This document shows, in pieces, positions 1 to 64,000 of a stretch of DNA of 64,000 bases. Where the stretch lies: contig CM066298.1 in the NCBI GenBank assembly GCA_033816765.1, positions 1-64,000 on the forward strand, read 5' to 3'. This stretch comes from Nothopassalora personata. Lineage: Eukaryota; Ascomycota; Dothideomycetes; Mycosphaerellales; Mycosphaerellaceae. How positions within the stretch are numbered: the first letter of the stretch is position 1; every line of letters begins with the position of its first letter. The translations under genes were made by a program, and so were the position numbers. The notes beneath the pieces were generated by a model. That model saw only the letters and a list, made by a program, of their open reading frames with translations. It was not told the DNA's origin and made no database searches.

Positions 1-180
1 ACCCTAACCCTAACCCTAACCCTAACCCTAACCCTAACCCTAACCCTAACCCTAACCCTAACCCTAACCCTAACCCTAACCCTAACCCTAACCCTAACCC
101 TAACCCTAACCCTAACCCTAACCCTAACCCTAACCCTAACCCTAACCCTAACCCTAACCCTAACCCTAACCCTAACCCTA
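1..180. repeat. telomere, 30 x CCCTAA
   Basis: Thirty uninterrupted 6-bp units read CCCTAA on this strand, so the G-rich TTAGGG strand runs leftward and the chromosome end is at the left edge. TTAGGG is the usual telomere unit of filamentous ascomycetes. The array has no degenerate proximal units and stops abruptly at position 180. The next base belongs to the gag gene of an LTR element. No subtelomeric spacer separates the two. Confidence 0.98.
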
Positions 181-738
181 TACGGGATACCAAATGAGGA
201 GGTATACGCCGACTGACATATCCGACAACTTCGACAGACTACTTCTGTAGCGCTGTACGCCTCAGAATTCCAAGGATATGCCGCCGACCTGGAATGGAAC
301 GACGCAGCTTTGCGATCGCAGTTCTACCTCGGGCTGAAAGACAACGTCAAAGCCGAACTATCCCGAAACGCCAGCGTCGTTACGCTAGGGGCGATGATCA
401 AGGCAGCAAAGGAGATCGACGAAAGGCTCCAGGAGTTGAGGTACGACCGACACGTACAGCCTGGATACCAGAGACCCGCCGCGGGCGGAAGAGGGGGCTT
501 CAAGGCCAGAAGTCAGGACCCTAATGGTTACGGAGACCCAATGGAATTGGACGTAACGGAACGTAGGACAGGAAGGGGGCTGAAGAGCAAAGGTTCCACC
601 TGCTACGTATGTGGCGAGCAAGGCCATTATGCAAGGAACTGCAAGAAAAAGAACATAGTTAGCCGCGAGTTCAACGCGATGATTCGCGAAGAGAATGCAT
701 ACCAGGAATGCGAGAGCTTTCTCTCGAAATCTGCCTAG
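181..738 (+). pseudogene. truncated Gag of gag-only LTR element (copy A)
   Basis: This is the C-terminal part of the Gag encoded intact at 31864-32856, in the same frame. The first 435 bases of the gene are replaced by telomere. It keeps the zinc knuckle CYVCGEQGHYARNC (C-x2-C-x4-H-x4-C), which in Gag proteins binds RNA, and the lysine-rich tail that follows. Besides lacking a start, it has an in-frame TGA at 214-216 where the intact copy has CGA, a RIP-type C-to-T change. It is not expected to make functional Gag. Confidence 0.9.
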
Positions 739-842
739 CAGAAACGACCTGACGATAAAGGCATTAAACAGCGGCTTCTTGATTTGATGACCTAGGACAC
801 AGAAGTCAACACTACGACACGGAAAACAGATAAAGGACGAAC

Positions 843-1403
843 TTACGACGAGACCAACTCCGAGAAGGATTCAGGAAGGAGGAGATTCCCATCCAAGGAC
901 AAGCTAGGGTCGAAGACCGAAGGATCGGAGGCAGGAAACCACCAGTCTTCCGGGATGGAAGGCGGAGCGGCCTCGAGCTCCCCTTGTTCTAACACTTGGA
1001 TGCTCGCCTCCTCGACAGCGATCGCCTCGCCCTCGCGCTTTTCGTGCAGCTCAAGCTGACAACGAAGACGCGCCTCCTTCGCATAGGCTGCCGCGATCTC
1101 TTCACTCTTGCGAACGAGATCATGACGGACCGCTTCAAGCTCACGGGTGAGCTTGTCCCGTACGGACTAAAGGGACTTCCACTCAGCAGGAGTGACTCGC
1201 ACGTCACAACCCTTGATGTTGTGTTCGTTGCACTCCGAACAGCGGCCCGATTTGATGTGGACACGGCACACCTTTTTCTCACGAGTGCAGAAAGAGCACG
1301 ACTTGACCATAGTAATCCCGTTCTCTCGAATGAACTTGGCAAGCTTCTTGCGACGATGCGTACTGGTTTTGGTGACGGGAAGGGAAAGGGAAGAAGAAGA
1401 CAT
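843..1403 (-). pseudogene. antisense zinc-cluster/coiled-coil ORF (copy A)
   Basis: Reading leftward from ATG at 1403, the frame encodes a six-cysteine cluster (C-x2-C-x6-C-x8-C-x2-C-x7-C) at about residues 35-68, then a coiled coil. A single TAG at 1167-1169 interrupts it, and the frame continues to TAA at 843. The gene lies opposite gag, tail to tail, ending about 100 bp from the gag stop and starting about 75 bp from the LTR. It is the same sequence as 32961-33521, described there. Zinc-cluster function is inferred from cysteine spacing only. Confidence 0.7.
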
Positions 1404-1476
1404 CGTTGGATGACAAAGTTGGAAAGGAATGACATCTTGTAAGCTTCGGGACGAAGCTAGGCTAGAAGGGGGATGG

Positions 1477-1795
1477 TGTTACGGATCGGTCTGGGGAAGC
1501 CCGTAGCCAACCAATCGATGCCAGCAGACCAGCGGATGCACCCGATATGCAGAGTGCTCTCAGTGCTCTCGGGTGCTCTCTCGAGAGAGCAGAGAGAGCA
1601 GAGAGAGCAGGAAAGATCACGCCAAGACACGGCACTATATAGACGACGCTCTTTTGCAAGTAGATAGGAGCCTCGTGCTCAACTCATTTTAAGTATACAC
1701 CATATACTGTTTGGGACCACTACCTTCTCAACGAGTCAGAGACATCACTGCAAAGATCCAAGCCCAGTTGGGATAACGTACAGCGGTTCCTAACA
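1477..1795 (+). mobile_element. 3' LTR of truncated gag-only element
   Basis: This 319-bp LTR starts TGTTACGG and ends CCTAACA, with terminal inverted repeat TGTTA/TAACA. It has the same sequence as the LTRs at 31513-31831 and 33595-33913, apart from a C/T change shared with the latter. A purine-rich tract (AGAAGGGGGATGG) lies just before it. The following bases CCTTA correspond to the target duplication seen at the complete copy. Internal GCTCTC units form an inverted array around 1555-1610. Confidence 0.92.
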
Positions 1796-4700
1796 CCTTA
1801 ACGTAATCTAGTTTCTTAGTCTATCTTCTTATTCTTAAGTTTTTATAAGGAGATAGACCTTATCCCCCTCTTTTAGTAGAGGTGCCATTTTTCTTATGTC
1901 CTACCGTTATTAAGACAGTTTTTATTATACATCTTCGATCGCCTTACGTGTTTCTTTATATACTTCCTTAAGAGTATCCGTCGTTACGATTACTCTTTTG
2001 GCTTGTAGGTGAGATCTAGGTGCCCTAAATAGGTTAGGATCTTTACTAAAGTTCGTATAGAATAGTATTGCTAAAGTTGTCTCTAATTTATGGTTGTTTA
2101 GTACAATCTACGCCATTAGTAGTAATGAAACATAGTTGTCTTATGCGTAGTTAATGTAGTGTCGTAGGTGTTATTCTAGCGTTTAGTTTATCCTTTCGGT
2201 TTATTCGTCTATCTCCGGATAATATGCTATTAATAGCTTATGTTTAATTCCGATCGTTCCTATAAGCGTTTTCTAGTAATTTAATGTAAATAACTTGTCT
2301 CTATCCGTTATGAACGCTTAAGGGAATCCGTAGTATTGGATAAGTCTATCTAGTACGAGGTATCCGAGCTACTCTACATTGTATATCTCTAATGTAGGAA
2401 TAAAGTGTACGTATTTTATAAGTCTATTAACTATAACTAGTATTATCTCGTATAGTTGTTTCGTAACTTAATCTCTTAACGGTAGGAGTTTCGTAATAAA
2501 GTCTATTATAACTTCGTCCTATAGCCTCGTCGGTAGTGTCCTAAACTGTAGGTAACCGTATTTTGCATGTCTCGTAGCCTTGTTTCGTTAGTAGTGTACG
2601 TATTATTTAATGTAGCGTAATACCTTAAGTCTTATCTAGGGGAATAAGAAGCTACGTTATATTAGGTCTATTGTCTTTAAAGTTCTAGGGTGTCTATAAG
2701 TTAGTCCGTCGTAATATTGTCGTATACATTCTTCTTCTCGATCCTTTAGTACCTAGTATTTTCCTTACGATATAGGAAATTGTTCGTCCCTATCGCCTAA
2801 TATCCGTACGATGTTATTAAATTCTCTTATGTTAGCGCTAAGACTTCCGTCGGGGTTCGTCTTTAGTACTTTATGTTATACTAGTTCTTTTCCTTCTATA
2901 TAGTCGCTTCTTCGGCTTAGCGCGTCGGCGCGGCTATTCTCTCGTCCTAGAGTATATTTAATTTTGAACTTATACTATCCTAGTAGCTCCGACTAGCGGG
3001 CTTACCTTCGGGTAAGTTCCTTCGTCGTCGTAAAGTACGTAAGATTCTTATAGTTAGAAAGAATCGTTAACTTCGGTAGGCCCTCGACATATACTCTCTA
3101 ATGTTATATAGTAGCAATAATAGCTAGAAGCTCTTTATTATAGATGTCGTAGTTCTATTCCGCTATAGTTATTTTCCGGGAGTAATAGGCTACTAGGTGT
3201 CTCTACCTATCGTGTGTCTATGTTAGACACGCGCCTATTACTATATTAGACGTATCGGTCTCGATATAGACTTCCTTACTACTATCGAATAGTCGAAGCG
3301 TAGGGGCTAAAGCGCATTATTCCTTAAGTTTCTTAAACGCTTTAATCTATTTCTTTCCCTATTTCTAGGTAACGTCCTTTCTTATAAGCATCGTTATTAG
3401 TACTACTGTCCTTACGTAGTCCTTAATGAATTTCCAGTTATAGTTTACTAGTCTAAGGAACGATTGTACGTCCTTAACTGTTTTTAGTTCTAGCTATTCT
3501 CTAATTGACTGTATCTTCGTAGGGTCGATCGTTATCCCTATAGTGCTAATAATAAAGCCTAAGAATTTAACTTCTTTCTTATAGAATTCGCATTTCTCGG
3601 GTACTATCTTGAATCCTAAACGTATAAGTCGTTCGAATACGTCCTAGACTTGTTTTATATAATTCTAAAGGGATCCTTTCGTATAGACTAATATGTCGTC
3701 TATATAAGCGATAACATATACGTCGAGTAGGTCTCTAAGTGTTTCGTTAACAAGGTCCTAATAGGATGCGGGTGCGTTAGTTAATCCCATTAGTATAACT
3801 AAGAATTCGTAGAGTCCGTATCTTATTCTAAAAGCGGTTTTCTATTCTTCTCCTTTAGCTATTCGTATAGCGTAGAAGGCATCTCGTAGGTTAATCTTTA
3901 TGTACTAGTCTAATCCGGTTAATCTATCTTATACTTCTTCGATGTTAGGTAGCGGGTATCGGTTCTTAATCGTAATCTCGTTTAACTTCCTATAGTCTTA
4001 TACGAGTCGTAACTTCCCGTTTGCTTTTAGAACGAACATATATAGAGTTCCTATACTTAAGGTGGATCTTCTTATCTATCCTTTAGCTAGCTTCTCCTTT
4101 AGCTATTCTCGTAGGGTCTATAGCTCTTTCTTAGACATTTAATATAGGGATCCCTATAGAGGCTCTTTCCCTAGCTAAATGTTAATCTTATAATTCTATA
4201 GGCGGTACTTAGGTAAGGCGGTTTTACCTCTCTCCTCTTTAAAGAGTCGCGACTACTTACGATACTCCTAAGGAATACTTAACTCTAAGATGTTAGTATT
4301 CTTCGATAGTACGTTACTTCTATTACTTCTAGTAACTTTATAACTCGGCGGCCCTACGCTAGTGTCTATCCCGGTCGAAGGTAGTTCTTCTATCTTTCTG
4401 TTTAGCGTAAGCTTAAATACGTTAAGCTATTTCCTTACCTTATCTACTATCGTCCACTATCGATACGTAGGCTAAATGTTAATAACGTAGTCGTATTCCC
4501 TAAATGTAAGTACTCCTCTTCTCTAGTCGATTACCGGATTGTGCTTTCTTAACTAAGGTATACCTAATACTATGTTATAACTAGCTATATTAGTAACATC
4601 TAAGGTAATATTCTCGTAGTACTATTAGATAGCTAGTGGTAATAGTATCGTCTCCCATTCTACGCTAGGTAACGATAATCCGTTTACCGCGATTAACTCG

Positions 4701-4850
4701 TAACCCCATTTCTTCTTTAGGGTAGCTAACCCGTTTCTTCTTATAAAAGACTCGGAGATAAAATTCCCCGCTACTCCTAAGTCGATTATAACACTAGTCT
4801 TGTGTCCGTTAACGATTGCTTATGTCTAGAAAACTGTATTTAATGTCGAT
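1796..4850 (-). pseudogene. gypsy-1A pol (protease-RT-RNase H-integrase)
   Basis: Reading leftward, the frame shows a retropepsin-like IIDxGVxGNFxSE stretch near 4770-4830, the RT catalytic YIDDILVYT at about 3685-3720, and an integrase C-terminal segment (EGDKVYLL..., KKLDYVK) at 1800-1880. The protease active-site serine codon is changed. Stops are RIP-type, for example TGG or CAG to TAG. The product would copy and integrate the element but is not functional. The chromodomain end is missing because the segment left of 1796 was replaced by the nested element. Confidence 0.85.
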
Positions 4851-4879
4851 ACGTAAGCCTAAGTATTATATAACTCCCT

Positions 4880-6890
4880 TTAGTCGCTTATTCCTAGGGA
4901 GCTAATCCTTTTCCCGAATAGTATGTAGTTCGCTATGCTTCGTGCCTAGAGGCTTCGGCTAGAACCTATAGCCCGTTGCCCTATGTCTACACTTATAGTC
5001 TATTACGTTCCTAGATCTTCTACGATTCTAAGTAGAGAGCCCGTACGTGCTATACTACTATTCGTAGTTCATTTAAGACGAAAGTTCCTACCGGCGTTAA
5101 GTATCCAGTATCCGTTATTCGGCTTCCTATAGGTGGTCGTTTAATAACCGCTTTAGCTAGGTTCTTAGTATTGTTTATAGTTAGGTAGCCCTATATTATG
5201 CCCCTTATTATGTCGAGTGTCTTATCGAATTCGTTAGGGTTTAGGTATCGTTTCCCTAAGAACTTTAGTAGGAATTCCTCGTGCCTTCGTTAGAGGTAGA
5301 TAATTAACTTATAGAGTTTCCTTAGCGTATCTATCGTAAAGGTGTATACTTCGTTTTCGTCGTCTATGTCGCTCTCTTCTTCTTCGGATAAGTCCTCGCT
5401 TAACTCCTCCGGTACGTAATCTTCTTCGATAGTATCTAGTTCGTTTATTTATTGTTCTAGTACTAGTAACTAGCGTCCGTCCCATTCTAGATCCTAGTTT
5501 TCTTTATTATCGTTATCGAAGTAAGATTCGTCTATGTCTACTTCTTAGAGCTTGTTTTGTCCGTACTAAGCTCCTAGGGTTCCTACTAGTTATCGTAGCT
5601 AGTACCCTACGCCTAACTTAGCGTCGTAGTAGGTTTAACACGAGTCCTAGTAATAGAATCGCTAGTAAAGGCTTCCGTAACCGTGTCGAGATTCCTTCTT
5701 AACTTTATAGTTAACTCCTCGTGCTATTATACTAAACAGTCTAATAGTCTTTAGCTATTAGTTATTCGGTAGTAGTGTATGCTATTAAACATAGTATTCT
5801 CCTCGTCCTTATAAGGGGTCTAGGAGAGGCGTCGCAACCCGGTTGCTATCCTTCTCCTCTACTCTCTAGGTATAGTTAAATTGTCGGGGTTTAACACTAC
5901 TCCTAGATTTGCCTACCTTTAATTGTATTATATTAAACTGCTCGCGGCGCACTATATTTTTACCGCGGCAATCCCGTACTATGTAACCTTCCTTACTATA
6001 GGCATAGTATATAAGTTTTCCTTTTCCTTTAAAGGGCTTTCCGTAGCCCCTACTCTTATCGATCCTCCGTCCTCGTTAGGTAACGTCCAGTTCCATTAGC
6101 TGTAGTCTATAGTAGGGCTAGCTTTATCGTAAGAATTCTCCCTTCGTAACGTATCCTCCTAAGGGTCTACGATCCGGAGCGTATCCTACTATACCTCCTA
6201 CTTTAGAGTCGTATTTCTTTTCCTAGTATCGTTCCTAGAGCTAGTTATCGATATTAATCGACGCCTTTATTAGTTCTTCGAGGTTAGTAATCTGTCCCCC
6301 GTGTCTTATTAACTCGTCCTTAACGGAGTCCTTAAGTCTACGTTAGAACATAGTTATTAACGCCGTCTAGTCCCATCTAGTAATTTGTCCGTATTCTTCA
6401 AATTTAGCGGCATACTCTAAAGTAGACGTCTTCTACTTTAGGTGTTAAATGATTCGTATAGCCTATTAGACTTCGTTCGAGGTTCTAAAGATTAACTTTA
6501 TCTTATCTTTAAAAAGGGTATAACTCCTAAACATTCTAGTAGGGTCTAATCGTCCTATATCTTTAAGGTATTCCTTAAGGTAAGGTTTAATCTAGTTCTA
6601 CGCACTTCCGCGAAGGTACGTAATAGCGAAGATAGTTCTTTTATCGGCATCGACTAGGTTAAACATAAGATACATATCCATCTAATTAATCTAGTCGTCG
6701 AACTTAGCCCTATCTCTATAGAAGAGGTCTAGCTTAGTAGCCTTAACGTCGTTCTTCCTTAGAGTAGGCTCGTTATCGTTATTAGACTTATCGTCCTTCG
6801 TAGTAGTCTATTGTAGTAGCGCACGGCGGATGCTTCCTACTTCGCTAGGGGCGGGTGTTCCCCTACTAGCTACTTAAGTAGCGCTTATCC
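4880..6890 (-). pseudogene. gypsy-1A gag
   Basis: This degenerate minus-strand frame lies between the 5' LTR (6906) and the protease. A zinc knuckle can be read near 5940-6020 (YAYSKEGYIVRDCRGKNIV), in which the Tyr and Ile residues fit RIP changes of Cys and His codons. The Arg-Gly-Lys-Asn-Ile-Val tail resembles the KKKNIV tail of the gag-only element, so the two Gags are related. Many TAG/TAA stops are present. Confidence 0.72.
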
Positions 6891-6905
6891 TAAGGGCGTT
6901 TAAAG

Positions 6906-7265
6906 TGTTATGTCTCGTTCTAGGGCTAGTCTTAAAGTAGAGATAAGTCAAGTCACGTAGCGGTATTCTTTAGAGAGGCTAAAGCGAGCTAAGCGAAGAT
7001 AAATAATTAGAATAAGAGTTATATTCCAATTAGTAAGATAGTAACATAAGTTAAACGTATTAGAACTATAAGGGTTTCTAGCGTTCCTAAATATAAAGGA
7101 GATTCGTAGATCTCGGTAATTAGTCTAATTAGTCTAAGTATAAGTAGTCTAATTAGTCTAAGTATAAGCAGTCTAATTGCTCTAAGTCTAAGCGCTTAGG
7201 TAGGATAAGTTACGTGTTCGTCTTATTATTATAATTCTAGGGTCCCTAGGAATCTTTCCGTAACA
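6906..7265 (-). mobile_element. gypsy-1A 5' LTR
   Basis: This 360-bp LTR runs from TGTTATGTCTCG to CCGTAACA, with TGTTA/TAACA ends. Its left part matches the solo LTR at 23919 and its right part matches the LTR at 30026-30429, including the repeated TAATTAGTCTAAGTATAAG units at about 7120-7195. It looks like a mosaic. It is RIP-mutated. Confidence 0.85.
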
Positions 7266-7341
7266 CTAGTACTAGGTACCGAGAGTAGCGAGATAGGCGT
7301 CATATTCGGCTATATAGTAGTTAGCATTAAGTATATAAATG

Positions 7342-7438
7342 CTACGATAATATTAAAGACCTAACTTAGATAGGTCTAAGCCGCCTCGAGACTTAGACCT
7401 ATCTAGGTTAGGCCCTATATATACGCGGGGGGACTTAC
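7342..7438 (-). other. candidate intron with hairpin, SNF2 copy 1
   Basis: On the minus strand this 97-nt segment starts GTAAGT and ends TAG. It contains a 21-nt inverted repeat (arms 7360-7380 and 7392-7412, 20 of 21 positions pairing) around an 11-nt loop. It follows the motif I exon directly. The matching intron in copy 2 is at 16465-16560. Confidence 0.55.
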
Positions 7439-8747
7439 TATAGTACTTCTCGATATCGTCGTAGCTTTACTCGGCTAGCCGCATTAGGGTTAAGTAGACC
7501 TCTAGGGTCTTACCTAGACCGGCGTCGTTGCCTAGGATATACGCGCGTATAGGACTACGGAGCATTATAGTAGCCTAGCTAGCGGCGGTAGCCTACTAGG
7601 GCCTTAATCTTAGGCTACTAGCGCGGATAGCGAAGGGAAGCTCGCTAATCGGGTCGTTCGTACCGTCCGGCTACTATTCGATCTCTAGGTCGAGAAACTA
7701 CACGGCCTAGTCGAATAAAGGTAAGTAGGCGCTAGGGCCGTTTATATCGCCGCTAAGTTTAACTAACTAGTAGCCGATCGCCTCCGGGCCTATAACCTCC
7801 TTAAACCCTATATTATTAATACGGCTCGGCGATTCGAATAGGATCTCTACGCCTTCGGTAAGGTAGACTATTAATCGGTCGCGCGCGTCGGGTATTATAG
7901 GGTTAAGGCGCTAGAAGAAATCTATATTAGGGTTAACGCTAAACGAACCGTAAATAATACCGTCTAACGCGGCTAGAGTAGCGTCTTCGCGGTTATTACG
8001 AGTGTCTTAGTATTCTATAGCTAGCTAGAACGAGGAGATACTACGAATACTACTACTAGTATCGGCTATCGTCGCTAGGGCTATTCGTTAGCGGCGATCC
8101 TACTCGTTACTATTAGCGCGGACGGGTACGAACTAGACGTAGACGACGGACGATAGCTTATCCGTAGGTCTCTAGACCTTCTACGGCTTAGCGACATCGG
8201 CTTTACTACGGACATTAGTCTTATCGTTACCCTTAACCTAGCGGTAGTACTAATACTAATAGAGGATATTAAGCGCGCGGAAGAGATCCTCGCCGTATAT
8301 AGGGAAGCCCGGGATCGGGTTAATAACCGGTAGAGCGGGGTCGAGGGGGGTACCGAAGAAGATATCTAGGAGGTAGCGGACGTCGGGGTCGTCGGCCGCT
8401 AGGGCGGCCTAGCGATCCTTTACGATACGGAATATCTTATAAGCGGCGCGGAGAGCGTAGAATAAGGCGCGGCGGCCTTTCTATAGACCGCTAGTAGGGA
8501 ACGTAAGGCTATTTAGAGCGGCGTCGAAGGTAGTATCGTCGTCGGGATTAGCGATAAGGGCGGGGATAGCGAGAGCCCTAGCGTTAAGTTCTTAGATTTC
8601 TCGTATAAATGTCTTAGGGATAGTACTAGGTCCGTCGGCGGCACGGTCGTACTCTATACCGAAACGGTCCTAACGGGTATATTAGTATATAGCGTAGCCG
8701 GGGACGCGCTAAAACGTAGGCGACTTAGAGCTATCTAAGTCTACGCG

Positions 8748-8854
8748 CTAATAACTAATAAAGGTACCTAACTTAGATAGGTCTAACTACGCGAAGAACT
8801 TAGACCTCTCTAAGTTAGGTGCTTTTAAGTAATTGCTAGGGGACAAATACGTAC
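8748..8854 (-). other. candidate intron with hairpin, SNF2 copy 1
   Basis: This 107-nt minus-strand segment begins GTACGT and ends TTAG. It contains inverted arms at 8766-8786 and 8800-8820. The flanking exon frames are otherwise continuous apart from RIP-type stops. The copy 2 counterpart (17938-18044) has the same length and arms. Confidence 0.55.
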
Positions 8855-9395
8855 CTTATAAGCCTTACCCTACTATTATAGGATAGGCGCGAGTAGTGTA
8901 ATAACCGGCTTAAAATTATCGGCGTCCGTAATACCGAGGTAGCTACGGAGATAATCGTTAGACGACTTAAGCTATCTAATATCGGTACCGTAGACGTAGA
9001 TGCCCTAGGCTAGGTTAGTAGGTGTTACTACCTCTCCCTTAGTAATTAGCCGCGCGAGGTAGTCGCTACACTCCTTAATATAATCGGTCTACTAGACCTT
9101 CCGCTCGGGGAGAAGCTTAGTCGTAATAGTATCGCCCGTAAGGCCCTTCTCCTTTACCTTATTACGACGACGCGGCTTAGATATGTCCCCGGTCTATCGA
9201 GAAGGGTATAGTCCCTCTATAGGTTAGTCCGAGTTTTTAGGCACGTCGTCGCTATCGATACTCTCCGTAGACTTTATCTTAGGCGGCTTAGTAGGTCGAC
9301 GCTTCCAGGCTAATTAGGGGACGAGGGGGTCCTCGTCTAGGGCGCGTTTACGGCCTACTATAGCTAGGTCGGTAGTATTTAGTTTAATTGTGTGC

Positions 9396-10120
9396 CGGGT
9401 AAGAGTATCGTACTAGTAGATATACTATAGAAATGTACTCTAACTTAGAAAGGTCTAGGTAAGTAGAAAAGAGGTGCCGGCGCGGTAGTAGGATGTATAT
9501 AGTTAGGTTTAAGCGGCGAGAGGAAAAAAGATAAGCTCTAGCGGGATACGTATAGACCCGCGGGCCGCGTTTACGCGTACATACCTACCGCCTAGTAAGA
9601 ACGGACAATATTATAAAGCTAGACGACGTTCCCGAGTTTACTAGTAATCTAGTATAGTAGAATGGGATACTCGTCTAAAGCCGTAATGTAAATGAAAATA
9701 AGCTCGGCTCTAGCGGCGCGCTAGCGTCGGTACGGGCCCGGCGCGCGTACGTATAACGCCGCTACCGCGTAACTCTATTAATTGCTAATTAATACATATT
9801 AAACTCGGCGGCGTTTACCGGCAAGTACGTACAATACGTATATGCCCGGCTTAGACGATCTAGGTTATGTTACTACTCGAGTCGGTATAGTTACGTCTAT
9901 CGTATAGGGCTATTATATACTCTATAGTAGTAATAGGGACGTCTACGTACACTACGAAGGCGCGCGGCTTGGAGGATCTAAGTTATATTATCCGTACTAG
10001 CTAATAAGCTATGTATATAAGAAGAGTACTTATTACTAAGTAACTCTCTCTACTATATACTACTATATATATATAGCTACTACTCCTATCCCTACTACTA
10101 CACCTACTACACCTACTATT
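9396..10120. other. shared upstream region of SNF2 copy 1
   Basis: No gene is seen here. The stretch resembles 18760-19390 upstream of SNF2 copy 2, including a conserved segment near 9570-9720 and 18900-19110. Imperfect palindromes of the type CTTAGACGATCTAAG occur near 9848 and 9966 and again near 19202 and 19312. The region may hold the promoter shared by the two SNF2 paralogues. That is inference from position and repetition. Confidence 0.4.
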
Positions 10121-11023
10121 ATAACCGATAGTATTAAGTCCGCTCTTCCTAAGCTAGGTTATTTCGTTAGGGACGTATCCGGTTCTAGTAACGACGGGGA
10201 TCCTAATAAGCGTCCTCCTAGTAATAGCGGCGATAAAGTCCTATAGCCTAGTAAGCTATCTAACCGCGATACTCTTATTAAGGAGCTTAAGTAGATAAAG
10301 CGGACTATCGACACTAAGCGCGGTATAACGAAGATAGATATATCCTTATAGCTTACTAAGGCCTCGCTTAAGATTACCTTCTACTAGAAGAGGCTATTAT
10401 AATCTAAGTATAGTATTAAGAACTTACCGAACGATACTTAGATCGAGCTAGCTAATCGTAACTACAATTACATAAGATTTAAACTATAGGAGCGTATCTC
10501 TAACTTTATAACTAAGAACATTAGTAGTAGTCGGAACGACCTTCCTTTCCTATAGGCCTCTACTATAGACTATACTTACTAGTACCCCGGCGGAACTACA
10601 TAAGATCGCCGTAATAAGCGATCTATCCTCCCTACTTCCGGATGCTACACCGTTCTAGGCTAGTTCTAAGGTACCTATATAAACTACGCTATAGACTCTA
10701 ACTACGATAGGTGTAGCTTCCGTAGCCTATAGACCCTATAATAGGGCACTTCGGACCGGCTAAGTATAACTAGCACTACTAGTTACTAGTAGGATGTAGG
10801 TCGTAGGCGCTCTACAAGTTAGGCCTTCTAGGGTAGATCTCTAATCGGTCGCGCTCCTCCTATTATAGGCCGTAGTAGTCTACTACGCTAGGGCTTCCTA
10901 ACTCCTTCTTAATACTCTCCTAGAATAACTACTTTCCGAATAGGTCTACGCCTTCTAAGTACCTAGGTTATACCCGAGGGTGTAGACTAGCGTCTAACCT
11001 TTCCTAGGGCTCTAGGTACTTAA
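10121..11023 (+). pseudogene. unrecognised RIP-degraded ORF
   Basis: A 301-codon plus-strand frame is interrupted almost only by TAG/TAA. The likely start is ATA at 10121, a RIP-type change of ATG. The N-terminal third is Ser/Asp-rich. It is followed by a Lys-rich segment with several Leu-Lys repeats. I recognise no family. It lies back to back with SNF2 copy 1, sharing the 9.4-10.1 kb upstream region. A real gene is suggested only by the length of frame left once RIP-type stops are discounted. Confidence 0.4.
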
Positions 11024-11833
11024 TCTAGAACTATCTTAATTAAGGCCCGCCTTCCATTCTCTAGTACGTTAACTAAGGCTTAGGTTACTATCCTCGCCCG
11101 TTAGTTCCTAGCTTATCTAGGCATAGATAACCGGTATAGGGATAGTACTATAGTTAATGTAATATCTACTAAGAAGAGTAGTCGTAAATAATCTAGTAAA
11201 GGAGATAGGGATAAGATAACTTTTAGGGGTAAGGGCGGTCTCCTAGCCTATTTCTTATTACTTTTACTTTAAATACTAGGAATGGGGGTTTATAGTAATA
11301 AACTAGGCCTCGCCTTTAAAGGCGGTCTTAAGATAAGCCTTACTTACACCCTAGTTACATAAGCTAGGAAACGGTAGTCCCGAACTCGTAAATAAATCTA
11401 GCCTTTTTTCGCGAATAATTTTAGAGTTATATGTCCATATCTAAACGAATAAAATACGAATCCGTATAAATAAACGAAACCCTTACGATAAACAAATGTA
11501 GTTATAGTAGGAAGCCTAACTTCGGTATATTAGATAATCTATCGAGTACATGCGCGGAAATAAAGGTACCGGGGTTAGTCCCGACGCGCCGGGGTAGGTA
11601 CCGACGCGTCCCGGTTACGTTATTACTTATAATAACCGCCCGACTTACCTAATCCTACGAAGGATAGCGTAATGCCTACGGATAGCCTAGCTCCGCACGT
11701 ACTATCGACGTAACTATCGGCGTTATAGGCGTGTCGGGCTACCGATAGCGACGTGTAGGCTCGACTCGATAATATTAAACCGGAATGATACGAGGCGTAG
11801 TTACGTACGTTTTTCCGACGCGACGGAAGCAAC
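11024..11833. other. gene-free stretch with AT-rich part
   Basis: No convincing frame is visible. Around 11390-11550 the sequence becomes AT-rich. It contains TATTAGATAATCTA at about 11529, a motif also present in both 246-bp tandem units near the TLH start (about 24909 and 25155). It could be promoter sequence for the ORF starting at 11834. Confidence 0.35.
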
Positions 11834-12946
11834 ATGTCGTTACTAGAGAGGCTAATAAGCTATAGCGAGAACGAAATACCGGCCGATGTACTAGAGGCTA
11901 TACTCGAAGGGCTAGGCGACTACCTCGAAGATGTCTCCTATATAACCGCGCTAGTATAGAGATATACTATAATACATTAGATCTAGAATATAGCGACTAG
12001 TCCGGCGCTACGGGAGCTAATAGCATTCCTATAGTATCTTAAACACGATAACTTCGTAAAGGTAGGTATTATACTAGGCACTTCGATAGACGCTACTCGA
12101 CGTAGTAGCCTACGTATTATCGAAGACAAATAGGGCCTAGATTAGTTTAACGATGTACGAGACGGTTACGACCTTAGCTTCCTCGACTAATTAAGCGCGC
12201 CTAAACGTATCGTATTTAGTATCGCTACCTATTATAAAGGCGGATTATTAATCGCTAATATAAAGAGAGAATAGCTCCGCGCTCGATAGTACCGTCTAGC
12301 TAGCGATATAAGGGGAGCGTCCGCGAGGCGATTATCGAAGAAGACGTCGGTAATCGGTACCAACATCGATTATATAGTATAAGCTATCGGTACCGGGGAC
12401 TAAATAGGGCGTCGTCGCGCCGACGCTTTCTTCCCGGAGCTAAAAGAGGATAAGATCGAGATCTATAGACTTCTATTAGGGCTAGTTTATAGCGCGAAGA
12501 GGAAAGTATCGAGTAGGGGCGGGGGCTCGATTAGCGCGAAGAGATCGAGGAAAGGTCGTATTCGGAAGGGACCCGATATAGAGGCGACGAATAGTAAGGA
12601 TACTAATAATAAGAGAGTTTAGGAGACGCTACCGCCCTCCACGTAGGGGCCTCGCGATATTATATATTAGGGGCGGAAACTAAAGGAGGCTATACGGATA
12701 ATCTTAGACGCTACCCTAGCCGATTAAGCGGAATACGAGGAGGTATTATACGAGGACGGGTGTAATAGTATTAAGGCGTTATTATCGCTACTAAGGGACG
12801 GATAATAGGAAAGACTAGAGCGTTGGAGATACAATAGACATAGTACGTAGGAATAGTAGGGATATAATCTTCTATAATATACCCTAACGAGGATAGCTCT
12901 AAGAATAAACGCGATAGGGTACCGAGCTCGGTATACTAAAGGATAA
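11834..12946 (+). pseudogene. unrecognised RIP-degraded ORF, about 370 codons
   Basis: The frame starts with an intact ATG (MSLLERLISY...) and runs 371 codons to a TAA at 12944-12946, with internal TAG/TAA codons of RIP type. Visible parts: a hydrophobic/acidic N-terminal half of helical character; a basic Ser/Arg/Lys-rich stretch at about residues 220-255; and an acidic C-terminal part. There is no signal peptide or membrane segment. I do not recognise the family. Its position in a helicase-rich subtelomere suggests a subtelomeric gene family, which is inference. Confidence 0.5.
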
Positions 12947-13169
12947 TGTCTACGACGATACTAGATAGCGGCTAATAGTACCCTAACCTACGGGGATTCT
13001 ACTAACGATATAAGATTAGGCTACGTCGAACTAAAAGGCGAAGTATAGTAATATATATCGGCTTATTACGAGTAGTATTATACGCGCTACGTTTAATAGG
13101 GCATAAACGTAGTTAGACGTAATAACGCAGGTAGCGTAAACGACATCGGGATTATAGGTAATAGAAATA

Positions 13170-13245
13170 ACATATTACTTAGAAAGGTCTAAGCCGAAAG
13201 ATAGAGGCTAAAAACATTTATAGACTTAGATCTATCTAGGCCTAG
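13170..13245. repeat. hairpin repeat downstream of SNF2 copy 2
   Basis: Arms ACTTAGAAAGGTCTAAGCC (from 13178) and CTTAGATCTATCTAGGCC (from about 13224) form an imperfect inverted repeat. They are of the same family as the hairpins in the SNF2 introns. This copy lies near the 3' end of SNF2 copy 2, and I cannot assign it to an intron. Confidence 0.5.
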
Positions 13246-13429
13246 TAGCTACTACCTAACACGTCTAGCCTATTCGGAACTAACCTAACCCTTACGCGCG
13301 ACCCTTAGAGCCGCGGGCATCTAGTAGCGCTAGCCGCCTCGATATATACCGTAGGTCGCCTAGGACGTAGCGAGGAGTTCTTCGTGTCTAAAGCGACTAG
13401 CCCGGGTATCTAGTACCTTACGAAAGAGT

Positions 13430-13540
13430 ATCGTCGTTATTACCCTCGCTATCGTCGTTATTACCCTCGCCTTCGTCGTCGGTAGACTTGCCTTCGTCGG
13501 CGGTAGACTCGCCTTCGTCGTCGGTAGACTCGCTATCGGG
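13430..13540 (-). repeat. acidic coding minisatellite in SNF2 copy 2
   Basis: Near-identical units of about 30-33 bp and shorter variants, built on CTTCGTCGTCGGTAGACT, encode repeated Ser-Thr-Asp-Asp-Glu-Gly blocks on the minus strand. They are close to the C-terminus of the helicase. The repeat is in frame with the helicase motifs. Confidence 0.6.
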
Positions 13541-13704
13541 AGAAGGGGAGCGCTACGGGGTGTCCCGCCTATTAGCGGTATCCGTAGTACGAGAGGCCAA
13601 TAACGCGGCCTTAATATAATTGGAGGGGTAGTCGACGGATTTTACTACGGCCTCGAGGATGTCTATAAGCTAGTTAGTAACTAAGCCCGGATAAAAGCGG
13701 ATAA

Positions 13705-13780
13705 CTAAACGACCCGGCTTAGAAAGATCTAACTACTATAGAGACTTAGATCTTTCTAAGTCGGAATATACTTAACTTAC
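13705..13780 (-). other. candidate intron with hairpin, SNF2 copy 2
   Basis: This 76-nt minus-strand segment starts GTAAGT and ends TTTAG. It contains arms CGGCTTAGAAAGATCTAA and TTAGATCTTTCTAAGTCGG, which pair nearly perfectly. No counterpart can be checked in copy 1 because that part of the gene is missing. Confidence 0.5.
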
Positions 13781-14918
13781 CGGTCCGGGTAAGATAGGCG
13801 ATACGGGTAGCATGAGAAGACAATATAACCTTATCGGCGGCATCGAGGATGTACGTAGTAACCTTCTTTATATTAAAGTTCGCGGCCGGGACGTCGCGGA
13901 ACTTATATACGCCTAAACCGGGCGTCTCGGTCTTAGGGGTTAAGCTAACTTCTAGACGCGCGTCGGGGTATAGTTTAGTAGGAGCGGAGGTCGTAGGTTT
14001 CTTCTCGGCCTTAAGCTTAGTAAGGAGCTCTCGCGCGGGAAGGCTACCGAGGGCGAAGTAGAATAGTTATTCGTCCGGGAGTATATTCTTCTTCTACGTA
14101 TCTTTAAGGTCGAGCTAGGCGGGGTATATACGGGTAGTACGGATACCGAACATAGATCGTATAAGGGTATCGGCGAGGACGTTTAATATACGACCCTCGA
14201 TATCGGAGTTACGGCGGGCGAGGACCTCTTCGTTATTATTAGCGAGCCGTAATACGAACTTCTTATCCTACGGGCGTCCGAAGGGGTCGTTACGGCGAAT
14301 AGTATCTATACGTACGGGATCTATCTTAGCGGTAACCTTAACCTACTCGACGAACCGGCTTTAGTACTTAGCCTATAGCGCCTAGTCGACGCTCTCGTCG
14401 GTATATAGGATGTAGTATATTATAGCGTAGAGCTAACCAATTCGGTTTATCCGGCCGCCTATCTATAAGATAGCGCGTAGACTTAGGTAGTCTATAACGA
14501 TTATAACGTAGCTACCTTCCTAAAGGTTCGTAGACTCGGTAGCCGAGCGCGAGGAATAGATAAGAACCTATATACGAGGGTCGGTATTAAAGGCTCGTTC
14601 GGTAAGTACGCGGGTACGGTTCTTAATACCGGCCCGGATAATACGGTACTCAAATCCGAGGAGAATATAGACGATTTCCGCTAGTATAATCGAGATAGGT
14701 TCGGAGTAGTAGATAATAACTTTTTTATTTTCCTAGACTAGGTATCGGTAGAGTAGGAAGACTAAGATCTAATACTTAAGGGACGACCGAATAATCTAAT
14801 TAAGACACTCGGCCCGGGTATTAGGCTTATAAGACTAGAGATCGTTCTTCGTAGAGGCGTAGTAGAAGGAGAACGGATCGGTCTCGCTATAGGCTCTATA
14901 CGACGCGGTTAGCCTAGT

Positions 14919-15007
14919 CTATAGAACATAGCGCGGAGATATATATAACTTAGAAAGGTCTAAGTAAATTAACGACTTAGACTAATCTAAGTCGGGGAGC
15001 AACTTAT
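14919..15007 (-). other. candidate intron with hairpin, SNF2 copy 2
   Basis: The hairpin arms are at 14947-14964 and 14976-14993. The likely donor reads ATAAGT, as if GTAAGT had lost its G to RIP at 15007. A TAG acceptor lies at 14919. It directly follows an exon segment whose frame is open from 15300 to 15008. The boundaries are less certain than for the others. Confidence 0.4.
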
Positions 15008-16464
15008 AATTTAGAGACGGTCTTAGACTTAGTATCGACGCGGCGGGCTAGTAGTCGAGTAGTAAGCGGGTAGTTAGCGGTAAGGACGAGTAACCGGCGG
15101 AGGGAGGTAGCGTAGCCGCTAGTATCTATCGCGTCGTCGTCCTCGTCGATAGTAAATAGCTTCGGGGCCTTACTAAAGCCTAGGTATATATCGTAGGCTA
15201 GGTCGTATAGGGCGGCGGAGATAGGATCGGCCCGGGCCTCGAGGTAGACGAAGGTTAGGGGAGGGATACTATCGTAGATAACTATTTCGTAGTTAAACAC
15301 TCGGATCTTCTAGCCCTTAACGCGGCGTAGCTAGATAATACCTAGCGCTAGCGGAGCGGAGAAAATAGCGGAGCCGTCTTCGGCCGTAATGCTCTAGATA
15401 AAGCGGCCGGGATAGAGGGCGGCGAGGTAGACCTAGGCGAGAGTATAGCCTTAGTAGAGGGGAGACGGCGTATTGGGGATAGCGAACTAATCGCAATAGT
15501 AGTCCCGGGTAAACTCCGCGCCTAGCGAGCGGTAGGAGGCTAGGTTAAGGCCGTCTTCTACTAATTCCGGTACTAGGAGCTTCCTAACATACTAAAATAG
15601 AAATCGGAGTAGAGCGCCGGCGTCTACGATTATATTACGGAATACGGTAGCCGTAACTAGGATAAAGCCGATAAGGGGCTAAAGTTAGTAGATCGTATCG
15701 CTCTAGAGGGCATAAGGGTTAACGAGATTATAAGCCTCGTCGCTAACTACGTAACTAAATATTATAGGGTTAGTAAGTAATAGGCGGTTATCGGTAATAT
15801 CCGGTAGCGGCGGACGTCGCCTTATATACTTCTAGGACGGACCTAGTAATAGCCGCCGCGGCTTTACGCCGTCGCGGTCGGTGTCGCTATCGGGGTCGCT
15901 ATCGGTAGTAGTCTCTACGCGGGCGTCGAGGTCGCTATTATTATTAGCCTATAGTCTACCGTTCTTACTATCCTTACGGGCCTTACGGGCTTTACGCTTC
16001 TTAAGGCGGGTCTAGTAGAATACGCCGGGCTTAAGGACTTTCCTATACTATAACTAATTCGTAGTAATAATAATAGTCTTAGAGGTTATAATATCGTCGG
16101 GATCGAGGGTAGCTACGAAGGCCTCGAGACCCGCTAAGGTGTTCGGTACGATATATTCGTAGTCGCCCGACCGAGTCGTCGTATTAGACTTACCGAGGGA
16201 GTAGAAGGTAACTACGCGGAAGTAGTTACGCTAGCTAGGTCTATATATATATCTAGTACCGTTAGTAATCTAAGCGGATAGGCCGTTAGGGGGGTAGACG
16301 GTAAGGACCAGACGATAGAGTAGGCGAGGGCTAGTAATCTCGGTAAACGCCGCGCGGCGCGCCGGCGTATCGTCGTAGTTGTCGTAGTCGTCGTAGTCGT
16401 CGTCGTCGAGCTCCTCGAGATAGGTATAGTAGGTAGCTACATAGGAATTAGTATAGAGTAAAAC

Positions 16465-16560
16465 GCGAATAAACGCGATACCTAACTTAGACGGATCTAA
16501 GCTACCGCGAGACTTAGACCTATCTAAGTAAGGCGACAATTAAACGTAAGGGAAACGTAC
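16465..16560 (-). other. candidate intron with hairpin, SNF2 copy 2
   Basis: The donor is GTACGT at 16560 and the inverted arms are at 16481-16501 and 16513-16533. It is the positional equivalent of 7342-7438, just after the motif I exon. The expected acceptor AG is not intact in this copy. Confidence 0.5.
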
Positions 16561-17937
16561 CTCGGTAGTCCCGGAGCGTCGAGTAAGTCTACTCGGCTAG
16601 TCGTATTAACGTTAGGTAGACCTCTAGGGTCTTACCGAGTCCGACGTTATTACCTAGGATATACGAGTATATAGGGTAGCGAAGTATACGGGCCGCCTAG
16701 GTAGCGGCGGTAGCCTACTAGGGCTTTAGGTATAGGCTACCGGCGCGGATAGCGAAGGGGAGTTCGCTAATTGGGTCGTTCGTACCGTCCGAACGGTATT
16801 TAATATCTAGGTCGAGATACTTTACGGCGTCTTTGAAGGAGGGTAAGTAGGCGCTCTAGCCGTTTATATCGCTACTTAGCTTAGTAAAGGCCTTACCGGT
16901 TATCGTCGTTACCGGGATATCGTCCTCGAGCTCTTATAGCGCGGAGGGTTTCTAGTAGCTAATCGCCTCTAGGCCTATAACCTCCTTAAACCCTATATTA
17001 TTAATACGGCTCGGCGATTTAAATAGGATCTCTACGCCTTCGGTAAGGTAGACTATTAATCGGTCGCGGACGTCTAGTATTATAGTATCGAGGCGCTAAA
17101 AAACTCTATAGTAGGCGTAATACCGAATAAACCGTAAATAATACTATCTAACGTAGCTAGGGTAGCGTCTTTGCGGTTATTACGAGCGGCCTAGTATTCT
17201 TCGGCTAGCTCGAACAAGGAGATGCCTCGAATACCGCTACTAGTATCGGCTAATGTCGCTATAGCTACTCGGTAGCGGCGATCCTACTACTCGTTATTAG
17301 TACGGGCGGGTACGACCGGGACGTAGACGACGGGCGACAATTTACCCGTAGGTTTCTAGATATTCTACGGCTTAGCGAGGTCGTCCTTACTACGGACCTT
17401 ACTAGTACTATTACCCTTAACCTAGCGATAGTAGTAGTACTAACAGATAATGTTAAGCGCGCGGAAGAGGTCTTCGCCGCGTATAGGGAAGCCCTCGACC
17501 GGGTATACGACCGGCGGGGTAGGGTCGAGGGGAGTACCGAAGAAGATGTCCGGTAGATAGCGGACGTTAGAATACTCGAGATCTATCTTCGCCTAGTACC
17601 TATTTACGGCGTAATACATCTTATAAGCGGTTCGGAGGGCGTAGAGTAATACCCGACGGCCTTTCTACGGCCTAGTAGTAGGGAAGGCGCCGCTATTTAA
17701 AGCCGTATTAAAGGTAGTATCGTCGTCGGGGTCGGCGGTAAGGGTAGGTACCGCGAGGGACTTAGCGTCTAGTTCGAGGAGTTAGTATATAAAGAGCTTC
17801 GGGATAGTACTAGGGCGGTCTTCCTCGTCGCTATCTTCGTATACGATACCGAAGGAGTCCTAGTCGACGGGTTAGTACGCGGCCGAGTAACGATTACGGC
17901 TAATCGGTACCGAACTTAGAAGATACTAAGTCCGTAA

Positions 17938-18044
17938 CTAACTAACCGATAAAAGCCCCTAACTTAGACGGGTCTAACTACGCGAAGAACTTAGACCTCT
18001 CTAAGTTAGGTACTTTTAAGCGATTTACGGGGATAAATATATAC
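17938..18044 (-). other. candidate intron with hairpin, SNF2 copy 2
   Basis: This is 107 nt, the same length as its counterpart 8748-8854. It starts GTATAT and ends GTTAG, with arms at 17958-17977 and 17991-18010. The loop sequence (CTACGCGAAGAAC) is identical in both copies. Confidence 0.55.
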
Positions 18045-18760
18045 CTAATAGCCCTTACCCTACTATTAGAGGGTAGGCGCGAGTAGTACGTAGAGCGGCT
18101 TAAAGTCCTCTACGTCGGTTACGCCGAGGTAGCTACGGAGGTAATTATTCGACGACTTAATCTACCGGAGTTCGAGGCCGGAGACGTAGATACCCTAGGC
18201 TAGGTTAAAGGGACTAACGGGCCGTCCGTTAGCGACTAGCTCCTCGAGGTAGTCGGCGTACTCCTAGAGGTACTATTTCTATTAAGCTTTACGCTTAGGG
18301 CGAACGTCTTTTATAGTCGCGACCTAACTCCGGCTATTTTCCTCGCCTTTATAGGCGCGACGATTCTTAGTACGAGGCTTTCGTACGGGAGAAATAGCGC
18401 TATCGCGGTCTAATATCGAGTCCTCGCTATTAACGAACTCCTTAGACTTAACCTCCGGCCGCTTAGAGGTAGGTCTCTTCGCGGGGCGTCTAGGGCTTAA
18501 GTTCTAGTTAGCGCGTCGCTTTAGGAGGGGGTCTTTTATTATAAAAGGGGAAGTACTATTATCCGATACGCTATCGAGGTCTAATAGCGTTACATTACTA
18601 TTAACGATAGCCTTCGACTTTACTAGTAGCCGCTAGAAGACGGATTGCTTAGTAGGGCGTCCGGGGTCGAGTAGGTCCTCGTCGCGGCGGCGTTTACGCT
18701 CTAATATAGTAAGCTCTAGTATAGTTAGTATAGTTACGTATCGAGTAGGTATAGGATACG

Positions 18761-19498
18761 GGCTAATAGATAGTAGAAATGTACTCTAGCTTAGAGAGGT
18801 CTAGGTAAGCGGAAAAGAGTAGTCGGCGCGGTAGTATAATATAGATAGATAGGTTTAAGTATCGAGAAAAAAGAGGATAAGCTCTACTAGCATACGTATA
18901 GACCCGCGGGCCGCGTTTACGTTTACGCGTATATACCGGCCGTCTAGTAAGAACGGACTATATTATAAAGCTAGATAACGTTCCCGAGTTTACTAGTAAT
19001 CTAGTATAGTAGAATAGGATACTTATCTATAGCTATAATATAAATAAAAATAAGCTCGGCTCTAGCATCGCGCTAGCGTCGGTACGGGCCCGGCGCGTAC
19101 ACGTATAACGCCGCTACCGCGTAACTCTATTAATCGCTAATTAATATATACTAAACTTAGCGGCGCTTACCGGCGAGTACGTACGCTACGTATATACTCG
19201 GCTTAGACGATCTAAGTTATATTACTCTCGAGTAGGTAGTAGTATAAGCTATATTAATACGAGTTAGGGGTAGCTATAGCGCTTAGTTACTACTATACGT
19301 ATATGTCCGACCTAGACGATCTAAGTTATATTATTCTTAAGCGGGTAGTAGTTATATTACTTTATCGTTTTCGACGGCTTATATATATAAGTCGATAACC
19401 TATACTAGTTCGTACCGCATAACCGCGTAGTCGAGTTCGCCGCCCTTACGCCTATCGAGCTTTTAGGTTAAACGGAACGAGCTACTACGTATAATAAA
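18761..19498. other. shared upstream region of SNF2 copy 2
   Basis: No gene is seen. The stretch is a diverged repeat of 9396-10020 and carries the same short palindromes of the CTTAGACGATCTAAG type near 19202 and 19312. It separates SNF2 copy 2 (minus) from the small plus-strand ORF at 19499. Confidence 0.4.
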
Positions 19499-19816
19499 AT
19501 GTTAGTAGGGCACGATTAGCTTCAGGTTATAGGTAAGGAGTATAGGTAGAAACGGGTTAACTAGGAAAGTGTTATAGACCCGCTTAAGTCTATAAAACGC
19601 CGGTAGAGGTCTTAAGAGGCCGACGTTAAACGTCTAGGTAGGTACGCCGAGCTTAAGGACCGGCTTACTCTTCTATAGCAAAGGTAACTACTTATAGAGT
19701 ACGCTATTCTTAAGGAGTAGTACAATTAAGCTAGGAAGCGGTCGAAGAATTCTAAGGGAGAGTTCCGACATCTCGAGGGAAGAATATTACTAAAGGGAAG
19801 ATATAGTAATCTATAA
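19499..19816 (+). pseudogene. small basic ORF, RIP-degraded
   Basis: An ATG-started frame of about 105 codons is rich in Lys, Arg, Gln and Leu, in a spacing compatible with a coiled coil. It is closed internally only by TAG/TAA. No family is recognised. It lies between the SNF2 upstream region and the 3' end of the TLH pseudogene and could be a fragment of a longer gene. Confidence 0.3.
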
Positions 19817-19999
19817 ATCAAGCGGGTCTATTAGACCTATCTAAGACGGGTTACTAGGGTTAGATAGTATAGAGATACTAATAATACATACGATAATCTA
19901 CTAATTAGGATGTTACGGTAGATCTATCTAAGTCGGGTTATATTCTATTTAATAGATCGGTTACCTATTACTAGCTACCGGTTACGTACTAGTACTATT

Positions 20000-22900
20000 A
20001 ACATTCCTAAACTCATCTAACGCCCGTACCGCTACAACTATAGCCTAGATACTCCTCGTACCGCCGAATGTAGCCTCGGTCCCGAGCTATACTAGGTAAT
20101 CCTCTAGCCGCGGGAATCGCCTACTAAAACGGCGCTAAATCTACCGCGGTCCGGTTACGCGCTCGAACACGCTAATATATAGGGAAAGGACGATATCTTT
20201 CCTAGTATACGACCTCCTATATATAGCCGAGCTAGGAACGCTAATACCGTAAATAGCCTATAGATTTAGATATTTGTAGTACGCGGTATATAGCGCGTAA
20301 TCTACGGCTTCGGCGACGCGGCCTACCGCGCGGTACGGCCTATCTAGATTACCGTGCCCTTATAGGGGCACGTATTAAATAGGTAGTCGTAGTTAGAGGC
20401 GGCGCGTAGCTAGTAGTACGCGTAGATACCGGTAAGACGGGCTAGGTAGGCGGTGTACCGGTCTAGGTTACCTTACTCGGTCGCGCGACTAGTATATAGT
20501 TCGGTAGTAGTATCGTATAGATAGGGCCGAGGGACGGGTTCGTCGAGGGCCGGGTCTACGACCGGGGCGTCGGGCACGTCTAGACCCCGTTAATATATTA
20601 TATACTACGCTTCGCTAGGTCTATACTACTTAGTACTAGTCTTACTATCGTATATAGTACTAATAGTAAGTCGGAGACATTTACGAGACGATACTAACCG
20701 CGTAGCCTACTCGCGATCGGCCCGCTCGACTAGGGTTACGTCGGTAAAGGGGGGTAGGGTATCCGGTTTATCTCTATACGCCCGAACGGCGTTAGAGGAA
20801 GGCTAGGACGTATCTACCGGCGGTAGGATTATAACTAATATAGCCTCCGACCCGTCCCGCCTAGCGCGACCGATCTACTAGGCGAATAAGATTATTAACC
20901 TAGGTTAGCTATAATAGATAGTAAGACGTACGTAGGGGTAGTTAAACCCCTCGGCGAACGCGGAGGTATAGGAGAGATACCGCGAACCTATCTCGGCGAT
21001 CTACGTAGCGACTACGGCTTCCTTCTCTTCTACCGTACCGCTCTTAGCTATATAGAGCCCGTAACCGAGGGCGACGGCGACGTCGTAGGCGGCGGCGCGC
21101 GTATAGCTATATATAAAGACCCGGTAGTATAGCTAGAAGAAGCCGGCCCTCGAATATATAGAGGAGATAGGCGACGTCCCGGTCTAGCTACCGCTCCTCC
21201 TAACGCTTCTAGGCGTACGTAATATTAGGTCGCCGCGTCCGTACCCGAACGACGACGGGATAGCGGATATAGTTCTACTATATAAAGACGGCGCTTATAG
21301 ACGGAGGTAGGGTAGCGCTTAGATATACGAACTACGTATTAATTATACGGAGCTCCCGTAGTTTCGTAAAGGCCTAGCGGCGGTAGTTAAGGGTAGTAAT
21401 AGTAAGGTAATACTCGTCGATAACGATACGATTAAGGAGGAGGCGATTATTAAGCCCGTAGGCGTATAAAAGGAAGTCCGTACTACCCGCCGCTTCTATA
21501 CTAACGAGTACGACTAAAGCGTATTAGGTAACGCTAGGTACCTAGACTATAAAGGGAATAGACGCCTCTTAGAGGCGACGTACTATGTCGCCTCGGAGGG
21601 CGACGAGAGGTAGTACGACGATAGTAGACCGGTACCTAGGGAAGGTAGCTAGGAGTATAGAGAGTAGGCTCTTACCGCTACCTATAGGGAGGACCGCGAT
21701 TACTTCGGGTATACCCTCGACGATATAGGATAAGGTATTCTACTACTCGATTAACTTCTACTCGAAGTAATCGGACTTAACGAGCTAACGAGTATACGTT
21801 ATAATTATCTAGGGGGAGTAGACTATCTACTACTAAGGACCCGTACGCTCTAGACGGTTGACGATAGTATCCTATATAGTAGGGGTAGCTTCTACGTAAT
21901 AACGCGCGATACTATCGACCTACTAGAACCGTTACTAGAGCTAGGATACCTATAGGCTATTATAAAGAAGAGCGTCCTAGGCCCCGCCTACCGGGCTACG
22001 GTACGCATTCGTATACGCGATATTCGAGACGTAGAGGGAATAGTTACGCTACTTCGTTATAATAGTAATAGCTTCGTCGGCGCCGTTACCGTCGTTATCG
22101 TCTACCTCGTTATACTATAGGAAGAGATATTAGTAGTACTAGGCGAATTTTGTCTTTATAATAGCAATAGTAAGCTATCGCTAATTCTATACGTAGAGTC
22201 GCGGTACGCGAGCTAGGGGATACGCCTCCTCTATCCGCTAGCTAAGCGTACTTAGAGGCTATACTTTACCCTAATTCTACTATAGGAAGCGAGAGGGCGG
22301 CTCTCTATAGAGGACGCTCGTAAACGGCACTACGTACGCGATATAATTTAATAGTATTACGCTAACGGTGGGCCTATAGCCGTAGATAGTATTAGTCCCT
22401 TAACCTTATATATTCTACTATTTCCGGTATATACTATAGGATACTACCTAACTATCGCGGACGACGAGGTATCGATACTATTTCGAGTTCTACTACGTAG
22501 TCGCTAAGAACTCGGTTTTGCGGAGCGGCTACCCGGTAGTTATATAGATAAGGACGGCTAGTAGGTAAAGGAAGGCCTATATAGAATAGTAGTAGGCGGC
22601 TACCACGTTCGGTCGCTACTACTACTCTCGTAAATTAAAGAAGGTTCTTCGGACCTCTAGGTTCCTACGAGCGATCTAAACGAGGTAAACGCGCGTAGGA
22701 TCGAGAGTCGGCGCGTTCGCGGGAGCGCTTATAAAAGACTAACCGTCTAGGACATTACTTAGGTCGTCGACGATATACTACGGGCGGAGAGATATATACG
22801 GTAGGCCGAGGAGGAGCTCGTAGGTAAGGAGATACTAATAGCGAGTAAATAGAGAAGCGATAAGGGAGGACACAGAACTAAGCTTAAGTAGCGTATTACG

Positions 22901-24700
22901 GTGGAGTAAGGTATCCTAGGTAGTATTCTAGGTAACCTCGTTAGAGGATATCGTAGTTAGCGCTACCTTCTTTAGGTATAGGCGCTAGCGGAGTATCTTA
23001 GTAATTGCGGTCTATACTTCCTACACGTACTCTTTAAACATCGACTTAATATATACTAACGCGTCGGTCCTAGTCTCGAGCTTACGGTCTAGTAACTATT
23101 AGAGGAACCTAAGCTAGGTAGTAAATACTATAGAGGATAGGTAGTAGCTAAAGACGCCGGGCTCTATCTACGAACCCGTACTATAACGGAGAGTGAACAT
23201 AGATAAGAAGCTAACGAGCGGAGAGGTAAATAGGCGTGTTCTAAAGTCGTTAGTAACGAGAAGTATATAGAACTATAACGTAAGCCGTAGGAGCGGTAGA
23301 CGTAACGTACTATTCTCCCCGAGGTTATCGATAGTAGTATACTCGGCCGCCTCGACTAGGGCATACTATATAGTAACCTACTTATCGGTAGCGCGGACGA
23401 TAGAAAGAGGTCCCTAGCTATCGGCTATACTCCCGAAGCTATACTAGTTAGGGAGTATAAGGACACGGGCGAAGTAATAGATCGCCCTTAAGGCGTACTC
23501 GATATAGCCCGTTAACGTCGCCGACGTAACTCAGCCTATAAATAAGCGGGCGTAGGCGCTAGTCGGACCTCAAAACCGATTCGAACGAAATAAATAGAGG
23601 CTCTACTACCGTACCGATATAAGTACTATCTCCTTCGGATTAATACTCTACTACTATATAGCTCGAAGGGCTACGCCGAGGGCTTTAGTAATAGTCTAGA
23701 GAATAGGCTCGTCCTACTCGTTCGGCGTCGATACGGCGGCGTAGATATCCTCTTTAGGTATACCCTTAAGGTGCTAGTCGATCCCGAGCTACTAGAGCTA
23801 TAGTACGGTAGTCGATTAATACTCTAAGAAGTCGGGTACGAGGGACTCTATCCGCGGAATAGCTACGAATAGCTAGTACGTAGTAGTACTCTACTACGAA
23901 AAGAACGAGTCGTCCTAGTGTTATTGTCTCGTTCCAGGGCTAGTCTCAAAAGAGAGATAAGTCAAGTCACGTGGCGGTATTATTCTTTGGAGAGGCTGAA
24001 GCAAGCTGAGCGAAGATAAATGATAGGAATAAGAGTTGTATTCCAATCAGTGAGATAGTAACATGAGTTGAACGCATCAGAACCATAAGGGTTTCTAGCG
24101 TTCCTAAATACAAAGGAGATAGAGCGTTTGCTCTCCGTGCTCTCCATGCTCTCCATGCTCTCTCGAGATCACCGAGGTCAACGAGATCAAGGAGATCACT
24201 TCAGTTGCTCTCTCGGTTCCTTGGTTTTATTCCTGCGGGTGAGAGAGCACTTCTCGGGCGGAAGCGCCCACCAATTGTGGAGGTCTGATTGGTTAGCTTC
24301 CTTCAGCCCCAGATCAGAACCGTAACACCTAGCTAGGCGTCGAGGTTTCGTAAACGACCTCGGTCGTACTACGCTCTACTTTAGTATACCGTTTCTACTA
24401 GGCGTATTAGAAGAGCTACTATACTATAGGGATATACTTCTATAGAGCGTTTAGTATATCCTTCGTTTAACGCCTCTTATCGCTACCCCGACCCTAGGGG
24501 TTCTTCTATATATACGTACGCTTATAGTACTCTTATATCTTAATGCGGGTCTATAATATAGTACCGCATTACTTACTACTACGGAGCGTGCTCGTACATT
24601 TTAACGTAGGGAATGCCTTAAACCCAATTAGTCGATAGTCCTTCGGCTAAGGCTATTAGACATTATCTAGGGTCTAAGCAAGGTTTATAATCGAGTATAT
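20000..24700 (-). pseudogene. telomere-linked RecQ-type helicase (TLH) pseudogene
   Basis: Reading leftward: an N-terminal Cys/His region at about 24450-24620 with the WVNP-type block of TLHs (seen as YIQKNP before a GRG); a long N-terminal domain through 22000-22650; Walker A IAVLPIGSGKSLL at about 21665-21695; motif II read as RIVIDEYYL (DECH box) at about 21405-21425; motif III SATLPP near 21310; and motif VI read as IGRARRDG at about 20850-20885. This order and spacing match fungal telomere-linked helicases. The coding strand is minus, so transcription would run toward the telomere. A likely start at 24698-24700 reads ATA in place of ATG. Many TAG/TAA codons and the solo LTR at 23919-24327 destroy it. 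Ends are approximate. Confidence 0.85.
23919..24327 (-). mobile_element. solo LTR of a gypsy-type element in the TLH gene
   Basis: This 409-bp LTR has TGTTA/TAACA ends and is flanked by the 5-bp duplication CCTAG (23914-23918 and 24328-24332). It is not RIP-mutated, while the sequence around it is. Its left half matches the LTR at 6906-7265. Its right half contains GCTCTC units and GAGATCAC-type repeats, and its outer end resembles the LTR of the gag-only element when reverse-complemented. No internal sequence remains, so it is the product of LTR-LTR recombination. Confidence 0.92.
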
Positions 24701-24827
24701 GTCGGTAGTAATAGCTACCCTAGATTTAACGTCGAGGTCGGAATACTAAGAATTAAGGTATAGCCGTATAAGATACGGCGGTACGGTAAATATATAGCGC
24801 TTACATCGAACGATACGCTACGCGGGG

Positions 24828-25319
24828 TAGTACTCGAACGTCGTAAGCGAGTCTATCGTAGCGGTTACGGTATAGGGCCGTACCTATATATATAAACTAA
24901 GTTTCTATATTAGATAATCTATTAGAGTACGCGTCGAGTAAATAAGCGCTAGGGTCCCGGTCGCGTTTTCACTTAACCTAAAGTAACGGCGACGTGTTTT
25001 TCGCTTAAGAAAAAGCGACCGCGACGTGTTTTTCGCTTAAAATAAGGAGACCGCGACGTGTTTTTTCCCTAGGTAGTACTCGACTTTCGTAAGTAAGTCT
25101 ATCGTAGCGGTTACGGTATAGGGCCGTACCTATATATATAAACTAAGTTTCTATATTAGATAATCTATTAGAGTACGCGTCGAGTAAATAAGCGCTAGGG
25201 TCCCGGTCGCGTTTTCACTTAACCTAAAGTAACGGCGACGTGTTTTTCGCTTAAGAAAAAGCAACCGCGACGTGTTTTTTTACTTAAAATAAGGAGACCG
25301 CGACGTAGTTTTACCTAGG
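24828..25319. repeat. two tandem 246-bp units near the TLH start
   Basis: Unit 1 is 24828-25073 and unit 2 is 25074-25319, nearly identical. The next bases (TAGTGCTCG) start a third unit that does not continue. Each unit contains TATTAGATAATCTA and three short repeats of GCGACGTGTTTTTCGCTTAA type. The array lies upstream of the TLH start and may be part of its promoter region. Confidence 0.85.
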
Positions 25320-26342
25320 TAGTGCTCGACGAGTATAGTATATATCTACTATAGGGACACTACTCTAAGAACGTGCTCTAACTTAGATAACTCTAAGAAC
25401 GTATATAGTTAGACTATTCTAAGTTATGTAGTAATATATACGCGTAACCGCGCGACCGTAGACGGTTATTTAAGATTACGACCGAGAGCTATTTCTTACC
25501 TTACTACGCCGTATAACCCGTCGTACGAACGTAGAATTCGAGGGAGAGAGAGGTAGTATCTCGAATAGCCCGTCCCCTCCGTAGAGACTCTACGACCGCC
25601 TTCTTCGTACGTAGGTACGAGGATATCGGTTCCTTGTAGGCTCGTAGCGAGAGTACCCGCTTCGAACGGTCGTTATTATCTAAAGAGAGAGTCTACCGCG
25701 TTCCCTCTTCTTTCGAGCGGTTTCGAGGTCTTCGTTAATAGACATCCGGGCGCGTCCTATCTTCTCCTCCCTTCTATTCTCTCCTTCTTCGTATTATGTT
25801 TCTAAGGTCGTAATCGTCGCGTTATAGGCTTTTAAAAAGTCGTCGCTTTTCGAGAGTTGTCCGTATTTCGAGTAGGAGTTTTCGAGAAGGAGAGTCCTAG
25901 TTTCTATTCGTCGTAATAAAGGTACTTACGTCGTCCGCTACGTAAAGGCGCTCTCCGTAGGACGACGGTAGCCCGACTACTTACGACGGCCGATAGTAAA
26001 TACGACGGAGAATAAAGTTCGTAGAGGTAACCCCGCTCTAATTAAAAGGTAATAATTCGAGCTAATAACTAGACCCTCTAGCGTACATCGAGGGTTACGC
26101 ACGGCTAGAATTTATATAGGGTTCTAATAACCTTAGGTCGGGTTATTAGATTCTATAGTTAGAGTATAGTATTAAGGGTATAGCGCTACTTATAAGAGCT
26201 ATAGCCCGGGGTCTTATCGTATAATGTATTAGCTTAGAGAATACTACATGTTCTAGTAGATACCGCCGTTACTAACCTTATTTAATTCTCGTAGGTACTA
26301 TTAGTATACGTAGAATTCTCGACTTATTATTTCTCTACCCGT
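25320..26342. other. gene-free RIP-mutated stretch with repeat fragment
   Basis: No frame is convincing. A hairpin of the helicase-block type lies at about 25379-25435. About 110 bp at 25865-25975 (ending GGACGACG) match the right end of the non-LTR-like insertion at 37555-38315, so an older, RIP-mutated copy of that element is probably present here, reading leftward. Confidence 0.45.
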
Positions 26343-27190
26343 TTTAACCCGCGGCGCTAGTTTAGCGTTATTATACTAGTATAGTATATTGCTATTAATG
26401 TAGGTACCGGTACTATTAAGATCGGCTTAGTTAGCTTTATTAATGTAGAATTTATCGAGGATCTAGTTATAGTTAGTATACGTAACAATACTACTCGTAG
26501 TGCCAATTTTACCTCGAACGCGGAGGTAGCTAAGCGGGTTAATAGTCTTCTAACTACGCTTATTAGGGCGAAACTAGAACCCATTTTTTACCTTAATAGC
26601 TAAAAAACTCTTACCTTTAAAGAACTAGTCTTAGATCTTAAGCGTACGCTTATATAGACTATTAGCGGTAATACCGGGATTCGTAACAAAGTAGAGGGCC
26701 TTATAGTAGAAATCTCGAATATACTAATCGTACATTATAGCGCTAACCTTACTATCCCTCTTAAAAACCTACGAGACGGTATATTCGAGCATCTTAAGGC
26801 CCGCTATCCGGTACTTAGGTAGCTAGTTAATGCTATCTACGTTAATCGAGTTTCTAAACTTAACGCTATAGTAACGCTTATTATAGGTATAGTTAGCGCG
26901 CTTAATCCGGAGGGCCTCGTCTTCTTATAGGATCTAATTCTTTAAGACTAATGCATCCCTAATTATAGCCGAAGGTAACATAGTAAGTATTAGATTACTA
27001 TTCTTAGTTAGGGCCGGAGTAGATCGTAGGGTACTAACCGGTATACCTAGCGGACTACCCTCGTGTATAGGTACGCCGTCTAGCGTTCGGTTAGGCGAGG
27101 ATCGAGTAGGCGTAGTTATACCCTTACCTATACTCTCGCCTATACGGAGCTACTTAAGTTGACTCGACTTACGACCGCCTCTCGATAGGA
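26343..27190 (+). pseudogene. RIP-degraded ORF, possibly gag-like
   Basis: The plus-strand frame is closed only by TAG/TAA over about 280 codons. An Arg/Ser/Thr-rich C-terminal part follows a helical region and a short Cys-containing segment near 26950. The pattern recalls ORF1/Gag proteins of fungal retroelements, but no motif is good enough to assign it. Confidence 0.3.
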
Positions 27191-27249
27191 CTATAGGCTA
27201 AGTAGAGGCTAGTAGTAGAGTTAGCGTAGTACTCTTTATACGTCCTTTA

Positions 27250-28020
27250 CCTTTACTACCCGGTAGTAGCTAAGGCTATTACGAGCTAGATAGTCTAGGT
27301 TAAGCTATACTGTCCTCTAGGGACGCGGACTTCTTAGTAATAGTACCTTCTATAAAGTATAGAAGGCTATCCTTATAGACGGCTAGGCGGTGTCTTCTAA
27401 TAATCTCCCTACTCTTAGCCGACTACGGATTAATGCTACGTGCTTTAGCCTCCCTATCGTACCGGGTAAGATTACTAGGCTCTAGAATTCGCTTACGATC
27501 TATACCCTTACGGCCGATTCTTATACGCTAGATTAATGCCCTCTAAATTCTACTAATAGCCCTACTATAATCTAGGTACTTATTAATAAAGGCCGTAAAC
27601 TAGCGGCGCCCGCTATTAGTACTATAAAGCTCGGAGATAACGCGCCGATTAAGAATCTTATTATCTATCTACTATAGCTAGTAGCGGGTAAGCGTAGCTC
27701 GAAGAGTCTTCTCTCGGTTACGAATCTCTAAACCGGTTTTACGAATCTTACCGACGATAGGAAACAAGACATCGAGCTTCTTATTACTAAGAAATTTATC
27801 CTAGTAGCTCTTGCCTATACCGCTCTTAACTTCCTCGAAAAACAGGTTAACCTAGACGGAGTAGTCTTCGAACACCTTCTCGAAGCCCTTATAGAAGTCC
27901 TTTAATACCTCAACCCGCTTCTAAGGACTAAGCTCTCGGAACATAACATTAGCGGCGGACTTCGGTATGTTCGTATTAGTAAGGACATACTTAACGTTAT
28001 CCGGTAGACGAAGGGACTTA
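27250..28020 (-). pseudogene. unrecognised RIP-degraded ORF
   Basis: Reading leftward from about 28020, a frame of about 250 codons has only TAG/TAA stops. It is rich in Lys, Arg, Glu and Leu, with Arg-Asn-Arg-Glu-Lys and similar charged helical stretches. There is no membrane segment or catalytic motif that I can see. It lies beyond the 3' end of gypsy-2, on the same strand. Confidence 0.35.
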
Positions 28021-28720
28021 AACAAGGTCTAAGGTAGGCGGGTAAGCCTAGTAATAGTACTAGTAAGCGCTATGCTCGAGCTAGCCGGACGTAATAAAGG
28101 ACTAGCTAAAGCTATAATAACTAGGATTCGCTAGCAGTAAGATCGTAAGAGCTAGCTATCTCGTAGTGCTACTCTAGAGTATTAGTAAGCTTTAAAAGCT
28201 TAGTGTTGGGGTAGGGCTTTAAAGAAGGTTAAGGTCGTAAAGAGAGAAGCTAAAGAACCGCCTAATGTATATAGTAGTAGTAGATAGATGTGTTAGTAGT
28301 TCTAGTAATAGTATTAGTATTTAAAGAAAAAGAGGAAGTAGTAGGTAGAGAGCTACGCTTAAGTATGCCTCTTAGCGTATATCCCTATAACCGTTATAAG
28401 GTAGTAGCGCCGAGACCGGTCTTATAAGTAGTAAGAGCAGTACTATTAAGGTTATACTAAAGGTCCGATAACCTTACATGTAACCGAAAACTAGTGCTAG
28501 TAACTACCTAGGTAAGCATTTAATAGAGGTATACTACGCTATTACGTAATCCAATTTACCGGTCCCGGGACCGGTAAATGTAACTCTACTAACTAAGGTC
28601 TAACTAAGGTAAGAACACCCTATAAAGTGAAGTCTAGATAACCGAATTGGCTTAATAAACTAAAGGGCATACGTAACACATGCCTAAGGGAAGTAAACTC
28701 CGTACGCTATTACTAACTAA
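28021..28720. other. probable remnant of gypsy-2 3' LTR
   Basis: No gene is seen. Position (directly downstream of the gypsy-2 pol stop at 28721) and the palindrome at 28554-28579, shared with the LTRs at 38909-39301 and 45927-46303, suggest LTR sequence. I could not find the LTR ends. Confidence 0.35.
28554..28579. repeat. 26-bp perfect palindrome, half-site ATTTACCGGTCCC
   Basis: The half-site ATTTACCGGTCCC is followed by its exact reverse complement. Close variants lie at 39202-39227, 42604-42629 and 46001-46026, two of them inside LTRs. The core ACCGGTCCCGGGACCGGT contains no CpA or TpG, so RIP cannot alter it. Confidence 0.85.
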
Positions 28721-30025
28721 TTAGTTCTTAGCCTCGATCCTACTAAACTGTAAAATTTCAGCTATAGAAAGGTTATAAGGCCTAACCTATAGCTTCTTAG
28801 ATTCCGGTTTAGGATCCGATCCCCTTTCGTTAACTCCTATAGGTAGTACGTCTTCGTCGACGATAGGCTCGATCTCGTTTAAATTACTACTATCTTCGCT
28901 ATTAGTAACTTCTCCCTCCCCTATTACGAGATCGATCCTATTATCTAAGCCTAGTACTCCTATATTATCCGGGCAAAGCTCTAGAACTAGCTTAAGGTTT
29001 TCTCGTGCCTAAACACCCTTTATTAGCGTACTATCAAGTTCCTTAAGAATATAGGTACTAAACTCCCTAGAGACACTAGACACCCGATATAGACCTTGCT
29101 ATCGGTAACCGATCTTACGTAAGAAGTTATCCTTATATAGCTTATCGAACCTTATAATAAGGTCGCCCTTCTAGAAACTAATAGAGTTAACATTCCGGTA
29201 AGAATTAAAGTAGTTCTTACTAAGTTCTCTTAGTCGCTTCCTTCGAGTATGTAGCTCTTCTAAACTAAGGTCTCGAGCCTAGAGTTAACGCGCACGTATA
29301 GTAAGGAGGTCCTTAGTCGTCCTTACCGATCCCTATTATTAATTAGCCTACGTCGGGTACTTAACCTTAATTAATAGAATCGTGCGATAGCTATATAGGA
29401 CCTAAGCTAGCGTTATTCTAGTAGTACGATAGGTCGTAGTCCTATTAGCCTATAACATAGCGGGTACCTATTGCTCCTATCCGCGGTATGTGTTCCTTAT
29501 AAGCTTTACTAACGCTATAAGAATCGGACGGTACCTAACCTCGACCGGAGCATTAGATTACGGATAGTACGGTAATATTCGGATTCTTCGAATACTAAGT
29601 CCTACGAGTAACCGCTTAACCTTAGCCGTATAAACCGTAGCGTTATTAAACATAACTTTAGCGTAGTAGCCGTACCTATAGAAGACATCCTCGTATAGAA
29701 ACTTAGTAACCGTCTTAGAGCTAGGAGGTGCCCTCGTTACTCTAGCCTCGATCTAGTTACTAAGTACTTTACGTGTAACTAGGAGGTATCTATTTTTATG
29801 TACCTAGACGGGGTCCGAGTACTACTTCTTACTAATAACCTAAGGGGTCGATAAGTAAAGCTTACTAGTACGCTAGTTGCCTTCGCGAAACCTATAAGGA
29901 GTATAACTTTGAACCTACGTAGAGACATCGGCGAAGCACCCGTCCTAGTAATACTAATCGGAAATAAGGTTATATACGACCTTAGCGCTACGGTAACCGT
30001 GTCTCTTATAGCACTCTATAACGAT
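28721..30025 (-). pseudogene. gypsy-2 pol, integrase C-terminal part
   Basis: Reading leftward from 30025, the frame includes KGDLIIRFDKLYKD and a following QGLYRVSSVS...TYILKELDSTLIKG block. This is the SH3-like C-terminal integrase module of many fungal Ty3/gypsy elements (consensus WQGPYRV...GTYxLxELDGT). It ends at TAA 28721-28723 after an acidic tail. TAG/TAA stops are RIP-type. The rest of the element is cut off by the LTR of gypsy-1B at 30026. I did not find the missing part elsewhere in the window. Confidence 0.7.
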
Positions 30026-30429
30026 TGTTAGGTTTAGTATAACCTAATAATATTACAAGTTAAGAAGATAAGCTTAATCGAGTTTATTCTCGGGCTAATA
30101 GGAAGTTAAGGGAGAGTAATAAAGCAGTAGCTATCTTATCTTATAAAGACTAAGTAGTAGTAAGGTAGAGGTTAGGTTATAGTGTATTCTAAATAGTAAT
30201 ATTAAATAGTGAGTTAAACGCTTCGAACCCATAAGGGATTCTTAGCGTTCCTAAATATAAAGGAGATTCGTAGATCTCGGTAATTAGTCTAATTAGTCTA
30301 AGTATGAGCAGTCTAATTAGTCTAAGTATAAGTAGTCTAATTGCTCTAAGTCTAAGCGCTTAGGTAGGATAAGTTACGTATCCATCTTATCGTTATAATT
30401 CTAGGGTCTATAGGAATTATTCCGTAACA
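30026..30429 (-). mobile_element. gypsy-1B 3' LTR
   Basis: This 404-bp LTR runs from TGTTAGGTTTAG to CCGTAACA. The gag-pol strand is minus, so this left LTR is the 3' one. The preceding five bases, ACGAT, are the expected target duplication; the right-hand partner was not found. It is RIP-mutated and carries the same TAATTAGTCTAAGTATAAG units as 6906-7265. Confidence 0.85.
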
Positions 30430-30502
30430 CTATCCCCTTCTTAGCCTAGCTTCGTCCCGAAGCTTCTTAAGCCGTTATTATTTCTTATAGTAATAGTTAA
30501 CT

Positions 30503-31042
30503 ATGTCTTCTTCCTCCTATAAACGCCGTTAACAACTTACTTAGGATACTAAAATTTCTAGTATTAAAATGGCTCTATGCACGAATTGTTAGAAGTCTCG
30601 ATCCTCGGGCGTAGTAGTAAAGTGTATCGTAGGTTCTCGGTCTAGAAAGTGTTCGGCCTATATTCAAAAAGGCTATAAGGATTACGATATACGTCTCTCT
30701 CGTCTAGAGTAGGAACGTCTTCGCGATTCGCGCGATAATCTTAAGCTAGAACTTAAGAGGATCGAAGAGGAGGAGGTACGGTTAAAGATGCGTAAGATCC
30801 GTCTTCGGAAATAGCTACGATTAGCTAAGCGTCGTACCGACGATACCGTCGCTAAGGAGTTAGAGGAGCTCGAGGAGGAAGAGGCGCGCGAGGAGCTAGC
30901 GTCTCTTAAGCGGGCGTCGGGGGTAGAGGTGTCGCCTTCGCTAGTTTCTTTCTCGGATATCCTAGAGATGCCCGTAAATAACTAGGCGGCGCTTTCTAGA
31001 GCGGAGCCTTAGGGCGAGTCCCTAGGGGTAGAGACTCATTAG
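30503..31042 (+). pseudogene. antisense zinc-cluster/coiled-coil ORF of gypsy-1B
   Basis: The 180-codon frame starts with ATG (MSSSSYKRR) just inside the 3' LTR, on the strand opposite gag-pol. Cysteines CTNC, KC and KCSAY follow the cluster pattern of the ORF at 32961-33521, with the last Cys positions changed to Tyr as RIP would do. A Glu/Arg/Lys-rich coiled coil follows and contains RLRK-stop-L near 30800-30820, where the unmutated relative has Gln. Internal stops are TAG/TAA. It sits between the 3' LTR and the chromodomain end of pol. Confidence 0.6.
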
Positions 31043-31081
31043 GGTATTTATTTATAAGTTGTATCCCTATTCTTATTAATC

Positions 31082-31155
31082 GGCTAGGTAGCTTAGTAGT
31101 AGAGCGTAAGCTATCTATACTCTTAGGGTCGTAGGTTCGATTCCTACCCTAGTTG
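31082..31155 (+). tRNA. tRNA-like sequence (degenerate)
   Basis: A 74-nt segment folds as a tRNA on three of four arms. The acceptor GGCTAGG pairs with CCTAGTT (two G-T pairs) and is followed by G. The D arm is GCTT/GAGC in TAGCTTAGTAGTAGAGC. The T arm is GTAGG-TTCGATT-CCTAC, complete. The anticodon arm does not form five good pairs, and the segment between D and T arms is about two bases too long, so no anticodon can be assigned. It lies inside gypsy-1B between the antisense ORF and pol and is absent at the same place in gypsy-3. Probably a pseudo-tRNA. Confidence 0.5.
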
Positions 31156-31239
31156 CTCGTCGGCCGAGAGATCGATTATCGTTAGTCGTATCGGCGGACC
31201 CATTTTTAGTATTGTCGGATCTTTTACTAACAGTTTTAT

Positions 31240-31512
31240 AGGTTTTATTTTAGTTCCTAGGTATTTTCTAATTCGTCGTATCCTTTCTACTTAATAAGGT
31301 ATCGCTAACCTTTCTTATCTAGGATTTTTTCGACTTTAAATTCGTTTTCTACTTCTAGCTCGAAATGGAAGCTTTCCTAGTAGGGTGTTTCGGCGTCTAC
31401 GGGCTCTAACCTAGAGATATAGAAGACTAGGTGAATTTTTACGTCTAGTAGTAGTTATAGGCGGTAATTAACTAGTCCTATGACTTTGTCGATAAAAAAT
31501 GGTCCGACCTTA
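31240..31512 (-). pseudogene. gypsy-1B pol 3' end: chromodomain
   Basis: Reading leftward from 31512, the frame continues integrase sequence KVGPFFIDKVIGLVNYRL and ends in a chromodomain: FKVEKILDKKG, then YLIK and KGYDELENT around a RIP-type TAG at the usual Trp position. Chromodomains in integrases direct integration toward modified chromatin. This marks gypsy-1 as a chromovirus. The segment is separated from the rest of pol (33914-36952) by the nested 2.4-kb element. Confidence 0.75.
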
Positions 31513-31831
31513 TGTTACGGATCGGTCTGGGGAAGCCCGTAGCCAACCAATCGATGCCAGCAGACCAGCGGATGCACCCGATATGCAGAGTGCTCTCAGT
31601 GCTCTCGGGTGCTCTCTCGAGAGAGCAGAGAGAGCAGAGAGAGCAGGAAAGATCACGCCAAGACACGGCACTATATAGACGACGCTCTTTTGCAAGTAGA
31701 TAGGAGCCTCGTGCTCAACTCATTTCAAGTATACACCATATACTGTTTGGGACCACTACCTTCTCAACGAGTCAGAGACATCACTGCAAAGATCCAAGCC
31801 CAGTTGGGATAACGTACAGCGGTTCCTAACA
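31513..31831 (+). mobile_element. 5' LTR of the gag-only element
   Basis: The termini are TGTTACGG and CCTAACA. U3 holds an inverted array of GCTCTC units (31591-31646, centre CTCTCTCGAGAGAG), and then a TATA box. It differs from the 3' LTR by a C/T near 31727 (CAAG versus TAAG), indicating a recent insertion. Confidence 0.93.
31672..31678 (+). promoter_or_regulatory. TATA box in the 5' LTR
   Basis: TATATAG lies about 190 bp before the gag ATG and about 30 bp after the GCTCTC array, in the right orientation for transcription of gag. This fits a U3 promoter. The transcription start is not visible. Confidence 0.5.
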
Positions 31832-31863
31832 ACTTTGAGCACCACCACCAGGGCCCTTTGCAT

Positions 31864-32856
31864 ATGTCTGGGAGAGACGCTACCCGGAGTCCGTCACGAC
31901 AACAGCCACAGTCAACTGGCATAACGGAACGAATGAGCGAAATGTCGATTACAGGAAGCAGCAAGAACAACAACACTCCTATGGGTATGCTGAACCCATT
32001 GGACCACCACCGTGCACCTAAGGTGTCTACGCCGGAGACGTTCGACGGGACCAAGGACAAACTGGAGGCTTTTCAACTGCAGGTTCAGTTGTACCTTCAC
32101 TTCAACGCACACCAGTTTCAAGGCGAGGCCAGCAAGGTCTTGTACGCCGCATCCTTCCTACGAGGAAAAGCAGCTAGAGGATTCCGACCATACCTCAAGG
32201 ACTGGCTACACAACCAGGGCGAGGGAGAAACACCGAAAACGGAAACTCGAAAAATTTTCCACGACTACGACGAGTTTGAGACGAAACTCGATGATCTATA
32301 CGGGATACCAAATGAGGAGGTATACGCCGACCGACATATCCGACAACTTCGACAGACTACTTCTGTAGCGCTGTACGCCTCAGAATTCCAAGGATATGCC
32401 GCCGACCTGGAATGGAACGACGCAGCTTTGCGATCGCAGTTCTACCTCGGGCTGAAAGACAACGTCAAAGCCGAACTATCCCGAAACGCCAGCGTCGTTA
32501 CGCTAGGGGCGATGATCAAGGCAGCAAAGGAGATCGACGAAAGGCTCCAGGAGTTGAGGTACGACCGACACGTACAGCCTGGATACCAGAGACCCGCCGC
32601 GGGCGGAAGAGGGGGCTTCAAGGCCAGAAGTCAGGACCCTAATGGTTACGGAGACCCAATGGAATTGGACGTAACGGAACGTAGGACAGGAAGGGGGCTG
32701 AAGAGCAAAGGTTCCACCTGCTACGTATGTGGCGAGCAAGGCCATTATGCAAGGAACTGCAAGAAAAAGAACATAGTTAGCCGCGAGTTCAACGCGATGA
32801 TTCGCGAAGAGAATGCATACCAGGAATGCGAGAGCTTTCTCTCGAAATCTGCCTAG
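31864..32856 (+). CDS. Gag of the non-autonomous LTR element
   Basis: An intact 330-aa frame begins at ATG 31864, the first ATG after the LTR; an upstream TTG is in frame but is not needed. A Gag core lies at about residues 55-200 (FDGTKDKLEAFQLQVQLYL, then an ...FLRGKAARGF...Y stretch), typical of the retrotransposon Gag family that assembles particles. An Arg/Gly-rich linker follows, then a zinc knuckle CYVCGEQGHYARNC at about residues 286-299 and a Lys-rich tail. No protease follows. It is the only intact gag frame in the window with no pol partner in its own element. Copy A at the telomere lacks the first part. Confidence 0.9.
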   Translation: MSGRDATRSPSRQQPQSTGITERMSEMSITGSSKNNNTPMGMLNPLDHHRAPKVSTPETFDGTKDKLEAFQLQVQLYLHFNAHQFQGEASKVLYAASFLRGKAARGFRPYLKDWLHNQGEGETPKTETRKIFHDYDEFETKLDDLYGIPNEEVYADRHIRQLRQTTSVALYASEFQGYAADLEWNDAALRSQFYLGLKDNVKAELSRNASVVTLGAMIKAAKEIDERLQELRYDRHVQPGYQRPAAGGRGGFKARSQDPNGYGDPMELDVTERRTGRGLKSKGSTCYVCGEQGHYARNCKKKNIVSREFNAMIREENAYQECESFLSKSA

Positions 32857-32960
32857 CAGAAACGACCTGACGATAAAGGCATCAAACAGCGGCTTCTTGA
32901 TTTGATGACCTAGGACACAGAAGTCAACACTACGACACGGAAAACAGATAAAGGACGAAC

Positions 32961-33521
32961 TTACGACGAGACCAACTCCGAGAAGGATTCAGGAAGGAGG
33001 AGATTCCCATCCAAGGACAAGCTAGGGTCGAAGACCGAAGGATCGGAGGCAGGAAACCACCAGTCTTCCGGGATGGAAGGCGGAGCGGCCTCGAGCTCCC
33101 CTTGTTCTAACACTTGGATGCTCGCCTCCTCGACAGCGATCGCCTCGCCCTCGCGCTTTTCGTGCAGCTCAAGCTGACAACGAAGACGCGCCTCCTTCGC
33201 ATAGGCTGCCGCGATCTCTTCACTCTTGCGAACGAGATCATGACGGACCGCTTCAAGCTCACGGGTGAGCTTGTCCCGTACGGACTAAAGGGACTTCCAC
33301 TCAGCAGGAGTGACTCGCACGTCACAACCCTTGATGTTGTGTTCGTTGCACTCCGAACAGCGGCCCGATTTGATGTGGACACGGCACACCTTTTTCTCAC
33401 GAGTGCAGAAAGAGCACGACTTGACCATAGTAATCCCGTTCTCTCGAATGAACTTGGCAAGCTTCTTGCGACGATGCGTACTGGTTTTGGTGACGGGAAG
33501 GGAAAGGGAAGAAGAAGACAT
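32961..33521 (-). pseudogene. antisense Zn2Cys6-like/coiled-coil ORF of the gag-only element
   Basis: From ATG at 33521 leftward: a Ser-rich start; basic residues; then six cysteines spaced C-x2-C-x6-C-x8-C-x2-C-x7-C (CSFC at the start, CSEC in the middle), which fits the consensus of fungal Zn(II)2Cys6 DNA-binding clusters. One TAG (33285-33287), likely a former CAG, follows at residue 79. The frame then continues through a charged coiled coil with RLRCQL and ends at TAA 32961-32963, 186 codons in all. It faces gag tail to tail and starts about 74 bp from the 3' LTR. Related frames in the same place occur in gypsy-1B and gypsy-3. DNA binding is inferred from spacing only; a two-zinc knuckle of another kind is the alternative. 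Confidence 0.7.
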
Positions 33522-33580
33522 CGTTGGATGACAAAGTTGGAAAGGAATGACATCTTGTAAGCTTCGGGACGAAGCTAGGC

Positions 33581-33594
33581 TAGAAGGGGGATGG
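33581..33594 (+). promoter_or_regulatory. polypurine tract
   Basis: TAGAAGGGGGATGG directly precedes the 3' LTR, where plus-strand DNA synthesis is primed in LTR elements. The matching tract in gypsy-1B, on the minus strand, is AAGAAGGGGATAG next to its 3' LTR. This fixes the element orientation as that of gag. Confidence 0.75.
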
Positions 33595-33913
33595 TGTTAC
33601 GGATCGGTCTGGGGAAGCCCGTAGCCAACCAATCGATGCCAGCAGACCAGCGGATGCACCCGATATGCAGAGTGCTCTCAGTGCTCTCGGGTGCTCTCTC
33701 GAGAGAGCAGAGAGAGCAGAGAGAGCAGGAAAGATCACGCCAAGACACGGCACTATATAGACGACGCTCTTTTGCAAGTAGATAGGAGCCTCGTGCTCAA
33801 CTCATTTTAAGTATACACCATATACTGTTTGGGACCACTACCTTCTCAACGAGTCAGAGACATCACTGCAAAGATCCAAGCCCAGTTGGGATAACGTACA
33901 GCGGTTCCTAACA
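33595..33913 (+). mobile_element. 3' LTR of the gag-only element
   Basis: This is 319 bp, TGTTACGG to CCTAACA, followed by the target duplication CCTTA. It has the same length as the 5' LTR. Confidence 0.93.
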
Positions 33914-36900
33914 CCTTAACGTAATCTAGTTTCTTAGTCTATCTTCTTATTCTTAAGTTTTTATAAGGAGATAGACCTTATCCCCCTCTTTTAGTAGAGG
34001 TGCCATTTTTCTTATGTCCTACCGTTATTAAGACAGTTTTTATTATACATCTTCGATCGCCTTACGTGTTTCTTTATATACTTCCTTAAGAGTATCCGTC
34101 GTTACGATTACTCTTTTGGCTTGTAGGTGAGATCTAGGTGCCCTAAATAGGTTAGGATCTTTACTAAAGTTCGTATAGAATAGTATTGCTAAAGTTGTCT
34201 CTAATTTATGGTTGTTTAGTACAATCTACGCCATTAGTAGTAATGAAACATAGTTGTCTTATGCGTAGTTAATGTAGTGTCGTAGGTGTTATTCTAGCGT
34301 TTAGTTTATCCTTTCGGTTTATTCGTCTATCTCCGGATAATATGCTATTAATAGCTTATGTTTAATTCCGATCGTTCCTATAAGCGTTTTCTAGTAATTT
34401 AATGTAAATAACTTGTCTCTATCCGTTATGAACGCTTAAGGGAATCCGTAGTATTGGATAAGTCTATCTAGTACGAGGTATCCGAGCTACTCTACATTGT
34501 ATATCTCTAATGTAGGAATAAAGTGTACGTATTTTATAAGTCTATTAACTATAACTAGTATTATCTCGTATAGTTGTTTCGTAACTTAATCTCTTAACGG
34601 TAGGAGTTTCGTAATAAAGTCTATTATAACTTCGTCCTATAGCCTCGTCGGTAGTGTCCTAAACTGTAGGTAACCGTATTTTGCATGTCTCGTAGCCTTG
34701 TTTCGTTAGTAGTGTACGTATTATTTAATGTAGCGTAATACCTTAAGTCTTATCTAGGGGAATAAGAAGCTACGTTATATTAGGTCTATTGTCTTTAAAG
34801 TTCTAGGGTGTCTATAAGTTAGTCCGTCGTAATATTGTCGTATACATTCTTCTTCTCGATCCTTTAGTACCTAGTATTTTCCTTACGATATAGGAAATTG
34901 TTCGTCCCTATCGCCTAATATCCGTACGATGTTATTAAATTCTCTTATGTTAGCGCTAAGACTTCCGTCGGGGTTCGTCTTTAGTACTTTATGTTATACT
35001 AGTTCTTTTCCTTCTATATAGTCGCTTCTTCGGCTTAGCGCGTCGGCGCGGCTATTCTCTCGTCCTAGAGTATATTTAATTTTGAACTTATACTATCCTA
35101 GTAGCTCCGACTAGCGGGCTTACCTTCGGGTAAGTTCCTTCGTCGTCGTAAAGTACGTAAGATTCTTATAGTTAGAAAGAATCGTTAACTTCGGTAGGCC
35201 CTCGACATATACTCTCTAATGTTATATAGTAGCAATAATAGCTAGAAGCTCTTTATTATAGATGTCGTAGTTCTATTCCGCTATAGTTATTTTCCGGGAG
35301 TAATAGGCTACTAGGTGTCTCTACCTATCGTGTGTCTATGTTAGACACGCGCCTATTACTATATTAGACGTATCGGTCTCGATATAGACTTCCTTACTAC
35401 TATCGAATAGTCGAAGCGTAGGGGCTAAAGCGCATTATTCCTTAAGTTTCTTAAACGCTTTAATCTATTTCTTTCCCTATTTCTAGGTAACGTTCTTTCT
35501 TATAAGCATCGTTATTAGTACTACTGTCCTTACGTAGTCCTTAATGAATTTCCAGTTATAGTTTACTAGTCTAAGGAACGATTGTACGTCCTTAACTGTT
35601 TTTAGTTCTAGCTATTCTCTAATTGACTGTATCTTCGTAGGGTCGATCGTTATCCCTATAGTGCTAATAATAAAGCCTAAGAATTTAACTTCTTTCTTAT
35701 AGAATTCGCATTTCTCGGGTACTATCTTGAATCCTAAACGTATAAGTCGTTCGAATACGTCCTAGACTTGTTTTATATAATTCTAAAGGGATCCTTTCGT
35801 ATAGACTAATATGTCGTCTATATAAGCGATAACATATACGTCGAGTAGGTCTCTAAGTGTTTCGTTAACAAGGTCCTAATAGGATGCGGGTGCGTTAGTT
35901 AATCCCATTAGTATAACTAAGAATTCGTAGAGTCCGTATCTTATTCTAAAAGCGGTTTTCTATTCTTCTCCTTTAGCTATTCGTATAGCGTAGAAGGCAT
36001 CTCGTAGGTTAATCTTTATGTACTAGTCTAATCCGGTTAATCTATCTTATACTTCTTCGATGTTAGGTAGCGGGTATCGGTTCTTAATCGTAATCTCGTT
36101 TAACTTCCTATAGTCTTATACGAGTCGTAACTTCCCGTTTGCTTTTAGAACGAACATATATAGAGTTCCTATACTTAAGGTGGATCTTCTTATCTATCCT
36201 TTAGCTAGCTTCTCCTTTAGCTATTCTCGTAGGGTCTATAGCTCTTTCTTAGACATTTAATATAGGGATCCCTATAGAGGCTCTTTCCCTAGCTAAATGT
36301 TAATCTTATAATCCTATAGGCGGTACTTAGGTAAGGCGGTTTTACCTCTCTCCTCTTTAAAGAGTCGCGACTACTTACGATACTCCTAAGGAATACTTAA
36401 CTCTAAGATGTTAGTATTCTTCGGTAGTACGTTACTTCTATTACTTCTAGTAACTTTATAACTCGGCGGCCCTACGCTAGTGTCTATCCCGGTCGAAGGT
36501 AGTTCTTCTATCTTTCTGTTTAGCGTAAGCTTAAATACGTTAAGCTATTTCCTTACCTTATCTACTATCGTCCACTATCGATACGTAGGCTAAATGTTAA
36601 TAACGTAGTCGTATTCCCTAAATGTAAGTACTCCTCTTCTCTAGTCGATTACCGGATTGTGCTTTCTTAACTAAGGTATACCTAATACTATGTTATAACT
36701 AGCTATATTAGTAACATCTAAGGTAATATTCTCGTAGTACCGTTAGATAGTAAGTGGTAGCGGTATCGTCTCGCGCTCTATACTAGGTAAGGATAATCCG
36801 TCTACCGCGATTAATTTATAACCCTCTTTCTTCTTATAGGTAGCGATCCTATAATCTATAATAAATAATTCGGAGGTAAAGTTCCCGCTTACTCCGGAAT

Positions 36901-36952
36901 CTATTATAGCATCTATCTTATGCCCGTTAACGATAATCTTAGTTCGAAACAC
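33914..36952 (-). pseudogene. gypsy-1B pol (protease-RT-RNase H-integrase)
   Basis: Reading leftward from 36952: a protease-like segment with an intact frame (36743-36952, motif IIDSGVSGNFTSE, active-site D-S-G present), then RT with YIDD near 35805-35840, RNase H and integrase. It breaks at the nested element (33913). Stops are RIP-type. Most of it is the duplicate of gypsy-1A pol. The protease segment is instead nearly identical to gypsy-4 (60881-61090). Confidence 0.82.
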
Positions 36953-36959
36953 TATTGTC

Positions 36960-38908
36960 GTTAGTAATGCTTAAGCCTTTTCTATGTTATATAACTCCCT
37001 TTAGTCGCTTATTCCTAGGGAGTTAATCCTTTTCCCTATTCGTATATAGAACGTCGTACTTCGTGTCTCGAGGCCTCCGCTTAAACCTAGCGCGAGCCTT
37101 TCTATATCTACACCTACATTCGGTAACGTTCCTAGATCTTCTACGTTTCTAAGTAGAGTACGCGTGCGTATTGTACTACGTTACGTAATTCATTCGATAT
37201 AAATGTTCCTAACGGTATAAAATATCCGGTTCCTATTGTTTAGCTCCCTATTAGTAGTCGTTCTATAATAGCGGTTACTAGATTCTCGGTTGTTTCTATA
37301 AGTAGGTATCCCTAGGCTATACCTCGTAGGGTATTAAGTGTCTTATCGAACTTAATAGAGTATAGTATTCTTCGTCCGCCTATCTTAGGTAGGAATTCTT
37401 CGTACCTTCTTTATAGGTATACGATTATATTATATAGTTTCTTAGGTGCATTAATCGTAAAGGTTAGTTATTTATTATCGTCGTTAGTATCGCTCTCTTC
37501 TCCTTCGGAGGAATCTTCTTCGCTTAATTCTTCCGGATCCTAATCTTCTTCGATTGATTGATTATTCCATTAACGTGCTATTTGAGTCAAAGACTATGCA
37601 ACACGGGTCTCGAGAACGAGACCAAAATTTGAGAGAAGGAGAAAAGCCCCGTCGTACCCCGGACGTAAAAACTCCTTAAAAGATGCGAGCAACGCTCGCT
37701 ATTCGAACCGTAAATCGAATATATTGCGGCGTAGTACGCGCGTACCCGGTAGTCGTGTCTTGTCGAGAATTGCGGTTTGTCGCCTTGCCCCGGGCGAGAC
37801 AAGTTTTGCGCCCGTGTCTCGTTCTTGTTTTAAAAAGCCAAGCCGGCCGTACCCGTACGCACCGAGCAAAATCCCAAGAAACACCCGTTGCCTCTGTTTC
37901 AAATCCAGTCGCGTTCTCCGGTCTCGAGTGTAGCTCCTCGGTCGCAGTGGCCTCGCTGTCGTCCCCCCCTCGGCCTCTCTTGGTTCCAGCCGTGCAGTAT
38001 ACGTGGTTTGCGCCCCTAAACGCCTCTCTTGGTTCCAGCCGGCAGTTTACGTGGTTTGCCGGGACGACAGGTAGACAGCGCCTTCGTTGTTCGAGCGACG
38101 TGTACGCTATGTACGTCGCTTTCCCTTCTCGCAGTTCCGGAGTTCTTGTTTGTAGATTTTGAGCGTATCTCGTTCGTTCGGTTCGTCCGACCTGTCTTTT
38201 CTTGTTTCGAGTCGAGTAGGCTTGTATTTTTCGAGAGAGAGAGTCTTAGTTTCTCTTCGTCGTAACGAAGATACTTACGTCGTCCGCCGCGTGAAGGCGC
38301 TCTCTATAGGACGACTAATCTTCTTCGATAGTATCTAGCCCGGTAGTTTCTTAACTTTCTTTCTATAGTTCCGGTAACTACGATCCGTTCTATCCTAGGT
38401 CCTAGTTTTCCTTATCGCTTCTATCGTCGTTAAAGTAGGACTCGTCGATGTTTACTTCTCGGAGCGTAGCGTTTTTGCCTATACGTTGCTCCTAGGGTTC
38501 CTCTCAGTTATTAAGGCTAATACCCTACGCCTAATTTCGCGGCGTAGTAAACTTAACACGAGTCTTAGTAACAGAATCGCTAATAAAGGCTTCTATAACG
38601 ATTTCGAGACTCGGATTCGATCTCGTAGTCGACTCTTCGTATTATTATATTAAACTATCGTAGTTAGTTCTTCATATTAAATAGAATAACTACTATTTGC
38701 TACCTATAGTATCCTCCTCGTCCTTCTAAGGGGTCTAGGAGAGGCGTCGTGCTTCTATTACTGGCTCTCTCCCCTACTCTCTAAGTATAGTCGGTATCTC
38801 CTTAAGATCTAACGCTACTCTTAGATTTACTAGTTCGGAGTTGTATTATGTTAAACTGTTCGCGGCGTACTATATTCTTACCGCGGTAGTCCCTTACTAG
38901 GTAGCTAG
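36960..38908 (-). pseudogene. gypsy-1B gag, with an insertion
   Basis: This is the degenerate gag of gypsy-1B, colinear with the gag of gypsy-1A. For example GGGGTCTAGGAGAGGCGTCG is shared at 5816 and 38739, and the zinc-knuckle region matches at 38840-38890. It is split by a non-LTR-like insertion at 37555-38315 and cut at 38908 by an LTR element. The 5' LTR of gypsy-1B is not found beyond that point. Confidence 0.7.
37555..38315 (-). mobile_element. non-LTR (SINE/LINE-like) insertion with 14-15 bp target duplication
   Basis: This 761-bp GC-rich, RIP-free insertion is flanked by TAATCTTCTTCGAT (37541-37554 and 38316-38329; the preceding C is also shared). gypsy-1A shows the empty site near 5417. 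The left end reads TGATTGATTATT, which on the minus strand is a short ATCA-type tail, so the 3' end is on the left. The right end, about 110 bp, is repeated at 25865-25975. It contains a 35-bp direct repeat around CTCTTGGTTCCAGCCG (37978 and 38028). I see no RT and no clear tRNA-type promoter boxes; the open frames inside it look like chance. Confidence 0.72.
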
Positions 38909-39301
38909 TATTAACGACTAATTAGTTATGTTAACCTTAGGTTTAGTTATGTTAACCTTAGGTTTAGAGGGGGGGTCCCTTAGGTCCAACTTGCCCTAAT
39001 TTCATTTAGGTTTAATTAGACATTTAGGTAAGCTAGCGGAACCTAGTATAGCTATTAAGATATATACTACGGAGTTAAGTATTATAAGCGTAGTATTAAG
39101 GTAACAATTCAATTCATACCTCTCGAGTAGAGGGCATAGGGGTTTAGGTCCGCTAATCCTCTTGTTTTATCTAGCTACTACGCTACTCGTCACGTGACCT
39201 GATTTCACGGTCCCGGGACCGGTAAATACCTCTACTTACATAAGCGCCGCTCCATACCACTATAACTTAGACAGGCCTACATAGGGTAGTTAGTAGACAT
39301 T
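38909..39301 (+). mobile_element. 5' LTR of a gag-protease LTR element, RIP-mutated
   Basis: This 393-bp LTR runs from TATTAACGAC to GTAGACATT. It is the RIP-mutated relative of the unmutated LTR at 45927-46303, which lies in the opposite orientation. It contains the CACGTGAC box and the GGTCCCGGGACC palindrome near 39190-39227. The gag-protease frame that follows on the plus strand marks this as the 5' LTR. No 3' partner in the same orientation was found. Confidence 0.75.
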
Positions 39302-39369
39302 ATTTTAGTGGTTAATAAGGGGGGGTATTAAGTATACACCCGGTGGCGTATTAGTATCTAGTTTATAAG

Positions 39370-39490
39370 GTCAAAATTACGGTTTAAGGTCCAAGGTTCA
39401 CGGTTAAGGTCATTACTTAAGGTTAAGGTCATTACTTAAGGTTAAGGTTTAAGGTTAAGGTTCAAGGTTAAGGTTTACGGTTAAGGTCGA
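39370..39490. repeat. GGTTAAGGT minisatellite
   Basis: Irregular 6-10 bp units built on GGTTAAGG/TTTAAGG/TTCAAGG, with two copies of a 20-bp unit containing CATTACTTAAGG, lie between the 5' LTR and the gag start. The unit is not the TTAGGG telomere repeat. No gene lies in 39302-39684. Confidence 0.7.
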
Positions 39491-39684
39491 TTAAGTTCGA
39501 AAACACTCAAGGTCTAAGGTATTTAGTAATAATTACGGTTACAAGGTCCTATTAAGTAATAACTAGTATTAGCACATTCTAAAGTAAGTACTACGTAACA
39601 ATAGATACGGCTACATCACTAGAAAAACTTAGTACCTTTACCGACATAGGTAGAGGCTACAAACAGCCTATAAACCCTACGAAA

Positions 39685-42513
39685 ATGGAAGGGGTCTATA
39701 GGGATTCTATCCCTTACGAGGGGATAGAGGAATCGGAGGGAGGGGAAACACCTAAATCTAGTAAAGAAGGGAGAAGCGGAACTAGCGCCGCTAAATTGGG
39801 TATAGGTGTAGGAACGAACAGCATAATTGGAATAGATACTATAACTGCCCTCTTTAGACGATTAGTAGTAGCAATAGAAAACGCTAGCCCTCGCTTTCCA
39901 CCTCTAGGAGGTGCTAAGAATCCGTTCTTTAATAGTACTAATACTACTAAGTTCTAGGAGCGGTTTAGCGACCTAATAGACTAGTATCCGCCTCGGGCAT
40001 CTATTAAGAAGGATGATTTCTAGGGCAGGTTTAAGCGTAATTGCGAAACTACTATCCGGCGCGTAGTTATAAGGCTGCCTAGGTAGCTTACTAACAAGGC
40101 ACGTTTTAGGAGGGCGTTCTTATTAGAGTTCTTAAGGTTTAACGCCTACTCGATGTTAGGGAGTCGGGAATATCTTAAGGAGATTATTAGGGCGTAGTAA
40201 GGCAAGAGGCCTAAAGAACAAGATGTAAAGGAATTTATCCGCCTGTTTGTATCCTTAAGTGACCTAATTGAACCTAAGGATTTAGATAATAGCTCCTAGA
40301 GTCGCCTTCTCCTTTAGGGATTACTAGAGGGAGTTGCGAAAGCGGTCTACAAGGCTTACGGGCTTCACCTAAAGTAACCTAAGAAGTTTAGGGACTTTTA
40401 GAGGATCCTCGATAAAGCTACTAGTATCGTAGATAGTAAGGAGGGATAGAAAGCTATGTATATAGATTTCCCTCTTACTTTACCTTAGCTACACCGCTTA
40501 GTCGTAAAGTAAATGCCGCGCCTTAAGCCTAAGATTAACACGCTTAAGAAGGCCACTTCTAGGACTGTTATTAATAATAACCTCATCTAGAAGGTAGCTA
40601 AAATAAGTATACGTGCATACTAGCGCGGTCGCGTCGCGGACGCGGGTACCTTCTACCCGAGCGAGAATTAATGCTCTATGTAACCGGAGAGGCCCGACCT
40701 AGATACTAAACTATAGGTTTACGTAATGTAGCGTCCCCTATCGTAGAATCGCGAGCAGTCCAAAGCGATAGATGGCTATTACTATAACTGTAGCAGTTCG
40801 AAGCACTAGGCTAGTAATTGTAGGGCGATAAGGTCCTTAATATCCCGGGGCTACGTACACCTCGCCCCGAATAACTAGTAGTATCTAGGGAAAGAAGGCG
40901 ATCCGCGTCCTACTAAGTTCAACTTTCGGAGGGACTATAGTAAACCGAAACTACTCTATATGCTCCCTCTACTCGAAGAATATTATAGGCCGATCGAGTT
41001 TAATAACTAGTATAAGATTCCCGTACTACGTAAGTAATAGATAGGTAGGGACTACACTAGGGTAACTAAGGTCACGCCTCCTAATTATTCTAAGCCCCCT
41101 CCTAACTTTAGGCATTTAATAGAGTATAGCCCTTAGGACGCACGGTCTAGCTAAACGGAGAAGGCTACTAGTATATATTAGGTCTTATTCGGAGAAAGTG
41201 AAGTGGAGTAGGCGGTCGACTTAGGCGAGCTTAACGAGGTATCTGCCTATCCTATATAGTCTAACAAAGTGAAAGGGAAGGTACCCGTAGGCATTCTAAA
41301 GAATCCGCACCCGAGGACCCGGTCCTTAGCCTAGGATCTACGAGCCCGAGCTAAGGCTACTAAGAAAGTTTGCCTACAATTAGAATAGGAGATCCAGTAA
41401 GCTAAGATTAACTAGTAGGAGGTTGAAATGATTAACGAAGTTAGTGCTTAAATGAGCGAAACTTAATCATTAGCTAAATCCGGGGTAACCCTAGGAAGGG
41501 GAAATAATGCCTAAGTAAAGAGATTAGGGAACGATGCTAATAAAGGACTGCCTAAGGATATGCCTATTAGTCTCGTAAACGCCCCCTTTGTATAAAGGAA
41601 GCGTATACGGAATGCTAAGACTATAAGGATTAACAACTACGTCCGACAATATAGTTTAGCTAGTAATAGCCCGGTTATAAAGGAAGAGGGTATTATCTAC
41701 TAGATTAATTAGATCCTCTAGATAACGTTTCCTAATGTGAACGCCTAAGATTAGTTTCGATATAGTCGCTAGTTTGGGGCTACCCTCTTCGGTCGCGTTA
41801 CTAACACCCCCGCTCTTTAGGAGAAGCTCGCTACAGTACGACGCCTTATAGGAAAGAATCCTAAGGTTCGTACTAGATAAGTAGTTACCTATAAAGATGA
41901 ACCTAAGTACGATAAGGAGGTCTTCCGCGAAGATAGTTAGGCCTAGTATGTCGGAGTGTATTTAACTATGCTTTACTCTAAGGGTGCGGTCCCTACTACT
42001 AAGCTATATAAGAACGTTAAGAAAATCGGGCTCTCTAGTATCCTTAATAACTTTACTATAGTCCCTAGTCCTTAGGTAGTAGCGGAGTTTAGGATAAATA
42101 AGAACTAGATTAGGTGCCTAATTAATAAGGGTTCCGAGGTGAATATTATTGGCTAGAGGAACGCTTATAGGTTTAGGTTACTAGTAATATTAAGTACTTA
42201 GCTTACCTTTCGAGGTGCTAGAGGGCGGGCCCAGTTTAAAGGTGTTATAGGCAATTTAGATGTTTAGGTATTTAGGGTTCACTACTAAGTAGACATGTTT
42301 ATCTCCTCGGATCTAAACTTACTAACAATCCTAGGACGTCCGTAGGCCCGTAAGGTGCGACTCACTGCCCGTAACTACGATAATAGTTTATAGGAGGGGA
42401 CTATTACTAGCCGTAAAGGTAAAAGTATTATGTTTACTACCCTAGTTAGCTCGGACAGGTATAAGACCCTTTAAGAACTGTTAAAAGCGTCGGGAAATGG
42501 AAGGGTAGGTTGA
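39685..42513 (+). pseudogene. gag-protease polyprotein of an LTR element
   Basis: A 942-codon frame begins with ATG and is closed mainly by TAG/TAA of RIP type; its end is TGA 42511-42513. Order: a Gly/Ser-rich N-terminus; a Gag core (FNSTNTTKF... onward, about residues 80-280); a zinc knuckle at 40780-40822 read as NCSSSKH, a RIP-type stop, then ASNC; a long Pro/Lys-rich linker; and a retropepsin-like segment at about 42121-42152 (LINKGSEVNIIG), with the catalytic Asp codon changed. No RT follows before the frame ends. It belongs to the LTR at 38909-39301. Whether the full element had RT cannot be told. Confidence 0.68.
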
Positions 42514-43160
42514 GTTACGGCGCTTAACCTACCGACTTGCTAAAGCTAGATTTAATAAAATTAGTAAGGTTCTCGCACTATCTCGGGGGAACCTCGGACT
42601 TTAATTTACTAGTCCCGGGACCGGTAAATAGCTATAGTAAGGAAAACGGATACTACTACGACACGACGTATCTATAGGAACCGGTAAGGCTCTAACGCCT
42701 AGTAACCATTTAGCTCACTTATTAGGATTGCTTAGGACTGCTAGAGTAAAGGAACGAGTTGCAGAAATTGGAATAGGCGCGTTTAAGGGAGATTCTATTA
42801 CTAACGTTTATTTAGTTTAAGGGGATTAGCCTTCCAAGATCCTAAGGCAATCTACATTAAATGCTTAGGCACGGAAGTAATAGGTAGGCTAACATATAGC
42901 TAATATTAGGATACCGTAGGTCTTTACGATGTATAAGCGTAAGGCGGATAAGAAGAAGCTAGTAGACGCGAGTATTCACGAACGCCTAGAATTACGAGTT
43001 AAGGGAGATATAGAATGGAAGCGTAGGGCACTATACCTAGAATTTAAGATGCCTAAAGGACAAGGTCCGACTCTACCTTAAGGAGCTACTAATTTAGTTA
43101 CTTAGTTCGTGCGTGCGGTAATAAAGATTCTACTTAATTATATCTCGTATCAAGTATAAT
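42514..43160. other. intergenic remnant with palindrome and short ORF
   Basis: A palindrome of the GGTCCCGGGACC family lies at 42604-42629. Near 42930-43090 a short plus-strand frame (MYKRKADKKK...) resembles the Lys-rich linker ahead of RT in fungal gypsy pol genes. Nothing else can be assigned. Confidence 0.35.
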
Positions 43161-45535
43161 CTACATTTAGATTACTACCATTCTCTAATATCTACTTATC
43201 TATAGTACTAATATTAGTATAGAAGAAGAAGAAGTAGAAGTAGAGCCGGTTTTATAGCTACTACTATAGTATTAGTAGCTACTAGTACCTTAGTATACGT
43301 CTATATTAGTATAAATTACTACGTTAGTATTAGTATAACGCGCTACTTAGTTATAGTAGTCCTTAGGCGTCTATTATGCTATTACTATAGATAGTATAGA
43401 AAGTACTAGTATAGACGTAGTTAGTAGATAGCTATACTTAAGAGGCCTATACTAAGGTACGTAGATCTACGCCCTCTTTAACTATATCTAGTAGCTATAG
43501 TTTACTCCTACGGTAAAGGTAGCTTAGTAAGTCTATCTATAGGTATATTATTAGTACTAAGGTACCGGACTTTAATATCTCCTCTCTAGTCTCTATAGCG
43601 GAGCTTGTAGTAGTAGATTTAAATATAGCGTAGCTTTATTTTAAGCCTTTACCCTAATTAATTAATAATCTATATAGTCTATATATTATTGTAATATAGG
43701 TAGATACGTTAGTTGAACTAAAATTAGATCTTAGTTAATATCTAATTCTATTATAATAGCTTAGATACCGCGTATAAGAGTTCTAGTAGCTCTACTTTAG
43801 TTAACGACTAAGTTACTATAACTTACCTAGTTACTTATAGTCTATTAGCCCCCTAAAGCGTATAAATACCTATCTAGATAAGCTAGTCCTATCTATATTT
43901 ATACCGTATAATACGTCTAAGGCTCTAAAGAATTTATAATACTAACTACGCTACTTAGATTAACTATATAGGCTAGTAATGTACTTACTAGCTCTATACA
44001 TAATTTATAGGCTCTTAGTCTCTAGAGGATAGCGTAGATACTAATCTATAAGCTTAAGATAGATCTTAGTTAGCTTATTTAGATACTATAAAAGTATAGA
44101 TAAGGTAAAGGTAATATTAGGGCAATTGTATCTAGCCGCAGAGTTAAGGAGCCTAATATACTATTAGTATATAAGTATAGATATTACTATTAGTAAGTAA
44201 CTCTCTAGTACTTACTAATCCGTCTATTAGTCTACTAGTACGATTATTTTACGTACCTTAGTAGATATACTTAATGTAGGGGCTAAGTTCTTTATATAGG
44301 CTAATTAAGATAGCTTTAATAGTCTCTTTTATCTCTTTCTTATTATCTTAATACCTAGAAACTAGGATAGAATACCTAGCTTATACATTTTATACGTAGT
44401 TAGTAGCCTCTTCTTAATAATAATAATAGTTCTAGTTATGTACTATTTAAATCTGATTCTATATAATACGGGTAGGATATCCTACTAATCTTATTTTTAG
44501 TAGAGGAAAAGTATAAGTAGATTACGTAATAGGCTTAGGTTATGTAACATTAGTAAAGGGTTATGTACCCGTACTATCCTTAGTCGCTAATCGCGGACAC
44601 TGTACCTTTTAGTTAGGTTAGGTAAGGTATAAAGTACGAAACATTGCTCTTATAAAAAGTCCTTAGGAGGTAAAATTCTCTAAAAGTTAAAAGAATTCTT
44701 TCTTTATATATTACTAAGATTATCTCGTCTTAGGGAACCCGGTATGTTTTCTATACTATTTTTACGCCGTAAAGCCGAACTGAAAACTAAAAGAAAATAG
44801 TCGTAGAGGTTAAAAGCTAGACCCTAAAGGTTAAAATATTATAAATTTTACTTGTCTTTACTCTATTAGTCCCGTGTTAGGTAACTTAGGTTAAATCCTC
44901 ACTACTATTATATTCCTTAGGAGTAGCGCCTTAAAACGAGCTATTAATTATCTACATTAGGTAAGTACCCGTCCCGTAGACGGGCGTTAAGCTAAGCGTT
45001 AGGCGTTAGTAGTTAGCGTTAGGCTTATATAGTATAATTACTACCTTTTAATAGTAATATCTTAGCTCCTAGGTAACGTATAGGAAAAAGAAGACTAGGT
45101 ATAGAATCCTCGTATCTCGGTATATTAAATAAGTCTAGTAACTCCCTAACTAGGTCTAGTTTAAAATTGTATTAGGGTTGCCTCTAAGTCTAGGGACTTA
45201 GAAGTTACTTTTTAGACTTCTAGCTAGTTTAGCTATACGACCTCTTTAAACTCTCTACTTCTCTCTCGATACTACTTAGCCGTAGTAATACCTATAGCAC
45301 GGATATAGTCTATTACTTCTTATTATCCTTCTACTTCTACTATACCCTATATAACATTATATTTACTAACGTTATAACTAGTTAGATAATAGGTATATAC
45401 TAGAGACTAAGACTAAGGTACAATACTAGTCCTATACTTAAAGTCTTTACTACTACCTCTAAGTATTAAGACAATCTACCTCCTAAACCTTTAAACCTAT
45501 ACGCTACTATTAAGAATCTATACGTATAATAATAG
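43161..45535 (+). mobile_element. RIP-mutated 5' part of a Ty1/copia element (tentative)
   Basis: The stretch is very rich in TA and has no readable gene. It runs directly into a copia-type RT frame on the plus strand at 45536, so it is taken as the upstream part of the same element. I could not recognise gag or integrase motifs or find the LTR. Confidence 0.4.
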
Positions 45536-46667
45536 CGAGATACTATAGCTAAGGAATTTAATAAAGGACTTTCTACTAGTATCTTTAAATAGATAAGTAA
45601 GTAAGAAATAGAGAATAATTTAAAAGAGAAGGACTTTTAGCTTATACTACCTCTAAAGTAGGTCTATAAATATAAGATAGATAAATATAGTATACTAAAG
45701 AGCTTTAAGACTTGGTTATACATAAGAGGCAATCTATAAGGTATATACTTAGATATGTACGCTACTATACTACTAGTAAGTATATTTCGCCGCTACTATA
45801 CTATAGTTACGAGCTTTAATCTATAGGTTAATCAATTTAATATAGTAAAAACCTTCTTAAGTTAGACTTACTATATAGTATATACCTTTAGCTACCTACT
45901 AGTATTAACCGTACTAGATACGTATTAATGTCTACCAACCACCCTATGTAGGCCTGTCCGAGTTGTGGTGGTATGGAGCGGTGCTTGCGTAAGCAGGGGT
46001 ATTTGCCGGTCCTGGGACCGGGAAATCAGGTCACGTGACGAGCAGCGCAGTAGCCAGATAAAACAAGAGGATTGGCGGACCCTAAACCCCTATACCCTCT
46101 ACTCGAGAGGTATGAATTGAATTGTTTCCTTGATGCTACGCTTACAATACTCAACTGCGCAGTATATATCTCAATGGCCATACCAGGTCCTGCTGGCTTG
46201 CCCAAATGTCCAATCAAACCTAAATGAATTTGGGCAAGTTGGACCCAAGGGACCCCTTCCCAAACCCAAACCCAAGGTCAACACAACCCATTAGTCGTCA
46301 ATAGTATTTAAACTTATTTAAGGCTCTATATAGACTATAGGAGTTTCCTTCACTATAGTATAACTCTCTTACTAATACGCTAGCCTCCCTAGAGCTAGTT
46401 CTACTCTTAGACTCTAAATCTATCTACTATAATAATAAGGTTATAATCTTCTTCTACGTAGATAACTTAGTTATACTATACTATTATAAGTATAAAGCCT
46501 ATACTATAACTACTAAACAGCGTCTACCGTATAAGATATACGAGCTTAGTAATTTATCCTAAATTCTAGGTATTAAGGTAATATAAGATAGGAAGAAGAG
46601 GCTATTATAGCTATCTTAAGAGGACTATATTAAGAAATTAGCGACTAAATTTAGTATATCTACTAAA
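45536..46667 (+). pseudogene. Ty1/copia reverse transcriptase remnant
   Basis: The RT frame contains KEFNKG, LPLK, VYKYKID and FKTWLYIRGNL stretches, which match the start of copia RT (consensus ...MWVFTYKxDxxGxLxKxKARLVVRGD). It then runs into the solo LTR at 45927-46303. It resumes at 46304 with LFKALYRL and IIFFYVDNLVILY, where the catalytic YVDD reads YVDN, followed by ILGIKVI. RIP-type stops are frequent. The frame is cut at 46667 by gypsy-3. Confidence 0.78.
45927..46303 (-). mobile_element. solo LTR inside the copia RT gene
   Basis: This 377-bp unmutated LTR is in the opposite orientation to the related RIP-mutated LTR at 38909-39301. It is flanked by GTATT (45922-45926 and 46304-46308). 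It contains CACGTGAC and the palindrome at 46001-46026. The exact ends are uncertain by 1-3 bases because the element ends TATTGACG/GACATT rather than in a clear TG/CA pair at the duplication. Confidence 0.8.
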
Positions 46668-47073
46668 TGTTAGGTTTGGTTAAACCTATAATCTTACTAA
46701 GTTAACTAACAAGTTAGGTGACCTTCGTTCGATCGAGATTTGTTCTCGTCGAGTAGGAGTAGGAGGGAGAGCAGTATAAAGTAGTAGCGAGGCAGCGGTT
46801 AGGTAAGGTTATATTCTAAACAGTAAGTTTAAACAGTAAGTTAAACGCCCCGAAAGCTATAGGGCATTTCGCTACGTTCCTAAATATAAAGGAATATATT
46901 ATCTAGATCTATAGTGTCTATCTATAGATTCTATAGATCTAAAGGGTCTATAGTGTCTATCGAGGGAGCGATAGATCCTCTATATAGGGGATCTATATCA
47001 CGAGACACGGATCCTAATATCGTTACGTGCTAGTGCGGGGGAGCCTTAGGCCTATCGCGCTTAGACCGTAATA
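46668..47073 (-). mobile_element. gypsy-3 3' LTR
   Basis: This 406-bp LTR runs from TGTTAGGTTTGGTTAAACC to CCGTAATA (a RIP form of CCGTAACA). The left end is like the LTR at 30026-30429. CTAAA precedes it, the expected duplication, but the partner is not found. TCTATAG-type repeats lie at 46895-46990, where gypsy-1 carries TAATTAGTCTAAG units. Confidence 0.8.
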
Positions 47074-47149
47074 CTATCTCCCTTCCGGCCTAGTCTCGTC
47101 CCGAGACTAGTTATAACCTTAACGTCTCCTACTTCGTCTATAGGTAAGG

Positions 47150-47788
47150 ATGTCTTCCCTTCTTCCTACTCTTATCTTACCCTTAGACGCGCTATCTACT
47201 CGAAAGCGAAAGAACCGCGTAAATCGCGTCTATCGCCTTGGAGAAGAAGTTATAAAGCCTTATTCTCGGTGTACGAAGAATAACCTAGTATACCGTGTGC
47301 ATATCTCGTCCGGAAAATGTTCTTATTACTATCTTAGTAACGTAGCGCGGTGCGATACGAAGGTAACTAAGGTAGAGTAGAAAAAGCTCGGGGATTAGTA
47401 AAAGAAGTTATTAGCCGATCTCGATTGTATAAAGGAGGCTCTTTCGGAGGCTTTAGCAAAAATGATAGAGGCGTATACGAAGGAGATGCGTCTTCGGAAG
47501 TAATTAGATACTATTAACCGTAAGGTAGAGGAGGGTCGTACTCTCGAGGAGCGAGAGACCGAGGAGGAGGAAGCGGCGGATCGGGAGCTAGTAGCGTAGG
47601 GCTTACTACTCGAACCTATATCTAATTCCGGTCTTACTCTAAGTCCTCTAACTCGGAGCGCTATAGATAGTTTCGCCGATAATAGGTTCTAGGGTTTTCT
47701 TAACGGTGTAGTAGCGGAACCTATTAACGGCGCGCTCCCGCTACTTAGCGGTAGTAGAAATCTTTTAGTAGCTAGCGGCAATTCGTAA
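47150..47788 (+). pseudogene. antisense zinc-cluster/coiled-coil ORF of gypsy-3
   Basis: A 213-codon frame starts from ATG, opposite to gag-pol, just inside the 3' LTR. The cluster reads YSRC...VYRVHISSGKCSYYYL...RC. The Tyr residues stand where the relative at 32961-33521 has Cys (RVHIKSGRCSEC), each a TGT/TGC to TAT/TAC change expected from RIP. The coiled coil contains EAYTKEMRLRK-stop-LD near 47479-47512, against AAYAKEARLRCQLE in the unmutated ORF. It is followed by an acidic part. Stops are TAG/TAA. Confidence 0.65.
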
Positions 47789-47799
47789 GGTTCGCCTTT

Positions 47800-48061
47800 A
47801 GTTCCTAGGTATTTTCTAAATCGTCGTATCCTTTCTACTTAATAAGGTATCGCTAACCCTTCCTATTTAGTATCCTTTCGACCTTAAATTTGTTTTCTAC
47901 TTCCGGTTTAAAATAGAATGCTTCCTAATAAGGTATTTCGGCGTCCGTAGGTTCTAATAGTAATATATAGAACACTAGGTAGATCTTTGTATCCTTTAGT
48001 AGCCGTAGTCGGTAGTTAACGGGTCCTCGTATTTCTTTAACGAGAAATAGTCCGACCTTTA
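47800..48061 (-). pseudogene. gypsy-3 pol 3' end: chromodomain region
   Basis: This is colinear with 31250-31512 of gypsy-1B (for example TTCCTAGGTATTTTCTAA at 47804 and TAATAAGGTATCGCTAAC at 47841) and encodes the degenerate integrase C-terminus and chromodomain on the minus strand. It is separated from the rest of pol by the DNA transposon at 48062-50190. Confidence 0.65.
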
Positions 48062-50190
48062 GAAGTTAGGTGCATACGGTGTACGGTGCATGCGATGTAC
48101 GGTCGCGCGCTCTACCTTCATTTCAGTTATTATCTTTGTCACTACATATCTTAACAACTAATAGACGTATATAAGCTAGTAATAGATAATTTGAATGCGT
48201 AGATTAAGCCTAATATTACAGAAACAGCTACGCGTTATGGCATCGAGCGGTCGACCCTTAGTAGGCACTAGAATAAGGTCTATAGAACCGTAGCTAAGCA
48301 GAACGAGGATTTAATGATTTTAAATCACTAGTAAGAATAGAGCCTATTACACTACATTAACACCCTTTTAGAGCGCGGCCTACCTCCTATACCGTCTATG
48401 TTACTTAACTTTATCGAGGATATCGTAAAGAGACGGCTACATCGAGGCTAGGTGTCGCGATTCTATAATCGGCACTAGAATAAGATTCTTTCGATATATC
48501 TCTAACCCTTCGATAAGGAGCGTAAGAAGGCCAATAGCAAGGCTTACTACGCCTTATATTTCCGGCTCGTTAAAGAGAAGATTAAGAAGTATAGTATTAA
48601 GGTAGAAAACACGTATAATATAGACGAGAAGGGAGTGCTTATTAGGTTCCTTACGAAGGTAAGAAGGATAGTCTCTAAGGACTAGTATAAGTCGAAGAAG
48701 CTATTAGGCAATATATAAGATAGTAACCGTAAATAGCTTACAATATTAGCTTATATATGCGGTAATCTCATATAGCTACTACCTACTCTAATTTACTAGG
48801 CTAAGACAGGTAATATTTAAGACACTTAGGTATAGGATCTAGACCTAGCGTAGCATTAAGCATTCTTCGCGTCTTTAGAGAAAGGGTAGACGGACAACAA
48901 GCTTAGATTAGCATAGTTACAATAGGTGTTCTACCGGTATATAAAGGACAAGGCTTATAGAGACTATAGGCTATTATATGTTAATAGCCATAGCTCTTAT
49001 ATTAATATAGCCTTTCTTAATTAGGCCTATAAACACAAGATCCTTATTACTGTCTACCCTCCGCATTCGACTTATAGGCTACAGCTACTAGATGTCTCGC
49101 TATTCTTACCCCTTAGCGTCTACTATAGCTAAGAACTAGATCGATTTATACATAACTATTAGGGCCTTTTAGGTGTTACTAAGCGTAACTTCCTTGCCCT
49201 ATTCTAGCTAGCGTAGACGAAGGCCTTTACTACGAAGAATATCGCAAGCGGATAGCGAAAGATAGGCCTTGTTTCCTTTAATCTAGCTAAGGTTGTAATA
49301 GTGTTCGAAGAGCATATTCACGAGCTACGGCTAGTAAGCAGTAGCTTATCTACCTTAATCCTATTGGCTAGTAACTAGCGTAAGCTTCGAGGACTCTTAA
49401 AGGACGTTATAGCTAATTAGCTTAATAATATTAAGCTCTCTAAGGTCTAGAAGCTTTAGAACACCATCGACGCTATTACGACTAAGAATGCCCTCCTTAA
49501 GGCTAAGAATAAGGGCTTCGCTACTGCCCTTAACGTTAAGAAGAAGAAAAGGAAGCGTAGTAAGGGCTTATTCGAAGAACTACGAGCTTAAGACAACTAA
49601 GGAGCGATATTCTTCTCTCTATTAAAGATTAACTAGGCTAAGTAGCTATAGGCTCGTAAGGAGGCTAAGAAAGAGACTACTATTACTAATAAGCAACTTA
49701 AGAAGGAGGCTACGAGGGCTAAGTAACTTAGCTAACGTGTTGCTATCGAATTAAGGAAGGAACAACGCCTTAAGAAGGCGAAGAATAAGGAGCTTAAGAA
49801 GGTAAGAATAGCGGCTATAAAGCAGTAAGAGAAAGAGGATAAAGTAGCTACTTAACAACTATAACAACACCTTTAGCAGTTAACACGTAAGCTACGAGGA
49901 CGTAGGCAGTTAATTATTAAGCTACTAGTGTGTCTAAAGGGAGATAATAAGGTTAAGGTAGTAGATAGCCTAATCTAGGTTAAAACGCGACGAGGGCGGA
50001 TAGTAAAATAACTACTTAAGATATAACATCTATAGTTATAGCAATAAAAGAACACATATTAATAACTATATTGTCCAAATATAAAGCTAATTGGTCTAGT
50101 AGTTAAGGTAAGACACCTTTAAGAACAACACGTGTTAAGATTAAGGTATCGTGCAGCGTATGCGACCGTGCACCGTATACACCTAACTTC
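48062..50190 (+). mobile_element. Fot1/pogo-type DNA transposon, RIP-mutated
   Basis: This 2129-bp element has terminal inverted repeats beginning GAAGTTAGGTG(C/T)ATACGG. The repeat extends about 45 bp with a few mismatches and contains an internal ACGGTG(C/T)ACGG duplication. It is flanked by TA (48060-48061 and 50191-50192), the Tc1/mariner target. It is inserted in gypsy-3 pol and is itself RIP-mutated, so it arrived before RIP stopped acting here. Confidence 0.87.
48146..50062 (+). pseudogene. Fot1/pogo transposase
   Basis: The 639-codon frame's start codon reads ATA (a RIP form of ATG). The N-terminal helix-turn-helix part contains ETATRYGIERSTLSRH. The DDE part contains NTYNIDEKGVLI (first Asp), LLYVNSHSSYINIAF (second Asp changed to Asn) and LITVYPPHSTYRLQLLDVSLFLPL, typical of pogo-like transposases, which cut and paste the element. 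A Lys-rich tail includes KKKKRKRSKGLFEELRA. All internal stops are TAG/TAA. Confidence 0.85.
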
Positions 50191-53100
50191 TACCTAATCT
50201 AGTTTTTTAGTCTCTCTTCTTATTTTAAGGTTCTTCGTAAGGAGATAGACCTTATCCCCCTTCTTAAGCTAAGGTACCATTTGTCGTTTCTTATTATATA
50301 GTGTCGCAATTTTGTCTTAGTTACTCTTAACCCTTCGTCTTAAGTTTTTGTAGATGGTTTTTATTGCCTCTATAGTTACGATTACCCTTTTAGCTTATGG
50401 ATGTAATCCTTCTTTGCTAAACAGGTTCGGATACTTACCGTAGTTTACGAAGAAAGGTATTTCGCCCGTTATTTCGGACTTGTAGTTATTTAGTGCTAAC
50501 TATGCTATAGGTAGGAGTGTAACCTAATTGTCCTATGTATAGTTAATATAGTGTCGTAGATATTGTTCTAGGGTTTAATTTATTCTTTCTATTTACCTAT
50601 TAGTTTACGGATAGTAGGTAGTAGACAGCTTATGTTTAATTCCGATCGTGGAAACTAAGGTTTTCTAGTAGTTAGATGTAAATAACTTGTCTCTATCTAT
50701 AATAAAGACCTTTAGGAATCTATAGTATCGTACGAGTCAATCGAGTACGAGGTGTCCGAGTTACTCTACATTGTACGTTTTAGATATAGGAACGAAGTAT
50801 ACGTATTTTATAAGTCGGTCTACTATAACTAGTATTATGTTATATTATTATCCTATGGTTTAATCCTATAATGTTAGTAACTTAGTAATAAAGTCTATCG
50901 TAACTTCGTGCTATAGGCTAGTTAGCGGTGTCTAGAATTGTATCTCGCCGTATTTCGCGTGTCTCGCGGCCTTATTCTTCTAATAGTGTTTGCATTGTTT
51001 AATGTATCGTAGTACTTTCTATCGTAACTACGGGAATACGAAGCTCCTCTAAGTAAGTTCTACTATCTTAGATGTTCCGGGGTGCCCGTAGGTTAGTCCG
51101 TCGTAATGTTATCGTATACATTCTTCTTCTCGGTCCTTCGGCACCTAGTATTTCCCCTATGCTATTAGGACTTGTTCTTCTATATCTTAAAGAACACGTA
51201 CTATGTTATTAAACTCCTTTATGTTAGTACTAAGGCTCCTATTAGGATTAGCCTTTAGTATTTATTGTCGTACTAGTTCTTTTCCTTCTATATAGTCGCT
51301 TCTTTAGCTTAGTACGTCGGCCCTACTATTGTCTTTACCGGGTGTATAGCGGATTTCGAACTTATACTAACCGAGCAGTTCTGACTAGCGGTACTGTCTT
51401 CTTATTAGCAATTCAGTCGTAGTAAAGTAAGTAAGATTCTTATAATTAGAAAGAATCGTTAGCCTAGGTGCTCCTTCCGCGTATATTCTCTAGTACTACA
51501 TTATAGCAACAATAGCGAGAAGCTCCTTATTATAGATGTCGTAGTTTTGTTCCGCGGGTAATAGTTTCCTTAAGTAGTAGGCTACTAGGTGTCGTTTCCT
51601 ATTATGCTCTTACGTAAGGCATGCTCCGATAGCTATATCCGATGCGTCTATTTCGATTTAGACTTCCTTCGTACCGTTAAATAGTCGAAGCGTTAGTACT
51701 AAGGCGTATTATTTCTTTAGTCGTTCGAATGCTAGTCGTTATACGCTGCCCTATGTCTATTTAACATCCTTCTTTGTAAGCATCGTTATAGGTATCGATG
51801 TCTTCGAATAGTCTTTAATGAATTTCCGGTTGTAGTTAGCTAGGCTAAGGAATAATTATACGTCCTGAACGCATTTTAGCTCTAGCTATTCTCTAATAGA
51901 CTATATCTCAGCTAGGTCGATCTAGATTCTAGTCGTGCTAATAATAAATCCTAAGAATTTAACTTCTTTCTTATAGAATTCGTATTTCTTCGGTACCGTC
52001 CGGAAACCTGTTTTAGATAGTCGCTCGAGTACGTCCTAGACTTATCGTATATACTACTAGAGTGTTCCTTTCGTATAGATAAGGATATTATCGATATAGG
52101 TAATAACACATACGTCTAGTAGGTCTCTTAGTATCTCGTTAATTAGGTCTTAGAGTGCGGCTAGTGCATTAGTTAATCTAAAAGGCATAACTAAGAACTC
52201 GTATAGTCCGTATCGAGTCCTAAATGCGGTTTTCTATTCTTCTCCTTCCGCTATACGGATAGTGTAGAAGGCGTCTAATAAATTGATCTTCGTGTACTAG
52301 TCTAATCCGGTTAATCTATTCTATACTTCTTCGATGTTCGGTAGTAGATATCGGTTCTTAATAGTAATCTCGTTTAACTTTCGGTAGTCCTATACGAGGC
52401 GTAGTTTCCCGTTTACTTTTAGAATGAACATACATAGAGATGCTACGCTTAAGGTTAATTTTCGTATTCGTCCTTTCGCTAGGTTCTCCTTTAGCTATTC
52501 TCGTAGGGTTGTTAGCTCTTTTTTAGACATTAGATATAGGAGTCCCTATAAAGGCTCTTTCCCTAGCTAAATGTTTATCTTATAATCCTATAGTTAGTAC
52601 TTAGGTAAGGCGTCTCTACCCTTTTCCTCTTTAAAGAGCCTTTTCTATTTAAGGTACTCCTTAGGGATAGTTAACTCCGAAATGTTAGTATCCTTCGATA
52701 GTACGTTAAGTCTATTACTTCTAGTAACTTTATAACCCGGCGGCCCTACGCTAGTATCTATCCCTATCGAAGGTAGTTCTTCTATTCTTCTAGTCGGCGT
52801 AAGCTCTATTTAATTAAGCTGTTTCTTTACCTTATCTACTAGCGAACGCTACCGCTACGTAGGATTAATGTCGATAACGTAATCGCATTACTTAAATGTA
52901 AGTACTTCTCTTCTCTAGTCGATAGCTAGATTATACTTTCTTAACTAAGGTATGCCTAGTACGATCTTATAACTAGCTATGTTAGTAACATCTAAGATAA
53001 TTTCCTCGTAGTACCGTTAGATAGCTAGTAGTAACAATATCGTCTCTCGTTCTACGCTAGGTAAGGATAACCCGTCTACCGCGATTAATTTATACCCTTC

Positions 53101-53262
53101 GTTCTTATATTAGGTTACGATCCCTTTAGTCCTAATAAATGCTTCGGAGGTAAAATTCCCGCTCGCTCCGGAGTTAATTATAACCCTAGCCCTATAACCG
53201 TTAATAATTACTTATGTTCGGAAGACTACTGTTAATACTTAAGCTTATTATGTGTTATATAA
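50191..53262 (-). pseudogene. gypsy-3 pol (protease-RT-RNase H-integrase)
   Basis: Diverged from gypsy-1A/1B but colinear on the minus strand: the integrase C-terminal EGDKVYLL region lies at about 50210-50290, RT with a YIDD-like motif at about 52070-52110, and protease near 53050-53200. TAG/TAA stops are frequent. The element stops at about 53262 in the gag-protease linker, where it meets gypsy-4 in the opposite orientation, so its gag and 5' LTR are missing. Confidence 0.75.
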
Positions 53263-53444
53263 CACGTCCGCGTACTCTACTTAGAAACGTAGAAGATCTA
53301 GGAACGTTACCGAATGTAGGTACGGGTAAAGAAAGGCCCGCGCTAGGTTTAAGCGGAGGCCTCGAGATACGAAGTACGACGTTCTATATACAAATATGGG
53401 AAAGGATTAACTCCCTAGGAATAAGCGACCGAAAGGAGTTATAT
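53263..53444 (+). pseudogene. gypsy-4 gag fragment
   Basis: This is the reverse complement of gypsy-1B sequence at about 36990-37170 (for example CTACTTAGAAACGTAGAAG and CGCTAGGTTTAAGCGGAGGC). It is the C-terminal end of a gag running rightward, and it continues at 60846 beyond the nested chromovirus. Confidence 0.7.
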
Positions 53445-53605
53445 TGTAAGGGCACCTGCTTAGGTAGTACGAAGTTGTTAGACAAGCTATCTAAGAGGTG
53501 CGCGAGGCGCGAGAAGTTAATATACAAGCCGAGGCACGCGGGTCGGCCCGGGCCCGGTCACGTAACTCGCCACGTTCACTCGCTGTGCGGCCATGGGCCG
53601 TCACA
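53445..53605 (-). mobile_element. 3' LTR of the chromovirus
   Basis: 161 bp, identical to the other LTR. It is flanked on the left by TATAT. It contains a GC-rich near-palindrome, GGCCCGGGCCC. Confidence 0.95.
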
Positions 53606-54441
53606 CCACCCCCCCCTTCAAAACGGTCACTCCTGTGCACCGTGTCAAGGGAAGTTTGATGTCCATTTCGCTTGTCGCTTCGGTCACAGTCATCGGTTAC
53701 CTTTGTTGGTGCCATGCCTGGCGGGTCATCATCTTCATACGAGCCGTTGTCTTCTGCCAGAAGAGCCACAGGCACCTGCGCGATCAATTCGCGTGGCCCT
53801 CCTGCGGTTACTGGGTTGGACGTAATCATCGCAGCACTGAGGGTGCCCGCGTCATCAGATGGTGCTTCCTCATTCGCAATCCATCCTAGCGGTGGTGTGA
53901 AGCCGGCTGGTCTAGGGGCCGTAGGGTGGTTGTGATGGAAGTCGGCGACAGAGGCGGCTGCTGTTGCAATCATAGTCTCTGCGGGCTCCCAAGTTAGCTC
54001 GTTATCACCTACCCACTTCACGCAGTACTTGTAGATTGGGACCTTTCCTCCTGCTGGCGCACGCCCTGGCGGCAGCGACCTGTGCGAGTCCACGACTTTC
54101 TCCACGTGCCATTCCTGGTGAGACCCATCTTCGTCCTCCACCTCGATTGGCGGAGGCGGAGGGACGACTTGTCCTGTGACTGGGTCGTAGCCTGGTCGCA
54201 AGTAATTGGCGTGGAACCCGTCATACAGGTTGCTCAGTGAGTCTGGCAATGCGACTCGATATGTGTCGTGTGGCAGCACTTCCTTGATCGGGTAAGGACC
54301 CGCATACTTGTAGTCCAGTTTCTTAGACGGGCGTGTGGTGTGCCAGTTCTTGGTGCTAATGTGCACCATGTCGCCTAACTTGTATGCTGGTGCTATGGTC
54401 CTGCGTCGGTTGGCATACTCCGCTTGTGTATCTTGCGCCAT
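53491..54441 (-). pseudogene. chromovirus integrase C-terminus and chromodomain
   Basis: 316 codons follow an in-frame TAA (54442-54444). First comes the integrase C-terminal module with GDMVHISTKNWHTTRPSKKL and YKYAGPYPI. Next is a proline-rich linker. Then a chromodomain around EWHVEKVVDSHR...YKYCVKWVGDNELTWEP (about residues 110-155), which would bind modified histone tails and guide integration. The last 150 codons are low in conserved motifs and run into the LTR. Confidence 0.85.
53606..53620 (-). promoter_or_regulatory. polypurine tract of the chromovirus
   Basis: On the minus strand the tract TGAAGGGGGGGGTGG directly precedes the 3' LTR. This is the expected primer site for plus-strand synthesis. 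Confidence 0.75.
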
Positions 54442-55176
54442 TTACATGGCGTCTCTGAGTGCCTGCCTGAGTTCATTCATCCGGGCTCCGAATGCAGTCG
54501 CCGATTGTGCATCGAGGCGTTGCTTGTGTGGCATGAGTTCCAGCGGCAGCATGACTTCTGCGTCTGAATACCTCGGGTTCTTGCCTAGCGTTGCCATGAA
54601 TGGGGAGAATCCGGTAGATTCTGACACGTGGTCGTTCGCAGTGAACTCTGCTAGAGGCAGCCAATCCGGCCAGTCGTCCTGGGCATAGTTGGTATACGTG
54701 CGCAGGTACTTCTCCATGGCCTTGTTCGTGATCTCGCTTTGCCCATCTGTTTAGGGGTGGTAGCCCGTTAACAGCTTGCGCTTGATGCCTAGTAGCTGGC
54801 ATAGGCGCTTCTAGAATGCGGAAAGCCATTGGGGTCCTCTGTCTGTAACGATCGACTTAGGCAGCCCATGGCGGCTGAACACGTACTTGAGGTAGATGAA
54901 CGCAATGTACTCTGCGCTCATGTTGAGCACTGGGATCAGATGCCGCTCCTTACTCAGGCGGTCTGTTACTGTGAGAACGTTTTTGTACTTCTGCCCATCT
55001 GCGGTGCAGCGTGCTTCGGGCAGCTCGACTACGAAGTCCATTGCGATGTCGTCCCATGTGTCGAGTGGCACTGGCAACGGTGCTAGCAATCCGTGTTCGG
55101 CATCCTGCACTGGGTTCACGTTTGTGCACGTCGTGCATCCTTTGCAGAACTCGCGTATGAAGCGTGTCATGCCTGG
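54442..55176 (-). pseudogene. chromovirus integrase core
   Basis: This continues the pol frame after a TAG at 55177-55179. It shows the second zinc-binding pair (CKGCTTC), the catalytic core with DTWDDIAMDFVVELP and VTDRGPQWLS, and the Glu region up to NYAQDDW. It is interrupted by TAG 54811-54813 (Trp position), TAA 54751-54753 and TAA 54442-54444 (Gln positions). All are RIP-type, so integrase is not made as one protein. Confidence 0.87.
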
Positions 55177-57453
55177 CTAGATATAGTGGCGTTTCAATAG
55201 GGTGTTGGTCTTAGTCTTTCCTGGGTGACCTGCGGCTGGGGCGTCGTGAAATGCTTTCACTATGCGGGCATACACCGTGTTGCCTTCATCATCTTCAGCT
55301 GGTTCTGGGACATACAGGCTGTAGCCACCTTCTCTGTTCTTGACGTAGATCATTCCATCTACTGCCATCGCGTGCTTAGGGTCGATCTTGTGCCTGTGGA
55401 GCATCTTCACCTTGTCGCCAGCTGCCAGCTGTTGCAGGGCCTCTTGTGGTTCTTGCTGTTCGTATAGGGATCGGATGTCGCGTTGTAGGTCCTCATCCAC
55501 AACGCCGGTGGCTTCCGATGCCGCGAGTTGTAGGATTCTGCTGGCTAACAAGTTCGGCATAAACAATTCGGGTCCTAGCAACACGCGATGCTGCTGCGTG
55601 TGCCGGGGATCATCCTCGTCCTTGCGTATCGCATCTTGTGAGCGGCGGGTAAGGCTATCGGGCTTGCCTCCCTGCACTCCTGGTCTGTAGATGATCTTGA
55701 AGTGGAATTGCGATAGGAATTCTGCCCAGCGTGCTTGGCGCCGGTTGAGTTCCTTCGTGGTCATGAAGTACTCAAGGTTCTTGTGGTCTGAGTAGACGAG
55801 CACTGGCTTGCCACTTGGGTCGGCCAGGAAGTTCTCGCAATCGCTGCCCACGCAGTCCTTGTCATCGATGTCACCTGCTGCCAGCTCAGGACGCCATTCT
55901 TCGAACGCTTTGACAATAGCGAGCAACTCTTTGTCATAGATGTCGTAGTTGCATTCCTGGGGTGACATCTTCTTAGACAGATATGCCACTGGTCTCAAGA
56001 TGCCATTATGACGTTCGGAGAGGACCGCTGCGGTGACGAAGTCCGAAGCGTCAGTCTCAAGCACTGTCTCCAGCCCATGCTGGAAGACTGCGAGGATTTC
56101 TCCTTCTGCATCGGTGAATGCTTTCTTGAGGCCGTCGAACGCTGCTTGGCACTCTGCCGTCCATTGCCATGGCACGTCTTTCTTGGTGAGGCGGGTAAGC
56201 GGCAGTGTTATCTTGCTGTAGTTCTTAATGAATCGTCGATAGAAGCCAGCGAATCCGTTGAATGCAAGCACATCCGTGACATTACGAGGTGTTTCCCATT
56301 CTTGCACTGCTCTCACCTTCTCCGGGCACATGGAGATGCCGTCCTTGCCAATAATAAGGCCAAGGTACTTGGTCGATTGGGTGTGGAATTCACACTTCTT
56401 GATATCAAGTTGCAGGCCTGCGTCTCTGCAGCGCCCTAGCACCTTCTTCACATGTCCAATGTGCTCTTCAAGCGTGTCGCTAAAGATGAGGATATCATCT
56501 AGATAGGCTGATGCAAAGTCATCTAGGAACTCCCGTAGCGTGTCGTTCACATAAGCTTGGAACGTTCCTGGGGCGTTGCATAGGCCGAATGGCATGACTA
56601 GACATTCGAACTGCCCATAGCGGGTAGTGAACGCTGTCATCCACTCATGCCCCTTTGCGATGCGGATGCGGTTGAATGCTGCAATCACATCTAGCTTCGT
56701 AAACCACTTCTTTCCTGCGATGCGGTTCAAGGTGTCCTGCATCAGGGGAATAGGGTATCTTGACTTGATGGTAAGTGCATTGAGGGCTCTGTAATCAACG
56801 CATACTCTCAACCCACCTCCTGGCTTCTTAACGATAAGGCACGGAGATGCAGCATCGGCGCGGCCTTCATTCTTGCGGATCTTGCCTTGGGCGATCTGTT
56901 CGTCAGTCCAGTGCTTGATGATCTCGTCTTCTTGCTTAGACATGCGGTATGGTCGCTTGAAGGGTGGCACGGCATCGGGTTTCAGCTTGATCTCATGGTC
57001 AATCCCAGGCCGGTGTGGCGGAAGCTCTTCTGAAGCCTTCTTCGAGAAGCAATCAGCGAACTCGTGGTATGTTGGCATAAGGTGGTCCTTTGGATCGATC
57101 TCTTGGTCGTTGACTTTCATGAACTTGTCCACGTCTGCTTGTGCGTGCATCTTGCAGGAACGGAGTGTTGGGGCTACACGTTCTGATGCTGGTATGAATG
57201 CAGCGGCACGCGCGTTCAGCCTTGAGATCGTCTTTTCGTCTGACAGCATCTTACAGTTGCCTCCAGCAACTGTCTTCATGTTGTGCGCCGTCATGGCGCA
57301 AGCGGCAAGCGAGTCGCCCGCTCGCTGCTGCTCCACCTTGGGGTCATAGACATACATTAGGTGAACTTGCGCGCCCTTTTGCTTGGCGAGGCGCACGAAG
57401 TAGTCTGCATTGACTTCTTTAATGTCGATGTTCTTCTTAGGCTCTTCTGCTTG
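55177..57453 (-). pseudogene. chromovirus RT, RNase H and integrase zinc-binding N-terminus
   Basis: This is open for about 759 codons after an in-frame TAA (57454-57456). Counted from 57396, RT covers residues about 150-340, with GLRVCVDYRALN, LVMPFGLCNAPGTFQ and the catalytic YLDD at 298-301. The connection and RNase H domain follow to about residue 590 (ETDASDF, YDKELLAIVKA, YSDHKNLEYF). The first integrase zinc-binding residues are near the end (AAGHPGKTKTNTLLKRHY). The domain order RT-RNase H-integrase is that of Ty3/gypsy. All RT catalytic residues are present. Confidence 0.92.
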
Positions 57454-58280
57454 TTAAGCTGCGGCTTCGGCAGCTGCTGCTACTGCTGCTGCCACAGCGG
57501 CCGTTGCTTCCTTTGCTTCGAGTCTCTTAGCAGCCCGGCGAACTTTTCCAGGGCCGCGCGTTGTCATGCGCTTAATGGTGTCTTCGCCGTCAGCCGGCAG
57601 TGGCAGACGGGCGTGCTGCCAAGTGACATCTCCTTCGTCATCTTCTTCCACGGTTGCCGAGCGGTACTTGCTAGGAAGCTCCTCGTGGGTCTGGAACGTA
57701 AGGACTGGGTTCTGGTCTTGATTATTGACTGACTGCACCCACGTCGCTTCCTTTCCGGACAGGCAGTTGTCCTTGCAGTGTTGAGAATCGAGCGTCATAG
57801 TGCCGGACTCATAATGCAGGCCTGGTTGATGCTTGTCGTGCCATGGTCTCCCTAAGACGATGTCGTATTCGAGGTTGGTGAGCCAGGCATTGATCACTTC
57901 GGAGTGCCCGTTAATCTCCAGGGTGAGCTCCGTACGGTATTCGATCATTTCCTTTGCAGTGGACATGTCGGCGAGGCCCAGTGCCAATGGGCTGTCCAGC
58001 TTCGAGAGTGGCAGGTCATTCTTTCGCGCATATACGATGTCAACGTAGTTTGAATTGGCTCCGTCATCAAGGAATGAGAATGCATATTTTCCATTCGCTG
58101 TGCAAGGCACCACTAGGTGTGATCCTATTACAGGGTTGTGCTCTATGTGCACCATTCGTAAGGAATGAGATGATATTCTGAGATCACCTTCCCCAATCCC
58201 TTCTGACTTCGGCCTTGACGTTGACGTGTTCGTATCCAGTCCACTGGTTGTTGCGCTCAACGAGTGGACTAGGCTTTTTC
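57454..58280 (-). CDS. chromovirus protease region
   Basis: The frame lies one base back (-1) from gag and is open across the gag stop (58269-58271), so a -1 ribosomal frameshift near the GGAAAAAGCC stretch would join it to Gag. A retropepsin-like segment FSFLDDGANSNYVD (about residues 62-75 counted from 58260) stands where most families have D-T/S-G; here it is D-D-G. IVLGRPWHDKHQPGLHY follows as the second conserved block. An Ala-rich C-terminus ends at TAA 57454-57456, likely a former CAA, after which the same frame continues into RT. Confidence 0.75.
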
Positions 58281-60455
58281 CGACTGGGTAGTCGGGCGCG
58301 GTGGCATCTGGTAGTTCCAGAGCTCACACTCCTTGTCGGTCAGCTGGTGACCTGGCTTGCGGCACTTCTTGCACAGTCTCTCCTTCATGCAACGCTCAGT
58401 CTCAGCGTCGTCAAGAAGAGTGAGGTGCTTGAACTCAGCTGGGCGAGAGTCCCATGGCAGGCGGTCCACCTTGCGGCGATTCTTTAAGCCGCCTCCGCCA
58501 GATCCGGCTGGAGTGGTGCCGTTGGGCTTGTCGTCCTTCTTGTCGTCCTTCTTGTCGTCCTTCTTGGCCGTAGACTTCTTCTTCGGGTGAAGAGTCTCGG
58601 CGACCTTGAAATCCTCCTCAGCCTTGAACAGGGCATCGACTGCTTCGCTGAGGGTCTTAGGGTTTGCTTGCTGATAGCGGATCAGATAGCGGTAGTTGAG
58701 CTTGCGCATGAGGTTGTCCATAGCGTCTTCTCCGGTCATGCGCATCAAGTTGGCATAACGGCGCCACTCGCGGTAGAGTTCGGCGAAGGAGTCCTTGGAG
58801 TTGTCCTCTGGCTGCTTCAACACAGCCATGTTGTCGCGAGCGCGGCCGACGGGGTTGCGATCGCCGTACCACTCGATGAGGGACTTCATCATCTTGTTAA
58901 CTGATGAATACGGGCGCTCGCTTCCGCTCATGATGCCTGCGATGGATGGAACCTTCGGGTTGAGCAGCGCCCAAGCGCCTCCGTCGGTGTAATCCAGTAT
59001 GAACTTGAGCACGGCATCCTTGTTACGGAACGTGGTGGCGGCGAGCTTGGTCTCCAGTGCGCTGAGCCACTTCTCAAGCGATGGTCCCTTTAGGTCGCCT
59101 TCCTTGCTGAGGTCGCCTTGAAACTTATGCTTGGGGCCTTCGACACTTCGGTCCGTCTTCCAAGGACGATCGAGTGACTCGTCGATGTCCAGGATGTTGT
59201 TGAAGTTGATCTTGGTGACCTTCTTGGTCTTCTTGGACTTGCGGCGGCGAGCGCGGCGGTCATCGTCTGAGGACTCGTCGCTGCTACTGCTGCTGCTGCT
59301 GTCACTGCTATCCGGATCGTATCTCGGCTTCCTGCTCTTGCGCTGCTTGCCAGCCCTGTCCTTCTTGCTAACCTCTTCACCTGACTCATCGGATGAGTCT
59401 CCGCCGCTGGACTGCTTGCCAGTCCTGCCTTGGTCCTTCGGCGGTGATGGCTCTCTTCCAGCACGTCGACGAGAGATGGAACGTGAGAGCGAGGAGCGAC
59501 GATCCTTGCCTCGTGCTTCGGTGCGCCCACGCTGCTCGGCTGCTTCGAGCTCCTTAGCATGCGCGTTGCGAAGGGCTTGGATGTCGCGCTCGTGATCGGC
59601 AACGGCTTCTTCGTAGTTGTCCACTTCACGCTCCAGCTCTCCAATGCGAGCCTCTCGCTCCTTGACCCAGACCATTGCTTGCTTGGCATGCTCGTACGCT
59701 TTCTGGGAGTCAGTTGGAATGGGCAGGGCCTTAAGTGCATCGAGTTCGATCTTGACGGTGTCCAGGTCCTTGATAACTGTGTCGCGCTCAGCGCTGGCGG
59801 TGTCACGATCGGCGGTGACTTTAGCCAGGTGGTCGCGCAGGTCCTTTTGCTGGGCATCGGAGGCCTTCAGTAACTTGTCCAAGTCCGACACCTGCTTCTT
59901 CGCATCCCCGAGATCCTTTTGAACCTTGTCGAGTTCCTTCTGAACTTTGTCTCCATATTCTTGGCTCTGGTGACAGCTCGTGTACAACATCTCTGCAAGC
60001 TTCGAGACGTTGCGGTATTCCTGTTCGCCGCGGCGGAGGATGAAGTGGATGGCGGGAGGTGCGGAAACGTCGCTGCCGTACAGCTTCTCGAACTTCTCGA
60101 TATCGAGTTGAGTGAGGGACTTGAGTGTCGCTCGATAGGTCTTCGCGACTTGTTGTGCTTCCTCGGCTCCCTCTTCTGCTTCGTCCGTCGCTGCATCGTC
60201 CATGTAGTCCACGGCTACCATAGCCTCCTTGCCTTCTTCCTCGATGATCTCGTCGTCGTGTAGGAAATCGCTGATGTTGAGGTATGGCTGTGGATCAGTG
60301 ACGGGCTTGCCTAGTTCAATCATCTTCTGATACTGGCGGTCTTGTTCTTGCTCTTGCGTCGCATCGCGACCTTGAGTCTGTGTGTTGAGCACCGACTCGC
60401 GTTGCACCACTGGTCGCATTGCCAGCAGCGACTGGCGTCCATTCTGACGCACCAT
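58269..60455 (-). CDS. chromovirus Gag
   Basis: The frame is intact, 728 aa from the first ATG (60455); it is also open upstream to a GTG at 60590. Order: an acidic N-terminal region; a long coiled coil (about residues 175-320) with repeated Asp-Leu-Asp-Lys heptads; an Arg/Ser-rich and poly-Ser acidic segment (about 325-420); a Gag core with GDLKGPSLEKWLSALETKL and following helices (about 440-620); Lys/Asp repeats (KKDDKKDDKKDD); and a zinc knuckle CKKCRKPGHQLTDKEC (C-x2-C-x4-H-x6-C) close to the C-terminus. The Gag is unusually long because of the coiled coil and RS-like part. Confidence 0.9.
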   Translation of the reverse strand: MVRQNGRQSLLAMRPVVQRESVLNTQTQGRDATQEQEQDRQYQKMIELGKPVTDPQPYLNISDFLHDDEIIEEEGKEAMVAVDYMDDAATDEAEEGAEEAQQVAKTYRATLKSLTQLDIEKFEKLYGSDVSAPPAIHFILRRGEQEYRNVSKLAEMLYTSCHQSQEYGDKVQKELDKVQKDLGDAKKQVSDLDKLLKASDAQQKDLRDHLAKVTADRDTASAERDTVIKDLDTVKIELDALKALPIPTDSQKAYEHAKQAMVWVKEREARIGELEREVDNYEEAVADHERDIQALRNAHAKELEAAEQRGRTEARGKDRRSSLSRSISRRRAGREPSPPKDQGRTGKQSSGGDSSDESGEEVSKKDRAGKQRKSRKPRYDPDSSDSSSSSSSDESSDDDRRARRRKSKKTKKVTKINFNNILDIDESLDRPWKTDRSVEGPKHKFQGDLSKEGDLKGPSLEKWLSALETKLAATTFRNKDAVLKFILDYTDGGAWALLNPKVPSIAGIMSGSERPYSSVNKMMKSLIEWYGDRNPVGRARDNMAVLKQPEDNSKDSFAELYREWRRYANLMRMTGEDAMDNLMRKLNYRYLIRYQQANPKTLSEAVDALFKAEEDFKVAETLHPKKKSTAKKDDKKDDKKDDKPNGTTPAGSGGGGLKNRRKVDRLPWDSRPAEFKHLTLLDDAETERCMKERLCKKCRKPGHQLTDKECELWNYQMPPRPTTQSEKA

Positions 60456-60684
60456 CTCGTTACCTTGGGCGCGATGGGGTGTCGCGCTTGTTGACTTGGG
60501 GTGTTGACTTAACTTGGGCACGTCTTCTCTGCGTGCGTTTGTTGACTTAACTTGAGTGCGTTTGTCGTCGCACTTTTCTTGGAGTCGCACTCGGCCTGTG
60601 GACTCAACGCGCTTGTCGCGTTACTTGATCTGCCCTTCGCAGATCCTTCGCAGCTTGTCTGCGGAAAAGAACGGTCTAACAAAG

Positions 60685-60845
60685 TGTAAGGGCACCTGCT
60701 TAGGTAGTACGAAGTTGTTAGACAAGCTATCTAAGAGGTGCGCGAGGCGCGAGAAGTTAATATACAAGCCGAGGCACGCGGGTCGGCCCGGGCCCGGTCA
60801 CGTAACTCGCCACGTTCACTCGCTGTGCGGCCATGGGCCGTCACA
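60685..60845 (-). mobile_element. 5' LTR of the chromovirus
   Basis: 161 bp, identical to the left LTR and followed on the right by TATAT (60846-60850). The first internal bases on the coding strand read CTTTGTTAGACCG, the place of the primer binding site. I cannot assign the tRNA. Confidence 0.95.
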
Positions 60846-63800
60846 TATATAACATATATAATGCTTAAGTATCGACTATAGTGTTTCGAACTAAGATTAT
60901 CGTTAACGGGTATAAGATAGATACTATAATAGATTCCGGAGTAAGCGGGAACTTTACCTCCGAATTATTTATTATAAGATATAGGACCGCTACCTATAAG
61001 AAGAAAGAGGGTTATAAATTAATCGCGGTAGACGGATTATCCTTACCTAGTATAGAGCGCGAGACGATACCGCTACTACTTACTATCTAATGGTACTACG
61101 AGGAAATTATCTTAGATGTTACTAATATAGCTAGTTATAACATCGTATTAGGTATACCTTAGTTAAGAAAGCATAATCCAGTTATCGACTAGAGAAGAGG
61201 AGTACTTACATTTAGGGAATACGATTACGTTATTGACATTTAGCCTACGTAGTAGTAGCGTTCACTAGTAGATAAGGTAAGGAAATAGCTAAACGAGATA
61301 TAGCTTACGCCGACTAGAAGGATAGAAGAACTACCTTCGACCGGGATAGACACTAGCGTAGGGCCGCCGGGTTACGAAGTTACTAGTAGTAATAGAAGTA
61401 ACGTACTATCGAAGGATACTTATATCTTAGAGTTAAGTATTCCCGAGGAGTATCGTAAGTAGTCACGACTCTTTAAAGAGGAAAGAGGTAAAGATGTCTT
61501 ACCTAAGTACTAACTATAAGATTATAAGATAAACATTTAGCTAGGGAAGGAGCCTCTATAGGGACCCCTATATTAAATGTCTAAGAAAGAGCTATAGACC
61601 CTACGAGAATAGCTAAAGGAAAAGCTAGCTAAAGGATAGATAAGAAGATCTACCTTAAGTATAGGAACTCTATATACATTCGTTCTAAAAGTAAACGGGA
61701 AGTTACGACTCGTATAAGACTATAGGAAGTTAAACGAGATTACGATTAAGAACCGATACCCGCTACCTAACATTAAAGAAGTATAAGATAGATTAACCGG
61801 ATCGGACTAGTATACGAAGATTAACCTACGAGATGCCTTCTACGCTATACGGATAGTAGAAGTAGAAGAATAGAAAACCGCTTTTAGAATAAGATACGGA
61901 CTTTACGAATTCTTAGTTATACTAATAGGATTAACTAACGTACCGGTATCCTACTAGGACCTTATTAACGAGACACTTAGAGACCTACTCGATATATACG
62001 TTATTACTTATATAGACGATATATTAGTCTATACGAAAGGATCCCTTTAGAATTATATAAAACAAGTCTAGGACGTATTTGAACGACTTACGCGTTTAGG
62101 ATTTAAGATAGTACCCAAGAAATGCGAATTCTATAAGAAAGAAGTTAAATTCTTAGGCTTTATTATTAGTACTATAGGGATAACAATCGATCCTACGAAA
62201 ACATAGTTAATTAGAGAATAGCTAGAACTAAAAATAGTTAAGGACGTATAATTATTCCTTAGACTAGCGAACTACAACCGGAAATTCATTAAGGATTACA
62301 TAAAGACAGTAGTACTAATAACGATACTTACGAGAAAAGACGTTACCTAGAAATAGGGAAAGGAATAGATTAAAGCATTTAAGAAACTTAAGGAATCATA
62401 TGCTTTAGCCCCTACGCTTCTACTATTTAATAGTAGTAAGGAAGTCTACATCGAGACCGATACGTCTAATATAGTAATAGACGCGTGTCTAATATAGATA
62501 CACGATAGGTAGAGACACCTAGTAGCCTATTACTCCCGGAAAATAACTATAGCGGAATAGAACTACGACATCTATAATAAAGAGCTTCTAGCTATTATTA
62601 CTACTATATAACATTAGAGAGTATATATCGAGGGCCTACTGAAGTTAACGATTCTTTCTAACTATAAGAATCTTACGTACTTTACGACGACGAAAGAACT
62701 TACCCGAAGGTAAGCCCGCTAGTTAGAGCTACTAGGATAGTATAAGTTCGAAATTAAATATACTCTAGAACGAGAGAACGGCCGCGCTAACGCGCTAAGC
62801 CGAAGAAGCGACTATATAGAAGGAAAAGAACTAGTACAGTATAAAATACTAAAGACGAACCCCGAGGGAAGTCTTAGTACTAATATAAGAGAATTTAATA
62901 ATATCGTACAAATATTAGGCGATAAGGAGGAACAATTCCTAATATTGTAAGGAAAATACTAAGTACTAAAGGATCGAGAAGAAGAATATATACAATAACA
63001 TTACGACGGACTAATATATAGATACCCTAGAACTTTAAAGACAATAGACCTAATATAACGTAGCTTCTCATTCCTATAGATAAGACTTAAGGTGTTACGC
63101 TACATTAAACAATACGTACACTACTAACGAAACAAGGCTACGAGACATGCAAAATACGGTTACCTACAGTTTAGGACACTACCGACGAGGCTATAGGACG
63201 AAGTTATAATAGACTTTATTACGAAACTCCTACCGTTAAGGGATTAAGTTACGAAATAACTATACGACATAATACTAGTTATAGTTAATAGACTTATAAA
63301 ATACGCACACTTTATTCCTACATTAGAAATATATAATATAGAGTAGCTCGGATACCTCGTACTAGATAGACTTATCTAATACTACGGATTCCCTTAAGCG
63401 TTTATAACGGATAGAGATAAAGTATTTATATCGAACTACTAGAAGATACTTATAGGAACAATCGGAATTAAGTATAAGCTATTAACAGTATATTGTCCGG
63501 AGATAGACGGATAAACCGAAAGGATAAACTAAACGCTAGAACAATATCTACGATACTACATTAACTACGTATAAGACAACTAGGTTTTATTACTACTAAT
63601 AGCGTAGATTGTACTAAACAACTACAAATTAGAGATAACTTTAACGACACTATTTTATACGAACTTTAGGAAAGATCCTACCCTATTTGGAACACCTAGA
63701 TTCTACCTATAAGCCGAAAGAGTAATCGTAACGATAGATACTCTTAAGGAAGTGCATAAAGAAACACGTAATGCGATCGAAGATATATAATATAAACTGT

Positions 63801-64000
63801 CTTAATAACGGTAAGATACGAGAAGATAGTACCTCTACTAAAAGAGGGGGATAAGGTCTATCTCCTTATAAAAAACTTAAGAATAAGAAGATAGACTAAG
63901 AAACTAGATTACGTTAAGGTCGGACCATTTTCTATCGATAAAGTTATAGGACTAGTTAACTACCGCCTACGACTACTACTAGACGCTAAAATCTACCTAG
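60846..64000 (+). pseudogene. gypsy-4 pol, truncated by the window end
   Basis: This is RIP-mutated pol on the plus strand. A protease segment with an open frame at 60881-61090 (IIDSGVSGNFTSE) is nearly identical to 36743-36952. RT with YIDDILVYTKG lies at about 62005-62040, RNase H with a YSRK-like block near 62530, and integrase to the C-terminal module GDKVYLLIKNLRIR at about 63848-63890. The window ends before the chromodomain. Its gag is at 53263-53444 on the other side of the nested chromovirus. A further antisense ORF and 3' LTR would be expected just beyond 64000. Confidence 0.8.

Follow-up and report, generated by a model that had tools for sequence, protein, structure and literature searches.

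The window, that is, the whole 64-kb stretch of DNA analysed here (the first 64 kb of contig 12, in a genome of 54.5 Mb and 40 contigs), opens with CCCTAA repeats and contains a gag-only LTR element, hereafter type A, whose 5' and 3' LTRs (31513-31831 and 33595-33913, each 319 bp) differ by one mismatch. ATG-started antisense frames are present in this element and in two others, gypsy-1B and gypsy-3, as an earlier note on this DNA had described. The relevant features are:

31513-33913, forward strand: gag-only LTR element of type A, flanked at both ends by the target-site duplication CCTTA
31513-31671, forward strand: U3 of the type A 5' LTR, upstream of gag, carrying the same array as the 3' LTR
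31864-32856, forward strand: gag, 330 aa, with Retrotrans_gag domain and CCHC knuckle
32961-33521, reverse strand: antisense ORF of type A, a putative Zn2Cys6-like regulator, with TAG at codon 79 in the window copy
33560-33576, no strand assigned: hairpin adjoining the polypurine tract, 7-bp stem and 3-base loop
33595-33753, forward strand: U3 of the type A 3' LTR, upstream of the TATATAG core
33673-33727, no strand assigned: type A word array, candidate binding sites, three TGCTCTC followed by three GAGAGCA
843-1403, reverse strand: antisense ORF of type A in a telomere-truncated segmental duplicate, with the same TAG as 32961-33521
30503-31042, forward strand: antisense ORF of gypsy-1B, RIP-mutated, resembling type F by eye
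47150-47788, forward strand: antisense ORF of gypsy-3, RIP-mutated, 56% identical to type G
46881-47073, reverse strand: U3 of the gypsy-3 LTR, which as counted takes in the first core bases

Several details of the earlier description needed correction. The frame at 843-1403 had been counted as a separate copy, and the type A frame had been taken as unmutated. Positions 178-4622 repeat 32296-36740 at an offset of 32118 bp with five mismatches, the telomere cutting inside gag; as the block is duplicated together with its right flank, the two frames represent one insertion seen twice in a subtelomeric duplication, and codon 79 is TAG in both. The cysteine spacing reported for the frame (C-x2-C-x6-C-x8-C-x2-C-x7-C) was found as described, as was the conversion of a glutamine codon to a stop: both RIP-mutated copies read RLRK-stop-L where type A has RLRCQL or RLRRQL. 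The motif RVHI(K/S)SG(R/K)CS, said to be common to all three elements, holds for type A and gypsy-3, gypsy-1B reading CIVGSRSRKCS instead. The window also harbours an LTR element (53445-60845) that looks fresh: its 161-bp repeats are identical and its gag and pol frames long. It apparently leaves no space for an antisense gene and would represent a lineage lacking the arrangement.

A search of the genome with the type A protein (150 matches scored of 781 candidates) recovered 32 near-identical copies, 26 of them open over their full length, five with one TAG and one frameshifted. It also revealed groups 37-46% identical to A, whose stop-free copies numbered 15 of 15 in type B, 14 of 24 in C, three of three in D, four of five in E and 14 of 14 in F. 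A second search, with the type H1 protein (134 matches), added H1 (26 copies), H2 (5), H3 (7), H5 (9), H6 (6) and H7 (14), all devoid of stops within the matched part, and type G is represented by 14 copies without stops. Open copies could thus be read for 13 types (A-G, H1-H3 and H5-H7; H6 only to the end of the fetched stretch), whose proteins share 19-63% identity. Outside these types fall J (40% like G, two copies, each with one TAA), H4 (interrupted by stops, 50-54% like H1) and a large number of RIP-mutated relatives.

The frames are tightly associated with LTR elements. Among 121 gags scored at 98% identity or more, from 1050 candidates, 96 have an antisense ORF of known type within 1.5 kb on their 3' side and on the opposite strand, none of these 96 being a same-strand pair. 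A further 16 gags are followed by G (11), a truncated D (3, one of them placed by flanking matches rather than by reading) or J (2), so that 112 of the 121 have an ORF in antisense orientation between their last sense gene and the 3' LTR; nine have none assigned. Viewed from the ORF, types A, D, F, H1, H2, H3 and H7 together account for 101 frames, of which 94 stand beside a scored gag; for H6 the figure is two of six. This adjacency within the genome studied, together with numerous and diverse homologues, disfavours a host gene captured once, the explanation that the earlier note had set against its own. Nine open types are found on the gag-only body (A, D, F, G, H1, H2, H3, H6 and H7), as is J. 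The elements on which B, C and E were read have pol as well as gag, the antisense ORFs of B and E overlapping pol at its 3' end, and H5 was assigned to gag-pol elements by its LTR core alone. The distance from the antisense ATG to the 3' LTR, measured in 11 types, is 73-102 bases.

Several gag-only elements occur in tandem: contig 12 (1355698-1366475) holds a chain of six type H1 frames with their gags at an exact spacing of 2056 bp, and tandem pairs are present on C5 (A), C8 (G) and C11 (H7). On contig 1 (5714134-5776192), RIP-mutated relatives of the antisense ORF recur every ~10,775 bp, three per strand, in mirrored order. The hairpin by the polypurine tract also has counterparts, in gypsy-3 (47090-47110 of the window) and in the spacers of other types, with stems of 7-9 bp whose sequence varies by type and short, pyrimidine-rich loops (TCC in A, C, D, F and gypsy-3; CCC in G; TCCC or TCCT in E and H5-H7; CCA in B). 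Each was matched by 2-28 of 300 shuffles, and none was recovered in the spacers of H1-H3. Between the place of the hairpin and the antisense ATG, the spacers of the H-clade types H2, H3, H5 and H6 contain CACGTG, followed in some of them by TATA-like stretches; together these make a possible candidate for an antisense promoter.

Selection was assessed in the three closest pairs of types, where dN/dS was 0.16 (H1-H2), 0.20 (H1-H3) and 0.09 (H2-H3), values that are rough because dS lies between 1.6 and 4. In all three pairs, changes are concentrated at third codon positions of the antisense frame, and each of the three sense-strand frames contains stops, which rules out a sense-strand protein for the pairs tested. 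More distant pairs with finite dS gave dN/dS of 0.14-0.51 at saturated dS. Purifying selection on the antisense frame, the check on which the earlier interpretation depended, is shown for the three closest pairs. Chance does not account for frames that stay open in types 37-46% identical to A, at copy numbers from several to 15 per type, nor for this selection and the six conserved cysteines: the antisense ORF is real and protein-coding. Its description as a conserved third gene is thus supported, and the gene is more widely spread than first seen.

The consensus of the Zn2Cys6 family (PF00172) is C-x2-C-x6-C-x5..12-C-x2-C-x6..8-C. Canonical spacing was found in 12 of the 13 types, the exception being F, with a longer first loop; among 57 homologues, 33 fitted a strict pattern, 17 a loose one and seven neither. 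The Pfam Zn_clus profile (PF00172) scored type A at 10.4 bits (E = 0.72), below the gathering cut-off of 21, and we therefore call the protein Zn2Cys6-like rather than a member of PF00172. AlphaFold2 predicted a long helix in both types modelled: in type A, residues 72-145, overlapping a confident block (residues 21-140, pLDDT 91-98), and in H1, whose model is weaker (mean pLDDT 77.6), residues 63-129. The top two PDB structures returned by Foldseek for type A were both the Zn2Cys6 protein Pho7, at weak E values of 0.65 and 0.86. The VIA matches that touched the head were Hap1, Leu3, Ppr1 and Pho7 for type A, all Zn2Cys6 proteins, and for H1 included Hap1, Put3, AlcR, Pho7, Leu3, Ppr1 and Gal4 among others; all were weak, and for both types unrelated coils scored above the Zn2Cys6 proteins, as the long helix alone draws them. 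A sequence search of the PDB with the antisense protein gave no meaningful match. At the other end, 63 of 66 proteins are net acidic over their last 50 residues, and these tails hold 4.6 aromatic residues per 50, against 1.3 per 50 elsewhere (H6 being read only to the end of the fetched stretch); acidic, aromatic tails are typical of activation domains.

Named homologues were found in Elasticomyces, Cryoendolithus, Cercospora and Sporormia. In a tree of 78 proteins, from which six short homologues were left out, the 13 types of this genome require 11 label changes, at least ten of them forced by well-supported branches, compared with 12.3 for shuffled labels; they are interleaved with proteins of other sources. 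By bit score, ten types have their best match in another source (narrowly for C and H6), H1-H3 being the exceptions. The closest outside matches are 82-93% identical and may derive from the same or a sister species. A scan of viral contigs yielded 49 pattern matches, none of them a relative.

The GCTCTC array that the earlier note had seen in the LTR was located in U3, at 33673-33727, as TGCTCTC and its reverse complement GAGAGCA. The starts of the six words are spaced 9-11 bp apart, and three forward words facing three reverse ones in this way would suit a dimer. We then examined U3s of the other types by shuffling. The top 7-mer was reached by at most one of 500 shuffles in six of the 12 types tested, G being left out (A, B, C, E, H2 and H3); the signal was weak in H6, H7 and D (19, 36 and 37 shuffles, respectively), and there was no enrichment in H5, H1 and F (61, 415 and 451). 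Nine words, picked from these same U3s, were also counted across all 13 types. Four were restricted to one type (GGTCGA in H2, GGCTCGA in H5, CTCAGTC in H6 and CAGATCC in G), CGAGCAG was almost confined to H3 (19 occurrences, against one in H2), and GAGATCA was shared by C and F. The remaining three were found in five types each, with peaks of 6-7 (GAGAGCA in A and C, CAGATCA in B, CTGATCA in E) and 1-3 occurrences in other types. A degenerate motif chosen after inspecting the U3s, TG[AC]TC[AT][CG], was as frequent in none of 1000 shuffles for A-F and H7, and showed no enrichment in G, H1, H2, H3, H5 and H6. On the protein side, the first zinc loop has Glu at its third position in A (TREKKV) and C (QKEGRV), whose words end in CTC, and His in E (EKHGRV) and B (RAHSRV), whose words end in CAG or CTG; with four cases only, this position is a possible candidate for a specificity residue.

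Comparison of whole elements shows the ORF and the adjoining U3 behaving as one exchangeable module. Between the autonomous elements C and E, a stretch of 5638 bp that runs from the LTR core across gag and almost to the end of pol shows 98.35% identity. Outside it, matches are confined to the LTR tip and to 48 bp adjoining the LTR: the U3s are unalignable (z = 1.7) and the antisense proteins are 38% alike. Drift would not have kept the body at 98%, and the 3' module must therefore have been exchanged. Likewise, gag-only elements A, D, F and H1 are 95.6-98.3% identical over ~1.3-1.45 kb of LTR core and gag, and BLASTN found no alignment between their antisense ORFs. The proteins of A, D and F are 36-41% alike and their U3s still align at 75-80%, so that sites and proteins have not diverged in step and the swap is less clear-cut there. 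Exchange of the gene and its adjacent control DNA as a block on a shared body, in the manner of phage immunity modules, is seen most sharply in the C-E pair.

On balance, we favour the view that the ORF encodes a self-specific transcription regulator of the element, probably an activator or anti-silencer of its own LTR. The product would be a Gal4-style protein, with an N-terminal Zn2Cys6-like head, a long dimerisation helix and an acidic, aromatic tail. Antisense transcription would start from the inner edge of the 3' LTR, and the dimer would bind the short words arrayed in the U3s of its element type, at both LTRs. In the 5' LTR this would activate the sense promoter or keep it from being silenced, and in the 3' LTR it would do the same for the antisense promoter of the regulator itself. 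Because the gene and its proposed sites lie side by side at the 3' terminus of the genomic RNA, a single template switch during reverse transcription could carry ORF, polypurine tract and U3 together, and an old gag-pol body would so gain a new private switch. The earlier idea of a regulator acting on the arrays of its own LTRs gains ground to the extent that other types have arrays too, made of other words; DNA binding, self-specificity and activation, like antisense transcription and the template-switch route, are what we infer from this arrangement.

The protein might instead bind its own U3 to shut it, providing copy-number control and immunity, in which case new specificity types would evade resident repression as phage immunity groups do. 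Such self-repression would account for the many types on one body, forming old lineages, and the arrays do sit just upstream of the TATA-like core. The tail, in contrast, is of the kind generally known from activators, and several types are present at 14-32 near-identical copies, which would make repression late or weak. We consider self-repression unlikely, an activator or anti-silencer role being the more likely of the two.

A less probable reading still is that a DNA-binding protein with some other role sits next to U3 repeats that merely hitchhike. Contiguity makes the co-transfer of ORF and U3 automatic, so their joint inheritance alone proves no binding; the U3s of A, D and F are alike when their proteins are not; and similarity of U3 words did not follow protein identity (Mantel r = 0.096, p = 0.15). 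An alignment-based Mantel test, tried after this word-based one had failed, related U3 similarity to ORF clade (r = 0.36, p = 0.0014), weakly to protein identity (r = 0.21, p = 0.03) and not to body type (r = 0.14, p = 0.17): U3 relatedness tracks the ORF clade more than the element body. Against mere hitchhiking stand the significant arrays in six of 12 types, the confinement, or near confinement, of five of the nine words to one type, and the behaviour of the type G word on two bodies. Type G is open on the gag-only body (locus L082), and its relative gypsy-3 has, by eye, an autonomous-type core. Of the nine type words, taken in RIP-tolerant form, only that of G is present in the gypsy-3 U3, where it occurs twice (25 of 1000 shuffles as high), and the rest of the two U3s aligns poorly. 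This is the direction predicted by a regulator matched to its sites, at modest strength: one case and two sites.

It is improbable that the protein is a nuclear or integration cofactor, binding LTRs or chromatin and aiding cDNA import or targeting rather than transcription. The arrays are indeed located in the LTR, and the pol of type C ends in what looks by eye like a chromodomain; however, the arrays lie inside U3 and not at the LTR tip, and they vary by type when the TGTTACGG tip is common. Control by the antisense RNA itself, for which the antisense position and, in B and E, the overlap with pol at its 3' end could speak, is highly improbable, given that the protein frame is under selection in all three pairs tested and that six cysteines persist across types 19-63% alike.

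Elements with some of these properties are known elsewhere. TR-GAG elements are non-autonomous LTR elements with gag and without pol; those described here add a second, antisense gene. HTLV-1 encodes HBZ, a dimerising regulator, in an antisense gene near its 3' LTR, and the foamy virus Tas protein transactivates its own LTR. Both differ from the present case in being unrelated proteins of retroviruses, with no set of private arrays.

The earlier note knew of no fungal precedent for the arrangement. For the antisense gene itself there is one: brtn, reported in Boty-like Ty3/gypsy elements of Botrytis (PMC8365987, PMC7264820, PMC4227169, PMC5987419, citing Zhao et al. 2011), lies antisense between pol and the 3' LTR (PMC7264820), in a fungal gypsy element with a chromodomain (PMC4227169). 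Compared by description rather than by sequence, it differs in that Zn2Cys6 identity, U3 arrays and module swapping are absent from the excerpts of these papers available to us; the Zn2Cys6-like identity and the module exchange appear new relative to it. In Arabidopsis, VANC proteins of VANDAL transposons are sequence-specific and target tandem arrays of short motifs in their own non-coding DNA, which differ between related elements; binding and loss of methylation have been shown for VANC (PMC5735166, PMC10398659). The likeness lies in a transposon-encoded protein paired with short-motif arrays that vary by type, a pairing that is putative here. VANDALs, in contrast, are DNA transposons, and the VANC domains DUF1985 and DUF287 are absent from the Pfam matches of type A up to E = 10, as is PF04195 (TRP28). 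The latter characterises the antisense ORF of plant Retand elements, which also lies between pol and the 3' LTR and is predicted to bind DNA, in elements with family-specific, mostly internal tandem repeats, some of them non-autonomous (PMC11963269); Retand thus resembles our elements in layout, and differs in its TRP28 rather than Zn2Cys6-like protein, in the place of its repeats and in that the available text describes no module exchange. Finally, Tnt1 combines a conserved body with a strongly diversified U3, without mention, in the part of the source available, of an element-encoded regulator travelling with U3 (PMC1838419). Subscription literature aside, our searches brought up no paper describing an antisense gene of Zn2Cys6 type in LTR elements of fungi, which is weak evidence of absence. 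As far as the excerpts of these descriptions go, the combination of an antisense Zn2Cys6-like gene, U3 arrays and module exchange appears new.

An element of this kind seems to bring its own transcription factor and its binding sites as a swappable pair, and the swapped versions of gene and control DNA suggest that each element may run a private on/off switch. More broadly, and with about equal chances of being right or wrong, fungal Ty3/gypsy elements, gag-only ones included, may carry diversified private circuits, each consisting of an antisense regulator and its cognate U3 array and swapped as a cassette. With at least 13 specificity types coexisting in one genome and older than the species, such elements would form regulatory compatibility groups, comparable to phage immunity groups or mating-type specificities. 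If this is true, they would offer no fewer than 13 natural protein-array pairs with which to study how Zn2Cys6 proteins choose their DNA. The VANC principle would gain an independent instance in a different kingdom and element class, and the coexistence of many types would have a testable explanation, through escape from host silencing, from mutual repression or from cross-activation.
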